A stretch of DNA of 43,628 nt from Rhodoferax sp. (GTDB taxonomy: Bacteria; Pseudomonadota; Gammaproteobacteria; Burkholderiales; Burkholderiaceae_C), in contig JAIPCE010000006.1 in the NCBI GenBank assembly GCA_021738345.1, positions 1-43,628 on the forward strand, read 5' to 3'. Of this stretch, positions 1-43,628 are shown in pieces (position 1 is the stretch's first letter; each line of letters starts with the position of its first letter). Below the pieces are notes generated by a model. That model did not search any database and had not been told where the DNA came from. It worked only from the letters and a program-made list of their open reading frames with translations. A program made the translations under genes and the position numbers.

Positions 1-277
1 TGTTCATGCCGCCACACAGACCCTTGTCGGTGGTGATGACAATAAAACCAGCCACCTTGGCCTCGTTCTCCCGCATGAAAGCATGCTGGTACTCAGGGTG
101 GGCTTTACCAAGATTGGCGGCAATATTGCGAATTTTTTCGCTGTACGGCCGGGCTGCACGCATCCGGTCTTGCGCCTTGCGCATTTTGGATGCAGCGACC
201 ATCTCCATGGCTTTGGTGATCTTCTTGGTGTTCTCCACCGATTTGATCTTGCCGCGTATTTCCTTACCTGCTGCCAT
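1..277 (-). CDS. atpG: ATP synthase F1 subunit gamma, 5' part only (runs off left edge)
   Basis: Reverse-strand translation from ATG at 277: [63 protein letters not shown]...; gene order after atpA. Confidence 0.95.
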
Positions 278-298
278 ATGGTTCTCCGCCGGGCCGGA

Positions 299-1852
299 TC
301 AGGCGAAAGTCTTTTTGAACGCAGCGATGGCTGTGTTCATTTCGGCTTCAGCATCTTTGTCCATGGCTTTGTCGGCTTCGAGCTTGGTCAGCAGCGCTGC
401 GTGGCGGTCGCGCAGGAATGCATGCAAACCATGTTCGAACGACAGCGCCTTCTTGACATCGATGTCGTCGATATAGCCCTTGTTGACCGCATACAGGGTG
501 GCGGCCATCAGGCTGATGGGCAACGGGCTGTACTGGGCTTGCTTTAAAAGTTCGGTCACACGGGCACCGCGGTCGAGCTGCTTGCGGGTGGCTTCGTCGA
601 GGTCTGAGGCAAACTGGGCAAATGCGGCCAACTCACGGTACTGGGCGAGGTCGGTACGGATACCACCGGACAGGTTCTTGACGAGTTTGGTTTGCGCCGC
701 ACCACCGACCCGAGACACCGAGATACCGGCGTTGATGGCGGGGCGAATGCCGGCATTGAAGAGCGAGGTCTCCAGGAAAATCTGGCCATCGGTGATGGAG
801 ATCACGTTGGTGGGCACGAAAGCAGACACGTCACCGGCCTGGGTTTCAATGATAGGCAGGGCGGTCAAGGAACCGGTCTTGCCCTTCACAGCGCCTTTGG
901 TGAAGGCTTCCACATAGTCAGCGTTCACCCGTGCAGCACGCTCAAGCAGGCGGCTGTGGAGATAAAATACGTCGCCGGGATAGGCTTCGCGGCCTGGGGG
1001 GCGGCGCAGCAACAAGGACACCTGGCGGTAGGCCACAGCCTGCTTGGATAGGTCGTCGTACACAATCAGGGCATCTTCGCCGCGGTCGCGGAAATACTCG
1101 CCCATGGTGCAGCCGGAATAGGCCGACACATATTGCATGGCCGCCGATTCGGACGCCGTGGCGGCCACCACAATGGTGTACTCCATGGCACCGGCTTGCT
1201 CCAGCGCACGCACCACGTTTTTAACCGACGACGCCTTTTGACCAATGGCCACGTAGACGCAGGTCATGTCCTGGCCTTTTTGGTTGATGATGGCATCGAT
1301 CGCGACCGCAGTCTTGCCGGTCTGGCGGTCGCCAATGATCAATTCACGCTGACCGCGTCCCACCGGAACCATGGAGTCAATCGACTTCAAGCCAGTCGCC
1401 ATGGGCTGGCTCACCGATTGGCGTGCGATCACGCCCGGAGCGACCTTTTCGATGACGTCGGTCATCTTGGCGTTGATCGGGCCCTTGCCGTCAATCGGCT
1501 GGCCCAGTGCGTTGACCACGCGACCTTTGAGCTCGGGGCCGACGGGCACTTCCAGGATACGGCCGGTGCACTTGACCGTGTCGCCTTCAGAAATATGTTC
1601 GTATTCGCCCAAAATGACCGAGCCCACCGAGTCGCGCTCGAGGTTCAGGGCCAAACCATAGGTGGGCAGACCGTCACTGCCCGCCGGAAACTCCAGCATT
1701 TCGCCCTGCATCACATCAGACAAGCCATGGATGCGGCAAATACCGTCGGTGACGGACACCACCGTACCTTGATTGCGAATGTCGGCGCTAGCGGACAGGC
1801 CTTCAATACGGCTCTTGATCAGTTCAGAGATTTCTGCGGGATTGAGTTGCAT
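299..1852 (-). CDS. atpA: ATP synthase F1 subunit alpha
   Basis: 517 aa with Walker A GDRQTGKT and typical [20 protein letters not shown]-terminus. Confidence 0.99.
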
Positions 1853-1903
1853 GACTCTTTCCTTCTTTCGTTAAGGGGGGCCTGTCAACCTGGGGCTTGC
1901 GCC

Positions 1904-2434
1904 TCAGGCCATCAGGGCCGTTTTCATTTGTTCCAGACGGGCTTTGACAGAGGTGTCAAGGACTTCGTCACCCACCACCACGCGAATGCCACCAATCAGC
2001 TCGGGCAACAATTCGACGGATACATTGAGTTTGCGGGCAAACCGTTTTTCAAGCGTCAATGCCAGATCGTCCAGGGCTGCACCATCGATGGCAAAGGCGC
2101 TGTAGACCACCGCATCCGAAGAGCCGCTCTGCGCATTTTTCAGGGCGCGAAATTGCTTGGCGATTTCAGTGAAGGCGCTCAAACGCCCGTTATCGATCAG
2201 GGTGCGCAGGAAGTTTTGGGCCAACGCCGGCAAAGCCGCTTGGTTCACTGCGGTGATCAGCTCAAATACCTGTGCGTTGGTGACATTGGGGTTGTCGGCG
2301 AGCTGCAGCACTTGCGGGTCGCCTGCAATCGCTTGCAAGCCATCCACCCACTGCGCTGCAGCATTCAAGTCCGCGGCAGTAGCCTTGAACAAGGCCTCGG
2401 CGTAAGGTCGGGCAATGGTGGCAAGTTCGGCCAT
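1904..2434 (-). CDS. atpH: ATP synthase F1 subunit delta
   Basis: 176 aa, [20 protein letters not shown]-terminus; operon position. Confidence 0.97.
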
Positions 2435-2444
2435 GTTTGTCCTC

Positions 2445-2915
2445 TTACAGCTCGGTCTTCAGCCGACCCAGCAGATCAGCGTGGACGGAGGCAGTGACTT
2501 CCCGGTGAAGGATTTGCTCTGCACCCTTGACCGCTAGCACGGCTACTTGCTCACGCAAGGCCTCACGTGCCCGCACGGTTTGCTGATCGGCCTCCACTTT
2601 AGCAGCAGCAATGATCTTGTTGCCCTCCTCGGTGGCTTTGGCCTTGGCCTCTTCGACGATGGCCTGTCCGCGACGCTCGGCATCGGCTAAGCGCGCGGCG
2701 GTCTCGGTGCGCGACTTGGCAATCTCGGCTTCGATCCGCTTATTAGCGGATGAAAGCTCAGACTTAGCCTTGTCGGCAGCCGATAGGCCGTCGGCAATTT
2801 TGCTGGCGCGCTCGTCCAACGCAGCTGCGATGGGCGGCCACACGAACTTCATCGTGAACAGCACCAGCAATGCGAAGACGATAGCTTGCGCTACCAGAGT
2901 TCCATTAATGCTCAC
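2445..2915 (-). CDS. atpF: ATP synthase Fo subunit b
   Basis: 156 aa; N-terminal TM segment followed by charged helix; operon position. Confidence 0.97.
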
Positions 2916-2951
2916 AGTAAGTCTCCTTCAACACGGTGTTGCAGGAAAGGC

Positions 2952-3224
<273 letters not shown>

Positions 3225-3286
3225 CTAAATGAACTAAAAAAACAAAACCAAAACCAAAACCAAACCGAAAACCCCAAACCGCAGCA

Positions 3287-4171
3287 TCAATGCGCGTCGT
3301 GCGCCTGCCCGATGTAAACCAAGGTCAACATCATGAACACAAAAGCCTGCAGCAAAATAATGATAATGTGAAACACCGCCCACGCCCAGCCCGCCACCAC
3401 ATGCAGCAGCAGCAGCGCCAGACTTCCGGGCTCTGCAGAAAATGCCCAAGAACCACCCAGCAAAGCAATCAGCATAAACACCAGCTCGCCCGCATACATA
3501 TTGCCAAACAGCCGCATGCCATGCGAAACCGTTTTGGCGGTAAAGGAGATCAACTGCTCAGCCACGTTGACAACGCCCAAAATAATTGCGAACACCGGAT
3601 TTTTGCTGGTACCAAAGGGTGCCGAAACCAGTTCGTGTGCCCAGCCGCCCAGGCCCTTGATCTTGATATTGTAAAAAAGGCAAATGAACAGCACTGACAC
3701 CGACAAGCCCATGGTGATCGACAAATCGGCCGTTGGCACCACGCGCAAATACGCATGGCTAGGGTCATGACCCGCAGCACCGTAGATTGCCTCCCAGATG
3801 GAGGGCAGCAGATCCAGCGGCAACAGGTCCATGGCGTTGAGCAGGAAAATCCAGACAAACACCGTGAGTGCCAGCGGTGCGACCAGTTTGCGGCTGTTGG
3901 CGTTATGAACGATGGACTTGGCCTGACCATCGACCATTTCCATCAAAATTTCGACGGCTGCCTGAAAGCGGCCCGGAACACCTGCGGTAGCGCGGCTGGC
4001 AGCCTTCCACAGAAAGAAACTGCCCAGCAAACCCAGGGTGATCGAGAAAAACAGCGAGTCAATATTGAAGACCGAAAAGTCGACAATTTCGGTCTGGGTT
4101 TTGTTTTGCAAATGGGTCAGGTGGTGAACGATGTAGTCACTGGCGGACGGCGCGTGTGCTTCTGCAGACAT
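3287..4171 (-). CDS. atpB: ATP synthase Fo subunit a
   Basis: 294 aa; multi-TM; GMRLFGNMYAGELVF motif. Confidence 0.98.
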   Translation of the reverse strand: MSAEAHAPSASDYIVHHLTHLQNKTQTEIVDFSVFNIDSLFFSITLGLLGSFFLWKAASRATAGVPGRFQAAVEILMEMVDGQAKSIVHNANSRKLVAPLALTVFVWIFLLNAMDLLPLDLLPSIWEAIYGAAGHDPSHAYLRVVPTADLSITMGLSVSVLFICLFYNIKIKGLGGWAHELVSAPFGTSKNPVFAIILGVVNVAEQLISFTAKTVSHGMRLFGNMYAGELVFMLIALLGGSWAFSAEPGSLALLLLHVVAGWAWAVFHIIIILLQAFVFMMLTLVYIGQAHDAH

Positions 4172-4173
4172 GG

Positions 4174-4662
4174 TTAACTCTTATTCATCTGTTTTAATTT
4201 TGGACGCATTAACAGCGCCACCCAATAAACCTTCATGGTAAGCACCAGACCCAGCAACATTGCCAACCAGTCCAGTGCATCCACTACCCTTGGTGCTGCA
4301 AAAAGCATCGCAACACTAACAGCAATTTTTGCTGCTTCCCACACAAAAAATCCAAAACCAGCTGTCATCGCATTGATGGACGAAAATTGGCTCATCAAAC
4401 CGCGTGCAAACAAACAGGCTGGCAATACAACTGCCAGCGCACCGTAGGCCGTTGACCAAGCCACCGCAGCATTGCGGGTGAAAACCCAGGCCAACAACGT
4501 GACTAGCAATCCGACCACCACCTGCAGCCTAATAACCCGCCAAGGCGAAACCGGCGGTTGCAGCGCGCGCAACGCTTGTGCTTCTTGCCGGGTAAGCCGC
4601 TTAAACGCTGCCGCGTCAAAATCATCAGCGTCAAAGTCATTCAGCGGCGCAATTATCGGCAT
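4174..4662 (-). CDS. atpI: ATP synthase subunit I
   Basis: 162 aa multi-TM protein immediately upstream of atpB. Confidence 0.85.
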   Translation of the reverse strand: MPIIAPLNDFDADDFDAAAFKRLTRQEAQALRALQPPVSPWRVIRLQVVVGLLVTLLAWVFTRNAAVAWSTAYGALAVVLPACLFARGLMSQFSSINAMTAGFGFFVWEAAKIAVSVAMLFAAPRVVDALDWLAMLLGLVLTMKVYWVALLMRPKLKQMNKS

Positions 4663-4721
4663 CTCACATTACACAAGGTTTACACGTGCACCGCAGCGCG
4701 CCACACGTTACAAAGCCTACG

Positions 4722-4750
4722 ATTATAAGTAAAAAGCGATGGATTTCGCC
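4722..4750 (-). promoter_or_regulatory. Candidate promoter of the atp operon (-10 TATAAT)
   Basis: Reverse strand has a perfect TATAAT at 4727-4722; the -35 position (GGCGAA, 17-nt spacing) is weak. Confidence 0.45.
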
Positions 4751-4794
4751 CCAAAGTGGGGATAATTAGATGTCTTAACCAAGGAGTGCGCGCT

Positions 4795-5215
4795 TTCACC
4801 CCTGATACCACCCAGGTTTTTCATCGGTATTTACAGCGTACTCTGCCGGTGGCGGTGAGCGGTCAAGGGGTCGACCTTAAAGGCGCTTCCGGCAAAAAAT
4901 ACATCGATGCATCGGGCGGTGCGGCGGTCTTGCCTGGGACATGGACACCCCGCCGTACTGGCTGCCAACCACGTCGCGCCGTGCTACCCCTACCGCGAAC
5001 AAACCTCCAATGAACCCTTCGGAGCAGTACGGCCAACGCCAGGCGCTGGAGCCCGAGCAAGCCATACTTGCCAAGGGGTGCGGAAATAGCTCAGGTACCG
5101 TTTATGGTGGTGCCGGCGTATGGGTGCCCGTACCCGGCTATTTCAGGGCAGTCAGGGCAGTGCGTGAACTCTGCGAGCGCTATGGCGGGCTCCTTATGTC
5201 GCTGACCGGCTAAGC
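4795..5215 (+). pseudogene. Decayed class III (PLP) aminotransferase relic
   Basis: N-terminal-like TQVFHRYLQRTLPVAVSGQGVDLKGASGKKYIDASGGAAV in one frame, SCLGHGHPAVLAAN in the next, then VPVPGYFRAVRAVRELCERYGGLL from the middle of the same family; rest missing. Confidence 0.75.
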
Positions 5216-5313
5216 CTGGCAATAGCTGCGGTGTAACAGTACGCCCCAGGCAAACGGGGCGAGTTGAAGTTCGGTAAACTGGGCGTTTCGGGGACACCCA
5301 CAGGGGGATAACA

Positions 5314-8300
5314 ATGGCACAGCAACCCAGATATCCAACAGCTTCAGGCGCACTACGGCAGCACGCCAAGTTGCCTGCACCCAGCCCATCGCCCATTCTG
5401 AACGGGCCGTACTCCGAGCCCTTGTTTCACTACGCTACGGCGCATGACGGCTCGCTGGACTACGACGCGCGCTGCACGGGCCGGCGCATTTTTTCGCCGC
5501 AGACTCCGCAGGTACCGCTGGGCCAGCAGGCACAGACCAGCCTGCACGACATCAACGACTTTGCCGCCCAGTTCCGCGACGAGCTGGTCAATCTGCTGCG
5601 CGAGCAAGTAGGTCGCTGGCGCGCGCAGGCCTACCCGGACGTGACGAGCCGCGTCACCCGTGACCTGCTGCAGCATTGGTTTCTGAACCCGGAACGTCCC
5701 GCCTGGAAAAAACTCTTTTTTGCCCAGCAAGAGGCCGTCGAGACCGCCATCTGGCTCAACGAAGTGGCGCACCGCTCCAACGCCGGCACCCATGTGCTCA
5801 ACCGCTTGCGCCTTGCCAATGAAAGCGTCGAAGACCCGGCCAGCGTGCTGCCGCGCATCGCCTCCAAAATGGCCACCGGCACCGGCAAGACCGTGGTCAT
5901 GGCCTGCCTACTGCTCTACCACTACCTCAACCGCAACCAGTACCGCAACGACCCGCGCTATGCCGACTATTTCTTGATCGTCGCCCCGGGCATTACCATC
6001 CGGGACCGTTTGCAGGTGCTGCGCGTCGACACCCAAGCACAGCGCGACGCCGATGCCACCGACTACTACCGCGAGCGCTGGTTAGTGCCTGCCGCCTATG
6101 CCAGCCATCTGGCGGGACTCAACGCCCGCCTGGTCATCACCAACTTCCATGCCTTCGAGCCGCGCCTGATTGGCGGCAACAAACGCAGCCCGCTCGACGG
6201 CAAAATCGGCATTGACGGGCGTAAGGTCGAGGCCCGTGAAGACATGGGCCAGATGCTCAAGCGCGTGCTGGGGCCTTTCAAACCCGGGCGGCGGCTGCTG
6301 GTGATTAACGACGAAGCGCACCATTGCTACCTGCCGCGCGCCAAAGGCAAAGACACCGAAGAAGAAAGCAGCGCCACCGAAAACGAGCGTGCCGCGGTCT
6401 GGTTCAGTGGTCTGCGCGAGATTGCCCGACGCTGGCAGCTCAATGCGGTGCACGACCTGTCGGCCACGCCCTACTATTTGTCGGGCTCGGGCTGGCCTGC
6501 GTATTCGTATTTTCCCTGGGTGGTGTCGGACTTTGGCCTGATCGAGGCGATAGAAGCCGGTCTGGTCAAAATACCGTTTCTGCCGGTGGACGACAGCTCG
6601 CAGGAGCTCACCGAGCCCACGCTGCGCAACCTCTATGAGCACTGCAAGGCGGGTCTGCCACGCAAGGGCCAGCGCACCCAGCGCAAAGACGACAAAGCGG
6701 CCAAGGCGAACGCTGCCGACCAGGGCGAAAAAAGCGCAGTTGCGCCGGAACGTCCGCCCGAACTCCCCGCCTTGCTCAAAAATGCACTGGTCCAGTTTTA
6801 CGGGCACTACACCGACTACGAGCGCGGGCTACGGGGCTTGGGCGAGCGCGGCAAAGATCTGCTGACCTCGCCACCGGTATTTATTGTGGTGTGCTCCAAC
6901 ACCATGGTCTCTAAAGAGGTTTACAAACATATTGCTGGCTACGAGACGACCGACGCGGCCGGGCAGCCGTATGCGGTCGAGGGGCTGCTGCCGCAGTTTT
7001 CCAACTTCGCGCCGGTCACCCGTGCCCGCCTGCGCAAGCCCCCCACGCTGCTGATCGACTCCGACGCGCTGGAAAACTCGGGCCAGGTCAGCGACGACTT
7101 CAAGCGCGTGTTTGGCCCCGAGATTGAAGCCTTCAAGCGCGACTACCGCACCAGCCACCCCGACAAATCGGTCGAGGCCTTGACCGATGGTGACTTGCTG
7201 CGCGAGGTGGTCAATACCGTGGGCCGCCCGGGCAAGCTCGGCGAGCACATTCGCTGTGTCGTCAGTGTGGGCATGCTGACCGAGGGCTGGGACGCCAATA
7301 CCGTCACCCACATCGTGGGCGTGCGCGCCTTTGGCTCTCAACTGCTGTGTGAGCAGGTCGCCGGGCGCGCGCTGCGCCGCCGGCAGTATTTTCTGGACCC
7401 CAAAACCGGCCTGTTCCCGCCCGAATACGCCCACATCATTGGCGTGCCGTTCAAGTTCTTTAAAGGCGGCAGCAGCGAGCTGCCGCAAACACAAGACATA
7501 CGGCAAATTCGTGCCCTGCCCGAGCGCGCTGGTCTGGCCCTGGAATTTCCCAAACTGGTGGGGTACAAGATCAGCCACACCGGCGACCGCGTGCGTGCCG
7601 ACTTCAGCGCCACGCCGCGCTACCTGGTGAACATGGCCCATAACCCGGTGCAAACCACCCTGGGCACCGCCTTTTCTGCCCAGGAGCAAGAGCTGCGCAC
7701 CGACATTGATGCCCTGCGCGACCAGGAAGTGGTCTATTGGGTCGCCAAAGAAGTCATGTCGCGCTACTTCCGCGACGAGGCAAGCCGCCCCGAGCTGGAA
7801 AAATTTGCCGACATCCGCCAGATAGCCCAAACTTGGTATGACCAACAGGTGGATGTCATTGGCGAGACCGATCCCCGCTTGCGGCGCCTGCTGCGCCTAG
7901 ACGATGCCACCGCCGTGGCCACCGCCGTCTACCGTGGCATTGAAGCCGCGGCACTGGTGGCGCGCGCGCCCACCGAAGAGGCTGCGGCTAGCCCCGCCAC
8001 CCGCATCCTGCCCCTGTACAACCGCTACAACCCCACCGGCAGCAGCGCGCAGGTGCACGGTGCCACCGTCAAACCGGTGTACCCCACGCGCAAGAGCCAC
8101 GTGAATTTTGTCGTGGCCGACACCGACAGTTGGGAGCAAATCGCCGCCAAAACCTTTGAGCAGCTCGATGCCGTGCAAAGCTATGTCAAAAACGCCTTCC
8201 TGGGCTTTGCGATTCCTTATGTTGACACCCAGGGAGTCGAGCGGGCGTACTTGCCGGACTTTATTTGCCGTGTCAAAACGCCAGACGGCGAGCTGTTCAA

Positions 8301-8742
8301 CCTGATCGTCGAAATCACCGGGTTCAACAAAGACAAGGCGCTTAAACGCTACTTCACCACCGAACGCTGGTTGCCCGCAGTGAATGGCCAGCTCACCCAG
8401 CCCGGCGCACTACGCTGGTATTTTGTCGAAATTACCGACATAGAGCGCATCAAAAACACCCTGGGCGAAGCCGTTGAGCGCATTAGCACCGAAGTGGATG
8501 AAAAAATAAACCAGACTGGGTGGGGCGTGGCCAAGTTGATCGACCAAATACCAGAGGACATCTTTGCGGATGGCCGCCATGACAACGCGGCACAGGAAAT
8601 CCGCCCGCCAGACACAGACGAGCAAACCGAGCGCGAATTCTGGCTGCGAGCCCAGTCCTCCACACTGTCCAGCGTCTGGGGTGACAACGACGACCAACTC
8701 TTTAAAGGGGTGCCGCGCGATGAAGCCGCGCAGCGCTACTAA
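5314..8742 (+). CDS. Type III-like restriction endonuclease subunit (DEAD/DEAH helicase-nuclease, BPTD_3080-like)
   Basis: 1142 aa; Walker A MATGTGKT, DEAH box NDEAHHC, helicase motif GRALRRRQY, C-terminal LPDFICRVKTPDGELFNLIVEITG nuclease-like segment. Confidence 0.88.
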   Translation: MAQQPRYPTASGALRQHAKLPAPSPSPILNGPYSEPLFHYATAHDGSLDYDARCTGRRIFSPQTPQVPLGQQAQTSLHDINDFAAQFRDELVNLLREQVGRWRAQAYPDVTSRVTRDLLQHWFLNPERPAWKKLFFAQQEAVETAIWLNEVAHRSNAGTHVLNRLRLANESVEDPASVLPRIASKMATGTGKTVVMACLLLYHYLNRNQYRNDPRYADYFLIVAPGITIRDRLQVLRVDTQAQRDADATDYYRERWLVPAAYASHLAGLNARLVITNFHAFEPRLIGGNKRSPLDGKIGIDGRKVEAREDMGQMLKRVLGPFKPGRRLLVINDEAHHCYLPRAKGKDTEEESSATENERAAVWFSGLREIARRWQLNAVHDLSATPYYLSGSGWPAYSYFPWVVSDFGLIEAIEAGLVKIPFLPVDDSSQELTEPTLRNLYEHCKAGLPRKGQRTQRKDDKAAKANAADQGEKSAVAPERPPELPALLKNALVQFYGHYTDYERGLRGLGERGKDLLTSPPVFIVVCSNTMVSKEVYKHIAGYETTDAAGQPYAVEGLLPQFSNFAPVTRARLRKPPTLLIDSDALENSGQVSDDFKRVFGPEIEAFKRDYRTSHPDKSVEALTDGDLLREVVNTVGRPGKLGEHIRCVVSVGMLTEGWDANTVTHIVGVRAFGSQLLCEQVAGRALRRRQYFLDPKTGLFPPEYAHIIGVPFKFFKGGSSELPQTQDIRQIRALPERAGLALEFPKLVGYKISHTGDRVRADFSATPRYLVNMAHNPVQTTLGTAFSAQEQELRTDIDALRDQEVVYWVAKEVMSRYFRDEASRPELEKFADIRQIAQTWYDQQVDVIGETDPRLRRLLRLDDATAVATAVYRGIEAAALVARAPTEEAAASPATRILPLYNRYNPTGSSAQVHGATVKPVYPTRKSHVNFVVADTDSWEQIAAKTFEQLDAVQSYVKNAFLGFAIPYVDTQGVERAYLPDFICRVKTPDGELFNLIVEITGFNKDKALKRYFTTERWLPAVNGQLTQPGALRWYFVEITDIERIKNTLGEAVERISTEVDEKINQTGWGVAKLIDQIPEDIFADGRHDNAAQEIRPPDTDEQTEREFWLRAQSSTLSSVWGDNDDQLFKGVPRDEAAQRY

Positions 8743-8899
8743 GCTTGGACGGTAGCTAGGGCATTTTGGGAGACTAAGGTGTGCAATCTGTAACGTTCTT
8801 TTCCAGCGTCCAGCGGTGGCCTTGCGGATTTCGTTAGACTTAGTACTCGCTGGGCACAAGAGAATCGCCGAGTTCCAGCATCGACTCCACAGTAAAATT

Positions 8900-9772
8900 A
8901 TGCCAAATCACCCGCTAGCTGAAGTCTTCGGACATTCCACAACTGATTTCTCGGATCGCGCTCAGCGATTTAGGAGAAATAAGCTTTGTCCTTTCAACAA
9001 CAAAGTGCCAAGTTGCACCAAAGATAAAGCGAAAGATCCATTGGGGGTATGCAGTGTTTATCACGGACAATCCGCTGTGATTACCTGCCCCGTAAGGTTC
9101 CGAGAAGACTGGCTTATTGCTGATGATGCTGCAGCATTTTTCTTTCCAGATGGGTCAATGTGGACTTCATTGACCGAAGTCAGACTGGCGGACAGCGAGG
9201 GGAAATCCGCTGGCAACATTGATGTTGTATTGGTGGCATACAACAAGGCTGGCAAAGTAATTGATTTTGGTTCACTAGAAGTTCAGGCTGTTTACATTTC
9301 AGGTAATGTTCGTGACCCGTTTGCCCATTATATGGAAAATTGTGCAGCGCACCAAGATATGAATTGGAGAAGTGAGCCGAATTATCCACGGCCTGATTTT
9401 TTGTCATCCTCACGAAAACGCCTCGCACCACAATTGATGTTCAAGGGTGGCATACTAAATGCATGGGGAAAGAAGATGTCCGTTGCTCTTGATTCTCCAT
9501 TTTTCAACACATTGCCGAAATTGAAGGAAGTTTCTAAAGAAGACGCGAATGTGGCTTGGCTTGTTTATGATCTTGTACCTGATAAATATGGAAGCTTGAG
9601 GATAACCAAGTCAAGGACTGTGTACACGGAATTTTCTGAGGCATTGAACACCATTACACGACCCAAAGTGGGAAAAGTGGACGATTTTCTTAAAATTCTG
9701 CAGGCAAAAGTTGATGAGAAGTTAGAGTCACCACCAATAAATCAAACGGTAGATAACCCTTTCAGCGTATGA
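8900..9772 (+). CDS. Putative NotI-family type II restriction endonuclease
   Basis: ATG at 8900 (MPNHPLAEVFGH) is more likely than the GTG at 8816. Four-Cys cluster CPF..SC.K....GVCSV..CP, and D...ExQ core (GNIDVVLV ... DFGSLEVQAVYISG) as in NotI. Confidence 0.75.
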   Translation: MPNHPLAEVFGHSTTDFSDRAQRFRRNKLCPFNNKVPSCTKDKAKDPLGVCSVYHGQSAVITCPVRFREDWLIADDAAAFFFPDGSMWTSLTEVRLADSEGKSAGNIDVVLVAYNKAGKVIDFGSLEVQAVYISGNVRDPFAHYMENCAAHQDMNWRSEPNYPRPDFLSSSRKRLAPQLMFKGGILNAWGKKMSVALDSPFFNTLPKLKEVSKEDANVAWLVYDLVPDKYGSLRITKSRTVYTEFSEALNTITRPKVGKVDDFLKILQAKVDEKLESPPINQTVDNPFSV

Positions 9773-10716
9773 CGCAGGTACAAAGAGACTTCTTTGGTCT
9801 TGATTCACCGGGGAATGTTCGTCCGGTCAACGTGGCTTCCGTCCCGCAACGTAGCCCCTTCAGATATCCTGGTGGCAAGACTTGGTTTATACCTAGGCTG
9901 AGAGAATGGCTTAGGCATCAGTACCCTAAACCTAAACGATTGATTGAGCCTTTCGCGGGTGGTGGCATCGTTTCCTTGACCGCCGCCTTTGAGAATCTGG
10001 TTGAATGTGTTTTGATGGTTGAGTTGGATGATGAAATTTCTGCCGTTTGGGATACGATTATTTCTGGAAAGGGTGCGTGGTTAGCCAATCGCATCTTATA
10101 CTTTGAAATGTCAAAAGAGAATGCGGTTAATGAGATTACTAGATGCCCCCAAGACCGCAAAGAAAAAGCCTTCCAGACTATAATTAAAAATAGAACTTTT
10201 CATGGCGGCATTCTTGCTGCCGGTTCAGGATTTTTAAAGAATGGAGAGGCAGGAAAAGGAATTTTATCAAGATGGTATCCAGCGACGCTTGCCAAGCGGA
10301 TAACCGATATTAATCATGTTTTACCAAAATTGCAGTTTCAGCAAGATGATGCTTTTGCTACACTTGATCAATACAAGAACGATGTAAGTACTGTTTTTTT
10401 TGTAGACCCTCCTTACACAGCGGGTGGAAAAAATGCAGGCAATCGGTTATATACACATTTCAAGATCGATCATGACATGCTTTTCCAGAAATGTTCTGAA
10501 TTGGCAGGTGACTTCATCATGACTTACGATAACTCCGATGAGGTAAGGAGCCTTGCATGTAAGTATTCGCTCCAAGCAAAGCCGATTCCAATGAAAAATA
10601 CTCATCACGCAGAAATGACGGAATTAGTTATCGGACGAGATTTGTCTTGGATGGATGGTACTGAAAGAGTTTGCGAGCCCTCTACTGAATATCAAATGAA
10701 TAAGCCTGACGATTAG
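9769..10716 (+). CDS. D12-class N6-adenine DNA methyltransferase (Dam-like)
   Basis: 315 aa; SPFRYPGGKTWFIPRLREW SAM motif, EPFAGGG, and DPPY (FFVDPPYTAGGKN). Overlaps previous gene by ATGA. Confidence 0.92.
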   Translation: MTQVQRDFFGLDSPGNVRPVNVASVPQRSPFRYPGGKTWFIPRLREWLRHQYPKPKRLIEPFAGGGIVSLTAAFENLVECVLMVELDDEISAVWDTIISGKGAWLANRILYFEMSKENAVNEITRCPQDRKEKAFQTIIKNRTFHGGILAAGSGFLKNGEAGKGILSRWYPATLAKRITDINHVLPKLQFQQDDAFATLDQYKNDVSTVFFVDPPYTAGGKNAGNRLYTHFKIDHDMLFQKCSELAGDFIMTYDNSDEVRSLACKYSLQAKPIPMKNTHHAEMTELVIGRDLSWMDGTERVCEPSTEYQMNKPDD

Positions 10717-10800
10717 GGTTAGATCGTGCGAAGCGACAATCTGCACCGTTTGTTGGACGAAGCCGCTTCGCGGAGTCAAGGCATCCAGCAAGGTGGTGTC

Positions 10801-11933
10801 TGTGACGAATTAACCTACCCTCCTCAGTTGACCGCCTCCCTTGGTACACCCTGGCCGATACCGCAGGGGGCGACATTCGCCATGGCTTTGTCTACAAGAC
10901 CGTGCCACACGTCACCCTTAAAAGTCTGGCCAACGACGAGCCACCCGATACCGAGACGCTGTTTGACCAGCCTGAGCAGGACAAAAAGCGAATGCGCGTC
11001 ACCGGCCCCTTTACCGTGGAAACCTTGCAAAGCTTTGAGCCACTGGCCCCCGAGCAACTCGGGGCCGCCAACAGCAATGTGGACAACGTGCAGCGCTTTA
11101 CCGAGCGCATTTTTGAGCACCTGAAAAGCGCGGGCATCAAAAACGGGGCCAAAAACGAAACGGCGGTTTTTAACCGCGTGGACATCATCAACGACCTGGA
11201 CGGCGCGCTGCACGCCGAGGGCTGGTACAAGGCGCAGGCCGACGGCACTGCGACCGAGAGAAAAGCCTATTTGCACATCGGCCCGCAGTTTGGTACGGTC
11301 AGCAAAGCGGCAGTCAATGCCGCCATCAAGGCCTGCCGCCAGCGCGCCGATGCCGATTGGCTGGTGATTCTGGGCTTTGGCTTTGAGAGCGATGTCGACA
11401 ACCGCAGCGTCACGCTCAAAGTCGGCAGCTTTGAGGTCACCAAGGCGCGCATGCACGACGACCTGATGCAAGACGGTCTGATCAAAAAAGACAAAAAAGC
11501 CGCCAGCTTTGTCACCATCGGCGAGCCCGACATTGGCCTCACGCGCCAGGGCAGCACCGTGCAAGTCGAAATCCGGGGTCTGGACATTTACGATCCCGTA
11601 AAGGACGAAGTCAAGGCGCGCAGTGTGGCCGATATTTCGTACTGGATGGTCGACGAAAACTACGACGGCTCCAACTTTGTCGCAAGCCAGGTGTTCTTTT
11701 GCGGCGGTGAGCGCGACCAGTTTGACAAATTTAGGCGCGGCCTGCAGTCGCTGGCCGCTGCCTCGACCAAAAGGGCCGCCGAGCGCACCCTCAAAATAGA
11801 AATCAACGACGAAGCCTTCGAACGCCTCTACGGCTTCGTCTCGCACCCCATCACCGTCGTCCCGGGACAGCGGGTAGCGGTGCGCGTCATCAGTCAGTTT
11901 GGCGAAGAATCGACCAAAGTGCTGACGCTGTAG
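10801..11933 (+). pseudogene. C-terminal remnant of a site-specific DNA methyltransferase (partner of the 5314..8742 helicase); catalytic half absent
   Basis: After an in-frame TGA near 10800 the frame reads [31 protein letters not shown]...[11 protein letters not shown]...[15 protein letters not shown], the typical C-terminal region of these Mod proteins. No DPPY or SAM motif remains. Confidence 0.75.
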
Positions 11934-12084
11934 TCCGGCAGGGACCGGCAAGGCGTGGCGCTTCAATCGGCCGTAAGTCGTTGCGTTGCTGTAGTTGGGG
12001 CTCTGACTCCACTGGATTGCAGCCCCAGACGGGAGATTGTGTAGCACGTGCGCTTTTGCCGCCTCGATCGGCACGGATGGCGAT

Positions 12085-12530
12085 GCGTAGAGTTGGTGTA
12101 GCTTGAGGTCCTGGGTGCCACGAATGTGGACATCTTCCCTGAGCCATTGTTCAGGGTAGTAGAGCTTGGAGACCGGGGTGCATGCGTGTTTGGCTACCAG
12201 GGCGAACAGGGCACGTTCGAGGTCAAAGCCAAACTGACGGGCGCTGGCTTGTTGGCGTACAACAGAGTCGATGTAGAGCTGCTTCCAAACGGCTTCTAGC
12301 ACATAGAGGTCACCGTAGGGCCAAGCACAGATCAGCTGCCAGTCTCCACCGCACGCCACGATCTCTTCGGGAGAGCAGCGCCGCAGGATGTTCTTGACCA
12401 GTCGACGCAGGCGCTCTACCACCTCGGGGTCATTAGCGCGCGTCCACATCTGTGCACGATACGGGCTTGGGATCGGCCTTTGACGCTATCCCAAACGTTC
12501 TCTGCGAGCCATTGGGTATTTTGCGAGATT
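12085..12530 (-). mobile_element. 5' fragment of an IS1634-like transposase, frameshifted and truncated
   Basis: Reverse strand: WLAENVWDSVKGRSQARIVHRCGRA // NDPEVVERLRRLVKNILRRCSPEEIVA...FDLERALFALVAKHACTPVSKLYYPEQWLREDVHI...LKLHQLY; the frame change lies at the GCGCGC stretch near 12438. Confidence 0.65.
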
Positions 12531-12580
12531 GTGCCCGATAGGTGTCAAAGTCGGGCCGCAAGAACACCCCTAACACCCCC

Positions 12581-12703
12581 GATCAGTTGGGGACAGAGCA
12601 AAGTTCGCTTCGCGTAACTCTTGGTCTGTCCCGCAAGAACACCCCTGATCAGTTGGGGACAGAGCAAAGTTCGCTTCGCGTAACTCTTGGTCTGTCCCGC
12701 AAG
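12581..12703. repeat. Tandem direct repeat (66-bp unit, ~2 copies), each copy with a 43-nt imperfect palindrome
   Basis: gatcagttggggacagagcaaagttcgcttcgcgtaactcttggtctgtcccgcaag at 12581 and again at 12647; hairpins 12590-12632 and 12656-12698 (GGGACAGA ... TCTGTCCC). Confidence 0.9.
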
Positions 12704-12706
12704 GTA

Positions 12707-15334
12707 TCAGGAGAACAATCGTTCTGGATTGGCTTCGAGTTTGGCCATGGCGTCGCGGGTGGCGCGGACGGTCAGGGATTCTTCTTCTTGGGGGATGAGC
12801 AGGCCGGCTTGCAAGTAGGCGGCCAGGCGGCCGGCCTGGATCAGGTAGCCATTCCCTGATGTGGTAGCAAACAAATGCAATTGCTTGCGCTCGCTGCGCC
12901 AGGCAAATTGCACCTGGCTGACCTGTTGGTTGTGATCCAGGGTGAACCAGGAGCCCAGTTCCAGCTCTTGGGCCCAGGCTTGCATGGCGGCGCTGGGCTT
13001 GGAGCCACCGTTGGCGATGACTTCGATGCTTGCGGCTTCCATGCCCAGCATCATCCCGATACTCTCGGTGTCTAGCGGCAAATCGCCCATCGGGTCGTCG
13101 CTGACGAAGTCTTCCAGATGGCCCAGGCGCTCGGCCATGGCATCGATCTTGATTTGCGGGATGGCCTGCGTCTTGGATAAAAAGGCATCCGCCAGCGTGT
13201 CGCTGATGCTTTTGACATGCTGTTCCTGTTCGGTTGGTCCCAGGCCAAGCAAGGTCATGCCGGTGCGTAGCCGCAGTAGCAGGTTGGGGAGCTCCTGTAT
13301 CACCCGTGCCCGGTCGGTCCGGTTGGGCTTGGCACTCGCAGCCCAGACCAGATCAGTAGCTGACTTCTTCAGTGTGAGCGTGTCGGCGTGCTGCGGACCC
13401 TTGCGCACTGCCGCCACCGCGAGCACCTCGGCCCAGACCTTGAACAAAAAGTCGCGCACCTCGTCACGCACCGGCATGTCTTTGAGCATGTTGCGCATTT
13501 CGATCGTGTACTGAATCGTCAGAGTCTCTTTTTGTTCGACCTGCTGGGCCACGCCGACTACTTTTTGCGCGGAATCCTTTTCAGTCAGAAACTTGGAAAG
13601 AAATTTCTGAAATTCTTCATAAACGACCTGATAGACCCGTTTGCCGGTTTCAGGGTATTGCTCAATGACCTGCACCACGCGTCTGACTTCCCGCTCCATG
13701 GCTTCACCCTGCACACCGGTCGCGTCAAATCCCATGACACAAGACCCCATGCGGTCAATCAATTGCCGGGCCGGATGGGTGGTGGTGCCAAAAAAGTCCG
13801 GGTCTTCGAGCGCCACCCGCAGCACCGGCATCTGCAAGCGAGCAAACCAGACCCGGATGCCGGGCGGAATACGTTCTTCAGACAAGATGGCCTGAAACAT
13901 CAGGGCGACGATCTCGATGGTGGCCTTTTCGCTCTTGGTCTCAGCCTTCTTTTTTAGCTCGGCCGACTTCTCTCGCAAGTCCACGGCAATCCGCGCCATG
14001 CCCGCCGGGCTGTAATCCTGGTACTGGGTGCCGTTGTCAGCGAAGGCCATCGCCTGGCCGGAAGTGGGTGGCGCAATGGCGGCCGCCAATGCCGGCGTGG
14101 GTGCAAGCGCAGCGCTTGCAAAGTTTGCGCCAGCCTGGCTGACAAACAGGCGGTGAACCTGGCCGATGACGCCCTGCGCCCGGCCCTGCGCACGCATCAG
14201 GGGTGTACCGGCGGTCATCATGCGGGTCTCGTCGGCCGCAGCATAGCCCGGTGCAGCCATGGCAGCCTGTCGGCCAGCGCCCTGGCGCCAAAAGGGTGTC
14301 GATCCTGAAGGAGTCGTGCCGCCACCGAAGGAGGGCGCGGCACCAGGGGCTGTCACCTGACCTGCATGGGCAAAGGCAGAGCCGGGCCGGGCCGGGAAAA
14401 ATCCGCCACCTGCGCGCGGCTCAGGTGCGGGCTCGGGGTCGAAATAGGCCGGAACCGGTCCTACCGGAGGCATGGGCTGGTAATGGGGCACGTAGTCGGC
14501 GCCCTGCGGGTGGTTGCGTGTTTCGCCGCCCACTCCGGTGTGACCAAAGCCGGTATGACCGAAACCGGTATGACCAAAGCCGGTGTTGCCAAAGCGTGAG
14601 TTGCCAAACCCCTGACCCGGGGCCCCATCGTCCGGCCGCGCCGGACCGCTGCCAGGGGGGCGTGACGAAGAGCGCCGCACTTGCGTACGAACGCGATCAG
14701 ACAGTTCAATGGTTGCAAGCACACCCTTTTGCACCAGCAAGTGGTTGGCGTTTGCATAGGCGCTCGCCAACCGCTCCCGCAACAGGCTTTGCACCACGTC
14801 GTTGACCATGGACCAGGAGTCGCCCGGCATTCCCACGTTGGCCCATTGCTCGACCATGAGCAGCACCAGAACTTCCGGGCGTAACAGGTCCTTGGACGGC
14901 AGGTCTTCCGCGCCCTCAAGAAATCGCATGCGCACCTTGAGGTCATCAAAAGCGGCGCTGACTTTCTCCATCACCGCCAACACCATGCGGGAAGCCAAAA
15001 TCTTGTTCTCGACCACTTCCGCACCTACGAGTTGCAGGCCTGCAACCTCCAGCTCAGCCGCAGGTTGCACGAGCGGCGGCGGTGGGTCAAGACATTCTTG
15101 CCAGACCCGGGCGGTCGCATTCAGCCAGGGGTCGCGGCATTTTTTGTAGGCCAGCCAGGCGTCTCGACGCACCTGGTTGTCGCGCGCGCTGGCGGGCTCA
15201 TCCATCAGGGCTGTCAAACGTTCCAGTACGGCCTCGCCAATCTCAAGCATCGCTGCATTGGCGTCGGCCAGAAACCGCTGGCGCACTGCACGCGCGAGCT
15301 GTGTTTTGGCGGAAGATGGGACCGGGGTACTCAT
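12707..15334 (-). CDS. DUF1631 domain-containing protein
   Basis: 875 aa; resembles the long Comamonadaceae DUF1631 proteins; contains an internal FGHTG repeat linker. Confidence 0.75.
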   Translation of the reverse strand: MSTPVPSSAKTQLARAVRQRFLADANAAMLEIGEAVLERLTALMDEPASARDNQVRRDAWLAYKKCRDPWLNATARVWQECLDPPPPLVQPAAELEVAGLQLVGAEVVENKILASRMVLAVMEKVSAAFDDLKVRMRFLEGAEDLPSKDLLRPEVLVLLMVEQWANVGMPGDSWSMVNDVVQSLLRERLASAYANANHLLVQKGVLATIELSDRVRTQVRRSSSRPPGSGPARPDDGAPGQGFGNSRFGNTGFGHTGFGHTGFGHTGVGGETRNHPQGADYVPHYQPMPPVGPVPAYFDPEPAPEPRAGGGFFPARPGSAFAHAGQVTAPGAAPSFGGGTTPSGSTPFWRQGAGRQAAMAAPGYAAADETRMMTAGTPLMRAQGRAQGVIGQVHRLFVSQAGANFASAALAPTPALAAAIAPPTSGQAMAFADNGTQYQDYSPAGMARIAVDLREKSAELKKKAETKSEKATIEIVALMFQAILSEERIPPGIRVWFARLQMPVLRVALEDPDFFGTTTHPARQLIDRMGSCVMGFDATGVQGEAMEREVRRVVQVIEQYPETGKRVYQVVYEEFQKFLSKFLTEKDSAQKVVGVAQQVEQKETLTIQYTIEMRNMLKDMPVRDEVRDFLFKVWAEVLAVAAVRKGPQHADTLTLKKSATDLVWAASAKPNRTDRARVIQELPNLLLRLRTGMTLLGLGPTEQEQHVKSISDTLADAFLSKTQAIPQIKIDAMAERLGHLEDFVSDDPMGDLPLDTESIGMMLGMEAASIEVIANGGSKPSAAMQAWAQELELGSWFTLDHNQQVSQVQFAWRSERKQLHLFATTSGNGYLIQAGRLAAYLQAGLLIPQEEESLTVRATRDAMAKLEANPERLFS

Positions 15335-15361
15335 GTTTGCAGTAAATCGAACCGACGCAGC

Positions 15362-16315
15362 TTACACCGTGGCCCCAGCGTTGGGGTCATTGGGATCATT
15401 GTCCTTTTTGACCGGTGCCTTGATCAGATCTTCGCGCTGAATGCCCAGCCACATCGCAATGGCCGCAGCAACAAACACCGAGGAGTAAATACCAAACAGA
15501 ATTCCGATCGTGAGCGCGAGCGCAAAATAATGCAAGGTAGCACCACCAAACAGCAACATCGACAACACCATGAGCTGGGTCGAGCCGTGGGTAATGATGG
15601 TCCGACTGATGGTCGAGGTGATCGCGCTGTCAATGATTTCCTGTGTATTCATCTTGCGAAAGCGGCGAAAATTCTCCCGAATCCGGTCAAAAATGACCAC
15701 CGACTCATTGACCGAATAGCCCAATACCGCCAGCACAGCCGCCAGCACCGGCAGTGAAAACTCCCATTGAAAGAAGGCGAAAAAGCCGAGGATGATGATC
15801 ACGTCGTGCATATTGGCAATGATCGCGGCCACCGCGAACTTCCACTCAAAGCGAATCGCCAAGTACACCATGATGCCAATCACCACAAAGGCCAGCGCCT
15901 TGAGCCCGTCGGCAGCAAGCTCGTCACCGACCTGTGGTCCGACAAACTCTGTGCGACGCAAGCTCACGGAAGGATCGGTGGCTTTAAGTGCCGTCAAAAC
16001 CTGCTCGCTTTGCTGCGCCGAACTGCTGCCCTTGACAGCCGGAAGGCGAATCAGCACATCTCTGGCGGTGCCAAAATTTTGCACTTGGACGTCGTTAAAT
16101 CCCAGTCCAGCGACCTTATCCCGGATGCCGTTGAGGTCTGCCGCCTGCGAATAGCTGACCTCCATCAACGTACCGCCCGTGAACTCGACCGACAGGTGCA
16201 GTCCGCGCGAAAACAGGAAAAAAACCGCCGCGACAAAGGTCAGCGCCGAGATGATGTTGAACACCAGCGCATGCCGCATGAACGGAATGTCACGGTGGAT
16301 TTTGAAGAATTCCAT
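15362..16315 (-). CDS. secF: Protein translocase subunit SecF
   Basis: 317 aa; MEFFKIHRDIPFMRHA N-terminus, 6-TM RND-like domain; adjacent to secD. Confidence 0.97.
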   Translation of the reverse strand: MEFFKIHRDIPFMRHALVFNIISALTFVAAVFFLFSRGLHLSVEFTGGTLMEVSYSQAADLNGIRDKVAGLGFNDVQVQNFGTARDVLIRLPAVKGSSSAQQSEQVLTALKATDPSVSLRRTEFVGPQVGDELAADGLKALAFVVIGIMVYLAIRFEWKFAVAAIIANMHDVIIILGFFAFFQWEFSLPVLAAVLAVLGYSVNESVVIFDRIRENFRRFRKMNTQEIIDSAITSTISRTIITHGSTQLMVLSMLLFGGATLHYFALALTIGILFGIYSSVFVAAAIAMWLGIQREDLIKAPVKKDNDPNDPNAGATV

Positions 16316-16327
16316 GCTTGTATCCGG

Positions 16328-18208
16328 TTAGGTGTTGGTGATCTGGTTGCCGCTGTCGGGCCGCCAGACCGTGCCGATCGAAACGGCCTTGAGTTTCTTC
16401 TGGCGTCCGTACCACAGGTTCACCAAGCCCCTGGAAAAGAACACCCCGGAAAACATGCTGGTCAAAATACCCAAACAGTGCACGACCGCAAAGCCCCGCA
16501 CCGGGCCTGAGCCAAAGGCCAGCAAGGCCAGACCTGCGATCAGGGTGGTGACATTCGAGTCAATGATGGTGGCCCAGGCGCGGTCATAGCCCGTATGGAT
16601 GGCGGCCTGTGGCGATGCACCGCCGCGCAATTCTTCGCGAATACGCTCATTGATCAGCACATTGGCGTCAATTGCCATACCTAGCACCAGGGCCATGGCC
16701 GCCATGCCGGGCAGGGTGAGGGTGGCCTGCAACATCGAAAGAATGGCCACCAGCAAAAGCAGATTGAAACCTAGGGCCACGCTCGATATCACGCCAAACA
16801 GCATGTAGTAGACGCACATGAAGCAGGCCACGGCCAAAAATCCCCAGCTCACACTATTGAAGCCCTTGGCAATGTTCTCGGCACCCAGGCTCGGGCCAAT
16901 GGTGCGCTCTTCGATGATTTCCATGGGGGCGGCGAGCGAGCCTGCACGCAACAATAGCGCAGTGTCGTTGGCCTCCACAATGGTCATGCTGCCCGAAATC
17001 TGCACCCGTCCACCACCGATTTCAGAGCGGATGACAGGCGCCGTTACGACTTCCCCTTTGCCCTTTTCAAACAGAAGAATCGCCATGCGCTTATTCACGT
17101 TCTCGCGCGTGACGTCCCGAAAAATGCGTGCGCCCTTGGCATCCAACGACAAATTGACGGTGGGCTCCTGGGTTTGGTTGTCAAAGCCAGGCTGGGCGTC
17201 GGTGAGGTTGTCGCCGGTCAGAATCACCTGTTTCTTGACGATGACGGCACGACCATTACGCTCCAGGTAGCGCTCGGCACCAAACGGTACCGGCCCGGTG
17301 CCCATTTCGGCGGCGCGCGCCTCGGCGCCCTCATCGACCATTCGGATTTCGAGGGTCGCGGTGCGGCCCAAAATATCTTTGGCCTTGGCCGTGTCTTGCA
17401 CGCCAGGCAACTGCACCACGATGCGGTCCTGACCCTGTTGCTGAATCACCGGCTCGGCCACTCCCAGCTCGTTGATGCGGTTATGCAAGGTCGTGATGTT
17501 TTGTTTGAGGGCCTGGCTTTGCACATTGAAGGCGGCAGCAGGCTTGATGGATGCCACCATCTTGAACTCGGTCCCGTCGGGCGATTCGATGGTGTCAAGG
17601 TCAGAAAACTGGTCTTGAATCACGCGCCGTGCGGCTTCGACGGCCTGGTTATCACGGAAACGAATTTCGATGGTTTGCCCGTTGCGTGCAATACCGCTAT
17701 GTCGCACACCTTTTTCGCGCAGTCCGCTGCGGATATCTCCTGCCAGCGACTCCGCCTTTTTGGCCAGTGCTGCCTGCATGTCCACCTGTAGCATAAAGTG
17801 GACACCACCGCGCAGATCCAGCCCCAGGTACATCGGCGAGGCATGCAGACTATTAAGCCAAGCGGGTGAGCGCGACAACAAATTCAGCGCGACCACATAG
17901 GCAGGGTTGGTGGCGTCTGGATTGAGCGCCTTTTGAATCGCGTCTTTGGCCTTGAGCTGGGAGTCGGTACTGTTGAAGCGGGCCTTGATCGAATTGCCAT
18001 CCATTGCCACGGCGTCGGCTGTGATACCCGCAGTCTTGAGCGCGTCCTCAACCCGCGACAGTGCCGCAGTGTCGAGTTTCAGGCTGGCCTTGGCCACCGA
18101 AACCTGAACCGCCGGGGATTCGCCAAATACATTGGGTAGTGCATACAAGGCACCCACCACGAACGCAATCACGAGGATCGCGTATTTCCACACCGGATAA
18201 CGGTTCAT
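16328..18208 (-). CDS. secD: Protein translocase subunit SecD
   Basis: 626 aa; MNRYPVWKYAILVIA, LGLDLRGGVHFMLQVD motif. Confidence 0.98.
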   Translation of the reverse strand: MNRYPVWKYAILVIAFVVGALYALPNVFGESPAVQVSVAKASLKLDTAALSRVEDALKTAGITADAVAMDGNSIKARFNSTDSQLKAKDAIQKALNPDATNPAYVVALNLLSRSPAWLNSLHASPMYLGLDLRGGVHFMLQVDMQAALAKKAESLAGDIRSGLREKGVRHSGIARNGQTIEIRFRDNQAVEAARRVIQDQFSDLDTIESPDGTEFKMVASIKPAAAFNVQSQALKQNITTLHNRINELGVAEPVIQQQGQDRIVVQLPGVQDTAKAKDILGRTATLEIRMVDEGAEARAAEMGTGPVPFGAERYLERNGRAVIVKKQVILTGDNLTDAQPGFDNQTQEPTVNLSLDAKGARIFRDVTRENVNKRMAILLFEKGKGEVVTAPVIRSEIGGGRVQISGSMTIVEANDTALLLRAGSLAAPMEIIEERTIGPSLGAENIAKGFNSVSWGFLAVACFMCVYYMLFGVISSVALGFNLLLLVAILSMLQATLTLPGMAAMALVLGMAIDANVLINERIREELRGGASPQAAIHTGYDRAWATIIDSNVTTLIAGLALLAFGSGPVRGFAVVHCLGILTSMFSGVFFSRGLVNLWYGRQKKLKAVSIGTVWRPDSGNQITNT

Positions 18209-18235
18209 GATCGCGTTTGATTGAACGATGGGCAG

Positions 18236-18616
18236 TTACTTGATCGAGCCCTTGGGCAACACCTGCACGACGGCGCTGCGCTGGATCTGCACCTCCACAC
18301 CACTGGCGACTTCAAGTCCCACATAGCTGTCGCCCAACTTGGCCACCTTGCCCAGCACGCCGCCGGCAGTGACGACCTCGTCGCCCTTGGCCAAGGCGTC
18401 GATCATGGCTTTGTGTTCCTTTTGCTTTTTCATCTGGGGCCGGATCATGACGAAGTACAGCACGACAAACATCAGCACCAGAGGCAACATGCTCATGAGC
18501 GAGGACTGCATATCGCCCCCGGCGGCGGTGGCGGGAGCAGTTTGGGCAAAAGCAGATGAAATGAACACAGGAAAACTCCAGAAATGGGGGGCGCAACGCG
18601 GGACAAAAGCCCCCAA
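18236..18616 (-). CDS. yajC: Preprotein translocase subunit YajC
   Basis: LPLVLMFVVLYFVMIRPQMKKQKEHKAMIDALAKGDEVVTAGG signature; upstream of secD. The true start may be internal to the 126-aa ORF. Confidence 0.96.
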   Translation of the reverse strand: MGAFVPRCAPHFWSFPVFISSAFAQTAPATAAGGDMQSSLMSMLPLVLMFVVLYFVMIRPQMKKQKEHKAMIDALAKGDEVVTAGGVLGKVAKLGDSYVGLEVASGVEVQIQRSAVVQVLPKGSIK

Positions 18617-18717
18617 TCAGGTGCCTTCTACAGCAGACTTTGGTCGGGGGCGGACAACCCGGCATTGTAAGCGGGCGCCGCAATCCGCATGAAAACGGTG
18701 GGAATCATGGGTGCGAT

Positions 18718-18915
18718 TCAAGCATGCTTTAGGACATGACGCACCTGGGACACGGAAACTCCTGGAAACCATTCAATAAACTGATGGACGGAGGCATCTT
18801 CTTCGAGGTTCTCAGAGTGGGCTGCGACAGGAACCCGCGTGCCTCGGAAAACCCAGGTGCCACTCACGCGCTCAGGGTCGCGCTCGACATCGGGACAAGA
18901 AGACCAATCAATCAT
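18718..18915 (-). CDS. DUF433 (antitoxin-like) protein
   Basis: 65 aa; ERDPERVSGTWVFRGTRVPV...HQFIEWFPGVSVSQVRHVL. Confidence 0.8.
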   Translation of the reverse strand: MIDWSSCPDVERDPERVSGTWVFRGTRVPVAAHSENLEEDASVHQFIEWFPGVSVSQVRHVLKHA

Positions 18916-19186
18916 GGGAAAATGCTAGCACTTTAGGCCAAGAAGGAAGAGAAAAAAGCCGAAAGTTTGAGGCAAAGTATCAGTTGGTGATTGGTTGAGG
19001 CGGTGGCTTCGACTCGCTGAGGGGCAAGGCTGCGCCTGGCACAGTCCTCTGCCCAAACATCACCCTTCTGGACGGTGTTTTTCATGGTGAACCTGCCACG
19101 CGGGCAGGAAATCTAGCATTGACACGGGGTTCGAAGTCTGTTGCAGGGCGCGATATTGCGGCGCGTGTGGTTGAACGGCCTATCCC

Positions 19187-19885
19187 TTAGCCCTGTCCGT
19201 AATACGCGCCCGGGCCGTGTTTGCGCAAATAGTGTTTGTCCAGCAGGTGCTGCGGCATGTTCGGCTGGTTCGGGTTGAGTTGCAGGGTGTGCATGGCCAT
19301 CTGGGCGGTTATTTCAAGCACGGCCGCGTTATGCACAGCGGTGCTGGCATCTGCACCCCAGGCGAACGGGCCATGGTTGGCGACCAGCACCGCCGGCATG
19401 TGGTCCGGATTGAGCCTTGCCTGGCGAAAACACTCCACGATGGCAAGTCCGGTGAGCGCTTCGTACTGTCCGGCAGTGTCTGTCTGCGTAAGGACCTCGG
19501 TGCAGGGTATGGCGCCATAGAAATAGTCTGCGTGCGTGGTCCCTAGCGGCGGAATGCTCCGACAGGCCTGCGCCCAGGCCGTCGCCCACCTTGAATGGGT
19601 GTGCACAATGCCGCCCAGCGTGGGGTAGTGGCGGTACAACTCCAGGTGCGTGGGCAGGTCCGACGAAGGTTTTAATGAGCCCGCAGTGGCCTGTCCCCGT
19701 GCGTCGACCACCACCATGTCGTCGAGCTTCATGGTGCTGTAGGGCACGCCGCTGGGCTTGATCACAATGGCGCCGCTCTGGGCGTCTTTGCCGCTGACAT
19801 TGCCCCAGGTAAAGTCAACCAGCCCCAGGCGTACAAGCTCCAGATTGGCCTCTAGAACCTGCTGTTTCAATGCTTGTAGACTCAT
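19187..19885 (-). CDS. araD: L-ribulose-5-phosphate 4-epimerase (class II aldolase fold)
   Basis: 232 aa; VDFTWGNVSGKD, IVHTHSRWATAWAQA, VLVANHGPFAWG. Confidence 0.9.
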   Translation of the reverse strand: MSLQALKQQVLEANLELVRLGLVDFTWGNVSGKDAQSGAIVIKPSGVPYSTMKLDDMVVVDARGQATAGSLKPSSDLPTHLELYRHYPTLGGIVHTHSRWATAWAQACRSIPPLGTTHADYFYGAIPCTEVLTQTDTAGQYEALTGLAIVECFRQARLNPDHMPAVLVANHGPFAWGADASTAVHNAAVLEITAQMAMHTLQLNPNQPNMPQHLLDKHYLRKHGPGAYYGQG

Positions 19886-20736
19886 ACGAAACCTCCGTGT
19901 TGCAAGCGCTCACCGACCCATTGCCGGGCTGCGCGGATTTCTTGAATCGGGTCGTCCGATTTTTCAGTCCACATCTCTACCAGAAATGGGCCTGCATATC
20001 CCAGAGCATGCAGCGTCTTGAAGCAGATCACAAAATCGACGCTGCCCTGGCCAAAGGGAATGTCCCGAAATGCACCAGCGAAGTTAGGGCCCACAGGCAG
20101 GGTCTCTTTGACGTGCACGCCCACGATATGGTGGATGCCAAGGGTGAGTTCGCGCACCACATCATTGCCCCAGGCAGTGAGGTTGCCCAGGTCCGGGTAG
20201 ACCTGGAACCAGGGCGAGGGCAATTGCTCTTTGAGCACCAGAAATTTGGAGATGGAGTTGAGGAAGGTGGTGTCCATGATTTCCAGCGCCAGCATGACCT
20301 GGTGCTGCGCCGCCACTTCGAGGGCGCGCTGCATGCCCTCCAGGTAACGCTGACGCGAATCATGCGTGCCGGGTTCGTAGTACACGTCGTACCCCGCCAG
20401 TTGAATGACCCGGATGCCGGTGTCGCTGGCAAAGCCGATGGCCTTTTCCATGAACCGCGCGGCCTGCTCCCGCACCGTTGCGTCAGCACTGCCAAATGGA
20501 ATTTTGCGATGTCCCGAAAGACACATCGAGGGCACCACCATGCCTTCTTCGCGAGCGGCGGCAAAGAAGGCGAGTCGCTCTGCCATCGTCCAGTCCAGCC
20601 GCGCCATGCGCTCTGGCGTTTCGTCGACCGAAATTTCCAAAAAGTCGTAGCCGGCTTCACGCGCGACACGAAAGCGCTGCGCCCAGCTCAGGTCTTTGGG
20701 CAGTGCCTTTTCATAAATACCCACAGGATTTTTCAT
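19882..20736 (-). CDS. ulaE: L-ribulose-5-phosphate 3-epimerase (xylose isomerase-like TIM barrel)
   Basis: 284 aa; MKNPVGIYEKALPKDLSWAQRFRVAREAGYDFLEISVDET...; 4-bp overlap with the 4-epimerase gene. Confidence 0.87.
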   Translation of the reverse strand: MKNPVGIYEKALPKDLSWAQRFRVAREAGYDFLEISVDETPERMARLDWTMAERLAFFAAAREEGMVVPSMCLSGHRKIPFGSADATVREQAARFMEKAIGFASDTGIRVIQLAGYDVYYEPGTHDSRQRYLEGMQRALEVAAQHQVMLALEIMDTTFLNSISKFLVLKEQLPSPWFQVYPDLGNLTAWGNDVVRELTLGIHHIVGVHVKETLPVGPNFAGAFRDIPFGQGSVDFVICFKTLHALGYAGPFLVEMWTEKSDDPIQEIRAARQWVGERLQHGGFV

Positions 20737-20886
20737 ATAGGACTATCTCCAGTTTGCAAGCTCCCCTTCAGGGGAATAGACGTTATTTGGGAGGGATATG
20801 CTCTTTTAGACTGGCATGTTCGAGGGCTCGGATGCAAGCATCCATAGGCCCTCTTTGCTTGCCACAACGGTCTGCCATGGCAGGCA

Positions 20887-21918
20887 TCAGGTGACAACGT
20901 ACAGCGCTGCTTCTGCCTTCTCGCGGTTGGCCGACACAATAATGTCCCGGCCCGCTTCGTGCATGACATGGACATTGCTCGGCCCCACGCCTTCTTCTAT
21001 CAGGCAGGCCTCTAACTGCAAGGGCTCGGTGCGCACCGCATGCACATAAAAAAGTTGCTGCTTGTCGCGACGACAGCCACCAATGAACACCGGCTTGCCG
21101 GCCAGCGTGGTACCCACCACCACGTGGTAAAAATCGCTGACTTCGGGGTGCTCGTACACCTTGGCAAAGGCGCCATTGATCTTTTTGTAAATTCTGAAAT
21201 AGCGGCCGTGAAAGGACTCGATCGTGGCGTACTCCAGTTCGCCATCGCCATCGATGTCGACCGCCGAGATGTCACTGATGGGCCAATCCATCAACTGCTC
21301 GATGCTCCACTGAGCGCCGGGCTGTTGCGGTGGCGTCACCTCAAACGCCCCTTGCTCGCAAGTGACCAAGCTAGACACCACGCCGTTGCGCGTCAGGCGG
21401 CTATAGCCATGGTTCTTGGCCAGCCCGTCTTTAAGCACCGAAACCTGCAAGGGACCAGAGCCGTTGTACTCGCCCACCCAAATCTTGCCCGGATTGCTCC
21501 AGTCTTCCTTTGACGCCTTGGTGGTGGCGAGGGTACAACCAATAAAGTACTGCGTGCCATGGGCCGGCAGCAAATCAAAGCGATGGATATAGGGCAGATG
21601 CAGCGCATCGGTCACCGCATAGCCGCCTGCGCGCAAGGGGCGCACATGCACCACCTTGGCCTCTTCCCACTGAAACATCTTGAAAAACTTCTGCACCGCC
21701 AGAAACGCACCGTTGCCCCCGACGATTGGCACCATGGACATGGTTCCGCCCGGACCGTCCCACACCGAGTGCGACTCGGTGTAGTCCGGACCTAACCACG
21801 CCAGGCACGGCCCTTCGCCCTCGGTGGCCACCAAAATTCGGGTCTGACCGTCGACCACAATGTGGTTGGCCGAGTAGCAACGGTTAAGTGACGTCAGAAA
21901 TCGTTTTTCAATGTTCAT
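20887..21918 (-). CDS. Uncharacterised FG-GAP/VCBS-like (beta-propeller) protein, no apparent signal peptide
   Basis: 343 aa; Ca-binding-like DIDGDGELEYATIESFHG; same strand and same operon as the epimerases. Confidence 0.6.
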   Translation of the reverse strand: MNIEKRFLTSLNRCYSANHIVVDGQTRILVATEGEGPCLAWLGPDYTESHSVWDGPGGTMSMVPIVGGNGAFLAVQKFFKMFQWEEAKVVHVRPLRAGGYAVTDALHLPYIHRFDLLPAHGTQYFIGCTLATTKASKEDWSNPGKIWVGEYNGSGPLQVSVLKDGLAKNHGYSRLTRNGVVSSLVTCEQGAFEVTPPQQPGAQWSIEQLMDWPISDISAVDIDGDGELEYATIESFHGRYFRIYKKINGAFAKVYEHPEVSDFYHVVVGTTLAGKPVFIGGCRRDKQQLFYVHAVRTEPLQLEACLIEEGVGPSNVHVMHEAGRDIIVSANREKAEAALYVVT

Positions 21919-21932
21919 CAGCGGCTCACAAG

Positions 21933-22038
21933 ATCAAAATGATAGATAAAATAGATCAATCAGATTTATATCGTTCCAAAATGATAAAAATCATACCGTA
22001 AATTGGGAGAAAATGATACTCTTTTTTACATTTTGATC
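21933..22038 (-). promoter_or_regulatory. AT-rich putative operator region with repeated AAAATGATA
   Basis: AAAATGATA at 21936, 21978, 22010; ATGATAAAAATCAT palindrome 21981-21994; inverted ATTTTGAT at 22030. Confidence 0.6.
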
Positions 22039-22539
22039 GCACCCACGTATCTTGCAGCAAGGTGAGACGCGCAGGCATGGCCTCCAGCACTGCACGGTGC
22101 AACCCGGTCTGCACATGCCGCTTGCCGGTTGTTCCGGCCCGACACCACCCACGAACCTCGAAACAGACCCCATCACTGCGCGAGTGGCGCGAGGGTGCGG
22201 GCCTGCATTGGGAAACGTGACGGACATGCCCGGTGCCCAGGCGGTCTGTTTATGAATGGGAAGTGGTCATCCGTTTGCTGAGAACGAGTTTGTCAATCGG
22301 ATAGGCTTTTGTGCAGGACCTGCCGCGGACCAATTCCAGCTTCCGAGTAAGTCAATTTCAATATTTCAGTTAATGGCTAGCCGCCGTCTGGGGTGATCTT
22401 CATCCTCCTGAACTGCTTGCATGTCGCCATGATCGGTAAGCTGCGAGAGCCGGCAAACAAGCACTTGGTGTTTTTCATCAGCTTGACGAGCCAACCCCCC
22501 CCCCAGGCGCGCCTTCCGAGTTGGGTTTTTGGAGCATCA

Positions 22540-24108
22540 TCATGCTGGAGGGCGGTGCCGTTCGACAAGGATGAATTTCTGCACCTTTCCAGTCGGTGTA
22601 CGCGGCAAGGCTTGCGTTTGCAAGATGACCTGCTTGGGCACCCTGAAGCCAGCGAGTTGCTGACGGCAATGGGTCGCGATGGATTCCGGAGTGACTGCTG
22701 CCCCGGGAAGTGGCACCACTACAGCCGTTACGCGCTCGCCCCAGAGTTCGTCCGGCAGTCCGATGACGGCGCAGTCGAGAACCTCGGGGCAGGACATGAT
22801 CACATCCTCAACATCGGCTGCGTAAACATTCTGCCCGCCAGTGACGATCATGTCCTTCTTACGTCCGCGGATCGTCAGATAACCCTCCTCGTCCAGTGTA
22901 CCGAGGTCGCCAGTGTGCACCCAGCCGTCGCGAAAGATCTCGTTCGACTTTTCGGGATTCTCGTGGTAAGCGGTCGCACTGCCGGGCGAGCGTCCTACGA
23001 TTTCCCCGATCAGGCCTGGTGCAAGCACATCGCCCTTGTCGTTGACAACGCGCACCTCGGTATGCAGGATGGCCCGACCCACCGAGCCGGGACTGCGCAT
23101 GCGGTCATCCGGCGTACTGACCACCAAAGTGCCGGTCTCCTGGAGACCGTAGTACTCGTAAATAGGCACCTTGATCTTCGTGGCGATCTCCTCGCGAATC
23201 GTAGCCGGCAGCATTGCACCGGCAAATACTAGCGCTCGCAGCGACGACAGATCGTGCCGTGCAAGTTCCTCGTTCCCGAGAATCATAGCCATCATGGTGG
23301 GCACGAGGTTGCTGATTGTGATTCTCTCTCTCTCGATCAGTTTCAACGACCGCACCACGTCGAAGTTCATGATTACATGGCGAATTCCGTACATCATGCC
23401 GGCAACTGCCCAGGCGAAACCGACCCTGCCGAACATCGGGAACACGGTCAGAATCACATCGCGCTGACTGAGATCGAAAGCGTGAAACATGTTCATCAAC
23501 GTGGCGTTGTTGTACTGGGTCAGCACGTAGCACTTGGGCATGCCGGTGGTGCCTGACGTAAGGTTGAAATAGAACGGATCGGCTTCTTCAATTTCGACCT
23601 GCGGCTCGCCAGCATCCGAGCTGTCGAGCAGCTTCTCATAATGTTGCGGCGCAGGTTTTTCGCTTGCACCCAGTGGCAGGTTGTCTGCGCCGATCATTAC
23701 CAAATGCGATAGGGCTGGCAGGTCTTGCGATGCCTCAGCCGCGATATCTGCGAAGCCAGCTTCGCAGATCAGTGCCCGTGTGTTCAGACCTCGCATCAAC
23801 CCCAGCAGCTCTGGCTTGGCCAGGCGGTAATTGAGTGGTATGCCGATTAGTCCGGTTTTGGCCAGCGCAAAAAAGGTCTCTACGATCTCGACCCGGTTCG
23901 TGGTTAGGAAGGCGACGACATCACCCTTTTTCAAACCCATTTCGGACAAGCCGTTGGCAAGCCGGTTGCAGCGTTCGTTGACCTGTCGAAAGTTGAAGCG
24001 ACGCTCGGTGGAGCTGCAATAGAACGCCTCGCGTTCGCCGAAACGCAGCGCTGCAGTCACCAGGATATTGCCAACGACGAATTTCCCCATGCCGCGTTTA
24101 ATTGCCAT
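22540..24108 (-). CDS. AMP-dependent acyl-CoA synthetase
   Basis: 522 aa; YFNLTSGTTGMPK, GWVHTGDLGTLDEEGYLTIRGRKKDMIVTGGQNV, PRTPTGKVQKF. Confidence 0.93.
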   Translation of the reverse strand: MAIKRGMGKFVVGNILVTAALRFGEREAFYCSSTERRFNFRQVNERCNRLANGLSEMGLKKGDVVAFLTTNRVEIVETFFALAKTGLIGIPLNYRLAKPELLGLMRGLNTRALICEAGFADIAAEASQDLPALSHLVMIGADNLPLGASEKPAPQHYEKLLDSSDAGEPQVEIEEADPFYFNLTSGTTGMPKCYVLTQYNNATLMNMFHAFDLSQRDVILTVFPMFGRVGFAWAVAGMMYGIRHVIMNFDVVRSLKLIERERITISNLVPTMMAMILGNEELARHDLSSLRALVFAGAMLPATIREEIATKIKVPIYEYYGLQETGTLVVSTPDDRMRSPGSVGRAILHTEVRVVNDKGDVLAPGLIGEIVGRSPGSATAYHENPEKSNEIFRDGWVHTGDLGTLDEEGYLTIRGRKKDMIVTGGQNVYAADVEDVIMSCPEVLDCAVIGLPDELWGERVTAVVVPLPGAAVTPESIATHCRQQLAGFRVPKQVILQTQALPRTPTGKVQKFILVERHRPPA

Positions 24109-24123
24109 AGTTCTCTCCGGATT

Positions 24124-25281
24124 TCAAGCAAGAAGCCTTCGGGCGATCAGGTCCTTCATGATTTCGTTGGTGCCGCCAACGATTTTCTGCACCCGAGCGT
24201 CGGCATAAAGGCGGGCAATCGGATACTCTTCCATGTAGCCGTAGCCGCCAAATAGTTGCAGGCACTCGTCGGTAACCCGGCAAAGTTGCTCAGTGCACCA
24301 CCATTTAGCCATGTAGGCAGCCTCGACGTCTAGTTTGTCGTCCAAAAGGCGCTGCACGCAGTCGTTGACAAAAGTGCGAACGACATGCGCCGTGGTGGCG
24401 CACTCGGCCAGCTTGAAACGCGTATTTTGAAAATCCGCTAACGTTTGTCCGAACGCCTTGCGTTGCTTGGTGTATTCCACCGTCAGGTCGACCGCGCGCT
24501 CGATGACCGCCGCCGCCGCAACCGCCAACAGGGTGCGTTCGTAGGGCAACTGCCCCATCAACTGCGCAAATCCGCAGCCTTCATTGCCTCCCAGCAAATG
24601 GCTACGCGGAACTCGCACGTTGTCAAAAAATAGTTCGCACGTATCCGAGGCGTGTTGCCCCAGTTTGCTAAGTTTTCGTCCTACCGAAAAGCCAGGCAGG
24701 TCTTCGGTCTCCAGAACAATCAGGGACACACCGCCACTGCCCTGGCCGCCGGTGCGGACCGCAACCACCAGCAAATTTCCTGTCGCCCCATTGGTGATAA
24801 ATATCTTGGCTCCGTTGATCAGATACTCGTCGCCATCGCGCAGGGCAGTCGTCCGAAGCGCCTTGAGATCCGAGCCGCATCCGGGTTCGGTCATCGCGAT
24901 GGCGGCCAGCATTTCCCCGCTGGCAAGCTTGGGGAGCCAGCGCGTCTTCTGATCCTCGGTTCCATAGTCAAGGATGTAATGCGAGACGATTGAGTGGACT
25001 CCGGTGATGGTGGGTATTTCCGCCTTCGCCAACTCGTCTGCGACGACCAGTTGGTAGGCGAGCGTGGCTCCCGCGCCGCCAAAGCGCTCGTCGATTTCCG
25101 GCAACAAGGCACCGATAGCAGCTAAGGGGCGCCAGGCTTCACGCGGAATAAACCCCTGTTTTCGCCAGCCCTCAAGTCTTGGGGACAGCTCCGACGCAAT
25201 GACGCGCCGTACCTGATTCCGAAAGGACTCAATCTCTTCGTCCATCCACGGGTGCTGGTGCAATTGCGGCAAGATATTCAT
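24124..25281 (-). CDS. Acyl-CoA dehydrogenase
   Basis: 385 aa; AIAMTEPGCGSDLKA, QLFGGYGYMEEYPIARLYADARVQKIVGGTNEIMKDLIARRLLA. Confidence 0.95.
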   Translation of the reverse strand: MNILPQLHQHPWMDEEIESFRNQVRRVIASELSPRLEGWRKQGFIPREAWRPLAAIGALLPEIDERFGGAGATLAYQLVVADELAKAEIPTITGVHSIVSHYILDYGTEDQKTRWLPKLASGEMLAAIAMTEPGCGSDLKALRTTALRDGDEYLINGAKIFITNGATGNLLVVAVRTGGQGSGGVSLIVLETEDLPGFSVGRKLSKLGQHASDTCELFFDNVRVPRSHLLGGNEGCGFAQLMGQLPYERTLLAVAAAAVIERAVDLTVEYTKQRKAFGQTLADFQNTRFKLAECATTAHVVRTFVNDCVQRLLDDKLDVEAAYMAKWWCTEQLCRVTDECLQLFGGYGYMEEYPIARLYADARVQKIVGGTNEIMKDLIARRLLA

Positions 25282-25311
25282 GGGACTATCCTCGGGGGAA
25301 AACTGTGCGCA

Positions 25312-26100
25312 TCATGAACCGGTAAAAGCGGGGAGGCGCTTTTCAGTGAAGGCACGAACACCCTCCTGAAAATCCGAGCGGCGAGCACAATCAGACAGAA
25401 TTTGGCGTTCCAGATTGAGTTGCGCAAGGAGCTCGCCGGCCTGCAGGGCGTTGCACAATTTCTTGATACCGCCAAGCGATCCTGGAGCCGAGCATGCCAA
25501 ACGCTTGACCAGCGCCTCTGCGGCAGCGGCCAAGGCGTCCACCGGATAGAGCGCATCGACCACACCCGCCTTCAAACAATCCTCGGCGTTGACGGATTCG
25601 CTGAGCATCAGCCATTGCTTGGCCCGCACAGCCCCGATTCGGCGGGACAAAAAATAGGACACGCCAAGATCCGGTGTAACGCCCAGGGCTGAATAGCCGG
25701 TGCGCAATTTCATCGACGTCGCGCCAAGCACAAAGTCTGCGCACAAGGCCAGGGCAATACCGGCGCCGCCGACCGGACCGCTGACGGCAGATACCACGGG
25801 GATGGGGCCAGTGGCGAGTCGGTACAACGCCGGATTGGCGACTTCCAGAGTACGATCAACCTCCACATGGAAATTCTTGCCGGCTGCGAGCATCCAGCCG
25901 ATGTCGCCGCCGGCGCAGAACACACTCCCCTGCGCTGACAGCAGCACGACCCGGGGCGCTAACGCGATGACCTCATCAATAGCGCCCGCCAGGGCGCTCA
26001 GCAGGGCAAAGTTCAGAGCGTTGGCCTTTTCCGGGCGCTGCAGAACAATATGACCGACTGCGTCCACGACGCCCCAGGCAACCCCGTCTTTTACCTTCAT
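25312..26100 (-). CDS. Enoyl-CoA hydratase/isomerase
   Basis: 262 aa; LQRPEKANALNFALL, GPVGGAGIALALCADFVLG. Confidence 0.92.
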   Translation of the reverse strand: MKVKDGVAWGVVDAVGHIVLQRPEKANALNFALLSALAGAIDEVIALAPRVVLLSAQGSVFCAGGDIGWMLAAGKNFHVEVDRTLEVANPALYRLATGPIPVVSAVSGPVGGAGIALALCADFVLGATSMKLRTGYSALGVTPDLGVSYFLSRRIGAVRAKQWLMLSESVNAEDCLKAGVVDALYPVDALAAAAEALVKRLACSAPGSLGGIKKLCNALQAGELLAQLNLERQILSDCARRSDFQEGVRAFTEKRLPAFTGS

Positions 26101-26121
26101 CGGCGCACCCTCATGTTCGAT

Positions 26122-27270
26122 TCAACGCTGAAGAATGACAACGGAACTTACTCCGGGGGCACCATACACCTGGCACAGGCCATTCTTCGGGCTGTTAGCT
26201 ACCTGGCGTCCAGTGGCGTCGCCGCGGAGTTGAAGGCAGGTCTCAAAAACTTGTCTGAGAGCCGACGCTCCGATCGGTTCACCATTGGCCATGAGACCGC
26301 CGTCGGTATTGATCGGGAGGGTGCCGTCAATGCCGGTGCTGCCGTCCTGGATCAGCCTTTCCTGTTCGCCATTTGCGCAGAGACCGGTTTCCGCCATGTG
26401 CATGATCTCGTTGCCGGGTTCGGAGTCCTGGACTTGCGCGATCTGGATTTCATCGGGACCTATGCCCGCCATGTCAAAGGCCGCCTTGGCAGCGATGGCC
26501 GTGGGGCTTGGCGCATTCTCCAGAGGCTTCGACGGGGAGAAGACCTCCAGCGATCCGAATTGCCGCGTTCGCAGCGCATAGCCCTTGATATAGACCGGCT
26601 TGCTGGTCAGGCGTCGCGCGACGTCTCCTTTGCAAATGACGAGGGCGGCGGCACCTTCCGATGGCGAGCAGACCATGTATTGACGGAAAGGCAGGTTGAT
26701 CGCTCTGGAATTGGCAATAGTCTCGTAGTCCATCTCGCTACGGCGCCAGGCCTTGGGATTGAGCGCCCCATTGTGGTAAGCCTTCATCGCTACCTTGACC
26801 AGCGTGTCATTTGAAATCCCGTAATCGTGCATATATCGCTGCGTCTTCATGGCGAAAAACTGAACCGTCGTCAGGAAGCCAATCTCGCCGTACCAGCTGT
26901 CCACATTCCACTCTTGGGCATTTAGACCAAACATCCCGCGCAGATGTTTGTCGAATCCGACCACCAGCGCTATATCCGCGAGTCCGGATTGGATGCTCAT
27001 GCAAGCATTGATGAGGGCACTGCCGCCGGTTGCACAACCGCCCGATACGTTGGTGAATGGTATGCTTCGCAGGCCGAGCCGCGAGACCAGGGAGTCGGCG
27101 AATCTGCCATCCTTGCTGGCGCCACATGCATATTGAATATCGTTCCAACCAAGTCCCGCGTCTGCCAATGCCTCGCGGATGGCAAAAACCGCCATGTCGG
27201 CTTCAGTCTTGCCGTCGTGACGTCCAAACGGATGGAGCCCAATTCCTGCAATCGCCAAATCGTTCATCAA
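26122..27270 (-). CDS. Thiolase / lipid-transfer (SCP-x type) acyltransferase
   Basis: 382 aa; NVSGGCATGGSALINACMSI with nucleophilic Cys; C-terminal NTDGGLMANGEPIGASALRQV. Confidence 0.9.
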   Translation of the reverse strand: MMNDLAIAGIGLHPFGRHDGKTEADMAVFAIREALADAGLGWNDIQYACGASKDGRFADSLVSRLGLRSIPFTNVSGGCATGGSALINACMSIQSGLADIALVVGFDKHLRGMFGLNAQEWNVDSWYGEIGFLTTVQFFAMKTQRYMHDYGISNDTLVKVAMKAYHNGALNPKAWRRSEMDYETIANSRAINLPFRQYMVCSPSEGAAALVICKGDVARRLTSKPVYIKGYALRTRQFGSLEVFSPSKPLENAPSPTAIAAKAAFDMAGIGPDEIQIAQVQDSEPGNEIMHMAETGLCANGEQERLIQDGSTGIDGTLPINTDGGLMANGEPIGASALRQVFETCLQLRGDATGRQVANSPKNGLCQVYGAPGVSSVVILQR

Positions 27271-27324
27271 ACACCTCGCTAATACTGCCTTAACGTCTCG
27301 GAAGTTCTCTGTCAGGATTCCAAG

Positions 27325-27756
27325 TCATACGCCTGCTGGACGAAACGCATAGATCATGATTTCGCGGTCGCCGTCTTCCCGATATTTGACAATCTCAAGT
27401 TCCATCGGCATGCCAATCTTCAACTGCGTCTCATCGTCCACCAGAAGCCTGGACTCGACCATCACCTGGTCCGGCAGCTCGATGTAGCCAACATAGTAGG
27501 GTTTGAATGTCTCTTCGGTATCACCTGCCTTGTAGGGCGGCTTGGGACGAAAGCTCTGGGATGTCCATGTCCAAAGCGTACCCTTGCTAGCAAGCTCGGT
27601 GTCGGTCAACGTCTCCAAACCACACTTTGGACAACAATCGGCCCTAGGAAAGGTGATATTTCCACACCCGGCGCACCGGCTGCCAAGCAAGCGTGGCTGA
27701 TCCGAAGGCCAAGTAAACAATTCGGGAGCAATAGGAACTTGTCTGCTGTCATTCAT
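27325..27756 (-). CDS. Zn-ribbon / OB-fold (DUF35) protein, thiolase partner
   Basis: Start MNDSRQVPIAPELFTWP at 27756; CAGC-x10-CPKC zinc ribbon; adjacent to thiolase. Confidence 0.88.
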   Translation of the reverse strand: MNDSRQVPIAPELFTWPSDQPRLLGSRCAGCGNITFPRADCCPKCGLETLTDTELASKGTLWTWTSQSFRPKPPYKAGDTEETFKPYYVGYIELPDQVMVESRLLVDDETQLKIGMPMELEIVKYREDGDREIMIYAFRPAGV

Positions 27757-27899
27757 TGTTCCGTGCCTTTGCTGATTCTGCAGATTCATGGCACTCAATA
27801 TATTGGTGGACAGGCAAATCCTCAATGGCAAATCGCATCAAGAAATTGACAATGGACATCAATCGTCAGCGTTGCGCTTGCGATTGATGGCAGATCAGA

Positions 27900-28910
27900 C
27901 TATCCGGCAGTGCCGCGTCGGTAGACCCCCGGAGAACTGCCAGTCCAACTCCTGAAGGCTCGCTGGAAAGCTGTATCCTCACTGAAGCCGAGTTGATCGG
28001 CGAGGTCAGGCAGTGTGACTTCGCTTGTATTGAGCTGCATGATGGCGATGTCGCGCCGCAAGGCGTCTTTGACGCCCTGAAATGTCTTTCCCTCGGTGGC
28101 CAGGCGGCGCTGCAGTGTGGAGGGTGACATATGCAGAGCCTGCGCTGCATCGCCGAGACCAGGCCACTGGGGCTTGGTGCGCAGGAGGTAGTCGCGCACG
28201 CGCGCGCTGACCACGTTGCGATCGCGCTGCGGTACCAGGATGTCGGCCTGAACATGAGCCAGATAGTCGCGCAAATCCTCTTCGCCTCGGGGAATCGGCT
28301 TGACCAGCAAGGCCGCATTGAACCAGAATCCTGAGGATTCCTGGTTGAAGCGCAGAGCTGCCGGGAAGACCTTGCTGTAACTGCTTGCGTATGCCGGCAT
28401 CGCGAAGGCAAAGTCGAAGCGTGCTACCTTGATCCTGCCAGCAATAAGCCACGCCAGCGTCCTCCAGATTGTCCTCAGGAAATGCTCGTGCAGACCGATG
28501 CGCTGCTCAATCGAGGGGTTGGCGAAGCGCAGTATGAATCCGGCAAGTTCACCATCGCGGGCAATCTCAAGCACTAGGTCATCCTGCAAAAGGCGGAACG
28601 TGCCTGCATACCGCTTCATTCCATCCTCCAGCGTGTCCGCGCTAATCGCTGAGCGAAGCATCAGCGCGTAGCTGCCGCGTTTCAATGGGCGTGACAGAAA
28701 GCCAAGCAACTCATCGTCGAGACGTTCAGTCACGGACTTGTACAACGCCAGGAACTGCTCGTAGGTAACCCGGGAGCCACTCTCGTCCAGAAGCTCGGGT
28801 GAAATGTCTGCATCAGCAAGGAAAACTGTGACTGAATGGCCGTCGGCTACCAGCCCGGAAAGCAGGCCTTGCACAAAGGCGATCGGAACGGTGACAAGTG
28901 ACGCAAACAT
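27900..28910 (-). CDS. AraC-family transcriptional regulator
   Basis: 336 aa; C-terminal HTH LGDAAQALHMSPSTLQRRLATEGKTFQGVKDALRRDIAIM...LADQLGFSEDTAFQRAFRSWTGSSPGVYR. Confidence 0.93.
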   Translation of the reverse strand: MFASLVTVPIAFVQGLLSGLVADGHSVTVFLADADISPELLDESGSRVTYEQFLALYKSVTERLDDELLGFLSRPLKRGSYALMLRSAISADTLEDGMKRYAGTFRLLQDDLVLEIARDGELAGFILRFANPSIEQRIGLHEHFLRTIWRTLAWLIAGRIKVARFDFAFAMPAYASSYSKVFPAALRFNQESSGFWFNAALLVKPIPRGEEDLRDYLAHVQADILVPQRDRNVVSARVRDYLLRTKPQWPGLGDAAQALHMSPSTLQRRLATEGKTFQGVKDALRRDIAIMQLNTSEVTLPDLADQLGFSEDTAFQRAFRSWTGSSPGVYRRGTAG

Positions 28911-28971
28911 GGATAGTCAGGAACCGGGCGATTGACGCTTTTTGCAAGTAACTTGATGTGTTTGGTAGGTA

Positions 28972-29030
28972 AGTTCCTGCCGAATATTCTTACCATACAA
29001 AGCAATATTCCGCTAATTGTGGCAGGAACT
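28972..29030. promoter_or_regulatory. 10-bp inverted repeat in the divergent AraC/SDR intergenic region
   Basis: AGTTCCTGCC (28972-28981) ... GGCAGGAACT (29021-29030), with GAATATTC palindrome between. Confidence 0.55.
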
Positions 29031-29081
29031 GGAACCTAGCACAGAAGCTTGCATTTAGCGCAGTCTCAAGGAAATCATTCT

Positions 29082-29861
29082 ATGCCGACAGCCAATTTTG
29101 GACTCAAAGGTCGCAAGGTCCTGGTGACTGGCGGCGCCAGCGGTATCGGGTACGCTGTCGCTCAAGCACTGGTCATTGAAGGCGCCCATGTGGTCATAAA
29201 CGATCTGGATCGCGTTCGCGTCGAATCGGCGTCGGCATCGCTTGGAGCACGAGGCATCGCCGGCGACGTTTCCAGCGAATTAGATGTCGAAAAACTTTTT
29301 GAAGAGACGACTTCCACACTTCGGGGGCTTGACGGACTCGTCCACTGTGCCGGTATCATGGAAAAGGTTGCGGGCACCAAGAGGCAAAGTCTTGCAGGGT
29401 GGCGCCGCGTCATGGAGGTCAATCTACAAAGCGTGTTCTTGCTGTGTCGCCAGGCAGCACAAGTCATGGAACAGGGATCGTCGATTGTCAATGTGTCATC
29501 GGTCGCGGGAATCTGTGCGATACCCGCGTCGAACGCCTATGGCGTGAGCAAGTCGGCTGTCATCATGATGACGCAAACGCTGGCTTGCGACTTTGCCAGG
29601 TATGGCCTGCGGGTCAACGCCGTTGCGCCTGGCACTATAAACACACCACTGCTGGACGAGACATTCGACAAGATTCCTGTGTTCAAGGATGTCTGGTTAA
29701 GTAGAACCCCCATGGGCAGGGTGGGACGGCCTGAGGAAGCCGCGGCCGCCATCCTTTTCTTGCTGTCAGATGCGGCGAGTTTCATCACGGGAGTTACGTT
29801 GCCGGTCGATGGTGGGTGGACCGCTTTTGGAGGAGCCGGCGACGCCAGCCAAGACGGCTGA
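29082..29861 (+). CDS. SDR-family oxidoreductase
   Basis: Start MPTANFGLKGRKVLVTGGASGIG at 29082; TGGASGIG, SNAYGVSKSA. Confidence 0.92.
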   Translation: MPTANFGLKGRKVLVTGGASGIGYAVAQALVIEGAHVVINDLDRVRVESASASLGARGIAGDVSSELDVEKLFEETTSTLRGLDGLVHCAGIMEKVAGTKRQSLAGWRRVMEVNLQSVFLLCRQAAQVMEQGSSIVNVSSVAGICAIPASNAYGVSKSAVIMMTQTLACDFARYGLRVNAVAPGTINTPLLDETFDKIPVFKDVWLSRTPMGRVGRPEEAAAAILFLLSDAASFITGVTLPVDGGWTAFGGAGDASQDG

Positions 29862-29897
29862 CCGTTGCGTAGCTTGGTGCCAGACGAAGGAAAGACC

Positions 29898-30173
29898 GTG
29901 CAAGACAGCGCAGGCAAAAGATCGATATCGTCGGCCCAATCGGGGGAGTCTGGCCCACTACTGAGCGTGCAAGGAGTCAGCGTGCGTTTTGGTGGCATCA
30001 CGGCGCTGAGCGATGTCTCGTTTGATGTCGGGGAACTCGAGATCTGCGGCATCATCGGTCCAAACGGGGCCGGTAAAACCACTTTGTTTAACTGCCTTGC
30101 GGATGACTTGCCGCCCCTTGTCCAACAAAATCCGGAAGTAATCCGGGCTTACCTAGGAGCGCCGGTGTCATGA
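29898..30173 (+). pseudogene. Internally deleted branched-chain amino acid ABC transporter ATPase (livG-like)
   Basis: LLSVQGVSVRFGGITALSDVSFDVGELEICGIIGPNGAGKTTLFNCL joined directly to a C-terminal-like LPPLVQQNPEVIRAYLGAPVS; Walker B and signature motif absent. Confidence 0.8.
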
Positions 30174-31673
30174 AGATGATCCTGGGCAGAAAGCGCACTT
30201 TCGCCGAACTTGCGGGAAGGGTTGCGATATTGGCTGGGGCATTGCGTGGGCTCGGCCTGAAAGCCGGTGACCGGGTCTGCATGCTGTCGCTCAACTCAGA
30301 TCGCTACCTGGGGTATTACCTTGCCGTTTACTGGGCCGGCGGTGCGGTCAATCCTGCCAATATTCACTGGACCGCAGCCGGGATTGCCTATTCGCTGGAT
30401 GACTGCGAAACGGCATTATTGATTGTGGACGATACCTTCAAAGCCATGGCGCAGGGACTCCGGGAAACCTGCAAGCCGCTCAAGCCGCTGATTCATGCCG
30501 GCGACGGCGAGCCACCGGCAGGCATGTTGTCATACGAGGGGCTAATTACTGACAGCGCGCCGGAAGCGGACGCCTATCGCAGCGGCAACGACCTGGCGGG
30601 TGTCTTCTACACCGGCGGCACCACCAGCTTTTCCAAAGGCGTCATGCTGTCCCATGCCAACCTGGCCAGCAATTGCCTGGTGCTGCAGGCCAATGGCGTG
30701 GTCGGAACCGACAGCGTGGGTCTGCACGCGGCACCGATGTTCCACCTAGCCGATGGCGCTTTCATGAACGTACTGCTGTCGGCCGACGGTACCCATGTGA
30801 TGATTTCCAGCTTCACGCCGATCGGTGTCCTGCAGACGATTGAGAGCGAGCAGGTTTCGGCTAGCCTGCTGGTACCTACCATGATCCAGATGCAGGCAGA
30901 CCATCCGGACGTCGGTCAATACAGGTTGGACAGTCTGAAGTCCGTTATTTACGGCACCTCCCCGATCAGCGAGGCGGTGATAGACCGCGCCATGAAGGCC
31001 CTGCCTTCGGCCACATTCTGCCAGGCTTATGGCATGACTGAACTCTCGCCGGTGGCCACCCTGTTGCTGCCGAAATACCACCTGCCCGAGCAGCGTTCGC
31101 TGGGCAAGATGCGCTCGGCCGGGACTGCCTGCACGCTGGCCGAAGTCCGCATCGTCGATCCCGATGGCAAAGAGGTGCCGCTCGGGATAGTCGGTGAGGT
31201 CGCTGTGCGCGACCCGGGTGTCATGCTCGGCTACTGGAACAAGCCGGTAGAGACTGCCGCGGCGGTGCGCAATGGCTGGATGCACACCGGCGACGGCGGT
31301 CGCATGGACGAGGAAGGTTATGTCTTCATTGTTGACCGGATCAAGGACATGATCGTGACCGGCGGCGAAAACGTCTACAGCATCGAAGTCGAGAACGTGG
31401 TGCTCAAGCACCCGGCGGTGGCCCGGTGTGCAGTAATTGGCATCCCCAGTGAGCAATGGGGCGAGCTGGTCCATGTCTCGGTGGTTCTCAAGCCAGGTTC
31501 GCAAACGACGCCCGACAGCATCATCGATGCATTGCAAGACCTTGATCGCCAACTACAAATGCCCGCGCAGCGTGGTCTTTTTGGAGGCCCTACAGCTGTC
31601 CGGAGCCGGCAAGATTCTGAAGAACAAGCTACGCGAGCCGTTCTGGAAAGACACGCCGCGCAATGTCGCTTAA
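30170..31673 (+). pseudogene. AMP-dependent acyl-CoA synthetase, frameshifted near its C-terminus and apparently short at its N-terminus
   Basis: Frame 30170..31831 carries YTGGTTSFSKGVMLSH and GWMHTGDGGRMDEEGYVFIVDRIKDMIVTGGENVYS, then becomes non-homologous after IID. The +1 frame continues HCKTLIANYKCPRSVVFLEALQLSGAGKILKNKLREPFWKDTPRNVA to 31673. Confidence 0.75.
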
Positions 31674-31700
31674 TCAAATTCATCCATAGGAGTAAACAAC

Positions 31701-32885
31701 ATGACAGAGCAAGTTTTGGTCGCCGGCGTCGGCATGATTACGTTCAAGAAACCTGGGGCCAGCCTGCCCTATTTCGAAATGGGTGCACAGGCCATCCGGC
31801 GGGCACTGACCGACGCGGGCCTTGGCTATGAACTGGTGCAACAGGCCTACGCCGGTTACGTCTACGGCGACTCGACCTGCGGTCAGCGCGCCCTTTACGA
31901 GGTCGGCATGACCGGCATTCCGGTCGTCAATGTCAACAACAACTGCTCCACCGGCTCCACAGCATTGTTCCTGGCGCGCCAGGCGGTTGCCAGCGGCGCT
32001 GTCGATTGCGTACTGGCAGTCGGTTTCGAGCAGATGCAGCCCGGCGCCCTGGGTACACACTGGACCGATCGGCCCAGCACGTTTGAGAAATTTGATACGC
32101 TGTGCGCTGAGATATCCGGCGGTACCGAGTTGCCATTGGCCTTGCGCTATTTCGGCGGCGCCGGTCGGGAGCACATGCAGCAATACGGCACCAAACTGGA
32201 AACCTTTGCCAAGATCAGGGCCAAGGCCAGCCGTCATGCGGTCCACAATCCGCTGGCCATCTTCCGTACCGAAATGAGCGAAGAGGATGTGATGCTGGCC
32301 CCGGCGCTTTGGCCGGGCGTGATGACGCGCCCCATGGCATGCCCTCCGACCTGCGGTGGTGCCGCAGCCCTGCTGGTGTCGCGCGCCTTTGCAAAACGGC
32401 ATGGTCTGTCGCCCAAGGTCCAAATACTGGCGCAAAACATGACCACCGATTTCAGCTCGACCTTCGAGTCACGTTCCATGATCGATCTGGTGGGCTTTCA
32501 GATGACGGCGGCTGCGGCCAAGGCGGTCTACGAACTGGCTGGTATCGGACCCGACGAGGTCGATGTTTGCGAGCTGCACGACTGCTTTGCCCAGAACGAA
32601 TTGCTAACTTACGAGGGTCTGGGTTTGTGCCCGATCGGCGGCGCCGAGCGCTTTGTCGAGGACGGCGACAACACTTATGGCGGCAAGATCGTCACCAACC
32701 CGTCAGGCGGTCTGCTGAGCAAGGGCCATCCGCTGGGCGCCACCGGCCTGGCGCAGTGCTATGAGCTGACGCACCAATTGCGCGGCACGGCCGACCAGCG
32801 TCAGGTCAAAGGCGCTCGCCTGGGCTTGCAGCACAACCTCGGGCTAGGCGGCGCGGCGGTCGTCACGCTGTACGGCCAGGCCTAG
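31701..32885 (+). CDS. Thiolase / SCP-x-like lipid-transfer protein
   Basis: 394 aa; VNVNNNCSTGSTALFLARQAV; CELHDCFAQNELLTYEGLGLC; NPSGGLLSKGHPLGATGLAQ. Confidence 0.95.
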   Translation: MTEQVLVAGVGMITFKKPGASLPYFEMGAQAIRRALTDAGLGYELVQQAYAGYVYGDSTCGQRALYEVGMTGIPVVNVNNNCSTGSTALFLARQAVASGAVDCVLAVGFEQMQPGALGTHWTDRPSTFEKFDTLCAEISGGTELPLALRYFGGAGREHMQQYGTKLETFAKIRAKASRHAVHNPLAIFRTEMSEEDVMLAPALWPGVMTRPMACPPTCGGAAALLVSRAFAKRHGLSPKVQILAQNMTTDFSSTFESRSMIDLVGFQMTAAAAKAVYELAGIGPDEVDVCELHDCFAQNELLTYEGLGLCPIGGAERFVEDGDNTYGGKIVTNPSGGLLSKGHPLGATGLAQCYELTHQLRGTADQRQVKGARLGLQHNLGLGGAAVVTLYGQA

Positions 32886-32929
32886 ACAAACCGCGTGAAT
32901 TTGGACCAATACGTCTGAAGGGAAACCCG

Positions 32930-33370
32930 ATGATTGACAAGAAATGGATAGGTCACGAGCTCCCGGCCTCGGTGTTGCCGATCGAACGTAGCCGCCTGCG
33001 GTTCTTTGCCAAGGCAATTGGTGAGACCGATCCGGTTTACACCGATACCGCCGCTGCGCGCAGCGCTGGCTATTCCGATCTGCCGGCTCCACCGACCTTT
33101 TTGTTTGCTGCAGAGCTTGACTCCGGCGCGTCAGACCAGATGCTCGCGGAGCTACAGATCCCGATCGCCAAACTGCTGCACGGTGAGCAGAGTTTCACCT
33201 ACCACCGGGCCGTCTGCGTTGGCGACACGGTAAGCGTACGCTCCACCATCACCGACATCTACGACAAAAAGGATGGCGCGCTGGAATTCGTGGTGAAGAC
33301 CTCGCGCGCCACCAACCAGCAGGGCGAACTGGTGGCCGAACTGCGCTCGGTCATCGTCTGCCGCCACTGA
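32930..33370 (+). CDS. MaoC-family N-terminal (FAS1-like) dehydratase domain protein
   Basis: 146 aa; FAKAIGETDPVYTDTAAARSAGYSDLPAPPTFLFAAELD; GEQSFTYHRAVCVGDTVSVRSTI. Confidence 0.85.
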   Translation: MIDKKWIGHELPASVLPIERSRLRFFAKAIGETDPVYTDTAAARSAGYSDLPAPPTFLFAAELDSGASDQMLAELQIPIAKLLHGEQSFTYHRAVCVGDTVSVRSTITDIYDKKDGALEFVVKTSRATNQQGELVAELRSVIVCRH

Positions 33371-33382
33371 CCTAGGATCAGC

Positions 33383-33802
33383 ATGAATCTACCCACTTTT
33401 GCCGACGTTCAAGTTGGCGACGAACTGCCGGCGCTTCAGCTGCCACCCGTCGATCGCACCACGCTGGCCTTGTTTGCTGGCGCCTCGGGCGACCATAACC
33501 CGATCCACATCGACACCGACGTGGCGCGTCGCGCCGGTATGCCCGATGTTTTTTCACAGGGAATGCTGGGCATGGCATGGCTGGCACGCGTGATCACGGG
33601 CTGGGTCCCGCAAAAACAGCTACGCCGCTTCGACGCGCGTTTCCAGGGCATCACCCACCTGGGCAACGCCATCCACTGCAATGGCCGCGTGCTTGAAAAA
33701 CTTGAACTTGACGGCGAGCACTGCGTGCGCATCGAGCTGCGCAGCGCCAACCAGTTCGGACAGACCAAGATCGTCGGCGAAGCCCTCGTCGCCTTGCCTT
33801 AA
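33383..33802 (+). CDS. MaoC-family dehydratase
   Basis: 139 aa; FAGASGDHNPIHIDTDVARRAGMPDVFSQGMLGMAWLARVI hydratase-2 motif. Confidence 0.9.
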   Translation: MNLPTFADVQVGDELPALQLPPVDRTTLALFAGASGDHNPIHIDTDVARRAGMPDVFSQGMLGMAWLARVITGWVPQKQLRRFDARFQGITHLGNAIHCNGRVLEKLELDGEHCVRIELRSANQFGQTKIVGEALVALP

Positions 33803-33824
33803 CAAAACTTCTGGAGAACGCCTT

Positions 33825-34655
33825 TTGACCAGCAAACTCGAAGGCAAAGTTGCCGTAATCACCGGCTCCGGTCGCGGCATCGGCCGCGCTATCGCACTGA
33901 AACTGGCCAGTGAAGGCGCACGTATCGTGGTCAACGATCTCGATGCCGAGCCAGCGCAGGAGACGATACAGGCGATCATGGATATCGGCGGCCAAGCGGT
34001 GTCCTGCGTCGGCAGCATCGCCGCTCCGGACTTTGCCGATCGTTTCATCGGCACCGCGATCGGTGAATACAAGGGCCTGGACATCATCATCAACAACGCG
34101 GGCTACACCTGGGACAGCGTGATCCAAAAAATGACCGACGAGCAGTGGTACGCGATGCTCGATTGCCACTTGACCGCACCGTTTCGCATCCTTCGCGCCG
34201 CCCAGCCGGTGATCCGCTCCTTAAGCAAGACAGAAGCAGAATCCGGTCATCGCAACGTGCGCAAGGTGGTAAACATCTCGTCCGTCGCGGGGCTGTTCGG
34301 CAACGCAGGGCAAACCAATTACGCCAGCGCCAAGGCTGGCATCGTGGGCATGACGCAAACCTTGGCCAAGGAGTGGGGGCGTATGAATGTGACGGTGAAT
34401 TGCGTGGCCTACGGCTTGATCAAGACCCGGTTGACCACCAGCGTCGCGGGCGAGTCCAGCGCCAACATCGATGGCCGCGACATCAAGCTCGGCGTCAACC
34501 CGGATCTCATGGCCATGATGGAACGTGCTATTGCGCTGGGTCGTGGCGGCACGCCCGAAGAAGCGGCCGGCGCAGTCTATCTGCTGTGCATCCCGGAGTC
34601 GGACTACGTCAGCGGCCAGACCTTGATGTGCAGCGGCGGACTGACCGGTATCTGA
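33825..34655 (+). CDS. SDR-family oxidoreductase (FabG-like)
   Basis: Likely TTG start at 33825 ([31 protein letters not shown]); [26 protein letters not shown]. Confidence 0.92.
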
Positions 34656-34705
34656 ACCATGTTGCCGCAGTTGTACCACCAATGGTTGTTTGTCGCTCTA
34701 CGTGG

Positions 34706-34806
34706 CAGTACCCGACTGCAGGGGCTTACGCCGACGCTTGTCCGAACGATATTTACGGCGGCACCAACGAAATCCTGAGCGAGGAAACAACATGGCTGGT
34801 CCCCTA
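34706..34806 (+). pseudogene. C-terminal relic of an acyl-CoA dehydrogenase
   Basis: Frame reads [29 protein letters not shown], aligning with EYPIARLYADARVQKIVGGTNEIMKDLIA of the intact ACAD at 24124..25281. Confidence 0.7.
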
Positions 34807-35922
34807 ACTGGTTTCAGAGTCTTGGAGATGTCCGGCATTGGTCCGGGTCCCTTTTGCGCCATGATGCTGGCCGACATGGGGGCTGAGGTGGTTTGCATCG
34901 ACCGCAAAACACCCAGTATGTTTGCCGGTGGCGGGAGTATCGTGGACCGAGGCCGCCGCACTGTGGTGCTGGACCTCAAGAGTCCAGCTTCCGTCGGCAT
35001 CGTGATGCGTTTGGTCGAGCGCAGCGATGCGCTGATCGAGGGCATGCGACCTGGCGTTATGGAGCGTATGGGCCTGGGTCCCGTACCCTGCCTGCAACGC
35101 AATCCCCGGCTCGTCTATGGTCGCATCACGGGCTGGGGTCAGACCGGCCCCTTGGCGCAAGCCGCTGGGCATGACCTGAACTACATTGCGATCACCGGTG
35201 CACTCCATGCGATGGGACATGCAGACCGGCCACCAACACCACCTCTGCATTTGGTGGGAGACATGGGTGGCGGGGCCATGATGTTGGCCTTCGGCATTGT
35301 CAGTGCCTTGCTGGAGGCGAGCCGCTCTGGCCAAGGTCAGGTGGTGGACGCGGCCATGTGCGACGGGGTATCGACGCTGTCGACCATGTACTATGCGTTG
35401 CTGAAATCGGGCATGTGGTCGACGCGGCGCGAGGCCAATATGCTCGACGGCGGCGCGCACTTTTATGGCAGTTACATCTGTGCCGACGGCAAGTTCGTCT
35501 CGATCGGTGCGATCGAGCCGCGGTTCTACGCCACGCTGTTGCAGCTTTGCGGCATCGACGACCCAGATTTCAAAGCCCAGTGGTCGCAAGAGGAATGGCC
35601 GGTCTTGCGCCGCAAACTGGAAGACCTGTTCAAGACTCGCAGCAGAGAACAGTGGTGTGAACTCCTCGAAGGTACTGATGCGTGTTTTGCACCAGTGCTT
35701 GATTTTGCAGAAGCGACGCAGCATCCGCACAACGTGGCCCGCGGTACCTTTATTGAAACCGATGGCGTCACGCATCCGGCCCCGGCACCGCGCTTCAGCC
35801 GCACGCCCGGTGTGGCGGGGTCTGTACCCAAGGTGGGGCAACACACACTTGAAATACTGAACGAGCTCGGATACTCCGAGATGGAGATATCGGCCCTGCG
35901 TGAGAGCAGTGCGATTGTGTAA
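34792..35922 (+). CDS. CaiB/BaiF-family CoA transferase (alpha-methylacyl-CoA racemase-like)
   Basis: Start [38 protein letters not shown] at 34792; [24 protein letters not shown]. Confidence 0.94.
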
Positions 35923-36325
35923 CGGGTCGCGGCAGGCCAGCTCACAGCCGCCGTTGGCCGCTCGGCACAGAAATTTGACCTGTCGCCTACCTCATGCTGC
36001 GGACCCGTCAAAGCCTTGCGCGACAAAGCTTTTACTCACGATCTGGAGACGCACCTCACCCTGGGACGTGGACGGTTGATCCAGAGCGCAAGGTCTGCAG
36101 ACGTCAAGGGGAGAATTGCATCATTCATAGAAAGGCGATCGCCGAATTTCATCGGTTCATGAGCCTGTGGCGTGTCGCATCGACTTGAGAGGATGTGGCA
36201 CTTGGTTCAGCGCGTCAATTGCGGGATTGGCCTGATTATTACCCGATTGAGTCGCTTCGTCTGGCACGCTTCAATGCGTGCAATGGGTATTGTTCAGCGA
36301 CCTGCTCAGCGGAAAGTAGTTCAAG

Positions 36326-37120
36326 CTAGGCGGATTTGCAGCTCATTCCTCCATCCACTGGTAGCAGCACGCCAGTGATGTACTTTGCTTCGTCGGATGC
36401 CAAGAACACGGATGCCCAGGCAACGTCCCAGGCGTCGCCCATGGATCCAGTCGGGCAGGCCGCGTTCCTGGCCGCGACCATCGCTTGCTCGTCGTCGTAA
36501 AGTGGCATCAGGACCGACCTTATGACTGGTGTGTTCATCATTCCCACCAGGATGGCATTGGCTCTGATGCCTTTGCGGGCATACTGCAGCGCGATGGCCT
36601 GAGTGAATTGGTTTACCGCTGCCTTGAACGCCGCATACCCAACATAAGCCGTTCCAACCCAGCGTACGCTCGCGATCGAAGAGATGTTAATAATCGACCC
36701 ACTGCCCTGAGCCTCCATCACGGGCAACACGAACTTGCAGGTCCAGAAGAGCGGATCAACGTTGAGCTTCATGGCGTCGAACCAAGTGTCTCCGCTCATC
36801 TCGACCGGACCTCCGATGTGCGCATAACCGACGTTGTTGTGCAGAATGTCAATGCGGTTGTAGCGGCCAAGGCAGCTGTCCACCGCGGCCTTGACCTGCT
36901 CCGGCCTCGTCACATCGGCGGCCACTGCGTGGCAGAGGCCACCTTCATCGCGAATGATGGCTGCAGTCTCTTCGGCCGCCTCGAGCTTGATGTCGACCGC
37001 CACGACGCGCGCACCTTCGCGCGCATACGCAACTGCAGCAGCCTTGCCATTGCCCCAACCGGGACCGATACTACCGGCGCCATAGACCAGCGCCACCTTG
37101 CTCTTCAGACGGTCTGACAT
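36326..37120 (-). CDS. SDR-family oxidoreductase with atypical nucleotide-binding loop
   Basis: Start MSDRLKSKVALVYGAGSIGPGWGNGKAAA at 37120; YVGYAAFKAA (YxxxK). Confidence 0.88.
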   Translation of the reverse strand: MSDRLKSKVALVYGAGSIGPGWGNGKAAAVAYAREGARVVAVDIKLEAAEETAAIIRDEGGLCHAVAADVTRPEQVKAAVDSCLGRYNRIDILHNNVGYAHIGGPVEMSGDTWFDAMKLNVDPLFWTCKFVLPVMEAQGSGSIINISSIASVRWVGTAYVGYAAFKAAVNQFTQAIALQYARKGIRANAILVGMMNTPVIRSVLMPLYDDEQAMVAARNAACPTGSMGDAWDVAWASVFLASDEAKYITGVLLPVDGGMSCKSA

Positions 37121-37154
37121 GTTCGAATGCCTCTTGTGTGTGTGTTGCGTTGAC

Positions 37155-38753
37155 TCATGCCCTGCTTGGAGCCAAATCCAGAGCATCGACTGTGCCCTGC
37201 TTCTTTAGCAAGGCACGCTGGATTTTTCCGGTGGCGGTCTTCGGCAGCCTTTCGACGATCTTCGCGAAGCGCGGTCGTGCGAAGCGCGGCAGCCTGGCGC
37301 TGGCCTCGTGAACGACAGTTGCGCAGTCGAGGGCTGCACCAGCCAGGGGAACGAGCGCCAACATTACCTCGTCCTCGCCGCCAGGGATGTCCGAGGGCAC
37401 GGCGTACGCAGCCACCTCAGCGACTCCGGGCAACTCGCCAACGACAGCCTCTACCTCTGTGGCCGATATGTTCTCGCCGCGGCGGCGAATGCAGTCCCTC
37501 AACCGGTCGATAAAAGTGACGACCCCCGTCTCGTCGATGACCCCGGCGTCGCCGGTGTGAAACCAGAGGTTGCGCCACGCCTCGACAGTCTTGTGCGGCG
37601 CGTTGTAGTAGCCCGCCATGAAGCCGAACGGCACACGTGGCCGCACCAAAATTTCGCCGACCTGGCCGGCGGGAAGGGGCAGATCCGTCTCGGCGTCGGC
37701 AATGCAAACCTCGAAGTGCTCACCGTGTACCCAGCCTGCCTTGCCAGGAATCGGTGAGCCGACTCGACCCCAGATCGGTATGTTGACTTCGGTCATACCG
37801 AAGCCCGAGACGACATCTTGCACGCCGAAGCGCGAGCGGAACTGTTCCTCATGGCTTGGGAGGTTGGGTGCGTTGAGCATCGCGCGCAAGTGGTGATCCC
37901 GATCGTGACGGGACGGCGTTTGGGCCACTACGAAGGCGGCCGTGGTACCGAGCAGATTGGTCACCGTCGAGCCATGCGTGCGTATGTCCGAGAGCCAGTT
38001 GCTGGCGCTGAATCGCGTTCGAACGAAAGCCGGTATGCCGGCAAGCAAGGTCGCCCCCAACTGCATCAGCAGACCGTTCGCGTGAAATAGCGGAAGGCAG
38101 ATGTAATAGCGGTCGTCATGACCAAGCTGCATGCTCTTGATCGCCCCAATGCCGTACAAGGCGCAGTGCGCGTGCGGCATCAGCACACCCTTGGAGGGAC
38201 CGCTTGTTCCGGACGTATACATGATGCAGGCCGTGTCCGATGCCGCGGGGGCGTGACCGTCCCATTCTGGCATGCCGTCGTAGCGGCGCCAGTCAACGGG
38301 CCGTATGCCGCGGTCCCAATTGAAGGATGATGGACCGACGGTGACGATGGTCTTCAAGTGGGGGAGCTGCGAGCTGATTGCTTCGAGGACCGGCACCAGT
38401 GCGGCACTGATGATCAGGCAGCTCACCTCGGAGTCGTTCAGTTGGTGCTTCAGGAAATCGCCACGCAGCTCAGTGTTGACCATGACCGCAATGGCGCCGG
38501 TCTTTCCGAGTCCCATCCACGCGGTGATGAAATCGCAGCCGTTAAACATTAACATGCCCACTCGCTGCCCATGGCGCACGCCGAGGTCGTAGAAGAACGA
38601 TGCTGCCCGCCGGGCCCGAGTCTGGGCAGCGCCGAACGTCAAGGTGTCCCCGGTGTCATCAATGACCCACATGCTGTCGGGGCGTCGCTCGGCCATTTCC
38701 GTCAGGACTCCCGGTAATACCCAGCTCAAGGGGTTCTTCATCCCGCTAAACAT
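37155..38753 (-). CDS. AMP-dependent acyl/aryl-CoA ligase
   Basis: 532 aa; IMYTSGTSGPSKGVLMPH, WFHTGDAGVIDETGVVTFIDRLRDCIRRRGENIS, LPKTATGKIQRALL. Confidence 0.93.
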   Translation of the reverse strand: MFSGMKNPLSWVLPGVLTEMAERRPDSMWVIDDTGDTLTFGAAQTRARRAASFFYDLGVRHGQRVGMLMFNGCDFITAWMGLGKTGAIAVMVNTELRGDFLKHQLNDSEVSCLIISAALVPVLEAISSQLPHLKTIVTVGPSSFNWDRGIRPVDWRRYDGMPEWDGHAPAASDTACIMYTSGTSGPSKGVLMPHAHCALYGIGAIKSMQLGHDDRYYICLPLFHANGLLMQLGATLLAGIPAFVRTRFSASNWLSDIRTHGSTVTNLLGTTAAFVVAQTPSRHDRDHHLRAMLNAPNLPSHEEQFRSRFGVQDVVSGFGMTEVNIPIWGRVGSPIPGKAGWVHGEHFEVCIADAETDLPLPAGQVGEILVRPRVPFGFMAGYYNAPHKTVEAWRNLWFHTGDAGVIDETGVVTFIDRLRDCIRRRGENISATEVEAVVGELPGVAEVAAYAVPSDIPGGEDEVMLALVPLAGAALDCATVVHEASARLPRFARPRFAKIVERLPKTATGKIQRALLKKQGTVDALDLAPSRA

Positions 38754-38809
38754 CTCTTCTCCCTTAAGGGCCTATGAATCAGAATGCGTGCGCCACGCCG
38801 GCCGAACCG

Positions 38810-39769
38810 TCATTCGAGGTTCAGATTGAGTGTTTTTGCGATCGCCCCCCAAATGGCACGGTCACGCTTTGTTTTGTCGCCCAGCTGGGCACTCGTTAGC
38901 CTGGTTATTGTGTAACCCTGACTGGCGATGGTCTTGCTTACCACCGGGTCGGCCAAAACCGCGTTGACGGCCCGGTTGACGAACTCGACGATTTCGGGTG
39001 GGGTGCCGGCCGGCGCGAAGATTGCGAACCAGGGCACTGCGCGGAAGTCCACTCCCAACTCGACAACGGTGGGCACGTCAGGCAGTGCTGCAGCCCGCTT
39101 CTCGCCCATCACCGCTGCATGGCGCATTTTGCCTTCCTTGACAAACTGCTCATACAGACCTGTCGCCATCATAGAGATGTGTACATCGCCCGCCAGCAAT
39201 GCGGTATTTATGTCTGGTACGGACTTGTATGGGATATGACTGAAGCCCGCACCGGTGCCCTGCCTGATCGCTTCGAGTAGCAGGTGCGACGCGGTTCCGA
39301 TTCCGTAACTGGCCCAGTTCACCTTGTTCGGGTTGGCCTTCGAGTAGGCGATCAACTCGGGCAGCGTTTTCGCCGGATGTGAGGTAGGGATAGTGATGCC
39401 AGCGATGGCGTCGGCGACCGCTGCCACCGGGACGAAGTCCTTCTCGGCATCGTAGGCCAGTTTCTTGAAGGTGAACGGGTTCACCACCAAGATGTCTGAG
39501 ATGACCATGCACATCGTGTAACCGTCGGGTGCGGCTTGCTTGCACGCCGTGGCACCGATCATCCCGCTGGCCCCTGCCTTGTTCTCTATCACCACGGGCT
39601 GCTTCAGCGATTTAGCCATCTCCTGGCCGATGGTCCGCGCAAGGACATCGGTGGAGCCGCCGGCGCCGAAGGGCACGATCAACTTAATTGGACGATCGGG
39701 GTAGGCATGCGCGGCGGCGGCGAGGACCAGCAGAGTCGCAGCTGCTAGGGACTTAACAAGTGGTTTCAT
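38810..39769 (-). CDS. Bug/TctC-family tripartite tricarboxylate transporter substrate-binding protein
   Basis: 319 aa; signal peptide; AYPDRPIKLIVPFGAGGSTDVLARTIGQEMAKSL...VVIENKAGASG. Confidence 0.94.
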   Translation of the reverse strand: MKPLVKSLAAATLLVLAAAAHAYPDRPIKLIVPFGAGGSTDVLARTIGQEMAKSLKQPVVIENKAGASGMIGATACKQAAPDGYTMCMVISDILVVNPFTFKKLAYDAEKDFVPVAAVADAIAGITIPTSHPAKTLPELIAYSKANPNKVNWASYGIGTASHLLLEAIRQGTGAGFSHIPYKSVPDINTALLAGDVHISMMATGLYEQFVKEGKMRHAAVMGEKRAAALPDVPTVVELGVDFRAVPWFAIFAPAGTPPEIVEFVNRAVNAVLADPVVSKTIASQGYTITRLTSAQLGDKTKRDRAIWGAIAKTLNLNLE

Positions 39770-39868
39770 CGGGTTGTCTCCTTGTGAATGGTGGTTTGGT
39801 CTTGATCATCTAAGTTCTCCTTTCAATTTTGGTTCGTTACCCAGGTGGACTTCAGAACTTGTCGAGTT

Positions 39869-40462
39869 TCATGCCTTACGACTCGCCTGAGTATCCGTTC
39901 GCTTCAGATAGGTCACCATTGCCGTCTGATCAGAATTCGCGGCCGTGGTTTTCGGGTGCTCCAGGACCCAGGGTAGGTCTTGTGGGCGTACTAGGGCCTC
40001 CAATCCCCTCCACAGGCCGTCGATGCCGTTTGGACCTAGTGCGTCGAGCGCCATCGCCACGCGCACAACCTGGTTCCGGGTCAGTTTGGCCAACAGCGCA
40101 GCGCCCTTATTGGTGAGAAAGTTCTGTCGGATGCGGCGATCAGTAAGGTTGTAACGCTGTTCGAGGTACCCAAGGGCGGACAGTTGGTTGGTGGTGCGTG
40201 CCAGCGCCTGGTTCGTAATGCGCAGCAGCGCCATTAGTTCCCGCACGCTGATGCCCGGTTTCTTGTTCGAAAAATACATTACCCTATGATGCGGGCGACC
40301 GATGCCGTGCTTGGCGAGGATGTGGTCCGCACAGTCGGCCTGATCAATGTGGGCGAAGTAGATCAGTTCCACAGTTCGCATGGCCGATTGTTCAATCCTT
40401 TTGCGATTTAGTTCCGCTTCTACGGTGACTGGGTTGATCGCGTCGGTGGCAGATTTTTTCAT
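39869..40462 (-). CDS. MarR-family transcriptional regulator
   Basis: 197 aa; PGISVRELMALLRITNQALARTTNQLSALGYLEQRYNLTDRRIRQNFLTNKG winged-helix. Confidence 0.85.
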   Translation of the reverse strand: MKKSATDAINPVTVEAELNRKRIEQSAMRTVELIYFAHIDQADCADHILAKHGIGRPHHRVMYFSNKKPGISVRELMALLRITNQALARTTNQLSALGYLEQRYNLTDRRIRQNFLTNKGAALLAKLTRNQVVRVAMALDALGPNGIDGLWRGLEALVRPQDLPWVLEHPKTTAANSDQTAMVTYLKRTDTQASRKA

Positions 40463-40493
40463 TTCATTTTTTCACTGGAAAGGCTGATAGGAA

Positions 40494-41084
40494 TTAGTGC
40501 ACAGGAGCCTGTAATCCACCTAGCCAGGGGATGTGACGCAGCGCCTCGCCGGGGGCTTCTTCCAGTTCACTACCAACCAGGCTATTCCAGCGATTGAACC
40601 AGCCGAACAGAGCGATCCCGGCGACGATTTCTAGAATTTGCGCCTCGTTGAAATGACAGCGCGCCTGGGCGAATACAGCTTCTGACGACCCGATGGGTGA
40701 TGCGCCCCCCGCAGTTGCGATCGCCAGTGCAGCACGTTCATCGGGGGAGTAGTGAAGGCTGGTCGTGTACTGATGGAGCTCCGCGAGTTTGGCCCAAGGC
40801 ACGCCCAGATGGTGCGCTGCGTGTACGGTGTGTGTCGCGCTATACAAGCAGCCCGCTGTCCGGCTCACCTCGCAGGCGACGAGAAAGCGTAAGGGTGAAG
40901 GCAACTCGCCTTCGTCACGAAGTGCCGCCTGCACGAGACCGAGGACAGCCGCGAGGAGACCGGGCTTGCGCGCCATCGTGAGAAGGGCGTTTGGCCGGTA
41001 CCCGACGAAGCCGACCAGTTCTTCGAGACGAGGATCACGCGAGCGGGGATCGTGCGCGGCCAGTGGGGCAAGCTGAGCCGTCAT
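40494..41084 (-). CDS. Carboxymuconolactone decarboxylase / AhpD-like protein
   Basis: 196 aa; EVSRTAGCLYSATHTVHAAHHLGVP; ILEIVAGIALFGWFNRWNSLVG. Confidence 0.8.
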   Translation of the reverse strand: MTAQLAPLAAHDPRSRDPRLEELVGFVGYRPNALLTMARKPGLLAAVLGLVQAALRDEGELPSPLRFLVACEVSRTAGCLYSATHTVHAAHHLGVPWAKLAELHQYTTSLHYSPDERAALAIATAGGASPIGSSEAVFAQARCHFNEAQILEIVAGIALFGWFNRWNSLVGSELEEAPGEALRHIPWLGGLQAPVH

Positions 41085-41313
41085 ACTTTCAGATATCCTT
41101 TCCCGGCTTTTTACCAGACTCCGGCCAGTGAACCAAGCATTTCACGACCGAGCGCCAGAGCGCCGCAGCGGGGAAGAGAGTGACAGGGTAAGTCACGCGA
41201 GTGTCCTTTCGTGTACCGATATACATTGATCTGCTTTTGAAGCGTATAAATAGTACAACAAGATTTATCTATATTGATTTGGTATATACCCTAATGCAGT
41301 AGATACATTCAAA

Positions 41314-42045
41314 TTGGAGATACAAGTGAGCGGGTTCAACAGGCTGCTTGTTCGATGGACGCTGATCACGGGCGCAGCTGGTGGTCTTGGATGGGCTATG
41401 GCAGAACGTTTTGCGATCGAGAGCGTGCGGATCGCCACCTGTGATGTCAACGCGGCCACGCTGGATGAGGCGCGCATGCGCCATCCTGAATGGCATTGCA
41501 TACATACTGACGTCTCGAACGAGGATCAGGTCGGGACATTGTTCGATACAGCGAGCTCAGCCTTGAGAGGACTGGACATCCTGGTCATCAACGCGGGCAT
41601 CGCGGGATCTACAGCGCCGATCGAGACCATCCTGACCAGGTGCGGCAGGCCGTGTATGCGACGAACGTGCCGGGCAGCTTTCTATGCACACGCCAGGCGG
41701 TCCCCCTACTCAAGGTTCAGGGTGGCCCATCTTGTTCACCTCGACTGCTGCTGGCCGCTTCGGTGTGTCGTTTCGCGCGCCATATGCGTGGGCCAAGTCG
41801 ACCCGTGTCGGTCTTGCCAATATCTTGGCGAGCGAACTTGGGGCCGCGCACATTCACCTCAAGCCACCCCGCCAGGTCCAACGCGTGGCGCCCGACTCGA
41901 TGGCGTTATGGCCTCAAGGGAGAAGACGTTTGGTCGAACATTCGACGAGCAGAAGGCCATCGAACTTCGTAGCGCCGCGTCAGGTATCGCCGCCAACCCG
42001 GATGACATTGCTAACGCAGTTGCGGAATGCTTCTTGATGAAAAAC
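41314..42045 (+). pseudogene. Multiply frameshifted SDR-family oxidoreductase
   Basis: TLITGAAGGLGWAMAERFAIE...LVINAGIAGSTAPIE (frame of 41314), QVRQAVYATNVPGSFLCTRQAVPLL (frame of 41640), LFTSTAAGRFGVSFRAPYAWAKSTRVGLANILASELGAAHI (frame of 41684), GARLDGVMASREKTFGRTFDEQKAIEL...PDDIANAV (frame of 41314 again). Confidence 0.85.
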
Positions 42046-42120
42046 GCATTGAGGAATCCAAGGGGGCAAGATAAGAGGAAAAACTGTGTGCGATCTCGGG
42101 TGGCGGAGTTCAAAGGTCCA

Positions 42121-43212
42121 TCACGCCAATGCCCTTTGGAAAAACCAGAAGGTTCCAAAAGCCATTGACAGATACGAGGCCGCCCGGGTGGTTCCGACGA
42201 TGCCAGCAGGACCGCTCACCAGTCGAACACCCCGCATCACCAGTGCAGCGGTTAACGCAACTACGATCTGCCCCAGCTCAATGCCCGCGTTGAAGCCAGC
42301 CAGGCTCATGGCTTTGCCCATGCCGTCCACACCCAAGTCGCTCAACGCTCCGGCCAAACCGAGACCATGAATCAAGGCGCAGGCAAATACCAGTGACAGT
42401 CGGAGCGCCACTGAATGCGGAAAGCTGCGATGCGCCAGCCAGCGGTCAAATAGCGCCATCCCCACGATGGTTGTGGCAATAGCGGGTTCAACCAGTCTGG
42501 ACGGAACTGACAGCCCATACCAGGTGCAGGCAACCAGAGTCATCGCGTGACCGGCGGTAAAGCAGGTGAGCGCCAACACCACGTGGCGCAGGTTCCATGC
42601 GGCGGCCAGCACCACCAGCAAGAACAACAGATGGTCCGCACCGGATAGCACATGAACTGCACCTGGCTGAACTTGCGCGGCAAAGCTTGCCCAGGCAGAG
42701 GGCAACACAGCCGCTTGAGGATGCTCGGGTGTCAGCGTGATGTGCTGTGATTCGGTGCCCCGCGTGACAGCAATTTGCTCGGTTTGCTCGTCTGCACGTG
42801 TACCAAACAGCCGCAACGCAAACGTCAGATCCGTGGCTTTCGCAGGAATCGCAAAGCGTCCCAAAACCACCAGGTGGGTGGATGGCGCCGAGGGGGTGCC
42901 ATCAGGCGGTGCTGTGTTCAACATTACGCCTTCCAGTGCACAACGCCCCTGGTCGCTGTCCAGTACCACCCCCTGCTTGATTTGGGACTCGATGCTTGCG
43001 CCATGGGCACGCAGTTCGCCCACCGAAAGCAAGCCATCGTGGTCGTCATCGATTCCCGAAAAAGAAGATACGGGCAGTGACAGCACCATATAGGCCCCAT
43101 CGCCCACGATGTTCAACGTTCCGCGTTGCGACACCACCAGGTGGGCATGGGCGGCTGACACCGCAGCGACTGCGAGCATGCAAGCCAGCAGCCATTGGCG
43201 CATAGGCTTCAC
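42121..43212 (-). CDS. HupE/UreJ-family membrane protein with periplasmic EF-hand-like domain
   Basis: 363 aa; signal peptide; DDDHDGLLSVGE; GAVHVLSGADHLLFLLVVLAAAW...FTAGHAMTL...ALIHGLGLAGAL. Confidence 0.85.
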   Translation of the reverse strand: MKPMRQWLLACMLAVAAVSAAHAHLVVSQRGTLNIVGDGAYMVLSLPVSSFSGIDDDHDGLLSVGELRAHGASIESQIKQGVVLDSDQGRCALEGVMLNTAPPDGTPSAPSTHLVVLGRFAIPAKATDLTFALRLFGTRADEQTEQIAVTRGTESQHITLTPEHPQAAVLPSAWASFAAQVQPGAVHVLSGADHLLFLLVVLAAAWNLRHVVLALTCFTAGHAMTLVACTWYGLSVPSRLVEPAIATTIVGMALFDRWLAHRSFPHSVALRLSLVFACALIHGLGLAGALSDLGVDGMGKAMSLAGFNAGIELGQIVVALTAALVMRGVRLVSGPAGIVGTTRAASYLSMAFGTFWFFQRALA

Positions 43213-43628
43213 AGCTTTCCTTTGACGCAGCGTTGCAGGTGGGGAAAGCTATCTGTGGCGTAGTAGTGATAAATGCCCTTCGGAAACTCGGGTGTGATAC
43301 CAGTGCGGCCATTGCATTCGTCCAGATCACCCAAACCGGCCACGTATTCATAGTCTTGCGTGAAGGTGCCCATTGCATAGGTCGTGGTGGTTGCCGGTCG
43401 TTTGGCATCAGGCGTCGTCTTGGTGCGGTAACTGGACGTGACCACCTTGATGGCAGAGCTTGCGTCGGTTGCCACCGTGTAGCCGTAGCGCGCATAGATC
43501 GGAAAACCATCAGCCGCCCAGCCAATCAGGGTCATGGTCTTGTTTCCATTGCTCAGCTTCGTGACCAGGCCTTCTGGAATACCGTGGTAGTGATACATCC
43601 CGTTGGGCTGCACGTGCGCGTTGCTGGT
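43209..43628 (-). CDS. YHYH-domain protein (5' part beyond right edge)
   Basis: MYHYHGIPEGL...GWAADGFPIYARYGY...LDECNGRTGITPEFPKGIYHYYATDSFPHLQRCVKGKL; overlaps HupE gene start by 4 bp. Confidence 0.85.
   Translation of the reverse strand, partial: TSNAHVQPNGMYHYHGIPEGLVTKLSNGNKTMTLIGWAADGFPIYARYGYTVATDASSAIKVVTSSYRTKTTPDAKRPATTTTYAMGTFTQDYEYVAGLGDLDECNGRTGITPEFPKGIYHYYATDSFPHLQRCVKGKL

Follow-up and report, generated by a model that had tools for sequence, protein, structure and literature searches.

The locus described here lies in the window, i.e., the whole analysed stretch of 43,628 nucleotides from a draft genome of Rhodoferax sp.; its features are compiled in Table 1. The product of res matches the NCBIfam profile restr_BPTD_3080 (NF046055) over residues 26–1053, above the cut-off and with an E value of 1e-289, and also PF04851. 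It thus bears out the intact helicase-nuclease gene of the initial annotation and has the SF2 helicase and the nuclease of the Res subunit of type III restriction-modification (R-M) systems of the BPTD_3080 type. Its identity to the closest relatives from intact loci is 73–76%. The layout first proposed, Res followed by a type II cassette and a C-terminal part of Mod, also stands, but two things had been overlooked: the place of a toxin gene between res and mod, and the resemblance of the Res tails to antitoxins.

Table 1. Features of the res-mod locus in the window.
Feature	Position	Strand	Basis
res, type III-like helicase-nuclease of the BPTD_3080 family, 1142 aa, frame uninterrupted	5314..8742	+	NF046055, PF04851
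VapB-like antitoxin C-terminal peptide in Res tail, TGWGVAKLIDQIPEDIFADGRHDN, residues 1068-1091	8515..8586	+	similarity to VapB
Second peptide in Res tail, like the C-terminus of MazE/PemI antitoxins, EREFWLRAQSSTLSSVWGDNDDQLFKG, residues 1106-1132	8629..8709	+	similarity to L163 Res tail
Replaced segment, 2.11 kb	8704..10816	.	homology to L008 and L135 ends at 8703, restarts at 10817
Left part of foreign segment, origin not recognised	8704..8899	.	local similarity no better than shuffles
NotI-family type II restriction endonuclease	8900..9772	+	PF12183, E 9e-61
D12-class N6-adenine methyltransferase, ATGA overlap with NotI gene	9769..10716	+	PF02086, E 1.5e-12
Right part of foreign segment, origin not recognised	10717..10816	.	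local similarity comparison
Remnant of Mod C-terminus, starting near residue 522 (full-length Mod 885 aa)	10817..11933	+	DNA 77-78% identical to L008 and L005
IS1634-family transposase, N-terminal fragment, abuts Mod remnant	11940..12449	-	tblastn, 35-42% to annotated IS1634 transposases
66-bp tandem duplication (98%), right edge	12572..12703	.	sequence comparison

The two-gene cassette had been called AT-richer on first inspection, and rightly so: its GC content is 0.40–0.46 versus 0.55–0.66 in res and 0.56–0.62 in the Mod remnant. The NotI-like protein displays the conserved Cys4 and D...E-x-Q residues of its family, which we take to be catalytic; the four cysteines, D108, E127 and Q129 are invariant across five family members. 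Neither the protein nor its profile matched an entry of the PDB, and close relatives were not found in phages or viral contigs. The neighbouring methyltransferase has motifs I and IV, and EPFAGG and DPPYTA are invariant in four homologues. The same two genes are paired in genome G376 and in the Thermus brockianus plasmid pTbrSNM4-1c (NZ_AP025595), where they are 59% and 52% identical and alike in order and overlap. The plasmid-borne pair adjoins an integrase gene, whereas that of the window sits within a res-mod operon. To judge from its genes, NotI-D12 is an ordinary, self-sufficient type II unit that elsewhere is found on its own. It probably is the working system of the window today.

The Mod remnant comprises the C-terminal ~370 amino acids of the protein and matches the PADLOC type III Mod profile PDLC03632 at its C-terminus only (positions 660–981 of 983, E 2e-31). 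Its identity had been recognised before; its start had been placed at about 10801, yet DNA homology to intact mods restarts at 10817–10838. A TGA at 10803 closes the frame, 4 bp are deleted between 10834 and 10835, and the earliest common start found in a start scan of the frame is GTG 10902, which has no Shine-Dalgarno-like sequence. The remnant is probably untranslated, as far as its sequence tells. Since this poor start lies downstream of the TGA and the deletion, translation into a new hybrid complex, as once envisaged, is unlikely.

In the intact Mod of locus L005, DPPY is found at residue 197, a hypervariable region at 300–450 and DPTCGSG at 484. By this comparison, the DPPY and SAM motifs, already noted as absent from the remnant, fall in the lost half. 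The remnant had also been considered as the target-recognition part; this does not hold, because the hypervariable region belongs to the lost half, too. The DPPY, the target-recognition region and the SAM motif of a type III Mod are thus present in intact relatives and absent from the window. The structure of the remnant was predicted by AlphaFold with a pLDDT of 72.5 and a pTM of 0.41. Residues 71–235 of the model gave weak restriction-endonuclease-like matches to AspBHI and MspJI (Z 7.9 and 7.2) and residues 235–375 weak FnIII-like domain matches, both in the tool's uninformative range.

The proposed comparison with related genomes did reveal uninterrupted res-mod relatives. Wherever mod follows res and enough flanking sequence is available, in about 25 relatives, the Mod N-terminal half is kept. 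Its absence, seen in the window only, is thereby rejected as a natural variant. A short mod frame in G421, considered as a parallel case, proved to be a contig break inside mod. As first stated, the Mod N-terminus is found neither upstream of res nor at 8743–8899. A second cognate Mod was equally sought in the genome, where the single match to PF01555 (N6_N4_Mtase) is an unrelated Mod with its own Res adjacent, on contig 30, and a search using the remnant returned nothing except the remnant itself. With no second Mod of the family found in this 91%-complete genome, the early view that Res was left without its cognate modifier has held up. In EcoP1 and EcoP15, Res is stabilised by Mod (PMC3874151). 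The Res of the window, without Mod, is probably inert.

The extent of the loss is best seen against locus L008. In the alignments, 8703 is the last position before the window loses its DNA homology to L008 and L142. The L008 counterpart of window 8704–10816 (1.94 kb) runs from the 3' end of res through a gene for a PemK-like toxin to about codon 522 of mod; by this comparison the lost part also included a toxin gene and the final res codons. The Res frame now runs 12 codons into the foreign segment before it stops. By alignment, the foreign segment (about 8704–10816) has displaced the toxin slot along with the catalytic half of Mod and its target-recognition region. The cassette had been thought to be inserted into, or recombined across, mod. 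Recombination is retained, but not a clean insertion, about 1.94 kb having been swapped for 2.11 kb. Neither 8704–8899 nor 10717–10816 showed local similarity above shuffles to the res-mod or cassette relatives compared, and no convincing repeats that would identify the type of recombination flank the cassette. In none of the 19 loci read from the same genus does DUF1631 adjoin atpI, and an empty site between the two was accordingly not found. The junctions are known from one draft genome of 346 contigs.

Most BPTD_3080-type relatives have neither a Res tail nor a toxin. In 11 intact loci, mostly from Burkholderiales, the genes form tight res-toxin-mod operons with a toxin that is either PIN/VapC-like or PemK/MazF-like. 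PF02452 was matched in four tested toxins and PF01850 in three, all above cut-off; the remaining four were assigned by profiles built from the tested ones. Directly downstream of res, these profiles revealed no additional toxin in the rest of the Res loci. The toxin starts −11 to +10 nt from the Res stop in all 11 loci, and mod starts 2–15 nt after the toxin stop in 10 of them. This spacing leaves no room for an antitoxin gene, and an antitoxin protein with an N-terminal DNA-binding domain does not fit into these operons. Several relatives carry a different cargo in the res-mod gap; their Res is devoid of such a tail.

The Res tails of the toxin-bearing loci resemble the C-terminal, toxin-binding peptides of antitoxins. 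PIN-linked tails align with the C-termini of free VapB with z values of 5.9–12.8, whereas PemK-linked tails do not exceed 0.9 and the C-termini of 82 toxin-less control Res 3.4. The similarity of MazE-type tails to free antitoxin is weak (z 4.4, 3.6 and 2.4 for L006, L005 and L011) and not significant for L008, L163 and the window, so that the MazE class of the latter three rests on their homology to the L005/L006 type. With the bare tails, which are too short for either search, tblastn against plasmids and phmmer against the PDB gave no informative match. Tail and toxin are of the same class in every one of the 11 loci; random pairing would achieve this with a chance of 1 in 462. On the Res-core tree the classes are interleaved. 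Its well-supported branches require at least three changes for PIN and two for PemK, and tail and toxin class changed jointly at least twice.

The Res of the window carries both types in tandem, first the VapB-like, then the MazE-like peptide, and no toxin is left. By sequence, the VapB type is strong: its peptide scores z 8.8 against VapB of the Allochromatium plasmid pALVIN02, and the whole 90-aa tail z 8.0. The MazE type is weaker; the second peptide aligns with the tail of L163 Res at z 18, and in that locus the next gene is PemK-like. A PIN or PemK gene was not found beside res in the window, and the gap at 8743–8899 is too short for one.

We consider it likely that the window contains the wreck of a res-toxin-mod operon and that in intact relatives the Res tail restrains the matching toxin. 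The tail would keep its neighbour inactive; if the Res-Mod complex were lost, degraded or disabled by phage, the toxin would be freed and growth would stop. In the window, as the alignments show, one replacement removed the toxin place together with the catalytic half and the target-recognition region of Mod and brought in NotI-D12; the toxin would have disappeared with the replaced segment. The double tail would be the fossil of an earlier toxin swap. Most likely, Res formerly also served as antitoxin and now is a relic next to a working type II system. With less assurance, we lean towards a wider view: some type III R-M systems may form a subfamily whose restriction subunit is itself the antitoxin, its swappable VapB/MazE C-terminal peptide neutralising the PIN/MazF toxin encoded between res and mod, which would tie survival to an intact Res-Mod. 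The Res of the window would then be a fossil of the swapping.

Alternatively, the locus might simply have decayed when a selfish type II cassette entered an R-M operon of type III, and the tails might be variable C-terminal extensions that do not bind toxins. The two-gene unit does turn up at unrelated places, IS debris and a tandem duplication adjoin the locus, and the tail-less Res with other cargo in the res-mod gap would fit as well. We nevertheless judge this explanation unlikely: it accounts neither for the agreement of tail and toxin classes with their joint switches on the tree, nor for a similarity to VapB C-termini far above that of the controls, nor for toxins without any other antitoxin within their operon.

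A new hybrid, in which Res acts with the Mod remnant or with D12 for specificity or protection, is very improbable. In its favour, the frames of Res and remnant are open, and comparison with relatives gives a dN that is low for the dS. No relaxed constraint was detected in either, a point against the preferred reading; the replacement is therefore recent or something is still under selection. However, the hybrid would miss the target-recognition and SAM regions, and the remnant is without a good start. That D12 substitutes as modifier or protects against Res, as had been suggested, is unsupported because it is the partner of NotI in the Thermus plasmid and in G376, is absent from all intact res-mod relatives and is never associated with res in the loci seen. 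Equally hard to credit is an assembly chimera, i.e., a NotI-D12 stretch misjoined to a res-mod locus. The highly fragmented draft, the junction observed but once and the break inside mod in the assembly of G421 may invite this suspicion. All segments, however, reside on a single 43.6-kb contig, and the non-homologous transition stretches, the extended Res end and the 4-bp deletion are unlike a repeat-mediated misjoin.

If toxins are indeed restrained by Res tails, a grafted antitoxin peptide whose type follows that of the adjacent toxin would amount to direct evidence, at the sequence level, for immunity proteins restraining toxins. The window would be a rare double-tailed relic that shows one way of operon loss: toxin and Mod gone together. 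The open-access literature yielded no publication that deals with the name BPTD_3080 or with an antitoxin carried by Res. The locus shares with BPTD_3080-type type III R-M systems the Res profile match, the order res-then-mod and, in its relatives, a Mod with DPPY, variable region and SAM motif; it differs by the missing catalytic half of Mod, and most members of the type have neither tail nor toxin. The closest precedent is the anticodon nuclease PrrC. Its gene lies inside the EcoprrI type Ic R-M locus; the restriction complex keeps the toxin silent, and a phage that disables the complex sets the toxin free (PMC3506569, PMC2610378). A toxin gene within an R-M locus is common to both cases, but EcoprrI belongs to type I instead of type III, its toxin is an anticodon nuclease of the ABC-ATPase kind, and no antitoxin-derived peptide has been described on its R-M subunit. 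In 2012, PrrC was the single worked example of immunity-suicide coupling, a hypothesis that addresses immunity loci with toxins but without antitoxins and regards immunity proteins as reversible inhibitors (PMC3506569). That hypothesis was put forward without a sequence-level antitoxin element, whereas here Res bears class-matched antitoxin-like C-terminal peptides. With VapBC and MazEF/PemIK, finally, the res-toxin-mod operons share the toxin families PF01850 and PF02452 and similar toxin-binding C-terminal peptides; instead of a DNA-binding antitoxin protein, however, they have the peptide fused to Res, which is itself about 1,050 residues long.

Eleven relatives retrieved with the window's Res as query (L005-L015; Res identity 45-74%) encode a full-length Mod of 880-930 residues, with mod downstream of res. 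In intact relatives a single gene fills the short gap between the two. It is PemK/MazF-like in L005, L006, L008, L011 and L163 (genome G421), and PIN/VapC-like in L007, L009, L010, L012, L015 and L146, as called by Pfam for seven of these loci and by profile search for all eleven. The toxin gene starts between -11 and +10 nt relative to the Res stop; its end lies 2-15 nt upstream of mod in 10 of the 11 loci. None of the 11 intact operons contains an antitoxin gene, nor space for one. This gap appears to be a slot for cargo in type III operons. Other cargo (L140, L158, L146, L125, L156, L023, L014) comprises genes named by eye as ORF6N-like, KilA-N-like and DinD-like; the same set of loci also holds an AlbA-like ATP-binding gene and, in L014, a RelE-like toxin (again by eye). 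In G421 contig 513 (bases 1-330; L137) the inverted SAM-motif part of a second Mod precedes the Mod C-terminus. This piece lies at the contig start, and the other G421 contig likewise ends inside mod; the arrangement reflects an assembly artefact or else an invertible mod.

The Res tails themselves resemble antitoxins, strongly for VapB and more weakly for MazE, as judged from sequence. Beside PIN genes they read '...TIGEALRLLSSLPDDFYIEGREDPP...' (e.g., L146), beside PemK genes '...FFMNAQMHSLNSIWDNEEDEIWNDL' (e.g., L006). Among free-standing VapBs retrieved beside related VapC genes, that of Allochromatium pALVIN02 ends in '...LRAAFDLLASMPDDFFAEGRQDVPPETRESL'; a free MazE beside a related PemK in Methanohalobium ends in '...LKKEWDTEEEDETWKDL'. 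Similarity was expressed as z-scores against shuffled sequences. With two VapB C-termini, the best of seven retrieved (the other five, of different VapB types, were mostly without signal), PIN-linked tails score 5.9-12.8 and the window 8.0, versus <=0.9 for PemK-linked tails and <=3.4 for 82 toxin-less Res C-termini. With the single similar MazE C-terminus, L006 reaches 4.4, L005 3.6 and L011 2.4, controls <=2.2; the other MazE-side tails are not significant against it. The window tail scores 18 against that of L163, and the weaker MazE-side case rests partly on homology among Res tails.

Tail class equals toxin class in all 11 intact loci, for which random pairing gives a chance of 1 in 462, relatedness uncorrected. 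When the Res core, the tail left out, is placed on a maximum-likelihood tree, the classes are mixed: L007 (PIN) falls within the PemK group, L011 (PemK) beside three PIN loci, and well-supported branches require a minimum of three changes for PIN and of two for PemK. This interleaving implies that tail and toxin switched together repeatedly.

The window is a defective example, which falls outside the definitions of both a complete type III system and a toxin-antitoxin module. Profile matches to Res, NotI, D12 and Mod bore out the gene coordinates of the initial annotation. The genome is a draft (4.87 Mb, 346 contigs, 91% complete).

Features of the window locus (nucleotides unless residues are stated)
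Feature	Position	Description	Basis
res	5314-8742	BPTD_3080-family restriction helicase-nuclease	profile match
VapB-like peptide	Res residues 1068-1091
MazE-like peptide	Res residues 1106-1132
NotI-family endonuclease	8900-9772		profile match
D12 adenine methyltransferase	9769-10716		profile match
Mod remnant frame	10902-11933	match confined to last third of type III Mod profile	profile match
IS1634-family transposase	11940-12449, minus strand	N-terminal fragment, immediately past Mod remnant
66-bp tandem duplication	12572-12703	exact spacing, 98%; adjoins DUF1631 gene; unit starts AACACCCC(C/T)GATCAGTTGGGGACAGAGC

The replaced stretch was mapped by DNA alignment with relatives; the window junctions are known from one draft assembly. 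On its left the foreign segment is bounded at 8703/8704, where homology to L008 (a close Res relative labelled Rhodoferax) and to L142 ends, and on its right at 10816/10817. Between these edges L008 has 1.94 kb, holding the last res codons, the toxin-like gene and Mod residues 1-~522. In the window 2.11 kb stands in its place, and GC drops from ~0.6 outside to 0.40-0.46 within the NotI-D12 cassette. Lost with the Mod half are DPPY (residue 197), DPTCGSG (484) and the hypervariable region (300-450; pairwise identity ~0.3-0.4 versus >0.9 in the flanking motif regions), so the Mod remnant is not the target-recognition part, contrary to one possibility raised at first. Just past the right junction the remnant carries a 4-bp deletion; TGA at 10803 shuts its frame, and the first common start, GTG at 10902, is without a Shine-Dalgarno-like sequence. 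dN of Res and remnant is not raised versus relatives; the replacement is therefore recent or some function is kept.

Could Res have another partner? A naturally short Mod does not fit: all ~25 Res loci checked, those with mod downstream and sufficient flank, keep the Mod N-terminal half. A search of the 91%-complete genome found only one other N6_N4 methyltransferase, which has its own Res adjacent to it. This separate, complete pair of another type (contig 30, 1959-8416; L145) consists of a 1057-aa Mod and a 1095-aa helicase overlapping by 4 bases. A same-genus genome (G050 contig 96; L124, L138) contains a Res pseudogene with an internal TAG. The proposal that D12 modifies for Res is not supported, since the NotI-D12 pair recurs alone and D12 thus belongs to NotI. 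Within the plasmid collection, NotI has its nearest relative (59%) on Thermus brockianus pTbrSNM4-1c, where a DNA adenine methylase gene comes next with the same overlap; in G376 the pair lies between thiolase and short-chain dehydrogenase genes (66% in the best NotI part, the NotI gene divided over two frames), and a distant pair resides on a small Aeromonas plasmid. Motif residues of NotI and D12 are conserved among homologues. As a type II unit, NotI-D12 is self-contained and exists alone.

No toxin gene adjoins res in the window, and its Res has a double tail: in tblastn, alignments with PIN-type relatives stop at residue 1084-1106 and those with PemK-type relatives reach 1130-1132. The simplest history would be a VapB-tailed Res that later gained a MazE tail along with a pemK gene, whereupon the NotI-D12 replacement would have removed toxin and Mod half in a single event. 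In type III systems the DNA site is recognised by Mod; for this reason Res is probably inert without it. Res would neutralise the linked toxin, and its loss would free the toxin. In EcoP1/EcoP15, Mod was proposed to aid Res folding and to shield Res from proteolysis (PMC3874151). If so, a cell that loses Mod could lose Res as well, freeing the toxin, and a survivable loss of Mod would need the toxin removed too. The window, a single case, fits such a joint loss.

No restriction subunit with antitoxin peptides turned up in the open-access literature searched. A possible free-standing counterpart of coupling between restriction-modification and toxin-antitoxin is seen in Allochromatium vinosum pALVIN02 (NC_013862, 5765-7172; L170), where a complete VapBC-type pair sits between the gene of restriction subunit S and that of the type I restriction endonuclease. 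A 2012 paper (PMC3506569) put forward the idea that linked toxins are restrained by immunity proteins, since antitoxins are missing, and took PrrC/EcoprrI as its model (also PMC2610378). There restriction-modification is coupled to a toxin, as it would be in the intact res-toxin-mod relatives.
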